DNA of 64,000 nt from positions 1,240,001-1,304,000 of the forward strand of contig NZ_CP022188.1 of assembly GCF_003111665.1 (NCBI RefSeq), read 5' to 3'. This document shows, one piece after another, positions 1-64,000 of the stretch; position 1 is the stretch's first letter; each line of letters opens with the position of its first letter. This DNA comes from Parazoarcus communis (GTDB lineage: Bacteria > Pseudomonadota > Gammaproteobacteria > Burkholderiales > Rhodocyclaceae). The position numbers and the translations under genes were made by a program. The notes under the pieces are model-generated. The model was not told where the DNA came from. It searched no databases and worked only from the letters and a program-made list of their open reading frames with translations.

Positions 1-714
1 TTCACCGCTGCGACAGCCGATCTGATCGAACCCTTCAAGCCCCCCGTCATCAGTTTCCACTTCGGCCTGCCGGACCCGACGCTGCTCGCACGGATCAAGG
101 CCTGGGGAACACAGGTCCTGTCCTCGGCAACCACGGTCGAGGAGGCGCAATGGCTTGAGGCTGCGGGGGTCGATGCGGTGATCGCGCAGGGGCTGGAGGC
201 CGGCGGCCACCGCGGCATGTTCCTGAGCGACGACATCACGACCCAAACCGGCACCTTCGCCCTGGTGCGACGCATTGTGCGGGCAGTCGATATCCCGGTG
301 ATTGCAGCGGGCGGTATCGCCGACGCCGAAGGTGTGGCTGCGGCGATGAGGCTCGGGGCGGCAGGGGTGCAGATCGGCACCGCCTACCTGCTGTGCCCGG
401 AAGCCAGCACCAGCGCCGTTCATCGCGCTGCGCTGCAAAGCCCTGATGCCGCGCACACTGCACTCACCAACCTGTTCAGCGGCCGGCCAGCACGCAGCAT
501 CGTCAATCGCTTCATCGCCGAGCTGGGGCCCCTGTGCCGCGCTGCACCAGCGTTTCCGCTGGCATCGACTGCCATCGCGCCACTGCGTGCCGCGGCCGAG
601 GCGCTTGGCAGTGGCGCGTTTTCGCCGCTGTGGTGCGGCCAGCACCCACCGCGCTACGCGGATCTGGATGCTGCCAGCCTTACCCGGGCACTGGCGTCCA
701 TGACGCAATCCTGA
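1..714 (+). CDS. Nitronate monooxygenase (5' truncated by window edge)
   Basis: The reading frame is open from base 1, so the true start lies left of the window; about 237 residues remain. The protein belongs to the FMN-dependent nitronate monooxygenase / 2-nitropropane dioxygenase family, a TIM barrel that oxidises alkyl nitronates to carbonyl compounds and nitrite. Visible family features are the stretch VISFHFGLP, the glycine-rich AQGLEAGGHRG, and the phosphate-binding segment IPVIAAGGIADAEG followed by GAAGVQIGTAYL. The C-terminal third (ALTNLFSGRPAR onwards) also fits the family. Likely cytosolic detoxification; the physiological substrate cannot be read from sequence. Confidence 0.85.
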   Translation, partial: FTAATADLIEPFKPPVISFHFGLPDPTLLARIKAWGTQVLSSATTVEEAQWLEAAGVDAVIAQGLEAGGHRGMFLSDDITTQTGTFALVRRIVRAVDIPVIAAGGIADAEGVAAAMRLGAAGVQIGTAYLLCPEASTSAVHRAALQSPDAAHTALTNLFSGRPARSIVNRFIAELGPLCRAAPAFPLASTAIAPLRAAAEALGSGAFSPLWCGQHPPRYADLDAASLTRALASMTQS

Positions 715-888
715 GCAGGCCGGAAGCGGGCGCTTGAATCCCCCACCCTGTGGACTAGCTTTAACGCAGCAGCCCGGATAGACCCGTCGGCGCCCGCGAA
801 GCACGCCGGCAGGCGCTACGCGCGGTGCAGCATCCGATTCATGCCCGGCGCCGTCCCGCACCGCGGCTTTGCGCCTGGAGAAGCAGTC

Positions 889-1863
889 ATGCCGCAACTC
901 GACGATCTGCCACCACTTGCCGTCCAGGCCGATATCGCCGCCCTGCACGCGCATCTTGACGACGTGATTCCGTCAAAGCGTCTGGATGAAAACCTGCTGA
1001 TCGCGACCTGGAACATCCGCGGCTTCGCCTCGCTCACCCGGGAATGGACCGCGGGCGAACACGACTCCCCCAAGCGCGATCTGCGCGGACTGCTGGCGAT
1101 TGGCGAGATCGTCCGGCGCTTTGACGTGATCGCGCTGCAGGAGCTCAAAGGCGATCTCAGGGCCTTGCGCGACCTGATGAAATGGCTGGGCCCGAACTGG
1201 GCCTTCCTGATGACCGACGTGACTGCGGGCCCGCAGGGCAACGGCGAGCGCATGGCTTACCTGTTCGACCGCCGCAGGGTGGAGCTCTCAGGGCTCGCCT
1301 GCGAACTGGTAGTGCCTCAGGAGTGGCTGGATGAGATCCGGCCCGACGCACTGCAACGCCAGTTTGCCCGCACACCCTATGCAGTCAGCTTTCGCTCCGG
1401 GCCGGCCACCTTCATCCTGGCCACCCTGCACGTCACCTACGGGGCGAGCGCCGCTGGCCGCATTCCGGAACTGCGCGGCATTGCGCGCTGGATGCGCAAG
1501 TGGGCAGACAACACCAACGCCTGGTCGCAAAGCCTGATCGCACTTGGCGACTTCAACATCGACCGCCGCGGCGACCCGCTGTGGCAGGCCTTCACCTCGA
1601 CCGGACTGACGACGCCGCCAGATCTCGACGCAGTGCCGCGCTCGATCTTCACCCGCGCGGAAAATTCCTCAACGAACAAGCATTACGATCAGGTCGCGTG
1701 GTTCACCGGCGACGACGGCAAGGCCCAGCTCAACATGACTTACCGCCGCGGTGGCTACGTTGATTTTCTGCCGTTCGTGTACCGGGAGCTCGATCTGAGC
1801 AAGAGTGCGGTGTCGTATCGCGTCTCCGACCACTACCCGCTGTGGGTTGAATTCGGTCTGTGA
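889..1863 (+). CDS. Endonuclease/exonuclease/phosphatase (EEP) family protein
   Basis: The 324-residue product has the EEP (DNase I-like) fold: the N-terminal strand LLIATWNIRGF, the metal-binding glutamate in ALQELKGDL, the LGDFNIDRRGD motif and the C-terminal SDHYPLWVEF with its catalytic Asp-His pair. These supply the divalent metal site that hydrolyses phosphodiester or phosphomonoester bonds. I chose the ATG at 889 because GGAG sits eight bases before it; an upstream in-frame ATG at 841 has no such site. No signal peptide is seen, so it is probably cytosolic. Substrate (nucleic acid, sugar phosphate or lipid) is unknown. Confidence 0.8.
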   Translation: MPQLDDLPPLAVQADIAALHAHLDDVIPSKRLDENLLIATWNIRGFASLTREWTAGEHDSPKRDLRGLLAIGEIVRRFDVIALQELKGDLRALRDLMKWLGPNWAFLMTDVTAGPQGNGERMAYLFDRRRVELSGLACELVVPQEWLDEIRPDALQRQFARTPYAVSFRSGPATFILATLHVTYGASAAGRIPELRGIARWMRKWADNTNAWSQSLIALGDFNIDRRGDPLWQAFTSTGLTTPPDLDAVPRSIFTRAENSSTNKHYDQVAWFTGDDGKAQLNMTYRRGGYVDFLPFVYRELDLSKSAVSYRVSDHYPLWVEFGL

Positions 1864-1886
1864 CGCGAACCGGACACTGAATGCGT

Positions 1887-2504
1887 TCAGTGTGCCGATG
1901 CGCGCGCCGGCGCCGACACATCGAGCGGCTTGTGCTCGACCCAGATCAGTTTGCTCGTATCAAAGCCGAGCGCACTCGCCTTGCTCACCAGACGCTCCCG
2001 CACCTCGGCGGGGAGTTCGGGGGTGCGCGCCAGAATCCACAGGTAGTCGCGGTCGGGCCCGGTGACGAGCGCCCAGCGATAGCCCGGCTGATCGAGATCG
2101 GCAATGTGATAGCCACCATAGAAGGGCCCGAAAAAGGATACCTTCAGCGAGCCGACGTCGCGCTCGCCGAGAAAGACGGCCCGGCCCACCGCCTCACGCC
2201 ACTCGGCCTTTTTGCCATCGTAACCACGGTTGACCACCTCGACGCTGCCGTCCGCCTGCAGGCGGTAATCGGCAGTCACGTCGCTGAGCCCGCGCTCGAA
2301 GGAATGGTCGAGACGCGCGATTTCATACCAGCGCCCGAGATAGCGATCGAGCTCGAAGGGTGACACCGGCGTCACCCCATCCGGTACCGACGTGCATGCA
2401 CTCAGCGCCGCAACGCTGAGCAGGAGCAGGGCGGCACGCTTCAGGCCTGCGCCCGAAAGGTGCTGGCGCAGGGATCGCCCAGCCATCCGCAAACCGGCGC
2501 TCAA
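1887..2504 (-). CDS. Lipocalin family outer-membrane lipoprotein (Blc-like)
   Basis: The 205-residue product has a hydrophobic segment ending in the lipobox LSAC near residue 37, then the lipocalin signature GRWYEIARLDHSFERG and further strands typical of bacterial lipocalin Blc (ADYRLQADGSVEVVNRG, YRWALVTGPDRDYLWILAR). Family members bind lysophospholipids or other hydrophobic ligands at the outer membrane. The start codon overlaps the stop of the upstream membrane-protein gene by four bases, so the two are translationally coupled. The N-terminus is longer than usual before the signal core; a start at the internal Met7 is possible. Confidence 0.85.
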   Translation of the reverse strand: MSAGLRMAGRSLRQHLSGAGLKRAALLLLSVAALSACTSVPDGVTPVSPFELDRYLGRWYEIARLDHSFERGLSDVTADYRLQADGSVEVVNRGYDGKKAEWREAVGRAVFLGERDVGSLKVSFFGPFYGGYHIADLDQPGYRWALVTGPDRDYLWILARTPELPAEVRERLVSKASALGFDTSKLIWVEHKPLDVSAPARASAH

Positions 2505-2818
2505 GGCCGGTCGCCTTCACGCGGGTCCACTTCGCGAATCACCTCGCCCTCGATCACCAGGCCCTCTGCGGCCGAATCGCGGCCCTGCTGCTCGCGCATC
2601 TGCTTGCGCAGATCGCGCGACTTCCACCACAGATAGCCCCAGGCGGCCACGCCGACGGTCAGTACGACCGCGAACAGAAACACCGAAAACATCAGGGCAA
2701 CGGCAAACAGGCCGACGGTGGCAACGAGCGCCACCGCCTTCTGCAACAGGGTGCGGGGTTGGGCAGGCGAACGCGAGAACTGCTGGAAGAAATTCGCCCG
2801 GCTCTTGTCGGTATACAT
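2501..2818 (-). CDS. Small membrane protein of unknown function
   Basis: A 105-residue protein starting at the ATG with GAGGAA just upstream (in-frame upstream codons lack a ribosome site). One long hydrophobic region at about residues 28-62 probably makes two membrane passes or a hairpin, followed by a basic, charged tail (WWKSRDLRKQMREQQGRD) expected in the cytoplasm. It overlaps the lipocalin gene by four bases and is probably co-transcribed with it. Similar small hypothetical membrane proteins occur in related betaproteobacteria; I cannot assign a function. Confidence 0.7.
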   Translation of the reverse strand: MYTDKSRANFFQQFSRSPAQPRTLLQKAVALVATVGLFAVALMFSVFLFAVVLTVGVAAWGYLWWKSRDLRKQMREQQGRDSAAEGLVIEGEVIREVDPREGDRP

Positions 2819-2937
2819 GGAGTTCCTCGGGCAGCAAGGGCTGCCGGTCAATGATAGGTTCAACAGTCAGATTGAAAGCGACGGTAAAGATTCCCCGCCC
2901 CCTGCTCAAGCTGGAAAACAGGGGGAGGATCGCTGCG

Positions 2938-3138
2938 TCAGCGCCCGGTGCCGAACCATTGCCGGCAGATCCGCAACAGCCGGTACAGACGCCCGCCTCC
3001 CGCAGCCGGCAGCGGCAATGGGCGACGCGCATACGAAGCCATCTGTGCCCGGGCGCAGCCCTCGCCCGCGCTCACATCCGCCTTCGCCCCTGCATCCGCG
3101 GCGGACACAGGCGCTTCATGCCGGGTCTGGTCAGCCAT
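2938..3138 (-). CDS. Possible small hypothetical protein
   Basis: A 66-residue frame whose ATG has a good ribosome site (GGAG, eight bases before). The product begins MADQTRHEAPVSAADAG and has a basic, Arg-rich C-terminal part. It lies between the diguanylate cyclase and the small membrane protein, on the same strand as both. There is no recognisable domain. The ribosome site and position argue for a real gene, but composition alone cannot prove it. Confidence 0.35.
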   Translation of the reverse strand: MADQTRHEAPVSAADAGAKADVSAGEGCARAQMASYARRPLPLPAAGGGRLYRLLRICRQWFGTGR

Positions 3139-3286
3139 CGATGTTCTCCGGGACAGGAATAGCAGCCATCGCACTCCGCACAGGCGAGGCAGGGCTCAAG
3201 CCCGCAACCATGCCGCACATCGCGCACAGGGGCAAGACTGCCGCCTCAGCCGCCCGCTCTCGACGCACACACACCGCCGCAGTGAC

Positions 3287-5134
3287 TCAGGTACTCCAGG
3301 TCGCGCGCCCCATCTCCTTGGCACGATACATGGCAACGTCCGCCTTGTGCAGCAGCACCGCCGCGGTGTCGCCGTCGTCAGGGAAACGCGCAATCCCGAC
3401 ACTGCAGGAAATTTCGAGCGCCTGATCGCCGATCTGGAACGGCCGCGACAGGCTCTCGACGATCTTGGTCGCCGTTGCCTCAACCGCCGCCTTGTCGGCG
3501 TTGCGCGGCATCAGCACCACGAACTCGTCGCCCCCCATGCGCGCCACCGTATCCTCGTCCCGGAACAGGGCTTCGAGCCTGCGCGCCACCTCGCACAACA
3601 GCAGATCCCCGGTGTCGTGCCCGAAGTTGTCGTTGACCGGCTTGAAGCGATCGAGATCGACGAACAGCACCACCACCATCGACGGATGACGCCGCGCATG
3701 GCTGATCATGCGTTCGAGGCGGTCCATCATCAAGGCCCGGTTGGGCAGGCCGGTGAGAATGTCGAAGTTGGCCTGACGCCAGATTTCCTCGTCCTTGCGC
3801 CGCCGCTCGGTGACATCGGCGAGCAGCACGATTCGATTCGCCATCCTGCCGTCCGTGCCACGCACCACGGAAAGCGTTACGTGGCCGGTATAGGTTTCGC
3901 CGTTCCAGCGCAGCCCGTCGAAATCGTCGTCCCAGCTGCCGGCGGGGTGACGACCGATGATCGTACCCAGGTTGCGCGCCCCCGGAACGCTCGGCGACAG
4001 CAGGGCCGGACTGCGCCCCACGACTTCATCCAGCCCATAACCGGTGATCGCAGTAAACGCGGGATTGATGCCGGAAATCCGCTCATGGGCGTCGACCACC
4101 ATGATGCCTTCCGCCATGTTATCGAACACGCTGCGATAGTGCGCCTCCCGCTCCTGCGAAGCCTCCACCACCTTTTCGTAGCGGCCGAGTGCAACCACCA
4201 GTGCAGCGCTGGCCAGCAGCAACAGACTGCTCAATACCAGCGCGCGCAAAAATGACTGGTGATTGAGCCTCTGAACGGGTGCCAGTGCTTCGTCGAGCCC
4301 GATACCCATGGCGACAATCAGCCCCGAAGGCAGGCGAACCCAGGAAAACTGCCGGTTTATCCCGTCGAGCGCACCCGACGTGACGTAATCACCTTCCATC
4401 TGCTCGGGGTGCAGAAGGAAGGGCCTGTCAGGCGGCACGTATTTGCCGTAGTACCCACCGCCGTAGAGCGTTCGCATCAGATAGGCACCATCGGCACTAA
4501 GTACCGCAAAGAGGTCGCTTTGACCAAGCTCGAAGGACTTCAGCTTGGCCACCCAGGCGTCGGGAGACACCGCGAGCGAGACCACCCCCCTGAACGCCCC
4601 GTCGGCACCCGTCACCCGGCGCGCAAACTGGATGCTCCACTTGTTGGACAGGCGCCCGAGCACCACATCGCTGACCACGAGCCTGTCCTCGGTGGCCCCG
4701 GCGAGCGACCTGAAATAGGCCCGGTCACCCAGAAAATTCGTCCGCACCGGCCCCAGCGATGAGTACGACGGAAACCCCTGATCATCGATATGGAACAGCT
4801 GAATGACGAGGTCCTGCGCAATCGATTCGGTGACGATCCGCCCCAGCACGTCGAGCGGCTTCGGTCCGGCAAGAACCGCCTCGCGGGCGCTGCGCAGAAC
4901 AAAGTCGAAGCTGTTGATCGTTGCCTGAATCGAGTCGCCTGCTGCACGCGCCTGCATTGCCGCCTCGGCCCGGATACGCTCGCGCTCGCCCGCCTCGGCC
5001 GCGTCCTGAGCCAGGATCAGGTCGCGCCACAGAAACGCAAGCACAAACAGGCAGCCAAGACCGACCACGATTCGGATCGATCGCAGCGGTCGTCTCACAC
5101 AGGCGGCAAGAACGCTTGATGGGAATCGCGCCAT
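3287..5134 (-). CDS. Membrane diguanylate cyclase (Cache-PAS-GGDEF)
   Basis: The 615-residue protein has an N-terminal membrane helix (about 19-38), a periplasmic double-Cache-like sensor region (about 45-285), a second membrane helix (about 293-315), a PAS domain (about 330-450) and a C-terminal GGDEF domain. GGDEF is intact at 534-538, and the product-inhibition I-site RDED lies exactly five residues before it (525-528), so it should make cyclic di-GMP from GTP and be feedback inhibited. No EAL domain follows. The stimulus is probably an external small molecule bound by the Cache region. It appears to be transcribed alone. Confidence 0.9.
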   Translation of the reverse strand: MARFPSSVLAACVRRPLRSIRIVVGLGCLFVLAFLWRDLILAQDAAEAGERERIRAEAAMQARAAGDSIQATINSFDFVLRSAREAVLAGPKPLDVLGRIVTESIAQDLVIQLFHIDDQGFPSYSSLGPVRTNFLGDRAYFRSLAGATEDRLVVSDVVLGRLSNKWSIQFARRVTGADGAFRGVVSLAVSPDAWVAKLKSFELGQSDLFAVLSADGAYLMRTLYGGGYYGKYVPPDRPFLLHPEQMEGDYVTSGALDGINRQFSWVRLPSGLIVAMGIGLDEALAPVQRLNHQSFLRALVLSSLLLLASAALVVALGRYEKVVEASQEREAHYRSVFDNMAEGIMVVDAHERISGINPAFTAITGYGLDEVVGRSPALLSPSVPGARNLGTIIGRHPAGSWDDDFDGLRWNGETYTGHVTLSVVRGTDGRMANRIVLLADVTERRRKDEEIWRQANFDILTGLPNRALMMDRLERMISHARRHPSMVVVLFVDLDRFKPVNDNFGHDTGDLLLCEVARRLEALFRDEDTVARMGGDEFVVLMPRNADKAAVEATATKIVESLSRPFQIGDQALEISCSVGIARFPDDGDTAAVLLHKADVAMYRAKEMGRATWST

Positions 5135-5315
5135 GAAACAGCATCTCCAGGCAGAACGAGCAAAGTATCACGCCCCACGTCTGGTCCGGCAATCGAGACC
5201 AATCGAGAAGCGACAGCCCGCAATGAGGCAAATCTAACACTGCCCCAAAAGCCTGCATATAGCGTCGAACCTCTGGCTTCATGCCCTGTTCGTCAGCATC
5301 AGGCCCTTGCCCGCT

Positions 5316-6266
5316 TTACATCAGTTGCAGGCCTTTCAGCACCACGATCCCGATGCTGGTGCAAAGGATGGAGCCCAGCGTGGTCAGGGCGATGATGTTG
5401 GCGGCGAGCACTGAATTGCCGCCCATCGCACGCACCATCACATAGCTCGCTGCGGCCGTCGGTGCCGACGACATCAGCAACAGCACGCCCAGGTCAACGC
5501 CGCGGAAGCCCGCCACAATGCCGCCCAGCGCAAAGAGCAGCGGCACCAGCACCAGCTTGCTCGACGCCGCCAGCAAGGTGTTGCTCATTTCAAGACGCAG
5601 GCTGCGGAAATTGAGCGTCGCGCCGGTGCACAACAGGGCCAGCGGCAGGGTGAGGTCGGCAAAATACTGGGCCGACTGCACCGCGACCTTGGGCAGGGGA
5701 ATCTGCAGCCAGGATACGGGCAGGGCGAGCACGATGCCGATGATCAGCGGGTTGGTGACGATTCCCTTCACCATCCGTCCTGTGCCCTGGCGCCGGTGCA
5801 GCGACCGACTCAGGGTAACGACGGCCAGAACGTTGAAGAGAATGGTGACCAGCCCCAGATAGAGCGCTGCCGCGACCAGACCGGCATCACCATAGGCATT
5901 GACACAGTAGGCGAGGCCAATGATCCCCATGTTCGAGCGGAACCCGCCCTGAACCACCACGCCCCGGTCTTCCGCTGGCTCCACCCACCGTGCCGCGACC
6001 CACTCCAGCAGCAGAAAGACCAGAAAAGTACCGATCAGTCCGAAGGCGATCAGCGCCAGATTGGTCGCCTCGCCAAACTCGGTCTTGCTGATGCTGAGGA
6101 ACAGCACCGCCGGCAGGCCGATGGAGAAGACAATTCGCGAACCGCCCTCAATGAAGCCGTCGTTGAGCATGCCCGTACGGCGCAGCCAGATGCCGAGCCC
6201 GAGAATGATGAAGATCGGCCCGGTGACGGAGAATGAAAAACTCAGGACCGCCAGAAAATCTGTCAT
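5316..6266 (-). CDS. AEC family transporter (auxin efflux carrier type)
   Basis: A 316-residue, very hydrophobic protein with about ten membrane segments of the AEC/BART superfamily. It begins MTDFLAVLSFSFSVTGPIF and contains the family-typical LGLGIWLRR and C-terminal SAPTAAASYVMVRAMGGN segments. Members export or take up small organic acids in bacteria, for example malonate or malate. I use the ATG at 6266, ten bases after the DUF2798 stop; a longer frame would overlap that gene. It probably forms an operon with the DUF2798 gene. Substrate unknown. Confidence 0.85.
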   Translation of the reverse strand: MTDFLAVLSFSFSVTGPIFIILGLGIWLRRTGMLNDGFIEGGSRIVFSIGLPAVLFLSISKTEFGEATNLALIAFGLIGTFLVFLLLEWVAARWVEPAEDRGVVVQGGFRSNMGIIGLAYCVNAYGDAGLVAAALYLGLVTILFNVLAVVTLSRSLHRRQGTGRMVKGIVTNPLIIGIVLALPVSWLQIPLPKVAVQSAQYFADLTLPLALLCTGATLNFRSLRLEMSNTLLAASSKLVLVPLLFALGGIVAGFRGVDLGVLLLMSSAPTAAASYVMVRAMGGNSVLAANIIALTTLGSILCTSIGIVVLKGLQLM

Positions 6267-6276
6267 GAATCCCGCC

Positions 6277-6504
6277 TCACCGCGCCAGCCAGGCAAGAAT
6301 CTTCACTGTCGCGCGCTGCGCAATCGGAATCGCCATGAAGGCGGCAATCGCAGCCAGCGGCCAGGCCACGATGAAGGCCTTGACCCAGCGCAGAAAAAAG
6401 TCCGGCGGAAAACCGAGATTGAGCCAGGTGATGATCGCGGTCATCAGGAAGGCCATGATGCCCGCCATGATCACAGGCTGAAGATGTTGAGGTTTGAGTC
6501 GCAA
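6277..6504 (-). CDS. DUF2798 family small membrane protein
   Basis: A 75-residue protein with two hydrophobic helices (about 11-30 and 40-65) and the DUF2798 pattern MAGIMAFLMTAIITWLN followed by FLRWVKAFIVAWPLA. The family has no established biochemical role. It is ten bases upstream of the AEC transporter, and the pairing suggests joint expression. Confidence 0.75.
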   Translation of the reverse strand: MRLKPQHLQPVIMAGIMAFLMTAIITWLNLGFPPDFFLRWVKAFIVAWPLAAIAAFMAIPIAQRATVKILAWLAR

Positions 6505-6661
6505 TGTCCTGATCCCGGTGCGTTTGGCGGGCTGAGCCGCGTGGCTGCATGAATCTCCTGATTGTCAGCCATCTTCGCCGTTTCGTGTGCACCTGCACAA
6601 TACGTTCAAACCGCAAGCATGCGGTGCCCGACCGTCGCGGTGATCGCGCGCGCCGCTGCAG

Positions 6662-8149
6662 TCAGCCGCAACCGCGACGCTTCCGCTCGGTTTCGATCAG
6701 GCGCACCAGCTTGAGTGCAGGCGCTTCGATCTGCTCGACCGGAATGGCCGCAAAGCCGAGATTCATCCCCAGCAGCCGGTTCTCGGCGGCGATCGAGTAC
6801 AGCGACAGCGCACGCAGCACCACACCATCGCGCAGGGCATCCGAGGCCAGTTGTACATCGTCGATCGGAAAGTTGAAACGCACCGGGAGGTGCAGCCCGG
6901 CCAGGCCGCCCAGCGAGGTGATCGAATCGCCAAGTTTCGCTTCGAGCAGGTCACGCAGGCAGTCGCGCCGCTCCTCGTAGATACCGCGCATGCGACGGAT
7001 GTGTGCAGTGAAATGGCCGCCCTCGATGAACTCAGCCAATGCCGCCTGCTCGAGCATTCGACCCTCACGGTAGAGTTCGGCGTTGCCCACCGTAAATGGC
7101 TCGATCAGGTCTTCGGGAACGACCAGATAGGCAAGTCGCAGCCCCGGATACATGACCTTGCTGAAGGTGCCCACATAGATCACCCGCTGCGCAGTGGACA
7201 GGCCGAACAGCGAAGCCACCGGGTGCGAGTGGTAGCGCACTTCGTTGTCGTAATCGTCCTCGATCACCCAGGTGCGGTGGCGCTCGGCGAACTCGAGCAG
7301 GCGCAGGCGTCGCTCCAGCGACAGCACCGCACCGGTAGGATACTGGCTCGAAGGCGAGACGAAGATCATGCGCGGCGGCTTGAGCCAGTCTTCCTCGCGC
7401 GGGTTGATGCCGTTGTCGTCGACCGGCACCGGGTGTATGCGCAGATCGGCCGCGGACAGCACGTTGCGCGCGCCCCAGTAGCCGGGGTCCTCCATCCACA
7501 CCGTATCGCCCACATCGGCCAGCATGCGCGCGCACAGGTCGAGCGCCTGATGCGAGCCGTTGAGGATGAGGATCTGCCGCGGCGAGCACGACATCATCCG
7601 TGTCACCTTCAGGTAATCGGCCAGCACCATCTTCAGCGGGCCGTAGCCGCCGTAGCCATACTGCGCCAGATGGCGCTGCTCGCGCCGCATCTGCTTTGCC
7701 AGCAACCTGCGCCAGGTGGGAAAGGGAAAATGCCCCACGTCCGGCAGGCCGGGCATGAAGGCACCCGACTGTACGCGACTGCTCAGCGCCTTGCCGGCGA
7801 TCGCATTCCCGCGCCGCGACATGCCTTCCTGGCGCGTACCCACCAGGCGTCGCGGCGGCTGTGGCGAGGCAATCTGACTGACTGCGTCGGACACGAAAGT
7901 CCCCGATCCGACCCGGCTCTCGAGGTAGCCCTCGACCAGCAACTGGTCATACGCCCGCACCACGGTATTGCGGCCCAGACCGAGCTCTTCGGCCAGCACA
8001 CGGGTCGGCGGCACGACTGTTCCGGCATCGAGGCTGCGCGTCAGAATCGCCTCCCGAATGCTCAGGTACAGCCGTGCACGACTGCTCGTCGTCGCCGTCT
8101 GCTTGCCAAAAGCCTGCACGATCACTTCACAGCTCAGTCGGTTATCCAT
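6662..8149 (-). CDS. MocR/GabR-type regulator (GntR helix-turn-helix fused to aminotransferase fold)
   Basis: The 495-residue protein has an N-terminal GntR winged helix (about 20-95; VPPTRVLAEELGLGRNTVVRAYDQL) joined to a class I aminotransferase-like domain. The PLP-binding lysine is in GTFSKVMYPGLRL (about K331), and the DDYDNE segment characteristic of the family is present. MocR proteins sense amines or amino acids through PLP. It is divergent from an ABC importer followed by gabD and gabT, the arrangement expected of a GabR-like activator of GABA or polyamine use. Autorepression from the shared intergenic region is likely but inferred. Confidence 0.88.
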   Translation of the reverse strand: MDNRLSCEVIVQAFGKQTATTSSRARLYLSIREAILTRSLDAGTVVPPTRVLAEELGLGRNTVVRAYDQLLVEGYLESRVGSGTFVSDAVSQIASPQPPRRLVGTRQEGMSRRGNAIAGKALSSRVQSGAFMPGLPDVGHFPFPTWRRLLAKQMRREQRHLAQYGYGGYGPLKMVLADYLKVTRMMSCSPRQILILNGSHQALDLCARMLADVGDTVWMEDPGYWGARNVLSAADLRIHPVPVDDNGINPREEDWLKPPRMIFVSPSSQYPTGAVLSLERRLRLLEFAERHRTWVIEDDYDNEVRYHSHPVASLFGLSTAQRVIYVGTFSKVMYPGLRLAYLVVPEDLIEPFTVGNAELYREGRMLEQAALAEFIEGGHFTAHIRRMRGIYEERRDCLRDLLEAKLGDSITSLGGLAGLHLPVRFNFPIDDVQLASDALRDGVVLRALSLYSIAAENRLLGMNLGFAAIPVEQIEAPALKLVRLIETERKRRGCG

Positions 8150-8293
8150 TGCACCGCACCAAAAATTGGACCCAGCAATATCTACTGAATTGGTTCATAC
8201 ATAATCCGATTTTATCGCCTAGCATAGCTTCAACACGAATTCGACCCATCCAGCAGCATGGACAAAGGCTGCTTGCCAACAAATGAGGACAGG
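8150..8293. promoter_or_regulatory. Divergent control region, MocR gene / ABC importer
   Basis: This 144-bp gap separates the MocR-type gene from the importer operon. It holds two direct copies of AATTGG, at about 8164-8169 and 8188-8193, 24 bp apart. GabR/MocR proteins are known to bind direct repeats, so these are operator candidates. A weak promoter-like pair TTGGTT ... TATCGC follows towards the importer. These assignments are by eye only. Confidence 0.4.
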
Positions 8294-9400
8294 ATGACGA
8301 ACCAAAATGCTTCCGCGCCCCACGTCAGCTTCCGCAACGTGCAGAAGTCGTATGACGGTGAGACGCTGATTGTCCGCGATCTGAACCTCGACATCCGGCG
8401 CGGCGAATTTCTCACTTTGCTCGGCCCTTCCGGATCGGGCAAGACCACCTGCCTGATGATGCTGGCCGGCTTCGAGACCCCGACCAGCGGCGAGATCCGC
8501 CTCGAAGAGCAGATCATCAACAAGCTGCCCCCGCACAAGCGCAACATCGGCATGGTGTTCCAGAACTACGCCCTGTTTCCGCACATGAGCGTGCTGGACA
8601 ATCTGCGCTTCCCGCTCAAGGTGCGCAAGCTGCCGGCGGCGGAAGTGGATGCCAAGGCCAAACGCGCACTCGACATGGTGCAACTGGGCAGCTTCGGCAG
8701 CCGCTACCCGCAGCAGCTCTCCGGCGGCCAGCAGCAGCGCATCGCCCTGGCCCGCGCACTGGTGTTCGAGCCGCAACTGGTGCTGATGGACGAACCACTG
8801 GGCGCGCTCGACAAGAACCTGCGCGAACAGATGCAACTCGAGATCAAGCACATCCAGCAGAACCTCGGCGTCACCGTGGTCTTCGTCACCCACGACCAGA
8901 GCGAAGCGCTGACCATGTCGGACCGCATCGCGGTATTCGACAAGGGCATCATCCAGCAGATCGACTCCGCGGAGCGCCTGTACGAAGAGCCGACCAACGC
9001 CTTCGTCGCCAACTTCATCGGCGAAAACAATGCACTGGTCGGCAAGGTCGAGCGCATCGAGGGTCACCACTGCGATGTGCGCCTGGATTGCGGCACGCTG
9101 ATCCGCGCCCGCACCGGCAATGTGTCGACCGGCGACCGCACCCTGGTATCAGTGCGCCCCGAGCGCGTCGTGCTCGACGAATCGGCCAACAGCTGCGCCA
9201 ATTTCCTCGACGCCGTGGTGAAGGAGTTCATCTACCTCGGCGATCAGGTCCGCATTCGCGTCGACCTGTGTGGCAATCACGATTTCACCATCAAGACCCC
9301 GATCTCCAATCTCGATCATTCGCTCAGGAGCGGAGACCGGATTCGCATCGGCATGGACGCGGCACACATGCGTGCGCTCGAGCCCCTGCCGGCAGCCTGA
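8294..9400 (+). CDS. ABC importer ATP-binding subunit (polyamine/GABA type)
   Basis: The 368-residue ATPase has all core motifs: Walker A GPSGSGKT, Q-loop QNYALFPHMS, signature LSGGQQQR, Walker B LVLMDEPLGALD and the H-loop VTHDQ, followed by a C-terminal TOBE region (about 285-360). This is the PotA/spermidine-putrescine branch of importers. I start at the ATG preceded by GAGGACAGG; the frame also runs 12 codons upstream. It is the first gene of an operon with a binding protein, two permeases, gabD and gabT, which supports an amine or GABA substrate. Confidence 0.9.
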   Translation: MTNQNASAPHVSFRNVQKSYDGETLIVRDLNLDIRRGEFLTLLGPSGSGKTTCLMMLAGFETPTSGEIRLEEQIINKLPPHKRNIGMVFQNYALFPHMSVLDNLRFPLKVRKLPAAEVDAKAKRALDMVQLGSFGSRYPQQLSGGQQQRIALARALVFEPQLVLMDEPLGALDKNLREQMQLEIKHIQQNLGVTVVFVTHDQSEALTMSDRIAVFDKGIIQQIDSAERLYEEPTNAFVANFIGENNALVGKVERIEGHHCDVRLDCGTLIRARTGNVSTGDRTLVSVRPERVVLDESANSCANFLDAVVKEFIYLGDQVRIRVDLCGNHDFTIKTPISNLDHSLRSGDRIRIGMDAAHMRALEPLPAA

Positions 9401-9435
9401 GACACACCACACCCACTGCATTACAAGGAGTCAGC

Positions 9436-10482
9436 ATGAAAATGAAGCTCAGCAGGTCCCTGATTCAAGGCGCTATCGCCACCGCAGCACTGGTCATGGC
9501 CGGTAGCGCGGCCGCCGATGTCACCGTGATCTCGTTCGGTGGTGCCAATCAGAAGGCCCAGGTCAAAGCCTTCTACGAGCCCTTTGCCGCGTCCAAGGCC
9601 GGTAACGTCACCCCGGGCGAGTACAACGGCGAACAGGCCAAGATCAAGGCCATGGTCGAAGCCGGCAACGTGACCTGGGACGTGGTGGAAGTCGAATCGC
9701 CCGAACTGCTGCGCGGCTGTGAAGAAGGCCTGTACGAGAAGATCGACTACAGCAAGGTCGGCGCCAAGTCGGAATTCCTGCCGAAGACCGTCTCGGAATG
9801 TGGCGTCGGCATCTTCGTGTGGTCGACCGCGCTGGCCTACAACGCCGACAGGCTCAAGACGGCACCGACCTCCTGGGCCGATTTCTGGGACGTGAAGAAA
9901 TTCCCCGGCAAGCGCGGTCTGCGCAAGGGCGCCAAGTACACCCTCGAATTCGCACTGCTGGCCGACGGCGTCAAGGCCGACGACGTATACAAGGTGCTGG
10001 GCACCAAGGCGGGCGTCGAGCGTGCGTTCAAGAAGCTCGACCAGATCAAGGGCGACATCCAGTGGTGGGAAGCCGGTGCACAGCCGCCGCAGCTGCTCGC
10101 GTCGGGCGACGTGGTGATGAGCTCGGTCTACAACGGCCGTATCGCCGCCGCGCAGAAGGAAGGCAAGAACCTGAAGATCGTGTGGAACGGCAGCATCTAC
10201 GACGTCGATTCGTGGGCCATCCCGAAGGGTTCGCCGAAGCGTGACGAGGCCTACCGCTTCATCAAGTTCGCCAGCCAGGCTGAGAACCAGCGCGTCTTCT
10301 CCGCCGAGATTCCTTACGGCCCGACCAACGCCAAGGCTGTGAGCGGCATGGATCCGAAGGTCGCAGCCGACCTGCCGACCGCACCCGAGAACCTGAAGGG
10401 CGCCTTCGCCACCGACACCGAATTCTGGGTCGAGCACGGTGAAGACCTCGAGCAGCGCTTCAACGCCTGGGCTGCACGCTAA
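9436..10482 (+). CDS. ABC importer periplasmic binding protein (polyamine/GABA type)
   Basis: A 348-residue secreted protein starting MKMKLSRSLIQGAIA with a signal peptide cut after about residue 27 (AGSAAAD). The mature part (VTVISFGGANQKAQVKAFY onwards) is a PotD-like type 2 binding protein. AAGGAG lies five bases before the ATG. It delivers substrate to the two permeases encoded next. The downstream gabD/gabT pair suggests GABA or a precursor such as putrescine; the sequence alone cannot decide. Confidence 0.88.
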   Translation: MKMKLSRSLIQGAIATAALVMAGSAAADVTVISFGGANQKAQVKAFYEPFAASKAGNVTPGEYNGEQAKIKAMVEAGNVTWDVVEVESPELLRGCEEGLYEKIDYSKVGAKSEFLPKTVSECGVGIFVWSTALAYNADRLKTAPTSWADFWDVKKFPGKRGLRKGAKYTLEFALLADGVKADDVYKVLGTKAGVERAFKKLDQIKGDIQWWEAGAQPPQLLASGDVVMSSVYNGRIAAAQKEGKNLKIVWNGSIYDVDSWAIPKGSPKRDEAYRFIKFASQAENQRVFSAEIPYGPTNAKAVSGMDPKVAADLPTAPENLKGAFATDTEFWVEHGEDLEQRFNAWAAR

Positions 10483-10500
10483 GCACCCAGTGACAGTGCG

Positions 10501-10527
10501 GCACCGGCTCCCCTCCCTGGCCGGTGC
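10501..10527 (+). other. Stem-loop after the binding-protein gene
   Basis: An eight-base inverted repeat (GCACCGGC / GCCGGTGC) with an 11-base loop lies 19 bp after the binding-protein stop. There is no T-tract, so it is more likely an mRNA-stabilising or processing hairpin than a terminator. It would allow the binding protein to be made in excess over the permeases. Confidence 0.5.
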
Positions 10528-10571
10528 GGAACTGCCACCCCTGCATGCCCCTGAACAGACCGGAAACTGCC

Positions 10572-11843
10572 ATGACTGCTGCCTCCAACACTGCTGATGC
10601 GCTGGTCGCCCCTGCCGCATCCGCGCCGTCGCTGAAAAAGCGCCTGCGCCGTGCCGAGATGCGCAAGAAGCTCCTGTACGGCGCCCTGATCCTGCCCCTC
10701 GCCGTCTTCCTGCTGGTGGCCTTCGTGTGGCCGATCGCATCGCTGCTGACGCGCAGCGTGGACAACCCGGAAGTTCATGAAAACCTGCCACTCACGCTGC
10801 GCGAACTGAAGGCGTGGGATGGCAAGGACCTCCCCTCCGCAGCGGCCTTCTCCGCGCTGGCAGAGGAACTGGAGTCCGCCAAGGGCAGCCCGGCGATTGC
10901 CGAGATCGCCAAGCGCCTCAACCGTGAGGAAACCGGTTACCGCAGCCTGATCATGAAAACCGCGCGCAAGCTCCCCTTGCCTGCGGAGGCAAGCTCGCAG
11001 AGCGCGCTGATCGACATCGACGCACGTTGGGGCGAGGCCGAAATCTGGCAGGCCATCCGCCGCTCGGGCAGCGCCACCACACCGTTCTACCTGCTCGCGG
11101 CCATCGACCGCAGCATCAATGCAGACGGCGACATCGTCACCGCGCCGCCGGAAGAGGCCGTCTATGTGAACGTGCTGATGCGCACCTTCTGGATGAGCCT
11201 GATCGTGACCGGGCTGTGCCTCGTGCTCGGCTTCCCGGTCGCCTACCTGATGGCCAAGCTGGCGACGAAGCAAAGCAACATGCTGATGTTCTTCGTGCTG
11301 CTGCCGTTCTGGACCTCGGTGCTGGTGCGTGTCGCCGCGTGGATCATCCTGCTGCAGAACGAGGGCCTGATCAACAAGGCACTGATCGGACTGGGCATCA
11401 CCGATGCGCCGATGCAGCTGCTGTTCAACCGTATCGGCGTCTATGTGTCCATGGTGCACATCCTGCTGCCCTTCATGGTTCTGCCGCTGTACTCGGTGAT
11501 GAAGGGCATCTCGCCGGTGTATGTCCGTGCCGCGATCTCGCTCGGTTGCCCGCCGTTCAAGAGCTTCTGGAAAGTGTATTTCCCCCAGACCCTGCCCGGC
11601 ATCGGCGCCGGCGCGCTGCTCGTCTTCATCATGTGCATGGGCTACTACATCACCCCCGCACTGCTGGGCAGCCCGCAGGAACAGATGGTGAGCTACTTCA
11701 TCGCCTTCTACACCAACCAGACCATCAACTGGGGCATGGCTGCCGCGCTCTCCGCCGTCCTGCTCGCCGCCACGCTGGTGCTCTACATGATCTATGCCCG
11801 CTACCTTGGCCCCACCCGGGTCAAGCTGGTCAAGCCGCGCTGA
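10572..11843 (+). CDS. ABC importer permease 1 (PotB-like, with long periplasmic loop)
   Basis: A 423-residue inner-membrane permease. A first helix (about 33-55) is followed by an unusually long soluble stretch (about 60-200) before the five-helix core, seen in a subgroup of PotB-like permeases. The ABC-coupling EAA-type loop is near AAISLGCPPFKSFWKVYFP. The start at 10572 is preceded by GGAAA and is not strong; an ATG nine codons earlier is possible. It pairs with the next permease and overlaps functionally with the upstream ATPase and binding protein. Confidence 0.87.
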   Translation: MTAASNTADALVAPAASAPSLKKRLRRAEMRKKLLYGALILPLAVFLLVAFVWPIASLLTRSVDNPEVHENLPLTLRELKAWDGKDLPSAAAFSALAEELESAKGSPAIAEIAKRLNREETGYRSLIMKTARKLPLPAEASSQSALIDIDARWGEAEIWQAIRRSGSATTPFYLLAAIDRSINADGDIVTAPPEEAVYVNVLMRTFWMSLIVTGLCLVLGFPVAYLMAKLATKQSNMLMFFVLLPFWTSVLVRVAAWIILLQNEGLINKALIGLGITDAPMQLLFNRIGVYVSMVHILLPFMVLPLYSVMKGISPVYVRAAISLGCPPFKSFWKVYFPQTLPGIGAGALLVFIMCMGYYITPALLGSPQEQMVSYFIAFYTNQTINWGMAAALSAVLLAATLVLYMIYARYLGPTRVKLVKPR

Positions 11844-11853
11844 GGAGATACAG

Positions 11854-12678
11854 ATGCTGCAACCCTATGCATCCCCGCTGGAACGTGTCTGGCACTACGG
11901 CCTGCGTGGCCTGGTCGGCATCGTGCTGCTGTTCCTGATCCTGCCGATCCTGGTCATCGTGCCGCTGTCCTTCAACGCCGACACCTTCCTGATGTACCCG
12001 ATGGCCGGTTTCTCGATGCGCTGGTACGAGGAGATCTTCAGCTCCGGGCAGTGGCAGCAGGCAATGATGAACAGCCTGATCGTGTCGCCACTGTCGACCC
12101 TGCTGGCCATGGTGCTCGGCACGCTGGCGGCGATCGGCCTGGTCCGCGCCGACTTTCCGGGCAAGGCGCTGCTGACCGCAATCCTGATTTCACCCATGGT
12201 GGTGCCGGTGGTGATCGTCGGCGTGGCGATGTACATCTTCTTCGCCCCGCTCGGCCTCACCGGCAGCTACACCGGCCTGGTCATCGCCCACGCTGTGCTC
12301 GGCGTGCCCTTCGTCGTGACCACGGTCACCGCCACGCTGCAGGGCTTCGACTTCAACCTGGTGCGCGCCGCCTCCAGCCTCGGCGCCAACCCGGTCGTCG
12401 CCTTCTTCAAGGTCACGCTGCCGCTGGTCGCGCCCGGCATCATCTCCGGCGGCCTGTTTGCGTTTGCCACCTCCTTCGACGAAGTCGTGGTCACGCTCTT
12501 CCTTGCCAGCCCCGAGCAGACCACGCTGCCACGGCAGATGTTCTCCGGCATCCGCGAGAACATCAGCCCCGCGATTGCTGCCGTCGCCACCATCCTGATC
12601 CTGCTGTCCACCCTGATGCTGGTCACCCTCGAATGGCTGCGCCGCCGCAATGAACGCATCCGCGGCAAGCGCGCCTGA
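11854..12678 (+). CDS. ABC importer permease 2 (PotC-like)
   Basis: A 274-residue permease with six predicted helices and the coupling motif AASSLGANPVVAFFKVTLP. The start is well supported by GAGGAG at 11842-11847. It begins ten bases after the first permease stop, so it is in the same operon. The two permeases would form the transmembrane channel of the importer. Confidence 0.9.
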   Translation: MLQPYASPLERVWHYGLRGLVGIVLLFLILPILVIVPLSFNADTFLMYPMAGFSMRWYEEIFSSGQWQQAMMNSLIVSPLSTLLAMVLGTLAAIGLVRADFPGKALLTAILISPMVVPVVIVGVAMYIFFAPLGLTGSYTGLVIAHAVLGVPFVVTTVTATLQGFDFNLVRAASSLGANPVVAFFKVTLPLVAPGIISGGLFAFATSFDEVVVTLFLASPEQTTLPRQMFSGIRENISPAIAAVATILILLSTLMLVTLEWLRRRNERIRGKRA

Positions 12679-12706
12679 TCCCGACTTCCCCAACCGGAAA
12701 CACACC

Positions 12707-14167
12707 ATGCCCCTTACCCTCAAAGACCCGAGCCTGCTCCGCTCCAGCTGCTACATCGACGGCGAATGGGTCGCTGCCGACGCCGGCGCCACCATCACCG
12801 TCACCAACCCCGCCACCGGCGAGACCGTCGGCACCGTGCCGAAGATGGGCCAGGCCGAAACCCGCCGCGCCATCGAGGCGGCCAACGCTGCCTGGCCCGC
12901 ATGGCGCAGCCTCACCGCCGGCGCGCGCTCCAAGATCCTGCGCCGCTGGTTCGAGCTCATGCTCGAGAACCAGGACGACCTCGCCGTGCTGATGACCTCC
13001 GAGCAGGGCAAGTCGCTCACCGAGGCCAAGGGCGAGATCGGCTATGCCGCCTCCTTCATCGAGTGGTTTGCCGAAGAGGGTAAGCGCATCTACGGTGACG
13101 TGATCCCCGGTCATCAGCCCGACAAGCGCATCGTCGTCACCAAGGAGCCGATCGGCGTGTGCGCCGCGATCACGCCGTGGAACTTCCCTTCCGCGATGAT
13201 CACCCGCAAGGCCGGACCGGCGCTGGCTGCCGGCTGCACCATGGTGCTCAAGCCCGCCAGCCAGACCCCGCTGTCCGCACTTGCATTGGCCGTGCTGGCC
13301 GAGCGCGCCGGCATTCCGAAGGGCGTGTTCAGCGTGGTCACCGGTTCGGCCGGCGAGATCGGCGGCGAACTCACCGCCAACCCCATCGTGCGCAAGCTCA
13401 CCTTTACCGGCTCCACCGAGATCGGCATCAAGCTCGCCGCGCAGTGCGCGCCCACGATCAAGAAGCTCTCGCTCGAGCTCGGCGGCAACGCCCCCTTCAT
13501 CGTCTTTGACGACGCCGACCTCGACGCCGCCGTCGAAGGGGCGCTCGCCTCCAAGTACCGCAACAGCGGCCAGACCTGCGTGTGCGCCAACCGCCTGCTG
13601 GTGCAGGACGGTGTGTATGACGCCTTCGCCGAGAAGCTCGCCGCTGCCGTGGCCAAGCTCAAGGTTGGCAACGGACTGGAAGCCGGCACCACCCAGGGCC
13701 CGCTGATCGACATGAACGCGGTCGAGAAAGTCGAAGAGCACATCGCCGACGCGCTGTCCAAGGGCGCCCGCCTGATGACCGGCGGCAAGCGCCATGCGCT
13801 CGGCCACACCTTCTTCGAGCCCACCATCCTCGCCGACGTGACCCCGGCCATGAAAGTGGCGAAGGAAGAGACCTTCGGCCCCGTCGCCCCGCTGTTCCGC
13901 TTCACCGACGAGGCCGAGGCCATCCGCATGGCCAACGACACCGAGTTCGGCCTCGCCGCCTATTTCTACGCGGCCGGCATGAACCGCGTGTGGCGCGTCT
14001 CCGGTGCCCTCGAATACGGCATCGTCGGCATCAACACCGGGATCATCTCCACCGAAGTCGCCCCCTTCGGCGGCATGAAGTCCTCCGGTCTCGGACGCGA
14101 AGGTTCCAAGTACGGCATCGAGGATTACCTCGAGATCAAATACCTGTGCATGGGCGGCGTGCAGTAA
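12707..14167 (+). CDS. gabD: Succinate-semialdehyde dehydrogenase, copy 1
   Basis: A 486-residue aldehyde dehydrogenase of the GabD type that oxidises succinate semialdehyde to succinate with NAD(P)+. It has the cofactor/active-site segments ITPWNFPSAMITRK, FTGSTEIG, the catalytic glutamate in LELGGNAPF and the catalytic Cys291 in NSGQTCVCAN; the C-x-C arrangement matches the redox-switch loop known from human SSADH. It lies between the importer and gabT, completing a GABA route. From residue 6 onwards the protein is identical to the gabD copy at 45157-46617, with only silent base differences seen. Confidence 0.93.
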   Translation: MPLTLKDPSLLRSSCYIDGEWVAADAGATITVTNPATGETVGTVPKMGQAETRRAIEAANAAWPAWRSLTAGARSKILRRWFELMLENQDDLAVLMTSEQGKSLTEAKGEIGYAASFIEWFAEEGKRIYGDVIPGHQPDKRIVVTKEPIGVCAAITPWNFPSAMITRKAGPALAAGCTMVLKPASQTPLSALALAVLAERAGIPKGVFSVVTGSAGEIGGELTANPIVRKLTFTGSTEIGIKLAAQCAPTIKKLSLELGGNAPFIVFDDADLDAAVEGALASKYRNSGQTCVCANRLLVQDGVYDAFAEKLAAAVAKLKVGNGLEAGTTQGPLIDMNAVEKVEEHIADALSKGARLMTGGKRHALGHTFFEPTILADVTPAMKVAKEETFGPVAPLFRFTDEAEAIRMANDTEFGLAAYFYAAGMNRVWRVSGALEYGIVGINTGIISTEVAPFGGMKSSGLGREGSKYGIEDYLEIKYLCMGGVQ

Positions 14168-14203
14168 GCAGCGTCGCCAAAACAATACCCTAGGAGAATC
14201 AGC

Positions 14204-15514
14204 ATGAACGCAACCACCCTGCCGGCAGGACAAACCAACAGCGCGCTGATGGCGCGTCGCGCCGCGGCCCTGCCGCGCGGCGTCGGCCAGGCTCACCCCC
14301 TGTTCGCATCCAAGGCCCTGAACGCCGAGATCTGGGACGTTGAAGGCCGTCGCTACATCGACTTCGTTGCCGGCATCGCCGTGGTCAACACCGGCCACTG
14401 CCACCCCAAGGTGATCGCCGCTGCCCAGGAGCAGATCCCCCACTTCAGCCACACCTGCTTCCAGGTCGTGGCCTATGACGGCTACCTGACCCTGGCCGAG
14501 CGCCTCAGCGCACTGGCCCCCGGCGATGCGCCGAAGAAGACCTTCTTCGTCAGCACCGGTGCCGAAGCCGTCGAGAACGCGGTCAAGATCGCGCGTGCCT
14601 TCACCGGTCGTCCGGGCGTGATCGCCTTCAACGGCGCCTTCCACGGCCGCACCCTGCTCACGCTCGGCCTCACCGGCAAGATCGACCCCTACAAGCTCGG
14701 CGTCGGTCCCTTCCCGGCCGAGATCTACCACGCACCCTACCCCTGCGAACTGCACGGCACGAGCGTGGATGACGCCATCCACGGCATCGAGCTGCTGTTC
14801 AAGAACGACATCGAGCCGAAGCGCGTCGCCGCCTTCATCGTCGAGCCGGTCCAGGGCGAGGGCGGCTACTACCCCGCACCGGCCGAGTTCATGCAGCGTC
14901 TGCGCGCACTGGCCGACAAGCACGGCATCCTGCTGATCGCCGACGAGATCCAGAGCGGCGTCGGCCGTACCGGCAAAATGTTCGCCATGGAGCACAGCAA
15001 TGTCGTGCCCGACCTCATCACCATGGCCAAGGGCCTCGGCGGCGGTTTCCCGATCGCTGCCGTGGTTGGCCGCGCCGACATCATGGATGCGCTCAACCCG
15101 GGCGGCCTCGGCAGCACCTACGCCGGCGCACCGATGGCCTGCGCAGCAGCGCTTGCCGTGCTCGACGTGGTCGAATCCGAGAACCTGTGCCAGCGCGCCA
15201 CCGACATCGGCGAGCACATGCAGGCCCGTCTGCGTGAAGTCGCAGCCAAGCAGAAGAGCATCGGTGATGTGCGCGGTCTCGGCGCAATGGTCGCGGTCGA
15301 ATTCTTCCACGACGGCGACCACGCCCGCCCGGCGCCTGAACTGGTGAAGGCCATCATCGCCGAAGCGCTCAAGCGCGGCCTGCTGCTGCTGTCCTGCGGC
15401 AGCTACGGCAACGTGCTGCGTCTGATGGTGCCGCTGACCATTGAGCAGAACGTGCTCGACGAAGGTCTGGACATCCTCGCCGCCGCCATCGACGCAGTCA
15501 TCGCTTCGGCCTGA
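14204..15514 (+). CDS. gabT: 4-aminobutyrate aminotransferase
   Basis: A 436-residue class III aminotransferase. It has the PLP lysine at about K276 in TMAKGLGGGFP, the preceding IADEIQSGVGRTG, and GAEAVENAVKIAR, all as in GabT. It transfers the amino group of GABA to 2-oxoglutarate, giving succinate semialdehyde for the neighbouring GabD. AGGAGA precedes the ATG. It is the last gene of the importer-gabDT operon and is followed by a stem-loop. A related specificity such as 5-aminovalerate is possible. Confidence 0.92.
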   Translation: MNATTLPAGQTNSALMARRAAALPRGVGQAHPLFASKALNAEIWDVEGRRYIDFVAGIAVVNTGHCHPKVIAAAQEQIPHFSHTCFQVVAYDGYLTLAERLSALAPGDAPKKTFFVSTGAEAVENAVKIARAFTGRPGVIAFNGAFHGRTLLTLGLTGKIDPYKLGVGPFPAEIYHAPYPCELHGTSVDDAIHGIELLFKNDIEPKRVAAFIVEPVQGEGGYYPAPAEFMQRLRALADKHGILLIADEIQSGVGRTGKMFAMEHSNVVPDLITMAKGLGGGFPIAAVVGRADIMDALNPGGLGSTYAGAPMACAAALAVLDVVESENLCQRATDIGEHMQARLREVAAKQKSIGDVRGLGAMVAVEFFHDGDHARPAPELVKAIIAEALKRGLLLLSCGSYGNVLRLMVPLTIEQNVLDEGLDILAAAIDAVIASA

Positions 15515-15538
15515 AACCTGCGCTGATTGAAAGCAGAC

Positions 15539-15571
15539 AAACGCCGCTTGCTGATAACGCAAGCGGCGTTT
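15539..15571 (+). terminator. Stem-loop terminator after gabT
   Basis: A perfect 12-base inverted repeat (AAACGCCGCTTG / CAAGCGGCGTTT) with a nine-base loop, 25 bp after gabT, ending in a short T-run. It marks the end of the importer-gabDT operon. Confidence 0.75.
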
Positions 15572-15666
15572 GTCGTTTACCGCAATGAATACCAATCAAC
15601 CTGAACGACCGGTCGCGCGTTAGAGGCTTCGCGCACATGTGTGCGCATCACTCTACTGGCGCCACG

Positions 15667-16437
15667 ATGGAATTCCTCACCGATCCGCAACTGCTGATTG
15701 CCTTTCTCACGCTCACCGTGCTCGAGCTGGTGCTGGGTATCGACAACATCATTTTCATCTCCATCCTGGTGGACAAACTGCCACCGGAGAAGCGCGCCTT
15801 CGCCCGCCGCCTGGGGCTCTTTCTCGCCATGTTCATGCGCATCGGGCTGTTGATGGTGCTGGCCTGGCTGGCCGGTCTCACCACGCCCATGTTCGAGCTC
15901 TTCGACCACGGCGTGTCCGGGCGCGATCTGATCCTGATCAGTGGCGGCCTGTTCCTGGTATGGAAAAGCACAGCCGAGATTCACCAGTTGCTCGAAGGCG
16001 AGGAGGGCGAAGCCTCGTCGGCGGTCAAGGCCACCTTCACAGCGGTCATCCTGCAGATCATCGTGATCGACATGGTGTTCTCGCTCGACTCCATCATCAC
16101 CGCAATCGGCATGGTCAATAACCTGCCGGTGATGATTGCCGCCGTGGTGGCATCCGTGGCACTGATGATGGTCGCCGCCGAATCGATCGGCAATTTCGTC
16201 TCCACCCATCCGACGGTGAAGATGCTCGCGCTGTCCTTCCTGATGGTGGTCGGCGTGGTGCTGATCGCCGAGGGCTTTGGTCACCCTGTGCCGAAGGGCT
16301 ACATCTATTTCGCGATGGCGTTCTCGGTGCTGGTGGAAATGCTCAACATCCGCCTGCGCAAGGGCGCAGCGAAACCGGTCGATCTGCGCGAGCCCTACAG
16401 CGCCGAAATCTCAGCCCCGGTCGAAACCAGGGCCTGA
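15667..16437 (+). CDS. TerC family integral membrane protein
   Basis: A 256-residue membrane protein of the TerC/YceF group with the signature ELVLGIDNIIF near the N-terminus and the internal repeat IDMVFSLDSIITAIGMV, each placing acidic residues in the membrane. TerC proteins are linked to metal-ion efflux (manganese, calcium) or tellurite resistance. I begin at MEFLTDPQ; an ATG ten codons upstream is also in frame and neither has a strong ribosome site. It faces the pxp genes tail to tail with an 11-bp gap, so it is probably a single-gene unit. Confidence 0.88.
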   Translation: MEFLTDPQLLIAFLTLTVLELVLGIDNIIFISILVDKLPPEKRAFARRLGLFLAMFMRIGLLMVLAWLAGLTTPMFELFDHGVSGRDLILISGGLFLVWKSTAEIHQLLEGEEGEASSAVKATFTAVILQIIVIDMVFSLDSIITAIGMVNNLPVMIAAVVASVALMMVAAESIGNFVSTHPTVKMLALSFLMVVGVVLIAEGFGHPVPKGYIYFAMAFSVLVEMLNIRLRKGAAKPVDLREPYSAEISAPVETRA

Positions 16438-16448
16438 ACGCCAGCGCC

Positions 16449-17213
16449 TTAGAGCGCCTCGGGCAAGCTCACCACTGCGCGACCACCCGCCTCGAGGGCG
16501 GCGCGCAGTCTGGCCGCGTTGTCCACCGCGCCCGGCGTATCGCCATGCACGCAGATGCTGTGCATGACGGCCGGCAGCACCTTGCCGCTTTGCGACACCA
16601 CGCCACCGGCGTCGAGCATGCGCAGCACGTGAGCAACGAGCTCGTCGTGGTCGTGAATCACGGCGCCGGGCTGGCCACGCGGCACCAGCATGCCGGCGTC
16701 GGTGTAGGCGCGATCGGCAAAGATCTCGGCCGCAACCCTCAGCCCGGCGCGTTCACCCGCCTTGTACAGCTCCGACAGCACCGGCGCGAGCAGAATCAGC
16801 CCGGGGTCGATGGCACGCACGGCGCGCGCCACCGCATCGGCCAGTGTCGCGTCCTCGCAGGCCTGGTTGTTGAGTGCGCCATGCGGCTTGACGTGGGTCA
16901 CACGCCCGCCTTCTGCAGCGGCCATGCCGGCCAGCGCCCCGACCTGGTAGATCACCATCGCTTCGAGCTCGTTCGGGGCCATCTTCATCGGCCGCCGGCC
17001 GAAGCCCTGCAGGTCGGGATAGGACGGGTGGGCGCCCAGACTCACGCCGGCGGCAAGGGCCGTGCGCACCGTATTACGCATCACCAGCGGATCGCCAGCA
17101 TGAAAGCCGCAGGCGATGTTGGCCGAGCGCACGACCTGCAGCAGGGCCTCGTCCTCGCCCATCCTCCAGGCGCCGAAGGATTCGCCGAGGTCGGCATTGA
17201 GGTTGATCTTCAT
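16449..17213 (-). CDS. pxpA: 5-oxoprolinase subunit A (LamB/YcsF family)
   Basis: A 254-residue protein beginning MKINLNADLGESFGAW, the hallmark of the PxpA family, with further motifs IACGFHAGDP and VKPHGALNN. With PxpB and PxpC it hydrolyses 5-oxoproline (pyroglutamate) to glutamate using ATP, salvaging a spontaneous damage product of glutamine. It is the last gene of the marR-pxpB-pxpC-pxpA unit, 13 bp after pxpC. Confidence 0.93.
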   Translation of the reverse strand: MKINLNADLGESFGAWRMGEDEALLQVVRSANIACGFHAGDPLVMRNTVRTALAAGVSLGAHPSYPDLQGFGRRPMKMAPNELEAMVIYQVGALAGMAAAEGGRVTHVKPHGALNNQACEDATLADAVARAVRAIDPGLILLAPVLSELYKAGERAGLRVAAEIFADRAYTDAGMLVPRGQPGAVIHDHDELVAHVLRMLDAGGVVSQSGKVLPAVMHSICVHGDTPGAVDNAARLRAALEAGGRAVVSLPEAL

Positions 17214-17226
17214 GTCGGGCTCCAGA

Positions 17227-18282
17227 TCAGTCGTCGACCGCGGTCAGCGGTCGGTACTCGGGTGACAGCGCATGCACCACGCCGCTCACCAGGTTGGCGG
17301 AATACAGGGCCGCTTCGTCGACGCCCTCTGCGGCAAAGGGACAAATTGCGGCAAGCAGGGCGAGCGTTTGGGCTTCGGTTTCGCGTGCGATGCGCTCGCC
17401 CTCGGCCGCACTGACAGCGGCAAAGCGCAGCGTCTGTCCGGGACGACGGGCCGCAAGCCGGGGGATGTCGCTGCCGATCACGGTCGCAATCTTGGGGTAG
17501 CCTCCGGCTGTCTGCGCATCGGCCAGAAGCACGATGGGCTGGCCCTTGCCCGGTACCTGAATGGAGCCCGGCACGGTCGCATCGGACACGATCTCGGTCG
17601 CGCCGAGGTGTCCGAGCACTGGTCCCTCGAGGCGCACGCCCATGCGGTCGGCCTCGGCCGTCACGCGGTAATCACTGCCCAGAAAGGTCTCGAATGCCTC
17701 CGCCGAAAAATGCTCAGCCTGCGGACCACCGACGACGCGAATCGGGCGCTCGTCGACTACAGGCGCTTGCGCCAGGATGCGCTCGCCACCGCTTGCGGCC
17801 TGCGCCGGCAGACGCACGCCGGCGACAAGCGCGCGACCGTCCACGCCGCCAAGCCCGGCACGCGCATAGGTCGACGCACTGCCCATCACCTGCGGCAGCG
17901 CCAGCCCTTCAAGCGCAAGCACGGCAATCCGGCCGCTGCCCATGCGACGGATACGCAGGATCTCGCCATCGGCCAGCGTGACCGAGCGCCACGCCGGCAG
18001 GGCCTTGCGCTCTCCCTTGCACTCAATCTCGATCACGGCATCGCCCGCCACCGCCACGCGCACGGCGGCGCCACGCGCGACGACCTGCAGGCCGCCGTCA
18101 AAGCATTCGATGACCGGCGTGGTGCCGGCGTTGCCGACCAGTGCGTTGGCGATGCGCATCAGCCGGGGGTCGAGCACGCCGGCCCAGGGCACACCAATAC
18201 GGCGGAAGCCCCTGCGCCCGATGTCCTGTACCGAAGCATAGGCACCGGGTGAAACGATCTCGAGAGCGGCCGGGCTGTTCAT
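17227..18282 (-). CDS. pxpC: 5-oxoprolinase subunit C (biotin-dependent carboxyltransferase-like)
   Basis: A 351-residue member of the PxpC/KipA family: ISPGAYASVQDIGRRGFR-type N-terminus (here IVSPGAYASVQDIG), VPWAGVLDPRLMRIANALVG, and the conserved TVPGSIQVPGKGQPIVLLAD (20 residues). It partners PxpB to activate 5-oxoproline. Its start overlaps the pxpB stop by four bases, showing translational coupling. Confidence 0.92.
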   Translation of the reverse strand: MNSPAALEIVSPGAYASVQDIGRRGFRRIGVPWAGVLDPRLMRIANALVGNAGTTPVIECFDGGLQVVARGAAVRVAVAGDAVIEIECKGERKALPAWRSVTLADGEILRIRRMGSGRIAVLALEGLALPQVMGSASTYARAGLGGVDGRALVAGVRLPAQAASGGERILAQAPVVDERPIRVVGGPQAEHFSAEAFETFLGSDYRVTAEADRMGVRLEGPVLGHLGATEIVSDATVPGSIQVPGKGQPIVLLADAQTAGGYPKIATVIGSDIPRLAARRPGQTLRFAAVSAAEGERIARETEAQTLALLAAICPFAAEGVDEAALYSANLVSGVVHALSPEYRPLTAVDD

Positions 18283-19043
18283 CGCAACACCTCCGCATCC
18301 TCCGCCCTCGGACTCGTGAGCCAGTGTTGCGGCTCGATTTCACCTGCTTTGAGCGAGCGCTCAATGCGCTCGTATTCGGCCATCGAGACCGGGACGAAGC
18401 GCACATGGTCACCCGCGGCCAGAAGCGAGGGCGATTCGCGCCCGGCGTCGAACAGGCTGACCGGACAGCGCCCGAGCAGATGCCAGCCGCCAGGACTCTC
18501 CCACGGGTAGATCGCGGTGAGCCCGGTCGCGATCGCCACGCTGCCGGGAGGGACGCGCAGCCGCGGCTCCGGGCGGCGCGGCAGGCGCAGCGCCTTGGGC
18601 AGATCACCCATGAAGGGGAAACCGGGCAGGAAACCCAGCATATACACCAGGTATTCACTGCCACTGTGCAGCGCCACGACTTCGTCTTCGCTGACCCCCA
18701 GACTGCGCGCGGTCTCGGCCAGATCCGGCGCAAAGATGCCCTCGTAACACACCGGCAGATGCCACAGCCGGCCATTGTCGCCGCCGCTGTGCCCGCTCGC
18801 TGCAAACAGCGGGCGCAAGGCTTCGAGCAGAATCTCGCGCCCGGTCTGCAGCGGGTCGAAGAACACGGTGAGCGAGCGAAAGGTCGGCATGGTCTCAATC
18901 ACACCGGGCAGACCGCCCTCGGCCTGCAGGCGTGCAATGCCGACATCGAGCGCATTCACTGCGGCAAGCAGATCCGGGTCGATTGCATCGCCGAACTCGA
19001 CGGTAAAGGCAGCATCACCTGCATCCAGCACACACATGCTCAC
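18279..19043 (-). CDS. pxpB: 5-oxoprolinase subunit B (KipI-like)
   Basis: A PxpB/KipI-family protein of about 254 residues: DAAFTVEFGD at the N-terminus, and the LGFLPGFPFMGDLP and GWHLLGRCPVSLFD motifs. I use a GTG at 19043 (VSMCVLDAG), seven bases after GGAA; the ATG two codons later is nearly as likely. A longer frame would run into the upstream marR-type gene. It works with PxpC and PxpA in 5-oxoproline hydrolysis. Confidence 0.9.
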   Translation of the reverse strand: MSMCVLDAGDAAFTVEFGDAIDPDLLAAVNALDVGIARLQAEGGLPGVIETMPTFRSLTVFFDPLQTGREILLEALRPLFAASGHSGGDNGRLWHLPVCYEGIFAPDLAETARSLGVSEDEVVALHSGSEYLVYMLGFLPGFPFMGDLPKALRLPRRPEPRLRVPPGSVAIATGLTAIYPWESPGGWHLLGRCPVSLFDAGRESPSLLAAGDHVRFVPVSMAEYERIERSLKAGEIEPQHWLTSPRAEDAEVLR

Positions 19044-19062
19044 GGGCTTGTTCCTTGCTTTG

Positions 19063-19605
19063 TCAGGGAGCGGATGTCGACGCTGCGCGTGCAGCCTGAT
19101 CGTAGCGCCCCGAAAGGGTGCGAAGCAGGCGTGCCAGATCACCGATCTGTGCGTTGTCTTCGGCACTGCCGGTGAAACCGGGCATCAGGCAGGCTTCACG
19201 GACGTCGCGGTAAGCCGCGCAAACCTCGCGTCCGGAGTCGGTCGTTGCGAAAAAGGCTTCCTTGCCCAGTTTCCTGCTTTGTACCAGGCCGAGCGCGGCG
19301 AGTTTGCGCAGGGAATAGGACACCACGTGGGTGTCCTCGACGTTGAGCACGAAACAGATGTCGGCGAGGCGTTTTTCGCTGTCGCGGTGGGCGACGTGGT
19401 GCAGCACCAGCACGTCGATCGGCGTCATGTCCTTGACCCCGGCAGCGGTCATGCAGCGTGTCATCCAGCGCGAAAAGGCGTGCCAGGCAATGATCATCCC
19501 GAACTCGAACTCGGACAGTTCGGGCGATTTCGGCGACACCAGATGCTGGGAGGAAACAATTCGACCACAATCCTGCCCGACCAGCGGCACAAGTTGCTTG
19601 GGCAT
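19063..19605 (-). CDS. MarR-type winged-helix regulator (COG5631-like)
   Basis: A 180-residue protein with a winged-helix region at about 60-135 (MTPIDVLVLHHVAHRDSEKR, then DICFVLNVEDTHVVSYSLRK as recognition helix, LVQSRKLGKEAFF as wing). It begins MPKQLVPLVGQ. It precedes pxpB by about 20 bp on the same strand and is divergent from the TRAP transporter, so it probably controls both. The ligand may be 5-oxoproline or the TRAP substrate; this is inferred from position only. Confidence 0.8.
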   Translation of the reverse strand: MPKQLVPLVGQDCGRIVSSQHLVSPKSPELSEFEFGMIIAWHAFSRWMTRCMTAAGVKDMTPIDVLVLHHVAHRDSEKRLADICFVLNVEDTHVVSYSLRKLAALGLVQSRKLGKEAFFATTDSGREVCAAYRDVREACLMPGFTGSAEDNAQIGDLARLLRTLSGRYDQAARAASTSAP

Positions 19606-19754
19606 TTTTTCCTCACATTTCGTTTACGAATTCTTGACAATTTATAGATGAAATCCCAATCTTTCAACAACGCTGACTTCGATCATCGTGGTTCATGCGT
19701 TGGCTTCGCCCCCGGAAATTCGATCCTTCAGTCCCCTCACCGGAGAACATCAAG
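19606..19754. promoter_or_regulatory. Divergent control region, marR-pxp / TRAP
   Basis: The 149-bp gap contains a perfect short palindrome TTCGTTTACGAA (19619-19630) just upstream of the regulator gene, and TTGACA at 19634-19639, matching a -35 element towards the TRAP genes, although the -10 region is weak. The palindrome is the best operator candidate for the adjacent MarR-type protein. Confidence 0.45.
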
Positions 19755-20744
19755 ATGAATGTGAAGCACCGCATCCTCAGCACACTGCTTGGCTCGCTCG
19801 CCGCATTCGGCGTGGCGTCTGCCGCTCAGGCACAGACCACGTGGGACATGCCGACGCCCTATCCGGTCGCCAACTTTCACACCGAGAACATCCAGCAGTT
19901 TGCCGATGAAGTAACCAAGGCCAGTGCAGGCAAACTCAAGATCACCGTGCATTCCAACGGCTCGCTGTACAAGTCCAACGAGATCAAGCGCGCGGTGCAG
20001 GGCGGCCAGGCGCAGATCGGCGAAGTGCTGCTGTCCAGCCTCGCCAACGAAGACCAGCTCTATGCGCTGGACACCGTCCCCTTCCTCGCCACCAGCTACG
20101 CCGAATCGCAGAAACTGTGGAAGGTTTCGCGCGATGCCGTCGAAGCCCGCCTGGCCAAGAACGGTCTGAAGCTGCTGTACTCGGTGGCTTGGCCGCCGCA
20201 AGGCATCTACTCCAAGACCGCACTGACCTCGATGGCCGATCTCAAGGGCATCAAGATCCGCTCCTACAGCCCGACCGTTGCCCGCATGATCGAACTGATG
20301 TCGGCACAACCCGTCACCGTACAGGCCGCCGATCTGACCCAGGCCCTGTCCACCGGCGTGGTATCCGCCAACATCACTTCATCGTCCACCGGCTACGACA
20401 CCAAGAGCTGGGAGCAGCTCGATTACTATTTCGACGTTCAGGCCTGGCTGCCGAAGAACGTCGTGTTCGTCTCGCAGAAGGCTTTTGATGCACTCGATCC
20501 GGCCACCAAGGAAGTCGTGCTCAAGGCGTCGGCTGCGGCCGAGACGCGCGGATGGAAGCTCTCGGAAGAGAAGACTGCCTGGTATATCGGCCAGCTCAAG
20601 ACCAATGGCATGAAGGTGCTCCCCGCTTCCGACGTGCTGCGTGCAGACCTCGTCAAAGTGGGTGAGAAGATGACCGCCGAGTGGCTGGAGAAGACCGGCG
20701 CAGACGGCCAGAAGATTCTCGACGCCTACCGCAAGGCCAAGTAA
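19755..20744 (+). CDS. dctP: TRAP transporter substrate-binding protein
   Basis: A 329-residue DctP-family protein with signal peptide (MNVKHRILSTLLGSLAAFG ... AQAQ, cut near residue 27). The mature protein has the TRAP pattern HTENIQQFADEVTKASAGKL, the arginine-bearing LKGIKIRSYSPT that binds a substrate carboxylate, and VVSANITSSSTGYDTKSWEQ. The ATG follows GGAGAAC. It captures an organic acid for the DctQM permease. Being divergent from the 5-oxoprolinase genes suggests 5-oxoproline or a related acid, but this is inference. Confidence 0.9.
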   Translation: MNVKHRILSTLLGSLAAFGVASAAQAQTTWDMPTPYPVANFHTENIQQFADEVTKASAGKLKITVHSNGSLYKSNEIKRAVQGGQAQIGEVLLSSLANEDQLYALDTVPFLATSYAESQKLWKVSRDAVEARLAKNGLKLLYSVAWPPQGIYSKTALTSMADLKGIKIRSYSPTVARMIELMSAQPVTVQAADLTQALSTGVVSANITSSSTGYDTKSWEQLDYYFDVQAWLPKNVVFVSQKAFDALDPATKEVVLKASAAAETRGWKLSEEKTAWYIGQLKTNGMKVLPASDVLRADLVKVGEKMTAEWLEKTGADGQKILDAYRKAK

Positions 20745-20759
20745 GCAACAATCCGATCT

Positions 20760-20786
20760 GGCCCGGCACGCCGGGCCATTTTTTTC
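20760..20786 (+). terminator. Intra-operon terminator between dctP and dctQ
   Basis: An inverted repeat GGCCCGGC / GCCGGGCC with a tiny loop, followed by a run of seven T. It sits 15 bp after dctP and 15 bp before dctQ. Partial termination here would raise the binding protein over the permease subunits. Confidence 0.8.
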
Positions 20787-20800
20787 GTCCGGAGTCCGCC

Positions 20801-21319
20801 ATGCGAGCACTGCTCGATTCCCTCTACCGCCTGTCGGGTGCGCTTGCCGCAATCGGCATGGTTGCCACCCTGGTCATGGTCTCGGCCGGCATTTTCAGTC
20901 GCCCGCTCGGCATCTACCTGAGTGGCACCGACGACTATGCCGGCTACTGCATGGCCGCGTGCGGCTTTCTCGCTCTTGCCTACACCTTCAAGCACGGCGA
21001 ACACATCCGCGTAAGCCTGGTGATCGAGCGCGTCGGGCCACGCCTGCGCAAGGTGCTGGAGTGGTTCTCGCTCGCGGCGGCCACCACGATTGCCATGACA
21101 CTCGCCTGGTATGCGGTGCGTCTGGCGTGGCAATCACATGAATTCGAGGATGTCTCTCAGGGCATCGATGCGACGCCGCTGTGGATTCCGCAACTGTCGA
21201 TGGCCATCGGCACCGTCGTGCTGGTGATCGCCCTGCTCGACGACCTCATCCTCACCACCCTCGGCCATGCTCCGCGGCGCCTCGCCAGCGCGGGCAACGA
21301 AGCCGTCCGCATGGAATGA
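20801..21319 (+). CDS. dctQ: TRAP transporter small permease
   Basis: A 172-residue membrane protein with four helices, typical of DctQ. GGAG lies six bases before the ATG. It couples the binding protein to the large permease DctM, encoded ten bases downstream. The RPLGIYLSGTDDYAGYCMAA segment is as expected for the family. Confidence 0.88.
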   Translation: MRALLDSLYRLSGALAAIGMVATLVMVSAGIFSRPLGIYLSGTDDYAGYCMAACGFLALAYTFKHGEHIRVSLVIERVGPRLRKVLEWFSLAAATTIAMTLAWYAVRLAWQSHEFEDVSQGIDATPLWIPQLSMAIGTVVLVIALLDDLILTTLGHAPRRLASAGNEAVRME

Positions 21320-21329
21320 GAGAAACATC

Positions 21330-22628
21330 ATGGAACTGACCATAGCGGCCCTGCTCATCGGGCTGATGCTCGTCCTTCTCGCCGGCGGCGTCTGGATCGG
21401 CCTGGCCCTGATGGCCATCGGCATTCTCGGCATGCTCGGCTTTACCCCGCGACCACCGGGCGACGGCATGGCGGTCGCGATCTGGGGCGCCGGCTCGAGC
21501 TGGACCCTGACCGCACTCCCACTCTTCCTGTGGATGGGCGAGATCCTGTTTCGCACCAAGCTCTCGGAGGACATGTTCAAGGGACTCGCGCCCTGGCTGG
21601 AGCGCCTTCCGGGCCGTCTGCTCCACACCAACATCATCGGCTGTACGCTGTTCGCAGCGGTGTCCGGCTCGTCGGCCGCCACCTGCGCCACCATCGGCAA
21701 GATCTCGATGCCCGAGCTCACCCGCCGTGGCTATCCGGAGTCGATGATCCTTGGCACGCTCGCCGGTGCCGGCACGCTCGGCCTGCTCATTCCGCCCTCG
21801 ATCATCATGATCGTGTACGGCGTGTCCGCCGACGTGTCGATCTCCAAGCTTTTCGTCGGTGGCGTGCTGCCCGGCATCCTGCTCGCGTCGCTGTTCATGG
21901 GCTGGGTCATCCTGTGGTCGCTGCTCAACAGCAAGCGCATCCCACCTGCTGACCTGAAGACAAGCCTGTTGGAGAAATTCTCCGCCTCGCGCAACCTGAT
22001 CCCGGTCGTGCTGCTGATCGGCGGCGTGCTGGGTTCGATCTACAGCGGCATTGCCACCGCGACCGAAGCCGCGGCCATCGGCGTGATCGGCAGCCTGATC
22101 ATTGCCGCCAGCCAGAAGTCGCTCAGCAAGGCGAGCTTCATCGCCGCGCTGATGGGCGCCACCCGCCTGTACTGCATGATCGCGCTGATCCTGGGCGGTT
22201 CGGCTTTCCTGACCCTGGCCATGGGCTACATGGGCCTGCCTCGGCATCTGGCCGAATGGATCGGCTCGCTCGGCCTCAGCCCGGGCATGCTGCTGGTGGC
22301 ACTGGCCGTGTTCTACATCCTGCTGGGCTGCTTTCTCGACGGCATCTCCATCGTGGTGTTGACCATGGCGGTACTGCTGCCGACCATCCAGTCTGCCGGC
22401 ATCGACCCCCTGTGGTTCGGCATCTTCGTGGTCGTCGTGGTGGAAATGGCGCAGATCACGCCACCGGTCGGCTTCAACCTGTTCGTGCTGCAGGGGCTGA
22501 CAGGGCGGCAGATCACCACCATTGCCCGCTATGCCATTCCCTACTTCCTGTTGATGGCACTGGCCGTCGTGCTGCTCTACGTGTTTCCGGGTCTGGTGAC
22601 CTGGTTGCCGGGCAAGATGATCGGCTGA
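21330..22628 (+). CDS. dctM: TRAP transporter large permease
   Basis: A 432-residue, 11-12 helix DctM protein with the family segments LFAAVSGSSAATCATIG, GTLAGAGTLGLLIPPSI and GCFLDGISIVVLTMAVLLP. It is the sodium-driven channel of the TRAP system. The operon ends at a strong stem-loop a few bases after its stop. Confidence 0.92.
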   Translation: MELTIAALLIGLMLVLLAGGVWIGLALMAIGILGMLGFTPRPPGDGMAVAIWGAGSSWTLTALPLFLWMGEILFRTKLSEDMFKGLAPWLERLPGRLLHTNIIGCTLFAAVSGSSAATCATIGKISMPELTRRGYPESMILGTLAGAGTLGLLIPPSIIMIVYGVSADVSISKLFVGGVLPGILLASLFMGWVILWSLLNSKRIPPADLKTSLLEKFSASRNLIPVVLLIGGVLGSIYSGIATATEAAAIGVIGSLIIAASQKSLSKASFIAALMGATRLYCMIALILGGSAFLTLAMGYMGLPRHLAEWIGSLGLSPGMLLVALAVFYILLGCFLDGISIVVLTMAVLLPTIQSAGIDPLWFGIFVVVVVEMAQITPPVGFNLFVLQGLTGRQITTIARYAIPYFLLMALAVVLLYVFPGLVTWLPGKMIG

Positions 22629-22633
22629 CGCAC

Positions 22634-22667
22634 AAATGAAACGGGCCCACGCGGGCCCGTTTCATTT
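22634..22667. terminator. Bidirectional terminator, dctM / dps
   Basis: A perfect 15-base inverted repeat (AAATGAAACGGGCCC and its complement) with loop ACGC. With A/T-rich outer ends on both sides it can end transcription of dctM on one strand and dps on the other. Confidence 0.85.
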
Positions 22668-22689
22668 ACTGCAGCACTGCTAAGTGCTG

Positions 22690-23160
22690 TCACTTTTCCA
22701 GCAGACTGCGCAGCATCCAGGCGTTCTTCTCGTGGATCTGCATGCGCTGGGTCAGCAGATCGAGTGTGGCTTCGTCGCTCACCTTGTCGGCCAGCGGCAC
22801 CACTCTGCGGGCGGTCTTGACGACGGCTTCCTGGCCTTTCACCAGCGCACGAATCATGTCTTCCGCACTCGGCACGCCCTCCGGCTCCTTCATGCTGGTG
22901 AGCTTCTGAAACTGGCGGTAGGTGCCGGGCGCCGGAAAACCGAGCGCACGGATGCGTTCCGCGATCAGATCCACGGCCAGCGCCAGTTCGGTGTACTGCG
23001 CCTCGAACATCAGGTGCAGCGTGTTGAACATCGGGCCGGTCACGTTCCAGTGGAAATTGTGCGTGGTCAGGTACAGCGTATAGCTGTCGGCCAGCAGACA
23101 GGACAGACCGTCTGCGATCTTTGCGCGCTCTTTCTTGCTGATGCCGATATCCATTTCCAT
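22690..23160 (-). CDS. dps: Dps family DNA-protection ferritin
   Basis: A 156-residue ferritin-like protein with the Dps ferroxidase motif [20 protein letters not shown] and the later [11 protein letters not shown] helix. Dps dodecamers oxidise and store iron using hydrogen peroxide and protect DNA. AAGGAG is seven bases before the ATG chosen; a 16-codon upstream extension lacks such a site. It follows oxyR on the same strand by about 150 bp, consistent with OxyR-dependent expression. Confidence 0.92.
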
Positions 23161-23313
23161 GTCATCACTCCTTGTCTCGGGGCTGTTCATCAACGGGCCA
23201 CATTGCACCCTTCACAGCTCAATACTAGGCGGTTCCCGGGCATCCATCTAATTGAAACTCGGTATCGGCGACATCGGACAGGGCTATGCAATGCGCTTGC
23301 AGCGCGCAAGCGC

Positions 23314-24252
23314 TCATGCAACGTCGAGCGAAGGAAGACGACCGACCGGTCGCACACCGGGCAGGCTGCTCTCGAAAATTGCGGTGCGCAGAATGTCGAT
23401 CGCACCACTGCGGGGATAGGTCACCCGCCAGGCCAGCGCAACCCGTCGCGACGGCTCCGGCTGGGTAAAGGGTCTGACCGCGACCAGAGGGTTGTGCGCG
23501 TCGAGTTCGTCCGCAGCCGAACTCGGCACCACGGTTACACCAAGGCCGGTCGCGACCATGTAGCGGATGGTTTCCAGTGAGCTGCCTTCGAGCGTGCGCT
23601 GCAGACCACCCACATTGCGGCACTGAGGACACACCTCAAGCACCTGATCGCGAAAGCAGTTGCCGGAACCAAGCAGCAGGAGCTGATCATCCGCAAGATG
23701 CTCGGCATCGATCGTCCGGTGTGCAGCCCAGGGATGGCTCGACGGCAGCAGCACCCGGAAAGGTTCGTCATATACCGACTGGGTCACGATGCCGGCCTCT
23801 TCGAAAGGCAGGCTGATAATGATGACATCGAGCTCGCCACGCTTGAGCGCTTCGGCCAGCCGTGTCGTGTAGTTCTCCTGGATGATCAGCGGCATGCGCG
23901 GTGCCAGCTGATGCACACGCGGAATCAGCCGCGGCAGCAGGTAGGGCCCGATGGTATAGATCACACCAACGCGCAGCGGCCCAGCCAGGGGGTCCTTGCC
24001 CGCAGCCGCAATCTCGTGAATCTGGCTGGCCTCGACCATGACCTTTTCTGCCTGGGCGACGATGCGCCGGCCGGTTTCGGTAATCTTCACCTCGGACGCA
24101 CTGCGCTCGAAGAGCTGGATCCCGAGCTCTTCCTCCACCTTCTTGATCGCTACCGACAGGGTCGGCTGCGATACATGGCATTTTTCCGCCGCACGTCCGA
24201 AATGACGTTCATGGGCAAGTGCAACGAGATATCGAAGGTCGGTCAGCGTCAT
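23314..24252 (-). CDS. oxyR: LysR-type hydrogen peroxide sensor OxyR
   Basis: A 312-residue LysR protein: N-terminal helix-turn-helix (FGRAAEKCHVSQPTLSVAIK) and a C-terminal sensor domain. The redox cysteines fall exactly at C199 (GSGNCFRDQ) and C208 (LEVCPQC), the same numbering as E. coli OxyR, so the disulfide switch is intact. It likely activates the neighbouring dps and may act on the divergent receptor gene. Confidence 0.94.
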   Translation of the reverse strand: MTLTDLRYLVALAHERHFGRAAEKCHVSQPTLSVAIKKVEEELGIQLFERSASEVKITETGRRIVAQAEKVMVEASQIHEIAAAGKDPLAGPLRVGVIYTIGPYLLPRLIPRVHQLAPRMPLIIQENYTTRLAEALKRGELDVIIISLPFEEAGIVTQSVYDEPFRVLLPSSHPWAAHRTIDAEHLADDQLLLLGSGNCFRDQVLEVCPQCRNVGGLQRTLEGSSLETIRYMVATGLGVTVVPSSAADELDAHNPLVAVRPFTQPEPSRRVALAWRVTYPRSGAIDILRTAIFESSLPGVRPVGRLPSLDVA

Positions 24253-24385
24253 GGTGTTTTTCTACCGAAAGCGTGCGCAGGGCGGACGAGGCGAGCAAGG
24301 ACGGAAACGTAGTAATCGCCTATATAATATGCATAATTCATCCATCGGATGACTATATACTTTGGCGCATATCAAGAAACAAGAA
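24253..24385. promoter_or_regulatory. Divergent control region, oxyR / TonB-dependent receptor
   Basis: The 133-bp gap has an AT-rich centre with TATAAT at 24323-24328 and a palindrome TCATCC-ATC-GGATGA at 24338-24352, placed where it could block or activate transcription of the receptor. It does not look like a standard Fur box. Operator identity is unknown. Confidence 0.4.
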
Positions 24386-26497
24386 ATGAAGTGGATGAAG
24401 ATCCGACTCATCGCCCGATACATGGCAGGATGCCTGCTCACTGCGCCGGCTGCAACCGCCTTGGCGTTCCACGACGTCAGCGAAGACCCCTTCTTCGAAC
24501 CCCTGCCGGTCGTCCTCACCGTCTCGCGCCTTCCTCAGCCCATGCAGGATACGCCGGGCACAATCAGCGTGATCGACGCAGGGCTCATTGCGGCGACCGG
24601 ATACCGCGACATCGCCCGCCTGCTGCGACTGGTGCCAGGCATGCAGGTCGCGCAGGAACGCGGCAATGATCAATGGGTGAGCTACCACGGCCTGGGTAAC
24701 GATTTCCCGAACCAGATGCAGGTACTGATCGACGGGCGCTCGGTGTACTCGCCCTATTTCTACGGTGGGGCCGACTGGGGCGCACTGGGCATCAGCATCG
24801 AGGATATCGATCGCATCGAGGTCGTACGCGGGTCCGATTCCGCCGCGTACGGATCCAATGCCTTTCTCGGCGTGGTCAATATCATCACCCGGCATACCGC
24901 TACGGAGGCAAGCAGCACGGTCGGCGTCACACTCGGCACTCAGGGCGTCGCCGATCTCAGCGCGCGCATGGTGACCCACGACGGCCCGCTCGGCCTGCGC
25001 ATCACCGCCAGCCACCAGCAGGACGACGGCTCGGCAAACCTCAAGGACGGTCGCCGGATCGACACCCTGAATCTGCGCAGCGACATCCGCCTTGGCAATA
25101 TCGACGAACTCACCGTCATTGGCGGGTTCAGCGATGGACGTCGGGGTACCGGCCATGAAGGCACGCTGTTCGACGGCAGTCAGCCTCGCACCGCCTACCA
25201 TCAGAACAGCCACCTTCAGGTACGCTGGCAGCACACCCCGACGCCTGACGAAGAATGGTCGCTGTCGTGGTACCACAATAGCGAAAGCGCACGCGAATCC
25301 TGGTCCGTCGACTCGCACAGGAATCTGGACGGAACACTGGGCGCCTACCCGGGATTGCGTGCCGCGCTGCTTGCCGCACCGAGAATTCTCGTCGACGTGA
25401 ATCAGGATCGCGACAGCCAGCGCGACAACATCGAGTTGCAGCACCGCTTGCGCACCTCGAACCGGTTGCAGCTGGTATGGGGACTGGAATGGCGGCGCGA
25501 TGAACTCAAGGCGGAGGCACTGTTCAGCGACAGGCACACCCGCAGCCAGCAGGAATGGCGCATTTTCGGCAATGCCGAATGGCGGATGGCGCCACATTGG
25601 CTGTGGAACGTCGGCACCATGGTGGAGCGGATCGAAGGCGACAAGCTGCGACTGGCGCCACGCCTCTTTCTGAACTGGCAGCCGGATTCAGTCACGACCG
25701 TCAAAGCGGGGTACTCCCGGGCATGGCGCCAGCCTTCGCTGTTTGAACGCGACGCCGATACGCGCGTCGTTCACCCTGTCTACGGTCTGCTGCAGCAGCG
25801 TCATCAAAGCAATCCCGAGCTGAAACCGCAACGCATCGATGCCTTCGAGCTTGGATTTATCCGCATGTTGCCCGAAGTGAGGGGCAATCTGGATGTCCGC
25901 CTGTTCCACGAGCACATTCGCGATTACATCGTGCGTGAAGCGCTGCCGCCAGCGCTGACCTCCGCCGACAACATCCTTGCCGATCCCAATTTCTTTCAGC
26001 GCATCATGGGTGGCACACGCTGGACCAACAGCAGGGATGCAATCCGGCTCACCGGTGTCGAGTACCAGCTGCGCGCACAGCCGTGGGCCGATGCCGACCT
26101 CATCTTCAGCCATACGATGATCCGGGCCAGCGCTGCCGACCCTGCCGTCGAAGCCACCGTCGCACCCTACAGCGCAAGCCTGACCTGGTTGCAGCACTTC
26201 GGTGCCTGGCATTCCACCCTCAGTGTCCTGCGTATGGGCCCGTCCGAAGCCGGTACGGGCTATGCCGGCAGCGAACGCTTCAAGGTTGACGCCTACACCA
26301 CCCTGGACCTGAGCTTCGCCCGCAGCCTGCGACTGGGAAACCGGACAGTGGAGTTCCGCCTCAGCGGAATCAATCTGCTCGGCGGCCATCAGGAACTGGT
26401 GCATCGACCGGTCGAACGCTTGCCCGAGTACCGCGGCAGCAAGGCCGCCAACCCGATCGAACCGCAGATCTACCTCAGCGTGCGCACACGATTCTAG
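24386..26497 (+). CDS. TonB-dependent outer-membrane receptor
   Basis: About 703 residues: a signal peptide ending near ATALAF, then a plug domain (LTVSRLPQPMQDTPGTISVI; VLIDGRSVYSP; IEVVRGSDSAAYGSNAFLGV) and a 22-strand barrel that ends in the expected aromatic residue (VRTRF). Such receptors import iron complexes, cobalamin or other large nutrients. The start is uncertain: MKWMKIR at 24386 or MKIR at 24395, neither with a clear ribosome site. No exbB/exbD or transport genes adjoin it. The divergent oxyR suggests a link with iron or oxidative stress, but the ligand is not predictable. Confidence 0.88.
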   Translation: MKWMKIRLIARYMAGCLLTAPAATALAFHDVSEDPFFEPLPVVLTVSRLPQPMQDTPGTISVIDAGLIAATGYRDIARLLRLVPGMQVAQERGNDQWVSYHGLGNDFPNQMQVLIDGRSVYSPYFYGGADWGALGISIEDIDRIEVVRGSDSAAYGSNAFLGVVNIITRHTATEASSTVGVTLGTQGVADLSARMVTHDGPLGLRITASHQQDDGSANLKDGRRIDTLNLRSDIRLGNIDELTVIGGFSDGRRGTGHEGTLFDGSQPRTAYHQNSHLQVRWQHTPTPDEEWSLSWYHNSESARESWSVDSHRNLDGTLGAYPGLRAALLAAPRILVDVNQDRDSQRDNIELQHRLRTSNRLQLVWGLEWRRDELKAEALFSDRHTRSQQEWRIFGNAEWRMAPHWLWNVGTMVERIEGDKLRLAPRLFLNWQPDSVTTVKAGYSRAWRQPSLFERDADTRVVHPVYGLLQQRHQSNPELKPQRIDAFELGFIRMLPEVRGNLDVRLFHEHIRDYIVREALPPALTSADNILADPNFFQRIMGGTRWTNSRDAIRLTGVEYQLRAQPWADADLIFSHTMIRASAADPAVEATVAPYSASLTWLQHFGAWHSTLSVLRMGPSEAGTGYAGSERFKVDAYTTLDLSFARSLRLGNRTVEFRLSGINLLGGHQELVHRPVERLPEYRGSKAANPIEPQIYLSVRTRF

Positions 26498-26628
26498 GCC
26501 ATGAGCGCGCGGGACTTGATCGGCAGCGTCTGCGGCCCCATATCGGGAATACGATCTCGAGCGGGAACGCAGCGCGGTCTTGTGCGTCAACCCAAGGTCG
26601 ATTTGCCTTCCACAACACAGGAATGCCC

Positions 26629-28071
26629 ATGAGAAACAGCCTCGTCGCCACTACGCTGGCGCTCGCCCTCGTCGCTTTTCTACCCGAGGGAACAGTCGTT
26701 TCGACAACCCAGGCCGCGCCGGTAACAGCTGCGGTCAGCGCCAACCGGTTCGGACTTCCCGACTTCGGCGACCTCGTCGAACAGGTCGGCCCCGCCGTTG
26801 TGAACATCAGCGTGGTTCAGGAGCAGAAGTTCGGAAACGATGACAATCCCTTTGCCAACGACCCCTTCTACGACTTTCTGCGCCGCTTCGGTGTGCCCAT
26901 GCCCAACATGCCCGGGCAACCGGGTGGCGCACCACGAATCAGCCGTGGCATCGGGTCCGGCTTCATCGTCAGTGCCGATGGTTACGTACTGACCAATGCC
27001 CATGTCGTTGATGAAGATGGTGCAGAAGTCACCGTACGTCTGATCGACAAGCGCGAGTTCAAGGCCAAGGTCGTCGGCATCGACAAGCGTACCGACGTCG
27101 CCGTGCTCAAGATCGAGGCCAGGAACCTGCCGGTGGTCACCATCGGCGACCCCGATCGCGCCCGCGTGGGCGAATGGGTCGTGGCCATGGGCTCGCCCTT
27201 TGGCTTCGACAACACCGTGACCGCAGGCATCATCTCGGCCAAGGCGCGCCGCCTGCCGGATGAAAACTACGTCCCCTTCATTCAGACCGATGTCGCGATC
27301 AATCCGGGCAATTCCGGCGGCCCGCTGTTCAATCTCGGCGGCGAGGTGGTCGGCATCAACTCCCAGATCTATTCCCGTTCGGGCGGCTTCATGGGAATTT
27401 CCTTCGCCATCCCGATCGACGTCGCAATGAAGGTGAAGGACCAACTCGTCGCCCATGGCCGGGTGCAGCGTGGCCGTCTCGGCATTGCCATCCAGGGCGT
27501 GGACAAGGAGCTCGCTCAGTCCTTCGGCCTGTCGGACGCGCGCGGTGCACTGATCGCCAGCGTCGACCCTGGCAGCGCTGCCGACAAGGCAGGTCTGCAG
27601 GCGGGCGACGTCGTACTTGGTGTGGACGGCATTCGCGTCGCTGACTCTGCGGACTTGCCGCGGATCATTGGCGAAAAGCGGCCCGGAACCAAGGTAAAAC
27701 TCGATGTCTGGCGTGACGGCCGGAATCGTGAGGTAAGCGCGGTTCTCGACGAGCTCAATCCCGACCTCAGCGCCAATACCAGACAGGACGGAAGCGAAAG
27801 TACCACCGGCAAGCTCGGCCTCAAGGCGCGGCCGCTGACAAGCCAGGAAGCCGCCCAGGTCGGCGTTCCCGGCGGCCTCGTTATCGAAGGCGTCACCGGC
27901 CCCGCCGCACGCGCCGGACTCTCACGCGGCGACGTGATTCTGGCGATCAATAATCAGCAGGTGAATACGGTCGAACAGTTCCGTCAGTACCTGAACCGCG
28001 CAGGCAAGCGCTTTGCGCTGTTGATTCAGCGCGGTGATGCACGCATCTTCGTACCGGTCCGCATGGAATAA
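26629..28071 (+). CDS. Periplasmic Do/DegP-type serine protease
   Basis: A 480-residue HtrA-family protease with a signal peptide (cut after STTQA, about residue 29). The trypsin-like domain has an intact triad H125 (TNAHVVD), D156 (KRTDVAVLKI) and S229 (NPGNSGGPL), followed by two PDZ domains (about 280-370 and 385-475). It degrades or refolds damaged envelope proteins. The start at 26629 has AGGA six bases before; the ATG at 26623 is too close to it. Transcribed alone, it is a DegQ/MucD-like type. Confidence 0.93.
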   Translation: MRNSLVATTLALALVAFLPEGTVVSTTQAAPVTAAVSANRFGLPDFGDLVEQVGPAVVNISVVQEQKFGNDDNPFANDPFYDFLRRFGVPMPNMPGQPGGAPRISRGIGSGFIVSADGYVLTNAHVVDEDGAEVTVRLIDKREFKAKVVGIDKRTDVAVLKIEARNLPVVTIGDPDRARVGEWVVAMGSPFGFDNTVTAGIISAKARRLPDENYVPFIQTDVAINPGNSGGPLFNLGGEVVGINSQIYSRSGGFMGISFAIPIDVAMKVKDQLVAHGRVQRGRLGIAIQGVDKELAQSFGLSDARGALIASVDPGSAADKAGLQAGDVVLGVDGIRVADSADLPRIIGEKRPGTKVKLDVWRDGRNREVSAVLDELNPDLSANTRQDGSESTTGKLGLKARPLTSQEAAQVGVPGGLVIEGVTGPAARAGLSRGDVILAINNQQVNTVEQFRQYLNRAGKRFALLIQRGDARIFVPVRME

Positions 28072-28240
28072 GCAGGCACGGCGGCGGTGGCATGCAGCGG
28101 GCCACCTGCCGCCCCCGCCTCTTTCTGCAGTTTCCGAAGACGCTTTCGTATCGATCAGAACGTAAGCGATATACCCACGTCTGCGATGCGTTTATTATGC
28201 TTCGCTACTGGACAGGATCCCCGTACGAACGGGGTATGCG

Positions 28241-29545
28241 ATGCCGCTTGCCAACGCCGACAATTCACACACCGTTCTCGAAGCGGTCTTCGATGCGCTG
28301 CCCGACAGCGTCTTCCTGATCGATCCCGCGAGCTCAAGCATCGTCTATTGCAATCGCGAGGCCTGGTCCGGGCTCGGCTACAGCCGCGCGGAAGACCTGC
28401 TCGACCATTCGGTTCTCAGCCTGCAGAGAGATGTCATCGGCCCGGAGCAGTGGCTCAGTATTGCGGCCGAGATCCGGGCGCGTGCCCCTTATGTCTTCAT
28501 CGGCTGCCATCGGCATCGGCTCGGTCGAGAAATACCGGTCGAGGTGCATACCCGTTGCTTTCAGTTCAACAATCGCGAGTATTTCCTGTCGGTCGCACGC
28601 GACATCACGCTGCGCACGCAACTCGAACGCGACCTGAGCGCGCGCGATGCCCAGCTTCGCTTCGCACTCAACGAGGCCAGCGACGGGCTATGGGACTGGG
28701 AAATCAGCAGCGACAAGGTCTTTTTCAGCCCCCAGCTCAAGCGCATGCTGGGATACGGACCGGACGAACTCGAGCCCACGCTGTCGAGCTGGACCGACAA
28801 TATCCATCGCGACGATGCCGGCATGGTTGGCCGGGTCCTCGACGAGCACCTTGCCGGCGAGCGCGAGCGCTACGAGGCCGAATACCGCCTGCGCAACCGC
28901 AACGGACACTATCTGTGGGTGCATGACCGCGGGAGGATCTGCGAACGTGATGAAAACGGCCGCCCCTCGAGAGTCGTCGGCATGGTGCAGAACATCACCG
29001 ATCGCAAGAACCTGGAACTCCGCCTGCAGCAACTCGCATCGCACGACAGCCTCACCGGACTGCTGAACCGCCGCGAAGCCGAAATCGTGCTCGACACCCA
29101 GCTCGGGCTTTGCGAACGTCTCGGCGTGCCACTCGGCATCTGCCTGTTCGACCTCGACAACTTCAAACATATCAACGACACCCACGGGCACCAGTGTGGT
29201 GACAAGGTACTGGCCGGCGTCGCGCAGCTGTTCGGAAAACACATCCGGCGCTCGGATTTTCTTTGCCGCTGGGGCGGAGAAGAGTTCATGCTGATTTGCG
29301 TGGACAGCAACCTCGAACAATTGCGCCACCGCATCGAAACCCTGCGCCATCTGCTGGCCGCACATCCATGGGAGGGCATCGATGCGCTCGAGCAGGTCAC
29401 CGCCAGCTTCGGCATCGCCTCCTGTCCCGAGCACGGCCGAGACGCCCGGGAGCTCTTCATCGCGGTGGATGAGGCGCTCTACCGCGCCAAGGCGGCAGGG
29501 CGCAACCGGGTCGAGCCGGCCGCTATCAAGCCCCTCACACCCTGA
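28241..29545 (+). CDS. PAS-PAS diguanylate cyclase (GGEEF)
   Basis: A 434-residue soluble protein with two PAS domains (about 10-125 and 133-262; the second has a PAC motif, [10 protein letters not shown]) and a GGDEF domain. The active site reads GGEEF (345-349) and the inhibitory I-site RRSD is five residues before it. It should make cyclic di-GMP in response to an intracellular or redox signal sensed by PAS. Its stop overlaps the convergent chemoreceptor gene by 11 bases. Confidence 0.9.
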
Positions 29546-31157
29546 AGCGGGATACCGACTCCTGCAGGCGCGACGCCAGTTGCTCCATCTCGCGCGCCGC
29601 ACCGACCGTATGCTCAATCGCCGCATTGTTGTCGCGCGCCATGCCGGCAATCTCGTCGATGCTGCTGGTGACGGACTCGCTGGCACGACGCTGATCTTCG
29701 GTCGCGGTCGCGATCCGGTCCAGACCTTCGCCCACATCGCTGACTGACGCATTGGCTGCAACCAGTACGCCCGACACCACGTCGGCGGCATGACGGCTGG
29801 ACTCGAGATGGCTCAGACCGCGGGCAATGGAATCCTGCACCGAAACCGACTGCCGGCTGATCTCGTGGGTGATGGTGTCGATTTCACCCGCTGAGCGCGC
29901 AGATTTCTCTGCCAGCTTGCGCACCTCGTCTGCAACCACCGCAAAACCCCGACCCTGCTCACCGGCACGCGCAGCCTCGATCGCTGCATTGAGTGCGAGC
30001 AGATTGGTCTGCTCGGCAATTTCGCGCACTTCCTGCGTCATGCTGGTAATGGCCCGCGTCGAATCGACAAAGGCACCCACCGATTCCGCCATGTGCTGCA
30101 CGGCAGTTTCGACATGTGCAACTTCACTGATCAACTCTCCCAGACTGCGCTGGCCTTCCTGCGAACGGGCAAGGCTGTCGCGGGATCGTACGCGCACCGC
30201 CTCGGTACTTTCAGCGATGTGCAGAATCTTGACGTTGAGTTCATCAACCGATTTGGCCGCTTCCATCGAACTGTCGTTCTGCCGGTGCGAACCTTCGGCC
30301 AGCTGCGAGGCGCCTGTCACCAGGTTGCGTGCCGAGCCCGTGACTGCCTCGGCCGAGGCGCCAACCTGACGAACCAGATCGGCAATCGTGGCCATCATGC
30401 GGTTGAAGGTCTCAGCCGTACGACCAATCTCATCCTGACCCGGTGCATCGAGCCTGCGCGTGAGATCACCGCCACCCTGGGCAATCTCCGCCAGACTCTC
30501 GGTCATGTGCGACAACGGCCGGGTCACGAAACGACGGATGAACAGATAGATGAACGCAGCCAGCGGCAGCGACGCCAGGAAAGCGAACAGGATGCTCTCG
30601 TTGCGGAAGTCGGTCACCGCGGCATTCACCTTGTCGAGCGAGACCCGCATGCTCACCGCACCGAGCGTGGTTCCCACATCGACCTGGTGACAAAGCGTGC
30701 AATCCTTGCCGAGATAGTTCTTGGATGCCGCAGACGGGATCACCACCCGCAGGTGCTCTCCATACTGGTCGTCATTCTCGACCTGAAGAATCGCCGGACC
30801 GCCCGCCATCACCCTCTTCTCGGCCTCGTCCAGCGTCGTCTCGGCAGAGGTGCCCGGCCCATAGACCTTGCTCACGGCTTCGCCACGAATCACCTTCAGA
30901 TCGCGCACCGAAGACAGTTCCTTGATCTGGTCGAGAAACACGTCGCGCTGCGCCACCGTACCGGTGATCATCATGCCGGTCAGCCCTGCCATGGTCATCT
31001 CGTTGACCGAACTGGCAAAGTCACGCGCCTGATTGATTGCGGTATCGCGATTCACGCGGGTCTCCCACACGATCATGCTGCCCCACGCAATCACAAGCAT
31101 CAGCCAGATTGCACCGGTGAGGCGCACCCATATCGGCGTGTCGGCTAGACGACGCAT
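29535..31157 (-). CDS. Methyl-accepting chemotaxis protein with periplasmic c-type heme motif
   Basis: A 540-residue chemoreceptor: first membrane helix about 12-31, periplasmic domain about 32-183, second helix about 184-206, HAMP about 207-260, and a signalling domain whose conserved tip is [20 protein letters not shown] (20 residues). The periplasmic domain has C153-T-L-C156-H157, a CxxCH motif for covalent heme attachment, so the receptor probably senses redox state, oxygen or nitric oxide, as reported for heme-bearing receptors such as Desulfovibrio DcrA. AAGGAGA precedes the ATG. It lies next to a cytochrome c' and a cyclase gene. Confidence 0.92.
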
Positions 31158-31380
31158 GATTCTCTCCTTGCCTGTGTGCCCGAGGTCCGGGCGCATTCTG
31201 TAGTCACTTGAAACATCGGCTGACCTGATGCAAAGCTTTAGCAATTTCTTCGCACGAAATGCCTGGCACGTGGCACCGGTATTGATTTGTCACCTGATAC
31301 GAATATCATGTAACCCTGATAAATACTGGGAACCAAGGTATTCAGGTCCTGTCCGAGCACGGGGTCCGTATCCGAATTCC

Positions 31381-31401
31381 ATCATCCATCATCCATCATC
31401 A
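31381..31401 (+). repeat. Three tandem copies of a 7-bp unit
   Basis: CATCATC is repeated three times without change, ending 16 bp before the cytochrome c' start and just before its ribosome site. Copy number changes would alter the leader length of this gene. Confidence 0.75.
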
Positions 31402-31417
31402 ACCTGAGAGGTCACAC

Positions 31418-31879
31418 ATGAAGAAATCCATCGCCCGCGCGGCACTCGGTATTGTCGCACTGTCGCTCGCCACCATGGCGTCGGCCCAGGTTAAACCGGA
31501 AGATCAGATCAAGTTCCGCAAGGCCGGATACAGCTTCATGAGCTGGAACATGGGCAAGATCAAGAACAACCTCGAAGGCACCTACGACGCAGCCCAGGTC
31601 ACTGCGGCCGCCAATGCCATCGCCGGCATCGCCAACTCGGGCATGGGCGCACTTTACGGCCCGGGTACCGACAAAGCGATCGGAGACCAGAAAACCCGTG
31701 TCAAACCAGAGCTGTTCCAGAACATGCCGGAAGTCGGCAAGCTCGCGGGTGACTTCAACAGCGCCGCCAACAACCTGGCAAAAGTAGCCGCCAGTGGCGA
31801 TGCCGCTGCAGTCAAGACTGCATTTGGCGACCTCGGCAAGACCTGCAAGGCCTGTCACGACAAGTTCCGCGAAGAGTAA
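31418..31879 (+). CDS. Cytochrome c' (class II)
   Basis: A 153-residue secreted protein: signal peptide cut after MASA (about residue 23), a four-helix mature domain, and the heme site C143-K-A-C146-H147 near the C-terminus, as is typical of class II cytochromes. The early KFRKAGYSFMSWNMGKI helix fits the family. Cytochromes c' bind nitric oxide and carbon monoxide in the periplasm and help resist nitrosative stress. It faces a cytochrome b561-type gene across a shared terminator. Confidence 0.92.
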   Translation: MKKSIARAALGIVALSLATMASAQVKPEDQIKFRKAGYSFMSWNMGKIKNNLEGTYDAAQVTAAANAIAGIANSGMGALYGPGTDKAIGDQKTRVKPELFQNMPEVGKLAGDFNSAANNLAKVAASGDAAAVKTAFGDLGKTCKACHDKFREE

Positions 31880-31902
31880 GCGCTCGTCAGGAACGCAGAA
31901 CT

Positions 31903-31930
31903 GAAAAAGCCGCATTTCTGCGGCTTTTTC
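31903..31930. terminator. Bidirectional terminator, cytochrome c' / cytochrome b561
   Basis: A 12-base perfect inverted repeat (GAAAAAGCCGCA and complement), loop TTTC, with A and T runs at the outer ends. It can serve both convergent genes. Confidence 0.88.
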
Positions 31931-31934
31931 GTTT

Positions 31935-32630
31935 TTACCAGGCGGGTACGGACTGTGGCGGCGGCGGGGGAGGTGGCGAAACCAGCCCACCCGTCGCCAC
32001 CCACACTGTCGCAGCCGCAATGGACAGCGCCACCACGAAGGACACCAGTCCGCCGCCTTGTGCGGGCCTGGGCGCCGGTTCGGGAAACTCCTTCACCCCG
32101 GTAATCATCGGCTTCACCAGGTTGTCCTTCTTGACGTGTGCGTAGTACAGGATCGCCAGCACATGAAGCGTAACCAGACCGCCGATGATCCAGATGTTCT
32201 GCCGGTGCAGACTGCTCATCCAGTCGCTGGTGCTCTTGCTCACGATCGCATACAACGGTCCCTCGAAGGCGATATCGTCATTCGCCACCAGCCCGCTCAC
32301 CACCTGAAAGATCATGATGCCAAGCAAGCCGAGCACGGACAGCGCCCCAAGCGGATTGTGACCCGGTTCCTTCCACTGACCGCTCAGGTACGCCTTGATG
32401 CGACCCGGTCCCGGCACGAAGTGCGCAAAACGCGCATAGGTCGAACCCAGCACGCCCCAGACCAGACGAAACGCCAGCAAACCGGCAATGGCCACGCCCA
32501 GACGGCCATGCCACACGATCAGGTTGCCACCGATCAGCCCGCTGGCAAACACACCGGCGGTCAGCACCACCAGCGCCCAATGAAAGACACGGGTCGGCAG
32601 ATCCCACACCCGCACAACTTGCTTGCTCAT
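31935..32630 (-). CDS. Cytochrome b561 / Ni-Fe hydrogenase b-type cytochrome family protein
   Basis: A 231-residue membrane protein with the family start VRVWDLPTRVFHW and later heme-ligand histidines (NLIVWHGRLG, SSLHRQNIW, LVTLHVLAILYY) across four core helices, plus a C-terminal helix followed by a proline run. Such proteins carry electrons between quinols and periplasmic cytochromes. Its neighbour, cytochrome c', is a plausible context but not a proven partner. It begins 48 bp after uvrA on the same strand. Confidence 0.85.
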   Translation of the reverse strand: MSKQVVRVWDLPTRVFHWALVVLTAGVFASGLIGGNLIVWHGRLGVAIAGLLAFRLVWGVLGSTYARFAHFVPGPGRIKAYLSGQWKEPGHNPLGALSVLGLLGIMIFQVVSGLVANDDIAFEGPLYAIVSKSTSDWMSSLHRQNIWIIGGLVTLHVLAILYYAHVKKDNLVKPMITGVKEFPEPAPRPAQGGGLVSFVVALSIAAATVWVATGGLVSPPPPPPPQSVPAW

Positions 32631-32678
32631 AAAACCATCCCTGCAATACGACTATCCATTATGCCTTCAGGGACCGGA

Positions 32679-35600
32679 TCAGGCTGGTTTCGGTTCCGCA
32701 GTGCCGCACCGTGCAGCGAGAAACTCCACCAGGTGGCGGCCGGTATGCGATGCGGGATTGTCCATCGCGACCTCGGGCGGCCCTTCGGCCACGATCTGTC
32801 CGCCGCCATCCCCACCCTCTGGGCCAAGATCGATCAGCCAGTCGGCCTCGGCCATCACATCGAGGTCGTGCTCGATCACCAGTACGGTGTGCCCGGCATC
32901 GGTCAGCCTGTGCAGCACATGGATCAGCTTGTCCACATCAGCCATGTGCAGGCCGACCGTAGGCTCGTCGAGCACGTACAGGGTGTGACGATCGGCAGGC
33001 AGGGGCACACCACCGCTTGCAGCGGCATCGCCCGGCCGGTTGCGTACCTTGGACAGCTCGGTCACCAGCTTGATGCGCTGCGCTTCGCCACCCGACAGCG
33101 TCGGGCTGGGCTGGCCAAGGGTCAGATAGCCCAGACCCACGTCCTGCAGCAGTTGCAGCGGATGGGCGATGGACGGGTGGGCAGCGAAAAAGCCCACCGC
33201 CTCGTCCACCGGCATCGCCAGCACCTCGGCCACCGTCTTCTCGCGCCAGCGTACCGACAGCGTTTCGGGATTGAAGCGGGCACCGCCACAGGCCTCGCAA
33301 GACGTCTTCACGTCGGGAAGGAAGTTCATCTCCACCGTGGTCTGCCCGGCCCCGTCACATGAGGGGCAGCGACCGGCACCGGTGTTGAAGGAGAAGCGCG
33401 ATGCGCTCCAGCCCCGGGTGCGGGCATCGAAGGTATCGGCAAACAGCTTGCGGATCGCATCCCAGAAACCGACATAGGTCGCCGGGCAGGAGCGCGGGGT
33501 CTTGCCGATCGGAGTCTGATCCACCTCGAGCACCCGACCGACCTGCTGCCAGCCCTCCAGGCTGCGACAGCCCACCAGCGTCTGATCCACCTCTTCCGGC
33601 TGTGCCTTGCCGCGGCGTCGCGCCCGCACCGCCTCAGGATCGCCCAGCCGCGCGCGCAGATTGGCGTGAATCACATCGCGTGCGAGCGATGACTTGCCCG
33701 ATCCCGACACCCCGGTCACCACGGTGAGCCGGGCCAGCGGGATGCTTGCATCGATGTTGCGCAGGTTGTGCAGGCTGGCACCCTCGATGCGGATCGCCGG
33801 GTGGTCTGCCGCCACCGGCCGCCGCGGACGCATCGGATGCTGCAAGGGATTGCGGAAGCAGGCACCGGTGGCCGACTCCGGTGCAGCCAGCAAAGCCGCC
33901 ACATTGCCTTCAGCCACCACCCGGCCACCGCGCACGCCGGCACCCGGGCCGAGGTCGATGACGTGGTCGGCACGGCGGATGGTGTCCTCGTCATGCTCGA
34001 CCACGAGCAAGGTATTGCCACGGTCGCGCAAGGCTTCCAGGGTATCGAGCAGCAGGCGGTTGTCACGCGGATGCAGGCCGATCGTGGGCTCATCGAGGAT
34101 GTAGCACACCCCGCGCAGGTTGGAGCCCAGCTGGGCCGCCAGCCGGATGCGCTGCGCCTCGCCACCGGACAGCGTCGGTGCGGCACGGTCGAGCGCGAGG
34201 TAGCCCAGTCCCACATGCTGAAGGAAATCGAGGCGACCGCGGATTTCGCTCACCAGGTCACGCGCAATGTCGTTTTCACGCTCGTTCAATACCAGTTCGC
34301 CGAAGAAGTCCGCAATCTTGTTCACCGCCAGCTTCGCCAGCTGATGCAGGCCGCGGTCACGGAAACGCACCGCACGCGCGACCGGATTGAGTCGCGCACC
34401 CTCACACGCCGGGCAGGGCTCATCGCTGCTGACTGTGTCTTCCGCATCGCCAAGGTCGAGCGCATCCGGATCTTCCACCCGCGCCGCCGTCTTCAGCCCC
34501 GTCCCGAAGCACTTTGGACACCAGCCATGCTCGGCGTTGTAGGAAAACAGACGCGGATCAGGCTCCGGAAAGCCGGTCCCACAACTCGGGCACGCCCGCA
34601 GCGTCGAAAACGTAATTTCAAAGGGGTCAGAGTCGTTTGATAGTTTCAAAGGGGTCAGAGTCGTTTGATCAAGGGGATCAAACGACTCTGACCCCTTTGA
34701 AACAAGTCGCAGCACCTTGAGCACGCCTTTTCCATGCTCCAGCGCAGCACCGACGAACTCGCGCAAGGTCGCCTCGTGTTCCGGCTGCACCACTACCATT
34801 CCGAGCGGCAGTTCGATGGAGTGCTCCTTGTAGCGGTCAAGCCGCGGCCATTTTGCGGTCGGCAGATATTCGCCATCCACCCGCAGTTGCGCATGGCCCT
34901 TGCCGCGGGCCCACTTGGCGAGATCGGTGTACAAACCCTTGCGGTTGGTGACCAGCGGCGCCAGCACTTCAACCGATGCACCTCTGAGTTCGCGCTGAAT
35001 CTGGGCGACGATCGCCTCGAAGCTCTGCGGTGTCACCGGTACCTGGCAGTCCGGGCAATACTGCGTGCCGAGCTTGACGTACATCAGACGCAGGAAGGGG
35101 TGGATCTCGGTCAACGTCGCCACCGTACTCTTGCGCCCGCCACGACTGGTGCGCTGCTCGATCGCCACCGTGGGCGGAATACCGAACACGCCGTCGACAT
35201 CCGGTCGGCTCGACGGCTGCACGAACTGGCGCGCGTAGGCGTTGAGCGACTCCAGATAGCGGCGCTGGCCCTCGCCAAACACGATATCGAACGCCAGTGT
35301 CGACTTGCCCGAGCCCGACAGGCCGGTGACCACGGTGAAGCGGTCGCGCGGAATCGACACGCTGATGTTCTTCAGGTTGTGCTCACGCGCATGATGAATC
35401 TCGATCGCCGGTGCCGTCAGCGCACGGTAGGCCACCGGCGCTTCGGCCACCATCGCCGGTGCAGCGCGGGTGCGCGCCAGCGCTTCCGCATACTCGCGCA
35501 GCGCAAGCCCGGTGTGAGATGAGGGATGTGCCCTCACCTGCTCCGGACTGCCCTCGACCACGATTTCGCCACCCCCTTCGCCGCCTTCCGGGCCAAGGTC

Positions 35601-38447
35601 GATGATCCAGTCGGCCGCTGCGATCACATCGAGGTTGTGCTCGATCACGATCAGTGAATTGCCCGCTTCGAGCAGCTTGTTGAACGCCCCCAGCAGGGTA
35701 GCGACGTCTTCGAAATGCAGGCCGGTCGTCGGTTCGTCGAACAGGAAGAGCAGACCAGGCGCAGCGTCCACCGCCTTATCCACGGACTTGCCAACAGCCT
35801 TATCCACAGCTTTCGACGCACGACTGCCCTTCTTCTGCGCCGCGCTTGCCAGATGGCCGGCCAGCTTCAGTCGCTGCGCCTCACCACCCGACAGCGTCGG
35901 CACTGGCTGCCCCAGACGCAGATAATCGAGGCCGACGTCGGACAGGGGTGCGAGCGCCGCCAGCACCTTGGGCTGATCGGCGAAGAAGCCCAGCGCCTCG
36001 CGCACCGTCATCTCCAGTACATCAGCCACGGAATGGCCACGCCATTGCAGCTCAAGCACTTCAGGGCGATAGCGCTTGCCGTCGCAATCCGGACAGCGCA
36101 GCCAGACATCGGACAGGAACTGCATCTCGACGTGCTCGAAGCCCGAACCGGTGCAGGTCGGACAGCGCCCGTGGCCGGCGTTGAAGCTGAAAGTGCCGGG
36201 CGAATAACCGCGCTGCTTGGCCTCGGGCAGGGCGGCAAACAGGTTGCGTATCGGATCCCAGGCGCCAACATAGCTGACCGGGTTGGAGCGCGAGCTCTTG
36301 CCGATGGCCGACTGATCGACCATCACCACACCGCGCAGTCCGTCCACGCCCTCCAGTCCGTCGAAGGCGCCCGGCGTGTCCACCGCCTCGCCAAAATGCT
36401 TTGCCAGCGCAGGATAGAGCACATCCTGGATCAGGCTCGACTTGCCCGAACCCGACACCCCGGTCAGACAGGTCATGCGCTGCAGCGGGAAAGACACGCT
36501 GATTCCGCGCAGATTGTGCTCACGTGCGCCGATCAGGGTCAGATGCGGCGTCGCGGCATCGACCGGACGCGATGGACGCTCCACATCGATACGTTTTCTG
36601 CCCGCAAGCCAGGGACCGGTGACCGAATCCGGATTTGCGGTGATCTCCGCCGGCGTGCCGCGGGCGACGATATTGCCGCCGCGCTCGCCAGGGCCGGGCC
36701 CGATCTCCAGCAACTCGTCCGCCGCTACCATGACCTGTGGATCGTGTTCGACCACCACCAGCGTGTTGCCCGCGTCGCGCAGCCGCGTCATCACCCCCAG
36801 AATGCGGCCGATATCGCGCGGATGCAGGCCGATCGAAGGTTCGTCGAGCACGAACAGCGTATTCACCAGCGAGGTACCGAGCGCCGTCGTCAGGTTGATG
36901 CGCTGCACCTCGCCGCCGGAGAGCGTCCGCGACTGCCGGTCGAGCGTCAGATAACCCAGCCCCACATCGGACAGATAGGTCAGCCGGCTGCGAATCTCGC
37001 CCAGCACCAGCTCGGTGGCCTCGTCCGCCACACCGGGCAGCTCAAGTGCGGTGATGGCTTCGCGGATGCGATCGACCGGCATCGCCATCAGCTGGTGGAT
37101 CGCCAACCCTCTTTTTTCAAAGGGGTCAGAGTCGTTTGATCGAGCGGTCAGATCAAACGACTCTGACCCCTTTGAAACGGGCAAGCGCCACAGCAAGGCG
37201 TCGGGTTTGAGGCGCGCGCCGTGGCAGGAGGGACATTCGGTGTAGCTGCGGTAGCGCGACAGCAGCACCCGGATGTGCATCTTGTAGGCCTTGGTCTCGA
37301 GCCAGACGAAAAAATGGCGCACCCCGTACCAGTAACGCGGCCATGAGCTGTCCCAGTTCTTCCACTTGGCGTCGCCTTCGAGCACCCACTGCCGGTGTTC
37401 CGGTGGCAGGTCGCGGAAGGGCACGTCCATCGCCACCCCGGCCTTCTTCGCCATCTTTGCCAGATCCTGCTGGCACTCGCGGTAGCTCTCTGTCTGCCAC
37501 GGCTTGATCGCGCCCTCGGCGAGCGTCTTTGATTCATCCGGGATCACCAGGCCGAAATCCACCCCGATGACACGGCCGAACCCGCGACAGGTCTCGCACG
37601 CCCCGATCGGCGAATTGAAGGAGAACAGGCCCGGGGTCGGATCGCTGTAATGGATGTCGCAGTCGGCACAATGCAGACCCTGCGAATAGCGCCACTCAGC
37701 CTCTTCGCCATCGCCGGCGGCAAACACCCGCAAGCGGCCATGGCCCAGACGGAGTGCCGCTTCCAGCGCTTCAGCCAGACGCGAGGGCTCGGCCGCCGAG
37801 AAGCGGAAGCGGTCCTGCACGACCTGCAGCACATCGGCATCCACACCCTCTTCGCGCCGATGGATGCGGGTATAGCCCTGTGCGTTGAGCAGCGCGGTGA
37901 TCTCGGCCTCGCTGTAGGTTTTCGGCACGGTGAGCGGAAAGCAGACCATCAGTCGCGGATCGCCTGCAGCCGCAGCGCGACGGCCGAGGTCCTCACAGAT
38001 GCTGTCGACCGAGTCACGCTTGACCGGCTTGCCGCAGCAGCGGCAGTGCAGATGCGAGGCGCGGGCGTAGAGCAGCTTGAAGTGGTCCGCAAGCTCGGTC
38101 ATGGTCCCGACCGTGGAGCGTGAGGTGCGCACCTGGCTGGTCTGATCGATCGCGATGGCCGGCGGCACGCCCTCGATGCGGTCGACCTGAGGCTTATCCA
38201 TGCGGTCGAGAAACTGCCGCGCGTAGGGCGAGAAGGTCTCGACGTAGCGGCGCTGCCCCTCTGCGTACAAGGTGTCGAACACCAGCGAGGACTTGCCCGA
38301 ACCGGATACGCCGGTCACCACCGTGAGGCGGTTCAGCGACAGGTCGAGCGAGAGATTGCGGAGATTGTTCTGACGTGCGCCGCGAATGCGGATGCTGTCT
38401 TTGAGGTCGGGCATGGCTGGGCTGCTGGAGGGGCGCAAGATGGTCAT
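32679..38447 (-). CDS. uvrA: Excinuclease ABC subunit A, double-length (tandem UvrA) with palindromic inserts
   Basis: At 1922 residues this is twice a normal UvrA (about 940). It is two complete UvrA copies in series: four Walker A motifs (three GVSGSGKSS, one GLSGSGKST), four LSGGE signatures, four Walker B motifs (such as [20 protein letters not shown]), and zinc-type CxxC pairs in each half. The fused form suggests an intramolecular dimer. UvrA finds DNA lesions for nucleotide excision repair with UvrB. Residues about 424-445 and 1249-1278 are encoded by palindromic repeat insertions that keep the frame. The start could also be 38414 ([12 protein letters not shown]). Confidence 0.93.
34616..34702. 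repeat. Palindromic element A inside uvrA (three 26-bp units)
   Basis: Three copies of one 26-bp unit: direct at 34616-34641 and 34644-34669, inverted at 34677-34702, with a 7-bp spacer CAAGGGG between the inward-facing copies. The unit begins TTTCAAAGGGG and ends GTCGTTTGAT. The whole insert is 87 bp (29 codons), has no stop, and in UvrA reads SKGSESFD...SNDSDPFE, just before the zinc motif of the second half. The same unit also makes element B. Confidence 0.95.
37115..37177. repeat. Palindromic element B inside uvrA (two 26-bp units)
   Basis: A direct copy of the 26-bp unit (37115-37140), an 11-bp spacer, and an inverted copy (37152-37177): 63 bp, exactly 21 codons. In UvrA it reads [20 protein letters not shown] and lies after the CPSCHGARL zinc segment of the first half. 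It can fold as a long hairpin in DNA or mRNA. Confidence 0.95.
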
Positions 38448-38578
38448 TGTAGGCTGCAGACCCCATCCCAGGACGATAGGTTCAAGCAGCCATCACAATC
38501 ATATCGAACGCGCCCGGCAAAACCGGATCAGCCCGATCCGGTCCGGGTGTCAGCGGCGCATGAATGCGCCAGTAGCGC

Positions 38579-39010
38579 TTATTCCGCGGGCTTTTCCTGC
38601 GGTACCTGCGGCACTTCCTCGGGCTTGTTACGCACTGCATCAACGACGCCCTTGCCCGCATCCTTGATCCGCTTTGCCGCTTCCAGGGTGGCATCGGCAA
38701 TGCGTCTTGCGGCCTGCTCGGTGGCTTCCTTGGCGTCGAGTGCGGTTTCACCCGCCGATTCGACGACCTCAGCCGCCTTCTCGCTGCCAGTCTCGGCTTG
38801 CTCTGCAGCCTGCTCGGTCACGGCCTCGACGACGGCCTTGCCGGCTTCTCCTGCCTTTACTGCTGCTTCACCGGCTTTCTCGATCGCCTCTTTGGCGGCG
38901 TCCACCGCCTCGCTGGCAGATTGTTCGACCTTGTCGGCCGGCTTGTCCTCGCTACAACCGGCGAGAAAAAGGGTGCTTGCAGCGGCCATCGCGGCCAGCA
39001 GGGTTTTCAT
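38579..39010 (-). CDS. Ala/Glu-rich lipoprotein, helical
   Basis: About 143 residues. A short signal sequence ends in the lipobox LAGC (Cys19), and the rest is almost wholly Ala, Glu, Lys and Val (KVEQSASEAVDAAKEAIEKA), predicted to be one long amphipathic helix or coiled coil with heptad-like spacing, ending in a Pro/Glu tail. It may be a periplasmic structural or stress protein. Start chosen at MKTLLAAM; two in-frame ATGs lie six and three codons upstream. Function unknown. Confidence 0.7.
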   Translation of the reverse strand: MKTLLAAMAAASTLFLAGCSEDKPADKVEQSASEAVDAAKEAIEKAGEAAVKAGEAGKAVVEAVTEQAAEQAETGSEKAAEVVESAGETALDAKEATEQAARRIADATLEAAKRIKDAGKGVVDAVRNKPEEVPQVPQEKPAE

Positions 39011-39091
39011 CAGTCTCATCTCATGCATTTGGGCGAATTTAAGCTTGCACCGTCTGACAGGAAAATTCTGTCAGATACTTCCCGTATTGAC

Positions 39092-39120
39092 CAAAACAAA
39101 GGGCCCGTGAGGGCCCCTTG
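39092..39120 (-). terminator. Terminator after efp
   Basis: On the minus strand, CAAGGGGCCC and GGGCCCTTTG enclose a four-base loop (one mismatch), followed by TTTGTTTT. It lies about 18 bp after the efp stop. Confidence 0.75.
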
Positions 39121-39137
39121 CATTGGATCGGTGCAAA

Positions 39138-39695
39138 TTACTTCACGCGAGCACGGTATTCGTCGGTGCGGGTATCGATTTCGATCTTGTCGCCGATTTC
39201 GACGAAGGCCGGAACCGGCAGCTCGAAACCAGTCTTGATGCGGGCCGGCTTCATGACCTTGCCCGAGGTGTCGCCCTTCACGGCCGGCTCGGTGTATTCC
39301 ACTTCGCGCACGACGGCGTTGGGCAGCTCGACCGAGATCGCCTTGCCGTTGTAGAACACCACTTCGCAGGCCAGGCCGTCTTCGAGGTACTTGAGCGCGT
39401 CGGTCATGTTTTCGGCTTCGACTTCGTACTGCTCGTAGTCGGCGTCCATGAACACGTACATCGGATCAGCGAAGTAGGAGTAGGTCACTTCCTTGCGGTC
39501 GAGCTGGACCACTTCGAACTTGTCGTCAGCCTTGTAAACCGACTCCGACGGCGCGCCGGTCAGCAGGTTCTTGAGCTTCATCTTCACGACCGCAGCGTTG
39601 CGGCCGGACTTGTTGTACTCGGATTTCTGTACCACCAGCGGGTCGGCGCCGACCATGATGACGTTGCCCGAGCGGAGTTCCTGTGCGGTTTTCAT
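39138..39695 (-). CDS. efp: Translation elongation factor P (arginine type)
   Basis: A 185-residue three-domain EF-P. The tip residue is Arg32 in [11 protein letters not shown], the form modified by rhamnosylation instead of lysylation. EF-P rescues ribosomes stalled on polyproline stretches. The modifying enzyme gene earP lies directly upstream on the same strand (64 bp gap), as in other Arg32-type bacteria. Confidence 0.96.
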
Positions 39696-39758
39696 GCTGT
39701 GTCCTGAACTTGATGCGGCGCGACCGTAGACGCTAACCCGATACGAAAGCGCGCGATT

Positions 39759-40928
39759 CTACCCTCTCGCGTCGACTATGTGGTTGCAGAATTGCGTCAG
39801 ACGCACCGCCAGATCCGGCATCGCCGCCTGGCTCAGACCCCAGTTTTCCGCGTGTGGACCGATCACGGGAAGGGCTTCGGCAAACGCAGACCACGCGGCA
39901 GCAGGCACTCCGCGACCGTTCCAGGCATGCCAGAACGCTACGAGCGCCCCGGCGGCCGCCGGGTCCAGACCCGCACGATAGCGTTGCAAAAAAGCATCAA
40001 GCTTGTCGAAGTGCGCCTCGTCGTCCTGCGCATAGATGTGCCAGACGAAAGGCTTGCCCGCCCATTGCGCACGCACAAACGAATCCTCGCCGCGCACGAA
40101 ATTCAGGTCGCTCACCCACAGCAGGCGATCGTAAGCGTCCTGGTCGGTGAAGGGCAACACGGCGAGCGAGAGACTGCCTTTGCGCAGTCGCGCACCCGCA
40201 CTCAGCCCGTGCACACCAAAGGCCCGCGCCAGGTCGCCCAGCACCCGGCCTTCAGGCACCAGCAGCAGCACCGGGCGGCTGCTCCGCGCCCATATCTCGA
40301 CAAGATTCGTCAGCCCCGGCTGCTCGTAGGCAAACAGGGAGACGATCAGCGTATCCGCGCCAGGAAGTGCAACCTCGTTCGTCGCCAGCCATGCGGCCCG
40401 CCCGCCTTGCTGCAGAAAGCCGTCACGGGCCGCAATCAGCCCGGTCTCGCGCAACAGCCCGCCACCGGCGGCATCGAAACCGGGAAAAAAGAAGTGTTTG
40501 GTCAAGGGCTGTGACGGATGGGGCGAAGCCAGACCATGGCAACCGCTCACCCAGTCCTCGGCCGACAGATACTCGAGGTTGATCCAGACCGGCGCCACAG
40601 GCCGTGCAGCCATCGCCTCGACGTGGGCCTCGGGCAAGGTACAGGCGAAGGCCTCGATGACCACAGCGGCCGGCTCAAGCCGCTCGAGCGGCATCGTCCA
40701 CTGCCGGATGTCGACGCCCTCGACCACCGCCTGCTGCACTGCAGTGCGAAGCACCGGACACAGGCGCGAAAACGCGACGAAGTCGTCCACCCAGAGTCGC
40801 ACCCGAAAGCCGTGATCGCGCACGAGTGAACGCGCAAGTCGCCAGCAGACGCCGATATCCCCATAGTTATCCACAACCTGACAGAAAATCTCGTAGTCAG
40901 GCGGGGGAAGAAGCGCGTTTTCGGTCAT
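39759..40928 (-). CDS. earP: EF-P arginine rhamnosyltransferase
   Basis: A 389-residue GT-B-type enzyme that transfers rhamnose from dTDP-rhamnose to Arg32 of EF-P. The N-terminal FCQVVDNYGDIGVCWRLAR is the family hallmark and includes the catalytic aspartate; RGEDSFVRAQWAGKPFVWHI is the nucleotide-sugar side. The frame also has a TTG four codons earlier; I use the ATG. Its codons for VDN create a perfect DnaA-box sequence (40867-40875), probably by chance. Confidence 0.94.
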   Translation of the reverse strand: MTENALLPPPDYEIFCQVVDNYGDIGVCWRLARSLVRDHGFRVRLWVDDFVAFSRLCPVLRTAVQQAVVEGVDIRQWTMPLERLEPAAVVIEAFACTLPEAHVEAMAARPVAPVWINLEYLSAEDWVSGCHGLASPHPSQPLTKHFFFPGFDAAGGGLLRETGLIAARDGFLQQGGRAAWLATNEVALPGADTLIVSLFAYEQPGLTNLVEIWARSSRPVLLLVPEGRVLGDLARAFGVHGLSAGARLRKGSLSLAVLPFTDQDAYDRLLWVSDLNFVRGEDSFVRAQWAGKPFVWHIYAQDDEAHFDKLDAFLQRYRAGLDPAAAGALVAFWHAWNGRGVPAAAWSAFAEALPVIGPHAENWGLSQAAMPDLAVRLTQFCNHIVDARG

Positions 40929-41165
40929 CGTCGTGAACAAGTCGGGGGATTAAAGCGGGAAAGGATGTGGACAAAGGCTTAGGAAGGAAATGGCCGGAAA
41001 AGCATGGACATTTCATGCACAGCTGATTAGGGGGTTTATCAACCTGCTTATCAGACCGCGAATCTTGCACTGCAGCAGGCGCTATCCGAGTTATCCACAG
41101 ATTTTGGTCCACTGTTTACTTCTTTATCTTTATATTTAATAAAGTAAACAACAAACAAAAGCTCA
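40929..41165. other. AT-rich intergenic region with DnaA-box-like sites
   Basis: This 237-bp stretch has no gene. It holds a perfect DnaA box TTATCCACA (41091-41099), a one-mismatch box TGTGGACAA (40976-40984), and an AT-rich imperfect inverted repeat with arms GTTTACTT / AAGTAAAC (41114-41149). The base composition is clearly lower in GC than its neighbours. It probably holds the earP promoter; any replication or DnaA-related role is a guess. Confidence 0.5.
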
Positions 41166-41218
41166 AACAAAAAGGCGGTCCGAGTCCGGCAAACACCTGC
41201 CGGAACCCAGGACCGCCT
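41166..41218 (-). terminator. Terminator after rsuA
   Basis: AGGCGGTCC and GGACCGCCT enclose an inner stem (CCGGC / GCCGG); on the minus strand the structure is followed by TTTTTGTTTG. It sits about 10 bp after the rsuA stop. Confidence 0.85.
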
Positions 41219-41227
41219 GCGGGTCAA

Positions 41228-41953
41228 TCAGGAATAGTTGTTGAGCTGCTCAAGGTCGGCAGCTTCCAGCCAGCGCCATTCACCCGGCGCCAGCTGCGCA
41301 TCGAGTTCGAGTCCGCCAACACGGCTGCGGTGCAGGGCTTCCACCCGGTTGCTGGCTGCACCGATCATGCGCTTGACCTGGTGATACTTGCCTTCGCACA
41401 GGGTGAGCTGCAGCGTATGCGAACCGGTCTGAACACAGGCCGTTGCCGCAACCGGTGCGGGTTCGTCATGCATCTGCACCCCGGCAAGGAGCGCCGCGAG
41501 CAGTTCGGGCGTCACTTCGTGCTTGAGCGTGACCTCGTAGACCTTGGGCGTGCGCTTCTTGCCCGAACTCCAGTAGTGAATGAACTTGCCATTGTCGGAA
41601 AACAGCAGCAGCCCGGTCGTATCCTGGTCGAGTCGGCCGATGCTCTGCACACCGCGCAGCAGCATCTGTGGCGGCAGCAGCTTGAAAACGGAGGGGTGAA
41701 AAGTCGGTTTCAGCGAACATTCGTAGCCAACCGGCTTGTGCAGCATCAGGTAAGCCTCGGCGCGGAACTGCCACGGCTGATCGCCGATCGTGAACTCGAG
41801 CCCGGGAACACCATCGCTGCCGCCGGGTTCATAGTCTGCGAAAGGGTCGTCACACGGAACACCGGCAACACTGACGTGCCCGGCACGGACGAGGGCGCGA
41901 CATTCCTTGCGGCTGCCAAAACCCTGGGAGTGGAGAAGTCGTTCGATTTGCAT
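41228..41953 (-). CDS. rsuA: 16S rRNA pseudouridine synthase (RsuA family)
   Basis: A 241-residue protein with an N-terminal S4-type RNA-binding segment (ERLLHSQGFGSRKECRALVR) and the catalytic motif SIGRLDQDTTGLLL, where the Asp is the nucleophile. GKYHQVKRMIGAASNRV is the C-terminal signature. RsuA makes pseudouridine 516 in 16S rRNA; a paralogous RluE/RluF-like target cannot be excluded. Start at MQIERLL; an ATG three codons earlier is equally possible. Confidence 0.85.
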   Translation of the reverse strand: MQIERLLHSQGFGSRKECRALVRAGHVSVAGVPCDDPFADYEPGGSDGVPGLEFTIGDQPWQFRAEAYLMLHKPVGYECSLKPTFHPSVFKLLPPQMLLRGVQSIGRLDQDTTGLLLFSDNGKFIHYWSSGKKRTPKVYEVTLKHEVTPELLAALLAGVQMHDEPAPVAATACVQTGSHTLQLTLCEGKYHQVKRMIGAASNRVEALHRSRVGGLELDAQLAPGEWRWLEAADLEQLNNYS

Positions 41954-42076
41954 GGCTGGCATGGTATCGCGGATGCCGCCTGCGCTTCATCCCATCTCCG
42001 TCAGGACGGGCAGCAGCGCTGCGACCATCGGCTGCGTCGGGGTAAACTGACAGCCTGACCGGCAAGGAGACCGTTT

Positions 42077-42547
42077 TTGAAATTCGAACATCTGATCGAG
42101 GTCAATGACCTCGCCAATCCGCTGCTTACCGTGCTTAGCCGCGAAGAAGTCTGGTTCGGCCTGTTGTGCCGCGCCGAGGATTCACGTGCGTTTCTCCCCG
42201 GACTTGAGCGCTGCACCATCCTCGAACGCAAGGAGGGCGAACTCCTGCGCGAACTCAATTTCGGACAGGTCAGCATTCGAGACCGGGTGCTCTTCAGCGA
42301 ACTCGAGTGGATCAGCTTCGAATCCGAAGCCACGGCAGAGCACGCGGGCGGCAAACTGACGATCAGTATCGAAGAGCCCGAGGCCGGGATGCTCTTTCTG
42401 CGCTTCGTCTATTCGACCAGCCTGCCGGAAGCCAACGGCAGCGAAGAGGCAAAGTATGCCGATATCGTTCGCTCCGCCTATCATCAGTCCGACATCGACA
42501 CCATGAAGGTGATCCGCATGATCGCCGAGTCGGGACGACTGCAATAA
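42077..42547 (+). CDS. SRPBCC family protein (DUF1857, AtaL-like)
   Basis: A 156-residue START/SRPBCC-fold protein, beginning MKFEHLIEVND and ending MIRMIAESGRLQ-like, matching the DUF1857 (AtaL-like) group. It has a TTG start with AAGGAGA seven bases upstream. SRPBCC proteins bind hydrophobic ligands in a deep pocket. The role here is unknown. It is followed by rdgC on the same strand after 66 bp. Confidence 0.75.
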   Translation: MKFEHLIEVNDLANPLLTVLSREEVWFGLLCRAEDSRAFLPGLERCTILERKEGELLRELNFGQVSIRDRVLFSELEWISFESEATAEHAGGKLTISIEEPEAGMLFLRFVYSTSLPEANGSEEAKYADIVRSAYHQSDIDTMKVIRMIAESGRLQ

Positions 42548-42613
42548 TCCATTCCATCCGGCGTCCGTTGCGGGTGCAGCGGGCGCTTTTTCGTTCACAT
42601 CAGGAAATAAATC

Positions 42614-43573
42614 ATGTGGTTCAAAAACCTGCAGTTGTATCGCCTGCCCGCAGGGTGGGACATGAGCATCGAGAAACTGGAAGAGCAACTGGCCAAGAAG
42701 CCCTTCAACCCGTGCGGCAGCCAGGACATGGAGAGTCGCGGCTGGCTCTCGCCCCTGGGTAACGAAGTTCTGGTCCATGCAGTGGGTGGCCAGTGGCTGA
42801 TCTCCCTTGGTTTCGAACATCGTCTGCTGCCGTCCTCCGTGGTCAAGCAGGAAGCCGACGAACGCGCAGCGGAAATGGCCGACCAGCAAGGCTTCAAACT
42901 CGGTCGCAAGCAGATGAAGGATCTGCGCGAACAGGTCGCACAGGAACTGATGCCACGCGCCTTTACCCGTCGTCGTCGCCTTCACGCCTGGATCGACCCG
43001 GTTGGCGGCTGGCTGGCGGTGGACGCGCCAAGTCAGGCCCGCGCGGAAGATGTCATCGAAGAACTGCGTCACTGCCTCGACAGTTTCCCGCTGACGCTGG
43101 TGCGCACCGAACGCTCGCCGGTGTCGGCAATGGCCGACTGGCTTGCAGGCAACGAAGCGCCAGCAGGTTTCAGCATCGACCAGGACTGCGAACTGCGTTC
43201 GGTCACCGAAGACAAGGCTGCTGTTCGTTACGTTCGTCATCCGCTCGAAGGCGACGAGATCAAGGGGCACCTCGAGGCCGGCAAGTTGCCGACACGTCTG
43301 GCCCTGACCTTTGACGACCGCGTGAGTTTCGTTCTGACCGACAAGCTCGAGATCAAGCGCATCGATTTCCTCGACGTGGTGCGCGACCAGATCGACGGTC
43401 AGGCCGAAGACGAAGAGGCGCTGTTCAACGCCGAGTTTGCCCTGATGACCGGCGAGCTTGGGCAGTTGCTGCCTGCTGTTGTTGAAGCACTGGGTGGCGA
43501 GTTGAAGCAGGAAGCCACAACGGAGATTCATTCGGCAGTAACGAAGTCAGCTGCAGGTGATCCACCGTTCTGA
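42614..43573 (+). CDS. rdgC: Recombination-associated protein RdgC
   Basis: A 319-residue RdgC: MWFKNLQLYRLPAGWDMS start, SRGWLSPLG, and KQEADERAAEMADQQGFKLG follow the family. RdgC forms a ring dimer around double-stranded DNA and limits RecA-mediated recombination. CAGGAAAT precedes the ATG. It is closed by a strong terminator with an unusually long T-tract. Confidence 0.95.
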   Translation: MWFKNLQLYRLPAGWDMSIEKLEEQLAKKPFNPCGSQDMESRGWLSPLGNEVLVHAVGGQWLISLGFEHRLLPSSVVKQEADERAAEMADQQGFKLGRKQMKDLREQVAQELMPRAFTRRRRLHAWIDPVGGWLAVDAPSQARAEDVIEELRHCLDSFPLTLVRTERSPVSAMADWLAGNEAPAGFSIDQDCELRSVTEDKAAVRYVRHPLEGDEIKGHLEAGKLPTRLALTFDDRVSFVLTDKLEIKRIDFLDVVRDQIDGQAEDEEALFNAEFALMTGELGQLLPAVVEALGGELKQEATTEIHSAVTKSAAGDPPF

Positions 43574-43606
43574 GTGGACACGAGGGCGTAAGCCCAAGAG
43601 CAGGTC

Positions 43607-43648
43607 AAAGCGCTGTCGCATTTGCGGCGGCGCTTTTTTTTTTTTTTT
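43607..43648 (+). terminator. Terminator after rdgC with 15-T tract
   Basis: A 12-base stem (two G-U pairs in RNA; AGCGCTGTCGCA with TGCGGCGGCGCT) followed by fifteen consecutive T, about 35 bp after the rdgC stop. Confidence 0.88.
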
Positions 43649-43932
43649 GGGGTGTTCAAAGGGTGTACACAGTATTTAAAGATTTAAAAGACTATAAAGA
43701 TTATAGTGACCCGAAATCTGTGGATAAGCACTTTTTACCCATACAAAACAGTCTATTGACTGTCTCGTAAACGTGTGCACAGCACCCTGGTAAACGACAG
43801 GATCATTTGTTGATGAAATTTTCTCCAGTGTTGTTTACTCAACTTATCCACAATCTGCACGGTGTCTGAATAACAGCTTATACATGCTGTTTTTCGTACA
43901 TTTTCGATGCGGCTGGTCATCGCTCTGGACGT
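43649..43932. other. AT-rich intergenic region with two DnaA boxes
   Basis: About 285 bp with no convincing gene. It holds two perfect DnaA boxes in opposite orientation: TGTGGATAA (43719-43727) and TTATCCACA (43844-43852). Next to the first is a very AT-rich run (ATTTAAAGATTTAAAAG), and the second is preceded by TGTTTACT, also seen beside the DnaA box at 41091. Both flanking genes point towards the region, so it is not an ordinary promoter gap. Role unknown. Confidence 0.5.
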
Positions 43933-43965
43933 AAAAAAGGGGAGGAATCCATCGGATCCTCCCCT
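43933..43965 (-). terminator. Terminator of the alcohol dehydrogenase operon
   Basis: AGGGGAGG...TCC and GGAT...CCTCCCCT pair with a single bulge; on the minus strand six T follow. It is about 24 bp after the stop of the last gene of the minus-strand block. Confidence 0.85.
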
Positions 43966-43988
43966 CTTGTCGAACACGGAAAATCGAT

Positions 43989-45146
43989 CTACAGAATCGA
44001 TCGATAAATCGCCGTGACGTCTTCCTGGTTCATGTCGCAAGGATTGGTGGCGATCAGACGTTGAATCTGGGTCACCACCTCTTCGGCCATACCGGGAATG
44101 TCGGCTTCGCTAACCCCCAGCTGGCTCAGGCGGGTTTCCAGCCCACCATACCCGGCCATCTCTTCCATGCGGCTGACGAAAGCCTCTGCGGCCTCTGCTG
44201 CGGACGTAAAGCTGCGGCCCGGGAGCACGCAGCGCGCCAGCTCCGCGTAGGCGGCTGTGGCAGCCCTGAGATTGAAGCGCAGTACCGGCCCCATCACCAG
44301 GGCGTTGGAATGCCCGTGAGGGACGTGAAAACGCGCGCCAAGCGGGTAGGCAAGACCATGGATGGCCGCAACGGAAGCATTGACGAAGGCCATACCACCC
44401 AGCATCGCGCCTTCGAGCACGGCCGAACGCGCCTGCAGATCCTGACCGTTCTCGAGAACGAGGGGCAGGTTGCGTGAGAGCAGCTCAAGTGCCTTGCGTG
44501 CAAGGGCGTCAGCAACCGGGTTCTTGCGCGTGCGGCTGGTGTAGGCCTCGATGGCGTGCACCATCGCATCGAGCGCAGTTGCCGCGCTGACCTTGGGTGG
44601 CATGCCCACGGTCAGTCCGGCGTCGAGCAGGGCAATGTCGGGCAGCAGCTGGGGCGTATAGACGGCCTTCTTCTCTCCATTCTCGTTGGTGATGACGGAC
44701 ACCCAGGTGACCTCCGAGCCGGTACCGGCCGTGGTCGGTACCTGAATCAGCGGCAGGCGGCCGCCAGTGGCCATGTCGACGCCGTAGATTTCTTCGATCG
44801 TCTGTGTCGAATGCGCCAGCAAGGCCACGACCTTTGCGGTATCCAGTGAGGAGCCGCCGCCGAGGCCGATGACGCCGTCGGCCTCGGCGGCTCTCGCCGC
44901 TTCCACCGCTTTGCGCACCATCTCCACCGGTGGATCGGCAAGGACGGCATCGAAGGTCGCGGCTTTCAGTCCCGCCGCAGCGAGGACTCTGCTTGCCCGA
45001 CCGGCGATGCCGCAGGCGACGATCCCCTGGTCGCAAACCAGCAGCGGTCGTTTAATCCCCAGCTCCTGCGCGAGCTGACCGAGGCGTTCGAGACCGTCGA
45101 TCTCGGAGATGATCCGTGGCGGGGCACGGAATACGAAATCAGTCAT
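43989..45146 (-). CDS. Iron-containing alcohol dehydrogenase 1
   Basis: A 385-residue group III alcohol dehydrogenase with the NAD-binding GLGGGSSLDTAKVVA, the PTTAGTGSEVT motif and metal ligands within ALDAMVHAIEAY and the AIHGLAYPLG / FHVPHGHSN histidines. It oxidises an alcohol to an aldehyde or ketone with NAD+. Next to a succinate-semialdehyde dehydrogenase it could be a 4-hydroxybutyrate dehydrogenase. It is a paralogue of the enzyme at 47098-48252, and ten bases follow gabD copy 2. Confidence 0.9.
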   Translation of the reverse strand: MTDFVFRAPPRIISEIDGLERLGQLAQELGIKRPLLVCDQGIVACGIAGRASRVLAAAGLKAATFDAVLADPPVEMVRKAVEAARAAEADGVIGLGGGSSLDTAKVVALLAHSTQTIEEIYGVDMATGGRLPLIQVPTTAGTGSEVTWVSVITNENGEKKAVYTPQLLPDIALLDAGLTVGMPPKVSAATALDAMVHAIEAYTSRTRKNPVADALARKALELLSRNLPLVLENGQDLQARSAVLEGAMLGGMAFVNASVAAIHGLAYPLGARFHVPHGHSNALVMGPVLRFNLRAATAAYAELARCVLPGRSFTSAAEAAEAFVSRMEEMAGYGGLETRLSQLGVSEADIPGMAEEVVTQIQRLIATNPCDMNQEDVTAIYRSIL

Positions 45147-45156
45147 TTGGGTCTCC

Positions 45157-46617
45157 TTACTGCACGCCGCCCATACACAGGTATTTGATTTCGAGGTAAT
45201 CCTCGATGCCGTACTTGGAACCTTCGCGTCCGAGACCGGAGGACTTCATGCCGCCGAAGGGGGCGACTTCGGTGGAGATGATCCCGGTGTTGATGCCGAC
45301 GATGCCGTATTCGAGGGCACCGGAGACGCGCCACACGCGGTTCATGCCGGCCGCGTAGAAATAGGCGGCGAGGCCGAACTCGGTGTCGTTGGCCATGCGG
45401 ATGGCCTCAGCCTCGTCGGTGAAGCGGAACAGCGGGGCGACGGGGCCGAAGGTCTCTTCCTTGGCGACCTTCATGGCCGGGGTCACGTCGGCGAGGATGG
45501 TGGGCTCGAAGAAGGTGTGGCCGAGCGCATGGCGCTTGCCGCCGGTCATCAGGCGGGCGCCCTTGGACAGCGCGTCGGCGATGTGCTCTTCGACTTTCTC
45601 GACCGCGTTCATGTCGATCAGCGGGCCCTGGGTGGTGCCGGCTTCCAGTCCGTTGCCGACCTTGAGCTTGGCCACGGCAGCGGCGAGCTTCTCGGCGAAG
45701 GCGTCATACACACCGTCCTGCACCAGCAGGCGGTTGGCGCACACGCAGGTCTGGCCGCTGTTGCGGTACTTGGAGGCGAGCGCCCCTTCGACGGCGGCGT
45801 CGAGGTCGGCGTCGTCAAAGACGATGAAGGGCGCGTTGCCGCCGAGCTCGAGCGAGAGCTTCTTGATCGTGGGCGCGCACTGCGCGGCGAGCTTGATGCC
45901 GATCTCGGTGGAGCCGGTAAAGGTGAGCTTGCGCACGATGGGGTTGGCGGTGAGTTCGCCGCCGATCTCGCCGGCCGAGCCGGTGACCACGCTGAACACG
46001 CCCTTCGGAATGCCGGCGCGCTCGGCCAGCACGGCCAGCGCCAGTGCGGACAGCGGGGTCTGGCTGGCGGGCTTGAGCACCATGGTGCAGCCGGCGGCGA
46101 GCGCCGGTCCGGCCTTGCGGGTGATCATCGCGGAAGGGAAGTTCCACGGCGTGATCGCGGCGCACACGCCGATCGGCTCCTTGGTGACGACGATGCGCTT
46201 GTCGGGCTGATGACCGGGGATCACGTCACCGTAGATGCGCTTGCCCTCTTCCGCAAACCACTCGATGAAGGAGGCGGCATAGCCGATCTCGCCCTTGGCC
46301 TCGGTGAGCGACTTGCCCTGCTCTGAGGTCATCAGCACGGCGAGGTCGTCCTGGTTCTCGAGCATGAGCTCGAACCAGCGGCGCAGGATCTTCGAGCGCG
46401 CGCCAGCGGTGAGGCTGCGCCATGCGGGCCAGGCGGCATTGGCGGCTTCGATGGCGCGGCGGGTTTCGGCCTGGCCCATCTTGGGCACGGTGCCGACGGT
46501 CTCGCCGGTGGCGGGGTTGGTGACGGTGATGGTGGCGCCGGCGTCGGCAGCGACCCATTCGCCGTCGATGTAGCAGCTGGAGCGGAGCAGGCTCGGGTCT
46601 TTGAGTGCGAGTGTCAT
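45157..46617 (-). CDS. gabD: Succinate-semialdehyde dehydrogenase, copy 2
   Basis: A 486-residue GabD, the same length as copy 1 and identical from residue 6 to the end, including the catalytic Cys291 (NSGQTCVCAN). Base differences are few and all those compared are silent. The ATG at 46617 follows AGGA by nine bases. The flanking DNA is unrelated to that of copy 1, so the shared block is almost exactly the coding sequence. Between two alcohol dehydrogenases, it implies that this cluster forms succinate semialdehyde. Confidence 0.93.
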   Translation of the reverse strand: MTLALKDPSLLRSSCYIDGEWVAADAGATITVTNPATGETVGTVPKMGQAETRRAIEAANAAWPAWRSLTAGARSKILRRWFELMLENQDDLAVLMTSEQGKSLTEAKGEIGYAASFIEWFAEEGKRIYGDVIPGHQPDKRIVVTKEPIGVCAAITPWNFPSAMITRKAGPALAAGCTMVLKPASQTPLSALALAVLAERAGIPKGVFSVVTGSAGEIGGELTANPIVRKLTFTGSTEIGIKLAAQCAPTIKKLSLELGGNAPFIVFDDADLDAAVEGALASKYRNSGQTCVCANRLLVQDGVYDAFAEKLAAAVAKLKVGNGLEAGTTQGPLIDMNAVEKVEEHIADALSKGARLMTGGKRHALGHTFFEPTILADVTPAMKVAKEETFGPVAPLFRFTDEAEAIRMANDTEFGLAAYFYAAGMNRVWRVSGALEYGIVGINTGIISTEVAPFGGMKSSGLGREGSKYGIEDYLEIKYLCMGGVQ

Positions 46618-46638
46618 TGTGTTCATTCCTATTGAATG

Positions 46639-47085
46639 TCAGTTATTGGTCTGGATTGACTGGATTTCGGCCAGTGCTTCACGCATTGCATCGGGTACGC
46701 GCACCGGTCGGTTGGTTTTGCGATCGACATATACATGGATGAAGTGACCGGCGGCTGAAACCGTGTCTTCGTCATTGCGGAACAGGCCGACTTCGTAACG
46801 AATGCTGCTGTTGCCGATGCGGGCAACGCGCAGGCCGGCCTGAACCACGTCGGGAAAGGCAATTGGGCTGAAGTAGGCGCAAGAAGTTTCGATCACAAGA
46901 CCAATCACCTCGCTGTTCTGGAAATCGAGCAGTCCGCGCTCGATCAGCCACTGATTCACGACCGTGTCGAAGTAGCTGTAATACTGGACGTTATTCACGT
47001 GACCATAAACGTCGTTGTCCATCCAGCGCGTGGTGATCGCCTGAATATGCGGGTAGGCGGCGCGGGTTTCTTCCTTCGATGACAT
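46639..47085 (-). CDS. Acyl-CoA thioesterase (hotdog fold, YbgC/FadM-like)
   Basis: A 148-residue hotdog protein with the signature TRWMDNDVYGHVNNVQYYSY, in which the Asp is catalytic. Such enzymes hydrolyse short acyl-CoA thioesters. It lies between the gabD copy and the second alcohol dehydrogenase (12-bp gap), in the same operon. It might release free 4-hydroxybutyrate or a similar acid from CoA, but this is inferred from the neighbours only. Confidence 0.85.
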   Translation of the reverse strand: MSSKEETRAAYPHIQAITTRWMDNDVYGHVNNVQYYSYFDTVVNQWLIERGLLDFQNSEVIGLVIETSCAYFSPIAFPDVVQAGLRVARIGNSSIRYEVGLFRNDEDTVSAAGHFIHVYVDRKTNRPVRVPDAMREALAEIQSIQTNN

Positions 47086-47097
47086 ATTGGCGAATCC

Positions 47098-48252
47098 TTA
47101 CAGTACCGAGGCGTAGATCGCGCGTGCGTCGGCTTCGGTCACGTCGCGCGGATTGTTGATCAGCAGGCGCTGAATGTTCATGACGTCGCGTGCGAGCATG
47201 TCGAGGTCATCGGCACCGACGCCGACTTCGCTCAGGCGCTGCTCGAACGGCATTTCGCCGACCAAGGTGCGCATGGCCTCGATGAAGGCGTCGGCCGCTT
47301 CTGCGGCGTTGGCAAAGTTGCGCTGGGGCAGGATGACCTGTGCCAGCTCGGCGTAGGGCGTTTCCGCCGCGCTGCGGTTGAAGGCCAGCACGGGTGACAG
47401 TACCAGCGCATTGCTCAGGCCGTGTGGCACGTGATAATGCCCGCCCAGCGGGTAGGCCAGGGCGTGCACCGCTGCAACCGGTGCGTTGGCGAAGGCCATG
47501 CCTGCCAGCAGCGAGCCTTGCAGCATCGCCGAGCGTGCGGGCAGGTCGCTGCCGTCGGCGATCACCTTGCGGATATTGGTATAGAGGAGTTCCAGCGCCT
47601 TCACTGCAAGACTGTCCGACAGCGGGTTCTTCTTGTGGCGCGAGGTATAGGCCTCGATCGCATGCACCATGGCGTCGATGCCCGTCATGGCGGTGACCCG
47701 CGCCGGCAGACCGACGGTCAGCGTGCCGTCGAGAACGGCGATGTCGGGGTAGAGAATGGGCGATACGACGCCTTTCTTCTCCTGCGTCGGCGTGGTGACA
47801 ATGGCGATTGGCGTGACTTCCGAGCCGGTACCGGCCGTGGTTGGTACCTGGATCAGCGGCAGGCGCGGACCACGGGCAAGCCCGATCCCATAGACTTCGG
47901 TCAATGTTTGGGGGGCGCCTGCGAGCAGGGCGACAAGCTTTGCGGTGTCCATCGAACTGCCGCCACCAAAGCCGATAATGCCGTCTGCCCCGGCGGCGCG
48001 GGCGGCCTCGGTTGCGCTCAGCACCGATTCCTCAGGTGGATCGGCCAGCACGTCGGTGAATACGGTGGTGGCAACGCCGGCCGACTTGAAGCCTTCGAGT
48101 GCAGAATTCAGCACACCGGCCTCGATCAGACCGCGATCGGTCACGATCATCGCGTGACGCATGCCGAGTTCCTTTGCCAGATCGCCAAGACGCGCTGCAG
48201 CGCCTGTTTCGCACACGATCCGGGGCGTGGTTTCAAACACGAAATTCGTCAT
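47098..48252 (-). CDS. Iron-containing alcohol dehydrogenase 2
   Basis: A 384-residue paralogue of alcohol dehydrogenase 1: same NAD motif (GFGGGSSMDTAKLVALL), PTTAGTGSEVT, and the metal-site MVHAIEAYTSR, AVHALAYPLGGHYHVPHG. The two differ widely and so probably act on different alcohols or steps, for example a diol and a hydroxy acid. It lies 21 bp after the ATPase gene of the importer. Confidence 0.9.
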   Translation of the reverse strand: MTNFVFETTPRIVCETGAAARLGDLAKELGMRHAMIVTDRGLIEAGVLNSALEGFKSAGVATTVFTDVLADPPEESVLSATEAARAAGADGIIGFGGGSSMDTAKLVALLAGAPQTLTEVYGIGLARGPRLPLIQVPTTAGTGSEVTPIAIVTTPTQEKKGVVSPILYPDIAVLDGTLTVGLPARVTAMTGIDAMVHAIEAYTSRHKKNPLSDSLAVKALELLYTNIRKVIADGSDLPARSAMLQGSLLAGMAFANAPVAAVHALAYPLGGHYHVPHGLSNALVLSPVLAFNRSAAETPYAELAQVILPQRNFANAAEAADAFIEAMRTLVGEMPFEQRLSEVGVGADDLDMLARDVMNIQRLLINNPRDVTEADARAIYASVL

Positions 48253-48273
48253 TCTTTTCTCCTTGAGGCGGAA

Positions 48274-48921
48274 TCAGGCGGCTTCGACCACACCGCGTTC
48301 GATGCGATAACTGCGGTCGACGAGGTCGGCAGAATGGACGTCGTCGGATTCGGAAAGCACCACGGACAAGCCTTCATTACCCAGGCTTGCGATGACCTCG
48401 GTCAGCCGGCGCGAGAGCACCGGCGCGACGCCTTCGAATGGTTCGTCCAGCAACAGCAGGCGTCTTCCGGGCATCAGTGCGCGCGCCAGGGCCACCAGCT
48501 TCTGCTGACCACCACTGAGCTGCAGCGCGCGGCGCTCCCGGAACTCCGCCACTTCGGGCATCAGCTCGTAGATCCATGCCAGGCGCTGAGGCGCGTCCTT
48601 GATCCCGTTTGCCCAGGCCGGCATCAGGATGTTTTCTTCCACGGTGAGCTGCGGGATCAGGCGGCGGTCTTCCGGGAGATAGCTCACGCCGAGCCCGGCG
48701 CGCTTGTAACCGGCCACCTTGCTCATGTCCTGGTCGTGGATGCGGATGGCGCCGGACTCGATGGGCAGCAGGCCCATGATGCTGCGCATCAGCGTGGTCT
48801 TGCCCGCGCCGTTGCGTCCGATCAGACCAATCATGGCGCCTTTGGGCACTTCCATCTCAACGTCGCGCAGGATGGGAATGCTGTCGATGGATACGTTGAG
48901 TCCCCTGATATTCAGCGTCAT
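48274..48921 (-). CDS. ABC importer ATPase, LivF type
   Basis: A 215-residue ATPase with Walker A GRNGAGKTT, signature LSGGQQKLVAL, and Walker B RLLLLDEPFEG, matching the LivF branch of branched-chain amino acid importers. It pairs with the LivG-type ATPase, whose stop overlaps its start by four bases. The H-loop region has SES in place of the usual histidine (VLSESDDVHSAD), a point worth checking. Confidence 0.88.
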   Translation of the reverse strand: MTLNIRGLNVSIDSIPILRDVEMEVPKGAMIGLIGRNGAGKTTLMRSIMGLLPIESGAIRIHDQDMSKVAGYKRAGLGVSYLPEDRRLIPQLTVEENILMPAWANGIKDAPQRLAWIYELMPEVAEFRERRALQLSGGQQKLVALARALMPGRRLLLLDEPFEGVAPVLSRRLTEVIASLGNEGLSVVLSESDDVHSADLVDRSYRIERGVVEAA

Positions 48922-49703
48922 GCCGCGCTCCTCTCTTTGTCTTCGGTCTTGCGACCGTGGCCGTGACCGATGACGAGTTCCTGCACCTTGGCATCGCCAA
49001 ACACCTTGGCGGGCGCGCCATCACTGATGATTTCGCCGCTGTAGAACGCGAGTACACGCGAGACGTAGCGCTCGACGATCTCCATGTCGTGTTCGACGAA
49101 AAGCACCGTCACCTTGTGGCGTCGAACCGCAAGCATCACCGTGTCCATCAGCGGAAACTTCTCTTCCACGCTGACGCCGCTGGTGGGTTCGTCGAGCAGC
49201 AGCATGCGGGGCTTTCCGATCAGGGCCATGGCGATGTCGATCAGCTTGCGTGCGCCCTGCGGCACTGCGCTGACGATGGCGTCGCGGTATTGCTGGACGG
49301 CGAATTCCTCAAGGATCTCGTCGGCCCTTGCGACCCGGGACTTGCTGCGAAGGCCGCTGAAGAAGGACGGTCGTGGCCCCTCGGCCGCGACGAGCGCAAT
49401 CAGCAGGTTGTCGAGCACGGTCATTTCGGGAAAGAGCTGCGCCACCTGAAAGGAGCGCGTCATACCCTTGCGGATGATCTCGCGTGTGCTCTTGCCGACG
49501 ATGGACTTGCCCTCGAACAGGATCTCGCCCGACGAAGGTGGCAGATAGCCGGTCACCATGTTGATGAAGGTGGTCTTGCCGGCGCCGTTGGAGCCGATGA
49601 CGCCGACGACTTCGCCGGATTCGATCTGCACATTGAGGTCACGTGCAGCCGTCACCGCGCCAAAGCTGCGATTCAGGCCGCGGGTTTCGAGAATGGTGCT
49701 CAT
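48918..49703 (-). CDS. ABC importer ATPase, LivG type
   Basis: A 261-residue ATPase with Walker A GSNGAGKTT, Q-loop RSFQVAQLFPEMTV, Walker B MLLLDEPTSGVSV and H-loop FVEHDMEIV. The signature motif is degenerate: VPQGARKLIDIA replaces the usual LSxGxxR. The start overlaps the LivM-type gene by four bases. With LivF it powers the importer. Confidence 0.9.
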   Translation of the reverse strand: MSTILETRGLNRSFGAVTAARDLNVQIESGEVVGVIGSNGAGKTTFINMVTGYLPPSSGEILFEGKSIVGKSTREIIRKGMTRSFQVAQLFPEMTVLDNLLIALVAAEGPRPSFFSGLRSKSRVARADEILEEFAVQQYRDAIVSAVPQGARKLIDIAMALIGKPRMLLLDEPTSGVSVEEKFPLMDTVMLAVRRHKVTVLFVEHDMEIVERYVSRVLAFYSGEIISDGAPAKVFGDAKVQELVIGHGHGRKTEDKERSAA

Positions 49704-50644
49704 GCCGCAGCCCTCCGTTTCTCGGCGACCAGACTCCACAAGCCCTTGGGCAGGAAGACGATGATGGCGAGCAGCACGAAGCCGAGGATCATCTGCCACG
49801 AATGCGGTGCCAGTTCGAGCGCATAGGTGCGCACCAGCGCGAACAGCACGGCGGCGATGAAGGGCGCGGCCACATGCGAAGTGCCGCCGAGCAGGGCGAT
49901 GAAGACGAACTCGCCCGAGGTGGTCCAGAACGCCATTTCGGGGTCGACATGGCCGGTGGCGAGCGCAGTGAATGCGCCACCCACGGCGGAAATGCCGGCG
50001 GCAAAGAGGTAATTGGCGTACAGGATCCAGCGCGGGGAGAGGCCGAGGAACTCGACCCGGATCTCGTTCTCCTTGATGGCCTCGTTGACGCCGCCCAGTC
50101 CCGATTTCATGTAACGGTTGAGCGCGATCGCGATACCGCCGGCAACGAGGACCGTGAGCACGAAGATGACCAGTTTCTGATCTTCGCCCGCAGGCATCCA
50201 GCCGAGGAAGGAGACGTCATGGACGTTGAAACCGTCGGTCGATCCCAGAGCCTGGTTCTTGACGATGAGACCGTACAGGATCATCGACAGCGCCAGCGAG
50301 AGCATCGCGAAGAAGATGTCGCGATAGCGGGTCATCAGCAAGCCGAGGATCGCGGCCACGCCCACTGAGGCTGCAACCCCGAGGCCGATCAGCACGAATG
50401 CATCGTGGATACCGAGAAAGGCTCCGCCCATGCCGACGCTGTAGCCGCCGATGCAGAAGAAGAGCCCTTGTCCGAAGGAGACCAGACCGGCACGCATCTG
50501 GATCACGACGCCCTGCACCACCAGTCCCTTGGCCAGGGCCAGGGTCAGGATGAAGGTCAGCCAGCTCGGCAGCAGGAAGGCGGACGCAACCAGCACGAGT
50601 GCCGACACGACCAGCCAGATTTCTGTTTTATCGAGTTTGAACAT
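49700..50644 (-). CDS. ABC importer permease, LivM type
   Basis: A 314-residue permease of the LivM family with about nine helices and the conserved inner loop (GGVNEAIKENEIRVEFLGLS, 20 residues). Its start shares a base with the stop of the upstream LivH-type gene, so translation is coupled. It forms the transmembrane channel with LivH. Confidence 0.9.
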   Translation of the reverse strand: MFKLDKTEIWLVVSALVLVASAFLLPSWLTFILTLALAKGLVVQGVVIQMRAGLVSFGQGLFFCIGGYSVGMGGAFLGIHDAFVLIGLGVAASVGVAAILGLLMTRYRDIFFAMLSLALSMILYGLIVKNQALGSTDGFNVHDVSFLGWMPAGEDQKLVIFVLTVLVAGGIAIALNRYMKSGLGGVNEAIKENEIRVEFLGLSPRWILYANYLFAAGISAVGGAFTALATGHVDPEMAFWTTSGEFVFIALLGGTSHVAAPFIAAVLFALVRTYALELAPHSWQMILGFVLLAIIVFLPKGLWSLVAEKRRAAA

Positions 50645-51543
50645 CAGATTTTCCTCGCCAGATCGCGTCCGAACAGGCCTTGTGGCCGCACCGCGAGCAC
50701 CAGGGCCATAACGCCGTAGATCACGAACAGTTCAATTTGTGGTGCGAGGTGTACCGCCGCTGCCCGGGTGATCCCGACCAGCAGGGCGCCGACGATCGCA
50801 CCTTCGATACTGCCCAGACCGCCGACCACGACGACGGCAAACGCCAGCACGATCACTTCGACGCCGATGCCGGGCGACACCGAGATCGCTGGTGCGGTCA
50901 GTGCGCCGGCGATCGCACCCAGCGTGGTACCGACCACGAAGGTCGCGGCGAACATCAACTTCACGTTCACGCCCATGGCGATTGCGATCTCGCGATCCTG
51001 AATCACCGCGCGCAGGACTTTTCCGGTATGGGTCCGGTTCAGCGTGAGCCAGCAGGCGGCACCGATCACGGCCGAAACGGCGATCAGTGCGAGGTCGTAA
51101 TTGGCGAAGGTCAGCTCACCGATCTCGCTGCGGCCGAGCAGGCTGTAGGGCTGGAAGGTGAAATAGGGGTCGACGCCGAAGATGAGCTTGGTGGCATCTT
51201 CCAGAATCAGCAGCAGGGCATAGGTGACGATCACCATCAGGATCTCGTCGCGCTTGTACATGAACTGCAGCAGGCCTTGCTCGATCAGCAGACCCACCAC
51301 CACGCCAGACACCAGCGCGGCACCCAGCAACAAGGCATAGCTCCAGTAGGGCGCGCCTTCTGCGCCGGAGAAATACCAGCCAACGAGGGATGCACCCGTA
51401 TAGGCACCGATGGAGTAAAAGCTGCCATGTGCCATGTTCAGGATGCGCATCACCCCGTAGATCACGGTCAGACCCGCCGCCACCATGAACAACCATGAGG
51501 CGTAGATCATCCCGTCGATCAGAATTGCATAGAGCGTCGTCAT
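50644..51543 (-). CDS. ABC importer permease, LivH type
   Basis: A 299-residue LivH-family permease (VIYGVMRILNMAHGSFYSIGA near the N-terminus, written here in two parts: VIYGVMRILN, MAHGSFYSIG). Start chosen at MTTLYAIL, eight bases after GGAG; two ATG codons lie close by. A GC-rich hairpin separates it from the preceding binding-protein gene. Confidence 0.9.
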   Translation of the reverse strand: MTTLYAILIDGMIYASWLFMVAAGLTVIYGVMRILNMAHGSFYSIGAYTGASLVGWYFSGAEGAPYWSYALLLGAALVSGVVVGLLIEQGLLQFMYKRDEILMVIVTYALLLILEDATKLIFGVDPYFTFQPYSLLGRSEIGELTFANYDLALIAVSAVIGAACWLTLNRTHTGKVLRAVIQDREIAIAMGVNVKLMFAATFVVGTTLGAIAGALTAPAISVSPGIGVEVIVLAFAVVVVGGLGSIEGAIVGALLVGITRAAAVHLAPQIELFVIYGVMALVLAVRPQGLFGRDLARKI

Positions 51544-51584
51544 GCTCATTGCTCCGATGAGAGAGGGGAAAACACGGAAAGGAG

Positions 51585-51611
51585 GCCCCGGCGGAATGGC
51601 TCCGCCGGGGC
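51585..51611 (-). other. Stem-loop between binding protein and permease genes
   Basis: An 11-base perfect stem with a five-base loop (arms contain CCCCGGCGG / CCGCCGGGG) lies 14 bp after the binding-protein stop. T-runs after it are short, so it is more likely to protect the upstream mRNA or attenuate partly than to end transcription. Confidence 0.6.
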
Positions 51612-51624
51612 AGGTCACGCAGGC

Positions 51625-52932
51625 TTAGTTACACTGCGCACCGGGGAAGCCGGCCTTGATCCAGTCGGCTGCACTGGTGCCGTCCGGCGGGGTCACGCAT
51701 TCGCCGCTGTAGGACTTCACGTTGGCAATCGTGGCCTTGTCCGACTTTGCATCGAACTTGTATTCGCCGTAGGCAATGCCCTGCAGCGCCTGATGACCGT
51801 TGGCACGCGCCATGCGCACGGTGCCCGACACGGACTCGAAGGTCAGACCCTTGAAGCTGCGGGCCACTTCTTCCTTGGCCGGAATGACGCCGGGCTTGCC
51901 CGCTGCCTTTTCCACAGCTGCTTTCAGACCCAGGATGGCCTGTGCCATCTTGAATGCAGGATAGGTCGGGTCCATTTCCGCGCTGCTGCGATAAGCGGTG
52001 CGGAACCAGGTGCTCAGCGTGTTTTCCGGTGCGAAGGCACCGAAAGGACCACGTGCACCGATCACCAGGCCATTGGGAGCCTGGCCCTTGAAGCGGTCGA
52101 GTGCGGATTCGCCACAGGTCAGGACGGCCGTACGCTTGTCGAACAGGCCGCGGGCGTTGCCCTGGAGCACGAAGGCTTCCATGTCGCCGCCCCAGAAGCT
52201 GCTGTGGATCACGTCCGGCTTGCTGACGCTGAGCGCGGAAATCTCGGCACCGTACTGGCCCTGGAAGAGCTTGGGCAACTGCTCGGTGGTGACCTTGACG
52301 CCGGGCTTGAGCTGCTTGATGGCAGCCGAGAAATCGCCCCAGGAGTCGTGGCCCCAGGCGTAGTTCTGCTGGATGCTGGCCACGGACTCGAGCTTGCGCC
52401 CGGTATCGATGAGATAGCGCGCTGCGCCGATGTTGTCGATGGCGGCATCGAGGCCGGTACGGAAAACGTAGGTGGGGGCCTTGTTCTCCTCGAACAGGCG
52501 CGAGGTGCCACAGTCGAACAGTACCGTCGTGAGCTTCAGCTCTTCCGCCACAGGCGCGATGGCCAGGCAGTCGCCGGACGAGATATAGCCGATGACGGCA
52601 TCAACCTTGTGACGCTCGGCCAGGTTGCGGAACTCTTCCACCTGTTTGCTTGCACCACCATTCTCGTCGACGATGACGGTTTCGATCTCGAGACCATTGA
52701 TGCCCTTCAGTCCGTAGGGCGCCGGCACCTTGCCTTCATTGAGGGCATCGATCACGAGCTTGGCGCCGTTGAGCGACGGTACGCCAAACGGGCCAGCAGC
52801 CGCGCCGGACAGGAAGGTCACGATACCCACACGGAATTTTCCGTTTTCCGCTGCGGTGACCGGCGCCGAAAAACCGATGGCCGCGGCAAGTGCGAGGGCG
52901 GTGGGTGCGAGATACGATTTTGTTCTTTTCAT
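51625..52932 (-). CDS. ABC importer binding protein 1 (LivK type)
   Basis: A 435-residue periplasmic type 1 binding protein. It starts MKRTKSYLAPTALALAAAI with AAGGAGG upstream, and the signal peptide is cut near VTAAE. FRVGIVTFLSGAAAGPFG opens the first lobe. It should bind the substrate of the LivHMGF proteins, which in such clusters is often a small organic acid, amide or aromatic compound. A second binding protein gene precedes it. Confidence 0.9.
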   Translation of the reverse strand: MKRTKSYLAPTALALAAAIGFSAPVTAAENGKFRVGIVTFLSGAAAGPFGVPSLNGAKLVIDALNEGKVPAPYGLKGINGLEIETVIVDENGGASKQVEEFRNLAERHKVDAVIGYISSGDCLAIAPVAEELKLTTVLFDCGTSRLFEENKAPTYVFRTGLDAAIDNIGAARYLIDTGRKLESVASIQQNYAWGHDSWGDFSAAIKQLKPGVKVTTEQLPKLFQGQYGAEISALSVSKPDVIHSSFWGGDMEAFVLQGNARGLFDKRTAVLTCGESALDRFKGQAPNGLVIGARGPFGAFAPENTLSTWFRTAYRSSAEMDPTYPAFKMAQAILGLKAAVEKAAGKPGVIPAKEEVARSFKGLTFESVSGTVRMARANGHQALQGIAYGEYKFDAKSDKATIANVKSYSGECVTPPDGTSAADWIKAGFPGAQCN

Positions 52933-52963
52933 CTGGTGTTGCCTCCTTGGGTAAAGCTTTGTT

Positions 52964-54286
52964 CTACGGAAAGTAATCCGCCGTTCCTGCCGCTCGGGAG
53001 CGACGTTCGCGGACAAGGGCGGGCGGCGGTGAAAGGTCTTCCGCCCGATATACGGTCCAGTTGCCGACCATGACCCGTGCGGGCGGGAAGCGGTCGTCCG
53101 GCACGACTTCGCCGACGGCCTGCATCTGCACGATCTGGTGGGTGTCTGGGTCGATATATGACGTGAAACCGTCGGGATCTTCAGGTAGCTGCAGGTGCAG
53201 CCCCTCCAGCGCTGCCACGATGGCATCCGTGTCCGTCGCGCTGCCGGCCTTTCTGATCGCTGCCGCGATCATCATGATTCCGCTGTATGCGCCTTCGGCT
53301 GCATAGGTCGGGAAGCGGCCTTCGGCCTTGTGGAAATCGTTTACAAAACGGCGGTTGCGTTCGCTCTCGGGCCAGTTGTTGTGATGGCGGGCGGAGACGA
53401 TCAGGCCTTTTGGCGGTTTGTCGCCGAGCGCGACCATGACCTCGTAATTGGCGCCGGTATCGAAGTTCGCGAGGCGGGTGCGGTCAAAAAAGTCGGTGCT
53501 TGCCGCCTGCTTCATGAAGGCGATGAAATCTCCGCCCCACAGCGCGGTGACGACGATCTCGGGTTCGGCCTTTTGCAGCGCGTCGATGTAGGGGGAGTAG
53601 TCCGGCTCATAGAGCTTGGGCCAGAACATGCCGACCAGGTCGAACTTGACGCCGAGTCGCTCGAAGTTGCTGCGCAGGTCGATCCACGAGACGTGACCGT
53701 AGTCGTAGTCGGGGGCAATGAACGCGAGGCGCTTCCAGCCGGTCTTGCGCTGCAGTTCTGCAAGGTAGCGGGCACCGGCCGCCATCGAGGTGTAGGAGTC
53801 GTTCGACACCCGGAAGTAGTACTTGTGAAAGGCTTCGATGGTGAGGCGCGATGACGCGTGGTCGGTGCCGACCATGATCACCCGGTTGCGCTGGGCGGTC
53901 TGGCTCACCGCATGGGCTACGCCTGAGCTGACCATGCCACATAGAAAACGGGCGCCATCGCGGTGGATGAAATCTTCCGCAATCCGCACCGCATAGGAGG
54001 CTTTCGAGCGGGTGTCGTCGATCAGCACCCGCAGCGCCGGTGCAGGGGTGCCATCGCGGGCAAGGTCGGCAAGTGCCAGCTTCATCCCGGCAATGCTGTC
54101 GCGACCGTAGATCGCTGCGCGACCGGTCATCGGGAACATGCAGCCTATCGTGGCGTCTGCCTTGCCGGCAGGCGCGCCAAGCTCCACTCGAGCCCACGAG
54201 GTCAACGGCTCGACCGCGGCACAAAGTACCAGCAGTGAACATGCTGCCCGGGCTGCAAAACGGCGCCCTGTATGGAACTGGGTCAC
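52964..54286 (-). CDS. ABC importer binding protein 2 (type 1 fold)
   Basis: A 440-residue protein with a GTG start (GAGGAG eight bases before), signal peptide ending near SWARVE, and a type 1 binding fold (ATIGCMFPMTGRAAIYGRDS). It differs markedly from binding protein 1. It lies 31 bp upstream of it and is the first gene of the operon behind a sigma-54 promoter. It may widen the substrate range or act as a sensor partner for the histidine kinase. Confidence 0.88.
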   Translation of the reverse strand: MTQFHTGRRFAARAACSLLVLCAAVEPLTSWARVELGAPAGKADATIGCMFPMTGRAAIYGRDSIAGMKLALADLARDGTPAPALRVLIDDTRSKASYAVRIAEDFIHRDGARFLCGMVSSGVAHAVSQTAQRNRVIMVGTDHASSRLTIEAFHKYYFRVSNDSYTSMAAGARYLAELQRKTGWKRLAFIAPDYDYGHVSWIDLRSNFERLGVKFDLVGMFWPKLYEPDYSPYIDALQKAEPEIVVTALWGGDFIAFMKQAASTDFFDRTRLANFDTGANYEVMVALGDKPPKGLIVSARHHNNWPESERNRRFVNDFHKAEGRFPTYAAEGAYSGIMMIAAAIRKAGSATDTDAIVAALEGLHLQLPEDPDGFTSYIDPDTHQIVQMQAVGEVVPDDRFPPARVMVGNWTVYRAEDLSPPPALVRERRSRAAGTADYFP

Positions 54287-54348
54287 GACGGTGTCTCCTC
54301 TCGATGTCGTTTCGGATGCACGCATCCTTACGACTTTGGTTCAATAAC

Positions 54349-54364
54349 AGCAAAGCCCATGCCA
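54349..54364 (-). promoter_or_regulatory. Sigma-54 promoter for the importer/alcohol dehydrogenase block
   Basis: On the minus strand the sequence reads TGGCATG-GGCT-TTGCT, against the consensus TGGCACG-N4-TTGCW: one mismatch, and exact GG-N10-GC spacing. It lies about 63 bp upstream of the binding protein 2 start. The adjacent NtrC-type regulator supports it. Confidence 0.75.
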
Positions 54365-54460
54365 GCCCGGCGATTTGATCGCCAGGGGGCATGGATGCTG
54401 GGGTTCAAGGGGGGGGTGATCGAGTTGATGCGAGCTCGAAGCGCGCACGTGAGCGCTTTA

Positions 54461-54510
54461 TGAGCGGATTCCGCTCGCCGTGCGCGCGTGTCTGAGCGGA
54501 TTGCGCTCGC
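54461..54510. promoter_or_regulatory. Tandem dyads, candidate activator-binding sites
   Basis: Two 18-bp sites, TGAGCGGATTCCGCTCGC (54461-54478) and TGAGCGGATTGCGCTCGC (54493-54510), differ by one base and start 32 bp apart, about three helical turns. Each is a dyad (GAGCG / CGCTC). They lie between the response-regulator stop and the sigma-54 promoter, about 100-150 bp upstream of it, as expected for an enhancer-binding protein. A terminator role for the hairpins is an alternative. Confidence 0.65.
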
Positions 54511-55878
54511 TTACAGGCCGAGCCGCTGCAGTCGTCGTTTCAGCGCATGGCGCGAGATGCCGAGAATGTCTGCAGCGCGGCCTTTCTGACCGCCGGCTTC
54601 ACTGAGCGCCGCTTCCACAAACTGACGCTCGGCTTCTGCCAGCTGGCCGGTGATGGGTCCCACCGACGCCGGTTTTTCCTTTTCTGCAGGTGTGTCCGCG
54701 TCCGGACTCGCCGTGCCGACAGTCATCTCCTTTGGCAGGTCGGCAGGCACTATGCTGCGTCCGGGCGTCAGGATGGTGAGCCGCTCGATGGTGTTCTTCA
54801 GTTCGCGAACATTGCCCGGCCATGGATAGCGCAGGAAGATCTCCCGCACCTCGTCTGACAGCCGGATCGGTGTGCTGCCTTCCTCGCGCGCATAGCGCTG
54901 GCAAAAGTGGGTTGCCAGTTCGATGATGTCGTCGCCCCGATCGCGCAGGGGCGGTATCCGGAGCTGGATGACGTTGAGCCGGTAATACAGATCTTCGCGG
55001 AATCGCCCCCGGCTCACTTCTTCGGCCAGGTCGCGGTTGGTCGCAGCCACCACCCGCACATCCGTATTCAGCGCCCTTCCGGAGCCAATGGGGCGGTAGC
55101 TTCCGTCCTCGAGAAAGTGGAGGAACTTCGCCTGCAATGCGAGGGGGAGTTCGCCGATCTCGTCGAGGAACAGCGTTCCGTTGCCGGCCAGGGTGACGAG
55201 TCCGGTGCGTTTCTGATGCGCGCCCGTGTAGGCGCCCTTCTCCGCACCGAACAGCTCGGCCTCGATCAGTTGCTCCGGCAGCGAAGCGCAGTTCACCTCG
55301 ATGAAGGGGCCGTCGGCGCGCTGGCTGCATGCGTGAATGGCGCGTGCGACGAGTGCCTTGCCGGTGCCGGACTCGCCCAGCAACAGCACGCGGGCAGAAC
55401 TGCTGGTGGCGACGCGGCGCACGGTCTGATCGAGCTCGCGCATCGCGGGACTGTCGCCGATGAGTGATCCCGACCCGAGTGCGGCCTCGCGGTGGAAGCT
55501 GAGTTCGCTGCGCATGCGCTTCTTGTCGAGCACCGTTTCGATTACGTGGAACAGGTCATCAAGTTCGAAGGGCTTGCTCAGGTAGTCGGCAGCGCCAAGC
55601 TTCACCGCCTGAACCGCGGCGCGGGTATCGCCGTGCGCCGAAATCATGACCACCGGCAAATCCGGCTGGCGCTCGCGCAAACGCTCGAGCACCTCCATGC
55701 CTGAAAGGTCCGGCAGGCGCAGATCGAGCAGCACTACATCGGGTGCGATCCGGGCTGTGGCCTCCAGTCCTTCGACACCGTTGTGTGCGCTGTGCGGAGT
55801 GTATCCGGCTTCCTTCAGCGCAAAACTCAGCGAACGTACCAAGGCGGCTTCGTCGTCGATGATCAGTACTGCACTCAA
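54511..55878 (-). CDS. Sigma-54-dependent response regulator (NtrC family)
   Basis: A 455-residue regulator: receiver domain about 1-120 with phospho-acceptor D52 (VVLLDLRLPD), AAA+ domain about 140-375 with Walker A GESGTGKA, the sigma-54 contact loop GAYTGA and Walker B GTLFLDEIGELP, and a C-terminal Fis-type helix-turn-helix (GRAADILGISRHALKRRLQR). It overlaps the kinase gene by four bases. It probably activates the sigma-54 promoter just downstream. Confidence 0.93.
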   Translation of the reverse strand: MSAVLIIDDEAALVRSLSFALKEAGYTPHSAHNGVEGLEATARIAPDVVLLDLRLPDLSGMEVLERLRERQPDLPVVMISAHGDTRAAVQAVKLGAADYLSKPFELDDLFHVIETVLDKKRMRSELSFHREAALGSGSLIGDSPAMRELDQTVRRVATSSSARVLLLGESGTGKALVARAIHACSQRADGPFIEVNCASLPEQLIEAELFGAEKGAYTGAHQKRTGLVTLAGNGTLFLDEIGELPLALQAKFLHFLEDGSYRPIGSGRALNTDVRVVAATNRDLAEEVSRGRFREDLYYRLNVIQLRIPPLRDRGDDIIELATHFCQRYAREEGSTPIRLSDEVREIFLRYPWPGNVRELKNTIERLTILTPGRSIVPADLPKEMTVGTASPDADTPAEKEKPASVGPITGQLAEAERQFVEAALSEAGGQKGRAADILGISRHALKRRLQRLGL

Positions 55879-57560
55879 AGCGTGTCCCCTTGTGTTGGCA
55901 GGGTGAGCCTTACCATTGTTCCTTCTCCCAAGGTGCTGAAAAACTCGAGCCGGCCCCCCTGCAATTCGGCAAGTTGCCGCGCAATGCTCAGGCCGAGGCC
56001 CGAGCCTTTGGGCTTGGTGGTGAAGAACGGGTCGGCCATTCGGGCGAGAACGGCCTCGTCCACGCCGGTGCCGGTGTCGCGTACTTCGATCGCGGCTTCG
56101 GACGGACCGGTGCGTGCGACCTGAAGCCTGACCGAACCGCCCGCTGGTGTTGCCTGAACCGCATTCAGGATCAGGTTGACGAGAATCTGGATCACCTGGT
56201 CTTCGTCGGCATGAAAAGTGACATGATCCTGATCTTCGGCCACCTCCAGATTAATGCTCGCCTGAAGGGTCGAAGGGTTCATCAGGGAATACAGACGGCT
56301 GAGCAGGGCGCGCGCGGAGACCGCCTGCAAATCGGGCGGGCGCGGACGGCCGAACTCAAGCAGATCGCTCATGACACGGTTCAGGCGGTCGATCTCGCGA
56401 CCGACGTCCTCCAGGAGTTCGAGGCGCTCGTTGTTCTTTTCGCTTCGGGCCAGCGCCTGCACGGTCGTCTTGATCGTCGCCAGCGGGTTGCGGATCTCGT
56501 GTGCAACGCCGGTCGCGAATTCGCCGAGCACCGCGAGGCGTTCCACCCGGACCGTGCGTTCGAACATTTCCTGCAACTTGCTCGCCATGCTGTTGAAGCT
56601 GGTTGCCACGAGACTGATCTCGTCATCGCCCAGCACCTTGATGCGGTAATTCAGGTCCCCCGTCGATACGGCTTCCGCACCTGCAGTGAGGGGTTCGACC
56701 CGTTGTCTCAGGCCCCCGGCCAGGCGCGCGAACAGCACGATGATGACGAGAAGCGCGGTGATGCTGGCGAAGTAGAGTCCGTGACGTGCGGTCTTGAAGG
56801 GTTTGATCAGCTGGTCGGGATCGACGACCAGCATCGGTTGCCAGCCTGGCAACACCTCGGGGCCCGCAACCATCTGGCGACTGGGGGTGACGGGTTGGCC
56901 CACGACGTTGAAGATGCCCGCCGGGGTCTTCAGCACCGGCTGCAGGATGCCGGCAAGTGAGGCACCGCCGAGCAATTCCGTTACCGATGCCAGGCGCACA
57001 TGCAAGGCGATGCTGCCCGCATGGTCACCATTGTTGAGGTTACGCAGCGACTGTCGCATCAGGAACCAGCCGGAGGCACCATCTGCCGGTACGACGGGCC
57101 CGATTACATCCACACCCGATGCAGGTGTGACCGGCAGGGTGGCCACATCGAAGGCAAGATCGCTCCAGTAGGGGGCGCCGGAAGCGGCCTGGCCGGCGAT
57201 GATTCTGCTGAGCTGTCCGGATGCACCGAACATCAGGATGCCGTAGAGGTCCGGGACATCGGCTTCGATGCGCAGCAAGGCGTCGATTTCGGTATCGAGC
57301 CCGGTCAGAGGGGCCTGCGCGAGCAGGGGAAGTGCGGGATGATTGGACAGGGTTTCGATCTGATAGACGCGAACGTCGAAAAACGCGTTCAGCCGGCTTG
57401 CGGTCGATGCCAGCTGAGCCGACAGCCGTTCGCCGGTGATCTGTTCGAGCAGTGCGCTGGCGTAGCGGTCGTAGAGCGCCGATACAAGCACCATTGGCAA
57501 AACGGCGCCCAGCAGGGACACCAGAAAATACTTCCGGACGAGACTGTTCCGGATCCTCAT
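55875..57560 (-). CDS. Membrane sensor histidine kinase
   Basis: A 561-residue kinase: N-terminal helix about 12-32, periplasmic sensor about 33-255, second helix about 257-280, HAMP, then the dimerisation domain with His354 in GVAHEIRNPLATIK and an ATPase domain (NLILNAVQATP, DTGTGVDEA, GSGLGLSIARQLAEL). It is the cognate partner of the downstream regulator. It starts four bases after the protease stop. The signal is unknown; the proteins it likely controls suggest a periplasmic alcohol or organic acid. Confidence 0.92.
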   Translation of the reverse strand: MRIRNSLVRKYFLVSLLGAVLPMVLVSALYDRYASALLEQITGERLSAQLASTASRLNAFFDVRVYQIETLSNHPALPLLAQAPLTGLDTEIDALLRIEADVPDLYGILMFGASGQLSRIIAGQAASGAPYWSDLAFDVATLPVTPASGVDVIGPVVPADGASGWFLMRQSLRNLNNGDHAGSIALHVRLASVTELLGGASLAGILQPVLKTPAGIFNVVGQPVTPSRQMVAGPEVLPGWQPMLVVDPDQLIKPFKTARHGLYFASITALLVIIVLFARLAGGLRQRVEPLTAGAEAVSTGDLNYRIKVLGDDEISLVATSFNSMASKLQEMFERTVRVERLAVLGEFATGVAHEIRNPLATIKTTVQALARSEKNNERLELLEDVGREIDRLNRVMSDLLEFGRPRPPDLQAVSARALLSRLYSLMNPSTLQASINLEVAEDQDHVTFHADEDQVIQILVNLILNAVQATPAGGSVRLQVARTGPSEAAIEVRDTGTGVDEAVLARMADPFFTTKPKGSGLGLSIARQLAELQGGRLEFFSTLGEGTMVRLTLPTQGDTL

Positions 57561-57564
57561 GCGC

Positions 57565-58083
57565 TCATTCCGGCGCCCGCAGGATCAGCGTATCCCCGCG
57601 CTGCACGAACTCGAGGTGCTTGAGCACGCTCATGCCGAGCAGGATCTGGTCGTCGCGCATTCCCGGGTTGAGATCGCCACGGATCTGGCGGGCCACGAAG
57701 GGGCCGAGCGCGAGTTCGTCGATGAGGGTCATGCGCACGGTGACGTTGCCGTTGGCCGTGATCACCTGTGCCGGCGCGCCCGCCTGCAGCCCGAGCACGG
57801 GGCCGAGATGGGCGGGGATGGAAACCTGGGTCGCGCCGGTGTCGAGCAGGAAGCTGACCGGCTGGCCGTTGATGGTGCCCGGGGCGACGTAATGCCCCAT
57901 GCGGTTGCGCTGGAGCACCAGTTCGCGGCTACCCGGCGCAACTTCCAGGTAGCGGTTGGGGTTGAGTCGGCGATCAACCTGATCGGCAAAGAACAGCCAC
58001 AGCACGCCGAGCAGCGCCAGCGCCGACAGCCACGACATGATGCGACCGAGTCTGCGGGTGCTGTGCTGCCCGGGCGTGTTCAT
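57565..58083 (-). CDS. Retropepsin-like aspartic protease (membrane-anchored)
   Basis: A 172-residue protein with one N-terminal membrane helix (about 17-33) and a clan AA aspartic protease domain with the active-site motif FLLDTGATQVSIP; like retroviral proteases it would need to dimerise. The TIGR02281 group of such proteins is widespread in proteobacteria with poorly known targets. It lies 20 bp after prfC on the same strand and four bases before the kinase. Confidence 0.85.
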   Translation of the reverse strand: MNTPGQHSTRRLGRIMSWLSALALLGVLWLFFADQVDRRLNPNRYLEVAPGSRELVLQRNRMGHYVAPGTINGQPVSFLLDTGATQVSIPAHLGPVLGLQAGAPAQVITANGNVTVRMTLIDELALGPFVARQIRGDLNPGMRDDQILLGMSVLKHLEFVQRGDTLILRAPE

Positions 58084-58103
58084 CGCTCAGTGTGCAGACC
58101 GGT

Positions 58104-59711
58104 TCAGGCGAGGACCTGGCCGTGCTCGCGGGTGGCATGGAAGCCGACCTTCGGCCACTTTTCCATGGTCACTGCGAGGTTGTAGCGGCTGGTGGCGAGA
58201 TAGACCATGTTGCCATCCACATCCTTGCCCAGACGCAGTGCCTGCTCGTATTCGAAATTGCGTCGGGTAAGGTCGTCGGGGAAGGTCAGCCAGCGCGCGG
58301 TGTGAATGTCGGCGGACTCGAAAATCGCATCGACCTTGTATTCATCCTTCAGGCGCTGGGCCACCACCTCGAACTGCAGCTGTCCGACGGCGCCGAGCAG
58401 CATCTGCCCGCCTTCCTGTTCGAACACCTGGATGGCGCCTTCTTCGCCAAGCTCCTGCAGGCCTTTCTGCAACTGCTTGGACTTGAGCGGATCGCGCAGG
58501 CGTGCGGCACGGAACATTTCCGGCGAAAAATACGGAATGCCCTTGAAGCCGAGGATTTCGCCTTCGGTCAGGGTGTCGCCGATCTGCAGCTGGCCGTGGT
58601 TGTGAATGCCGATGATGTCGCCGGCCACGCCATCGTCCTTGAGCACGCGCTCGTTGGCCATGAAGGTCAGCGCGTTGGCCAGCTTCATGTCACGCCCTGC
58701 CCGCACGTGCTTCACCTTCATGCCCGAGCTGTAGCGCCCGGAGCAGATGCGGAAGAAGGCGATGCGGTCGCGGTGCTTCGGGTCCATGTTGGCCTGGATC
58801 TTGAACACGAAGCCGGAGAACGGTGCCTCGGCCGGTTCCACCCGACGCTTGCCGGCGTCACGCGGCTGAGGTGGCGGGGCCCAGTCGATCAGGGCCTGCA
58901 GGATCTCCTGTACGCCGAAGTTGTTGATACCCGAGCCGAAGAACACCGGGCTCTGACGCCCGGCAAGGAACTCCTCGAGTTCGAACGGGGGCGAGGCATC
59001 GTTGAGCAGTTCGACGTCGTCGCGGACCTGCTTGATTTCCATCGGAAACAGCTCGTCGAGCAGCGGGTTGTTGATGTCCTTGATGACTTCGGCGTCGCTG
59101 CGTTTTTCCTCGCCGGAGGTAAAGCGCAGCACGGCATCGTTGAGCAGGTGATAGACGCCGCGGAAGGCCTTGCCCATGCCGATCGGCCAGCTCACCGGTG
59201 CGCACTGGATCTTGAGCACTTCCTCGATTTCCGACAGCAGTTCGAAGGGCTCGCGCACCTCGCGGTCCATCTTGTTCACGAAGGTGATGATTGGCGTGTT
59301 GCGCAGGCGGCAGACGTCGAGCAGCTTGATGGTCTGCGCTTCCACACCCTTGGCAGCGTCGATCACCATCACTGCGGCATCGACGGCGGTCAGCACGCGA
59401 TAGGTGTCTTCGGAGAAGTCTTCGTGGCCCGGAGTGTCGAGCAGGTTGATCGTGTTGCCCTGGTACTCGAACTGCATCACCGAGCTGGTGACCGAGATGC
59501 CCCGCTGCTTCTCGACTTCCATCCAGTCGGAGGTGGCATGGCGGGCCGATTTGCGCGCCTTCACCGTGCCGGCGAGCTGAATTGCGCCGCCGAACAGCAG
59601 CAGCTTTTCGGTCAGCGTGGTCTTGCCGGCGTCGGGGTGGGAAATGATGGCGAAGGTGCGGCGCTTCTGGACATCGCGCAGCAGTTCGGGCGGGAAAGGG
59701 GTATCGGCCAT
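58104..59711 (-). CDS. prfC: Peptide chain release factor 3
   Basis: A 535-residue GTPase with P-loop [20 protein letters not shown], and NKMDREV, and the full-length RF3 C-terminal domains. It releases RF1/RF2 from ribosomes after termination. The start is at MADTPFPPE; the longer open frame lacks conserved residues. A -10-like TAGAAT lies at about 59770 upstream. Confidence 0.95.
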
Positions 59712-59882
59712 GGGAGATCCGCAAAAAACAAAGCCGCCGGCCCGATGGGGCGAGGCGGGAACAGGCACGATTCTACCAAGGAACCGGGCCCGATCGTGGC
59801 GATCGGCACAGCCCGGATGAAGCGACAGGGCCTGCAGCGCGGCGGCGTGCTTGCACGCCTGCGGTCACAGGTCCTGTCGTGG

Positions 59883-62486
59883 TCAGGCGGATTTCTTCGT
59901 CGCGCGCTTGCGTGGCGCCGGCTTCGCCGCAGCAGCTTCGCCGTCCTCGTCCGTCTTCTTGGTACTGGCTTTGGTGGCGGCGGTCTTGCTCGCTGCGGTC
60001 TTGGCTGCGCCGGCTTTCGGTGCCTTGGCCTCGAACTCGAAGCCGACCTTGCCGTCCTTGCCGCGTACCAGGTAAGCCGAAAACTTGCGTCGTGTGCGCG
60101 CGGAGACGAAGCCCTTGAGCAATTCGGTCTTGCCCTCGGTCAGCAGCTTGCTCATCTGCTCGCGTTCGATCGGCTGCTGCAGGATGACCTTGCCCGAGCG
60201 GAAATCGCAGCTCTTGCCTGGCCCCACGGATTTCTCGCAGACATAGGCCATGCCATGTTCGAACACCCGCGCCTGACATTTCGGGCAGCTGCCGAGGCTT
60301 TCCTGAGCGGAAAAGTCGACCGGTTCGGCCTCTTCGCCTTCCTTGGGCTGACCAAAGTCGAAAGTCGGCTGCTTGTCTTCGTTGAGCACGATGTCGGCGT
60401 TGAATAGCCGGCCCATCTTGTTGCGGAAGCCGAGCAGCGGGCCGACCTTGCCTTCGCGTAGCAAGGTCTCGATCTCGTTGTACTCAAACTGGCGGCCGGC
60501 AACGATCTTCCACGTGCTCCAGTCGCAGGACTGGCAGGCGAACTTCTTGTAGTTCTCCTTCACCACCCCACCACATTTCGGGCACGGCGTGCTCAGGGTG
60601 ACGAAATCGCCCGGTACGGTATCGGACTCGAAGCTCTTTGCGCGATCGACGACTTCGCGCGTCATCTCGGCGATCTCGTTCATGAAGGCTTCGCGCGACA
60701 GCTCGCCGCGCTCCATGCGCGACAGCTTGTGCTCCCAACCGCCGGTCAGCTCCGGCGAGGTCAGCGCAGACACGCCGAGGCCCTTGAGCAGCGTGATCAG
60801 CGAGAACGCCTTCGCGCTCGGGATCAGTTCGCGCCCGTCGCGATGGATGTACTGCTCGGCGATCAGACCTTCGATGATCTGTGCCCGCGTGGCTGGCGTA
60901 CCGAGGCCGCGGTCGGCCATGGCGGCGCGCAGCTCTTCGTCGTCGACCATCTTGCCCGCGCCTTCCATCGCCGAGAGCAGCGTCGCTTCGTTGAAGCGTG
61001 CTGGCGGCTTGGTCTGCAGCGCCTTGACCAGCAGGTCCTCGGTGGACACCGTCTCGTTCGGCTGCACCGCAACCAGCTGGGCGCCGCCGCCTTCCTTGCT
61101 GTCCTTGCCGCCTTCGTCCGACGTGCCTTCCTTGCCATACACGGCAAGCCAGCCTGCGTTCACCAGCACCTTGCCCTCGGTCTTGAAGGCTTCGCCCTCG
61201 ACCCGGGTGATGCGGGTGGTGATCTGGTACTCGGCTGCGGGGTAGAACACCGCCAGGAAGCGGCGGGTAACCAGGTCGTAAATCTTCTGCTCGGCTTCCG
61301 ACAGCGACTTCGGTGCAGCGCCGGTGGGGATGATCGCGAAGTGGTCGGAAATCTTGGCGTTGTTGAAGATGCGCTTGTTCGGCTTGACCCAGCCCTTCTT
61401 CGCAATTTCGTTGGCGAAGGGAGCGTATTCGATCGGCAGCCCCTTCATCACCTCAGGTACGGTGCCGACATAGTCTTCCGGCAGCGCACGTGCATCGGTA
61501 CGCGGGTAGGTCAGGACCTTGTGCTTCTCGTACAGTGCCTGGGCGATCTGCAGCGTGACCCGGGCCGAGAAGCCGAAGCGGCCGTTGGCCTCGCGCTGCA
61601 GACTGGTAAGGTCGAACAGCATCGGTGACATCTGGCTGGAAGGCTTGGCCTCCTCGCTGACCTGTCCCGGCTTGCCTTCGCACTTGGCGCGAATGGCTTC
61701 GGCACTTGCCGCGTCCCACAGGCGATGCGCGTTGGCGTGTTCGTCGCCCTCGACTTTCTTGAACTTCTCGTCGAGCCAGCGCCCGGTGTACTCGCCCGCC
61801 TTGCAGCCGAACGTGGCTTCAAGTTCCCAGTAATCGCGCGGCTTGAACTTGCGGATGCGGTCTTCGCGCTCGACGACGATGGCCAGCGTGGGGGTCTGCA
61901 CCCGGCCGACCGTGGTGAGGTGAAAGCCACCGGTCTTGGAGTTGAACGCGGTCATCGCACGCGTGCCGTTGATGCCGATCAGCCAGTCGCTTTCGGCGCG
62001 GCAGATCGCGGCATTGCGCAGACCTTCGACGTCGCGGGCGGCGCGCAGGTTGGCAAAACCGTCGCGGATCGAGGTGGCGGTCATCGACTGCAGCCACAGG
62101 CGCTGCATTGGCTTGCCGGTGCCGGCATGCTGGGCGATGAAGTTGAAAATGAGCTCGCCTTCGCGTCCCGCGTCACATGCGTTGATCAGGCCGGTGACGT
62201 CCTTGCGCTTGATCAGCCGCGTCAGCAGCTTGAGCCGATCCTCGGTCTTCTCGATCGGCTTGATGGCGAAGTGCGGCGGGATGACGGGAAGGTGGGCAAA
62301 GGTCCACTTGCCGCGCTTGACTTCGTATTCCTCCGGCACGGCGAGTTCAAGAAGATGACCCACGGCCGACGACAATACGTAGTCATCGGACTCGAAGTAG
62401 TCCTTCTCCTTGGTAAAGCCGCCCAGCGCACGGGCGATATCCTGCGCAACGGAGGGTTTTTCCGCGATGATTAGTTGCTTGCTCAT
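59883..62486 (-). CDS. topB: DNA topoisomerase III
   Basis: An 867-residue type IA topoisomerase: Toprim motifs IIAEKPSVAQDIA and ACDAGREGELIF, active-site Tyr327 in LTYPRTDAR, and extra C-terminal zinc-type motifs (CPKCGGVVKENYKKFACQSC, then CPKCQARVFEHG) before a Lys/Ala-rich tail of about 50 residues. It decatenates DNA during replication. The start is at MSKQLIIAEK. The smg and dprA genes follow upstream on the same strand. Confidence 0.95.
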   Translation of the reverse strand: MSKQLIIAEKPSVAQDIARALGGFTKEKDYFESDDYVLSSAVGHLLELAVPEEYEVKRGKWTFAHLPVIPPHFAIKPIEKTEDRLKLLTRLIKRKDVTGLINACDAGREGELIFNFIAQHAGTGKPMQRLWLQSMTATSIRDGFANLRAARDVEGLRNAAICRAESDWLIGINGTRAMTAFNSKTGGFHLTTVGRVQTPTLAIVVEREDRIRKFKPRDYWELEATFGCKAGEYTGRWLDEKFKKVEGDEHANAHRLWDAASAEAIRAKCEGKPGQVSEEAKPSSQMSPMLFDLTSLQREANGRFGFSARVTLQIAQALYEKHKVLTYPRTDARALPEDYVGTVPEVMKGLPIEYAPFANEIAKKGWVKPNKRIFNNAKISDHFAIIPTGAAPKSLSEAEQKIYDLVTRRFLAVFYPAAEYQITTRITRVEGEAFKTEGKVLVNAGWLAVYGKEGTSDEGGKDSKEGGGAQLVAVQPNETVSTEDLLVKALQTKPPARFNEATLLSAMEGAGKMVDDEELRAAMADRGLGTPATRAQIIEGLIAEQYIHRDGRELIPSAKAFSLITLLKGLGVSALTSPELTGGWEHKLSRMERGELSREAFMNEIAEMTREVVDRAKSFESDTVPGDFVTLSTPCPKCGGVVKENYKKFACQSCDWSTWKIVAGRQFEYNEIETLLREGKVGPLLGFRNKMGRLFNADIVLNEDKQPTFDFGQPKEGEEAEPVDFSAQESLGSCPKCQARVFEHGMAYVCEKSVGPGKSCDFRSGKVILQQPIEREQMSKLLTEGKTELLKGFVSARTRRKFSAYLVRGKDGKVGFEFEAKAPKAGAAKTAASKTAATKASTKKTDEDGEAAAAKPAPRKRATKKSA

Positions 62487-62600
62487 GCCGGCTTGGCCGC
62501 TGCGGAGCACCCCGATGGGCGTCCGTCCGATAGGTTGTAGAGCGGCGGATGATAAAGAGCCCGCCGGATGACTTGCAAGGGCGCCGAGTCCGCTCCGGAC

Positions 62601-63068
62601 TCAGTGGAAGACTGGCTGATACTCTTCATCGTCGCCCGATAGCAGTTCGTCGATGATGAGACCATCCACAGGTTGTTCCTGTTGCCACAGAACCATCAGC
62701 ACGATGACCTTGAGCCGGTTCAACGTGATGTTGAAGTCGCCCAGTGCCATCGCACGCTCGACAATCAGCTCGCGCTTGCTGGCGTCGAGTACGCCAGCGG
62801 CTTCGAGAAACGCGATGAAGCCACGACATTCCGGGCTGAGCTGAGCGTGTTCTTCTTCGGCATAAATCCGGATCGAACCCGCGCTCGGCGGCGTGCATGG
62901 CTGGCTGGTTTCGGCGACGCGGCGCAGACCGGCGAGCCAGTCGAGCGCCTCATTGATTTCTTCGTCTTCGAACCCGGCGGCCGAGAGCTTGCGGGCAAGC
63001 TGATCGGACGCGGGGCAGGCGTCGGCGTGAATATAGCTTTCGAAGAGGTATACAAGAACGTCGAACAT
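62601..63068 (-). CDS. smg: Smg family protein (DUF494)
   Basis: A 155-residue acidic Smg protein (MFDVLVYLFESYIHADACPA) ending ELLSGDDEEYQPVFH. It is conserved beside dprA in proteobacteria, with no firm biochemical role. It follows dprA by about 70 bp and precedes topB. Confidence 0.9.
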   Translation of the reverse strand: MFDVLVYLFESYIHADACPASDQLARKLSAAGFEDEEINEALDWLAGLRRVAETSQPCTPPSAGSIRIYAEEEHAQLSPECRGFIAFLEAAGVLDASKRELIVERAMALGDFNITLNRLKVIVLMVLWQQEQPVDGLIIDELLSGDDEEYQPVFH

Positions 63069-63136
63069 GATGACCTCCCGGAATGAGCTTGACGGTTCAA
63101 CAGGCCGCACAACGCGGCACTCGCGAACGTCGGGTA

Positions 63137-64000
63137 CTAGTCCCGAACGGGCGCTCCCTCTTTATGGAGGCGCTGGAACCGGTTGCCTGGCAGGCGAACG
63201 AGCACGGCCTCCAGTTCCATGGGCAGCAGGATGGCGTACAGCGCATCGACCGTCAAGCCGCAACGGAGCGCGAGGGTGTCGATATCCATGGCCTCGTCAC
63301 CCAGGGCCGCGAGCAGTTTCGAGGCCTCGGGCGTGAGCGGCAATTCTGGCTGAGAGGGGGCGGTCAGGGGCGCTGACGCGGCTTTTCGGCGTGATCGTGT
63401 GCGGGCGGGCGGCAGCGTACTCACCCGTCCCCGCAACTCCTCCAGTACGTCCTCGGCCGTCTCGACCAGCTTCGCTCCTTCCCGGATCAGGCGATGGCAG
63501 CCGCGCGCCAGGGGCGAGTGGATCGAGCCGGGGATGGCAAACACTTCGCGTCCGATCTCGGTTGCGAGTCTTGCGGTGATCAGCGAACCGCTGCCGATTG
63601 CGGCTTCAACCACCAGCACGCCGTGACTCAGTCCGGCGATCAGGCGGTTTCGACGCGGGAAGTTGTGTCGCAAGGGCGGGGTGCCGAGGGCAAACTCGCT
63701 GACGATGGCACCGCTGGCAGCGATCTCACGCGCAAGCGCGGCATTGCCGGCGGGATAGATGCGGTCGGCGCCGGTACCGATGACCGCGACTGTGCTGCCC
63801 TCGCCGCTCGAGAGCGCCCCCCGGTGGGCTGCCGCATCGATACCGAGGGCCAGGCCACTGATGATGGTGAGTTGCGCTTCGCTCAGGCTGCGGGCAAAGG
63901 CTTCCGCGTTTGCCACGCCTTGGGCGGTGGATGAACGCGCACCGACAATGGCTAGCCCTGGACGGTTGAGCAGTGCCGGATCGCCCTTCACGTAAAGCAC
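63137..64000 (-). CDS. dprA: DNA-processing protein DprA (5' truncated by window edge)
   Basis: The last 287 residues of DprA/Smf: the Rossmann domain with GARSSTAQGVANAEAFAR, IISGLALGIDAAAHRGAL and the GSGSLITARLA...FAIPG region, then a C-terminal winged-helix part (LALRCGLTVDALYAILLPME). DprA binds single-stranded DNA and loads RecA in natural transformation. The start lies right of the window. Confidence 0.94.
   Translation of the reverse strand: MLYVKGDPALLNRPGLAIVGARSSTAQGVANAEAFARSLSEAQLTIISGLALGIDAAAHRGALSSGEGSTVAVIGTGADRIYPAGNAALAREIAASGAIVSEFALGTPPLRHNFPRRNRLIAGLSHGVLVVEAAIGSGSLITARLATEIGREVFAIPGSIHSPLARGCHRLIREGAKLVETAEDVLEELRGRVSTLPPARTRSRRKAASAPLTAPSQPELPLTPEASKLLAALGDEAMDIDTLALRCGLTVDALYAILLPMELEAVLVRLPGNRFQRLHKEGAPVRD

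Follow-up and report, generated by a model that had tools for sequence, protein, structure and literature searches.

Insertions of REP units within genes have been in print since 2013 (PMC3733652), and the accessible part of that report cites examples from Thioalkalivibrio and Opitutus terrae (both in uvrA) and from DNA polymerase I. Genes for replication and repair contain many of the intragenic REPs described there, mutator effects are proposed, and the REPs of genes of one functional category lie at differing sites, except for recB of two Xanthomonas species. The type of element dealt with here is therefore already known, and the statement of a preliminary description of the present DNA that no such element had been described in UvrA has to be withdrawn. 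Azoarcus is absent from the main text of the same report. A REPIN is taken here as a non-autonomous hairpin element that consists of two inverted REP units and would be copied by a RAYT.

The analysed stretch (the window) comprises 64,000 nucleotides of Parazoarcus communis, the genome of which (G000) is a single contig of 4.89 Mb. A 26-nt unit was located in the window five times, with its 23-letter core TCAAAGGGGTCAGAGTCGTTTGA exact in every copy, all inside uvrA and as described before, and 0 copies of the core were obtained in 100 shuffled windows. All five units lie within a single minus-strand frame (32679-38447) that is free of stops, in agreement with the earlier statement that the inserts are read in the uvrA frame. 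The features are listed below.

32679..38447, minus strand: double-length uvrA, host of both inserts (ORF and translation; 1922 aa, 1922 codons)
37115..37177, minus strand: insert 1, a 63-bp REPIN of two inverted 26-nt units with 11 nt between them, encoding a 20-residue peptide (UvrA residues 425-444)
37115..37140, plus strand: unit copy of insert 1, 26 nt (sequence search)
37152..37177, minus strand: unit copy of insert 1, inverted, 26 nt (sequence search)
34616..34702, minus strand: insert 2, 87 bp, a REPIN and one extra unit, encoding a 29-residue peptide (UvrA residues 1249-1277)
34616..34641, plus strand: unit copy of insert 2, 26 nt (sequence search)
34644..34669, plus strand: unit copy of insert 2, 26 nt (sequence search)
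34677..34702, minus strand: unit copy of insert 2, inverted, 26 nt (sequence search)

The host gene was identified as UvrA by the NCBIfam models NF001503 and TIGR00630, both above cut-off, and the Pfam matches to UvrA_DNA-bind and UvrA_inter were placed at residues 297-361 and 1141-1246 of the long protein, respectively. Insert 2 begins 3 residues past the end of the match to the UvrA interaction domain. Just before insert 1 lies a motif (10 residues) that we take to be the zinc-module motif. The alignment to the solved UvrA 3pih resumes directly after insert 1, at INGLNIHEF, and from this alignment the position of the insert may correspond to a tight turn. Relative to the congener G002, 22 codons replace 3 at site 1 (net gain of 19 codons, 57 nt) and 29 codons replace 7 at site 2 (net gain of 22 codons, 66 nt). 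The insert sizes of 63 and 87 bp given previously are therefore correct as element lengths and incorrect as net gains, because host codons were replaced. The 7 codons replaced at site 2 are a GxxGAxx segment that is present in G002, G003, G004, G013, G030 and G034, and the UvrA of Thauera sp. 63 (P0040) has SMGSDPIE at the position of this segment. A second, canonical UvrA is encoded in the same genome at G000:C1:626290-626613 (950-aa open frame).

The unit had been regarded as palindromic in itself. A lone unit is only weakly palindromic (-3.8 kcal/mol for one strand, 0 for the other), and it is the inverted pair that forms the palindrome, with perfect arms of 27-28 bp. For the two uvrA REPINs, the calculated RNA hairpins have -48.3 kcal/mol (z -12.95) and -51.4 kcal/mol (z -13.48), respectively, and a REPIN in polA gives -58.8 kcal/mol (z -7.45). 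On either strand of the unit, two frames are free of stops and the third contains TGA, by which the earlier claim of several stop-free frames is made more precise. The unit is dispersed in the genome, with 47 copies at ≤3 mismatches in 4.89 Mb and 0 for a reversed control pattern, as the preliminary description had required. In the fetched regions, 50 copies at ≤4 mismatches fall into 33 groups, and an inverted pair is present in 15 of them. A short unit with many dispersed copies and inverted doublets that form a hairpin, both of which are used to define REPs, were hence found in G000. The GT(A/G)G and CGTC heads were looked for on both strands of the 26-nt unit and are absent; since GTAG, GTGG and CGTC are all lacking, the unit lies outside both REP super-families as these are defined in the accessible part of PMC3733652. 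At L032:2755-2815, the C-terminal tail of a DUF2520/Rossmann-like protein is formed by a REPIN.

For the distribution among relatives, the best-matching uvrA loci from 27 of 60 other genomes searched were used. The peptide of site 1 was found in 1 of 22 informative relatives and that of site 2 in 1 of 25, G001 in both cases (L057 and L059 were left out by reason of a misread frame, and L069, L079 and L080 do not cover site 1), and the expectation that the peptides are not conserved at these sites was borne out. The element is absent at both sites of G002, G004, G030 and G034 and at site 2 of G003. Among the best 120 of 333 UvrA database matches, two proteins named Azoarcus sp. carry both peptides, and neither peptide is present in the other 118, of which P0018 and P0024 do not cover site 2. 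The exact 21-letter core was detected in 3 of 395 family genomes (G000, G001 and, as one copy, G394), and the copies at ≤3 mismatches numbered 40, 5, 0 and 3 in G001, G002, G003 and G004, respectively. Site 2 of uvrA in G001 (L054) has an additional in-frame duplication of 15 nt. Inverted-pair elements of 80-119 bp that have the unit as their boundaries occur in 8 of 11 stretches from Gemmatimonadaceae, a family of a different phylum (L093, L095, L096, L098-L101 and L103); tblastn with the RAYT of G000 gave no match within these 11 stretches.

A single gene with a Y1_Tnp match was found in G000 (L045:6223-6939) and was assigned to the RAYT family by NCBIfam NF047646 (84.8 bits, cut-off 80). 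It is bounded by units, with a REPIN upstream at 4724099 and a minus-strand unit at 4724925 at its 3' end. A Y1-transposase gene flanked by the unit elsewhere in the genome is what had been proposed for a REP origin mobilised by a RAYT, the alternative named in the preliminary description, and this origin is supported by the finding. The 3' unit (L045:6926-6948, G000:C1:4724925) serves two convergent genes, providing the final codons and the stop for the RAYT gene on one strand and for a molybdopterin oxidoreductase gene on the opposite one. In G001, a member of the same genus, RAYT and units are arranged as in G000. In G013, which belongs to a different genus, a RAYT 58% identical to that of G000 is bounded by a variant unit, of which this genome has 20 copies at ≤2 mismatches; the score of this RAYT on NF047646 (74.2 bits) is below the cut-off of 80. 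The unit family would be mobilised by the RAYT of G000 via single-strand transposition.

The polA REPIN of G000 is in frame and is located between the 5_3_exonuc and DNA_pol_A_exo1 domains (the 5'-3' / 3'-5' exonuclease linker). Alignment of 27 PolA proteins placed the insert in G000 and G001, and the other 25 do not have it; in a protein search with polA, 7 matches were returned, one of which (P0122) carries the insert peptides. In the PolA linker of G013, the variant unit of this genome forms a perfect palindrome of 54 bp, and the linker of the congener G003 (L128) contains a decayed unit that agrees with the G013 variant in 19 of 23 letters (score 15; 0 of 300 shuffles as good), in a genome that has no intact unit copies. 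No trace of the unit was detected in the PolA linker of G002 (243 and 231 of 300 shuffles as good), and the linker of G004, which has no polA insert, is borderline (1 of 300 shuffles as good for the G013 unit and 37 of 300 for the unit of G000). The reading that the PolA linkers of G002-G004 are all bare was dropped on account of the decayed unit in G003. Because this linker retains a decayed related unit, the polA insert is not simply datable to the G000-G001 lineage, and the linker may already have been decorated before the genus arose, G002 having lost the unit, or it may have been decorated more than once.

Selection on the host genes was estimated between G000 and G001, both of which bear the inserts. 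The dN/dS ratios were 0.041 for uvrA (dS 0.206, 1937 codons, stop to stop), 0.050 for polA (dS 0.145, 946 codons) and 0.148 for the RAYT gene (dS 0.105, 238 codons), and those between G000 and G002 were 0.052 for uvrA and 0.075 for polA; L137, L140 and L143, which failed the motif filter, were left out of the comparison. The low ratios between two insert-bearing lineages indicate that uvrA and polA are still constrained. One of the 49 repeat codons of uvrA differs between G000 and G001, and about 8 differences would be expected from the overall rate of the gene. In the arms inside uvrA and polA, 0 changes were counted in 161 nt, compared with 50 in 876 nt of the 150-nt flanks, a figure that is free of bias from unit matching and is based on 7 arms. 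Over 19 comparable loci, the arms have 12 changes in 690 nt and the flanks 321 in 4686 nt, a figure that is biased for the arms because the G001 loci were found by unit match; one of the 20 locus pairs (L032/L113) was left out owing to differing unit numbers, and some flanks were aligned over 2-53 of the 150 nt. The conservation of the arms would result from re-copying, from correction between REP copies, or from arm-to-arm correction in the hairpin.

At site 1, another conserved loop is present in 16 of 121 UvrA rows, and the site-1 segment of the other 105 has at most 24 residues in 50 rows, 25-30 in 7 and at least 31 in 48, from which it follows that the loop is length-variable in general. 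In G015 and G017, site 1 is occupied by GGGAGAGGG-type repeats folding into long hairpins (folds calculated without shuffle control), and a site-1 18-mer of G015 matches four further places in the genome of G015. Since 14-mers are shared between G015 and G017 at this site, they do not represent two independent families. Between the UvrA halves of G017, an inverted pair of a GTAG-preceded unit was found, with 54 copies of the unit at ≤3 mismatches in that genome, and short GGGAGAGGG-type stretches are present in the PolA linkers of G014 and G015. Judging from the protein sequences, the site-1 peptides of several Thauera and Aromatoleum UvrAs could be encoded by palindromes. When 50 UvrA site-1 inserts were tested for palindromes from their peptides (60 shuffles each), z was at least 5 in 11 rows, which is to be taken as suggestive only; these rows include the query, its two decorated relatives and the doubtful row P0078. 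In 24 of the 50 rows z was below 2.6, and several GTAG-like peptides have lower scores.

The frame of the unit groups was judged by codon-position GC. In-frame groups internal to genes accounted for 3 of 33 in G000 (uvrA twice and polA once), 2 of 11 in G013 (polA and a permease-like gene) and 1 of 34 in G017 (uvrA); the G013 group L160 was left out by reason of a masked stretch. This tally is biased, in that the inserts were the reason for choosing G013 and G017, as uvrA was for the window, and one of the two remaining internal sites, polA in G000 and the permease-like gene in G013, is in a repair gene. Because two of the three tallied genomes had been picked on account of their inserts, statistical enrichment in repair genes is no longer claimed. 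In the 11 Gemmatimonadaceae stretches, which come from two assemblies and were chosen by the exact unit alone, no clearly gene-internal group was found. The variant unit forms an in-frame REPIN in the permease-like gene of G013 (L158:2672-5257), the family matches of which are all below the cut-offs. In G017 (L178, from 5855), a GTAG-type REPIN lies directly before a gene that resembles mutY.

The inserts in uvrA and polA are very probably REPINs that were copied by the single RAYT found and are tolerated in variable loops of working proteins. Once the common lineage of G000 and G001 had split from G002 and G004, copies would have entered two loops of its long UvrA, with a few host codons being replaced and the frame being kept; a copy is also present in the PolA linker, which may have been decorated earlier. 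Given two stop-free frames on each strand of the unit and the natural variability of the sites, the proteins would have kept working and the copies would have been tolerated. The dispersal of the unit, its inverted pairing, its neighbourhood to the RAYT gene, the empty uvrA sites of relatives and the intact, constrained frames were all observed directly. The peptides are probably neutral. Among the findings that count against a REPIN copied by the RAYT, the uvrA sites have lost host codons, unlike in a simple insertion, the unit has neither CGTC nor the GT(A/G)G head that the available descriptions give for RAYT-linked REPs, and the RAYT of G013 scores below the family cut-off. Neither a target duplication nor an excision product was seen, and no movement was observed.

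According to the conjecture of 2013, REPINs would be kept for altering repair or expression, for example through the mRNA hairpin, with a mutator or tuned phenotype. We consider this unlikely for the present inserts. It would accord with the many intragenic REPs reported for replication and repair genes in the accessible part of PMC3733652, with the location of all internal in-frame groups of the G000 unit in uvrA or polA, with the other repeats that occupy this UvrA loop or the PolA linker in related genera and the decayed unit in the PolA linker of G003, and with the RNA hairpins in the coding regions. However, dN/dS of uvrA is alike in the decorated pair and across the undecorated congener G002, the site-1 loop varies in length in many UvrAs that do not have the unit, only one of the two internal sites is in a repair gene when the genes of choice are set aside, and the Gemmatimonadaceae stretches found by the unit alone contain no clear internal site. 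It is likewise doubtful that, across Rhodocyclales, unrelated REP families insert preferentially in one surface loop of the long UvrA and in the PolA linker, with REPINs that touch repair proteins being favoured. If this were true, REPINs would be favoured by changing repair, or repair proteins would meet REPIN intermediates, and the repeats would help to determine how fast their hosts mutate.

A coding palindrome like the Rickettsia RPEs, spreading within genes by a route of its own and without a transposase, is very improbable. The in-frame insertion in uvrA and polA and the several open frames are what such an element would give, but 3 of the 33 groups are gene-internal by codon-position GC and the rest are not, and a cognate RAYT exists; the likeness to RPEs drawn in the preliminary description holds only as an analogy, and its interpretation as a whole is partly supported. 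There is next to no likelihood that the double UvrA is a dispensable paralogue in which the inserts mark a pseudogene. The canonical UvrA of the same genome would allow for decay, but the frame is open, the extra 15-nt duplication in G001 is in frame as well, and polA, a core gene, is also decorated; the reading was rejected on the purifying selection found after insertion (dN/dS of 0.041). That the peptides are an old feature of UvrA, for which the variable and often long loop at site 1 would speak, and match the dispersed repeats at the DNA level by coincidence is almost certainly wrong and was rejected, given the nucleotide identity of the units, their genome-wide dispersal and the empty orthologous sites of the relatives compared, G001 excepted.

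The reading as REPINs copied by the RAYT and tolerated provides a clean case, with REPINs in two repair genes, empty uvrA sites in congeners and frames that remained constrained afterwards. The repair-alteration conjecture of 2013 thereby becomes testable by removing short stretches from uvrA and polA, and tolerance could be distinguished from selection if different repeats have entered one and the same UvrA loop and PolA linker time and again. In the literature searched, supplements lying outside the search, no earlier report was found of the headless unit with its RAYT, of one UvrA loop and the PolA linker as recurrent landing sites, or of empty uvrA sites with constraint figures.

The comparison with known systems is drawn from the accessible parts of the sources. 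The inserts resemble the intragenic REPs of PMC3733652 in that dimers occur within uvrA, of which some species have two in the gene, and within DNA polymerase I, and in that each dimer adds 20-30 residues, for which flexible loops were proposed; they differ in that the unit of G000 does not have the GTAG or CGTC head, and in that several genera were found here to have repeats at a common UvrA loop and in the PolA linker. Inverted hairpin doublets, conserved arms, a looser spacer and a RAYT gene flanked by inverted units are shared with the REPIN-RAYT systems (PMC3116915, 2011; PMC2817692, 2010), from which G000 differs by its small population (47 units), the absence of the GT(A/G)G head and the copies in coding sequence. 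The Rickettsia RPEs, compared by their description in PMC3733652, are likewise palindromic, in frame and located in seemingly functional genes, whereas G000 has a cognate RAYT and most of its groups lie outside genes.
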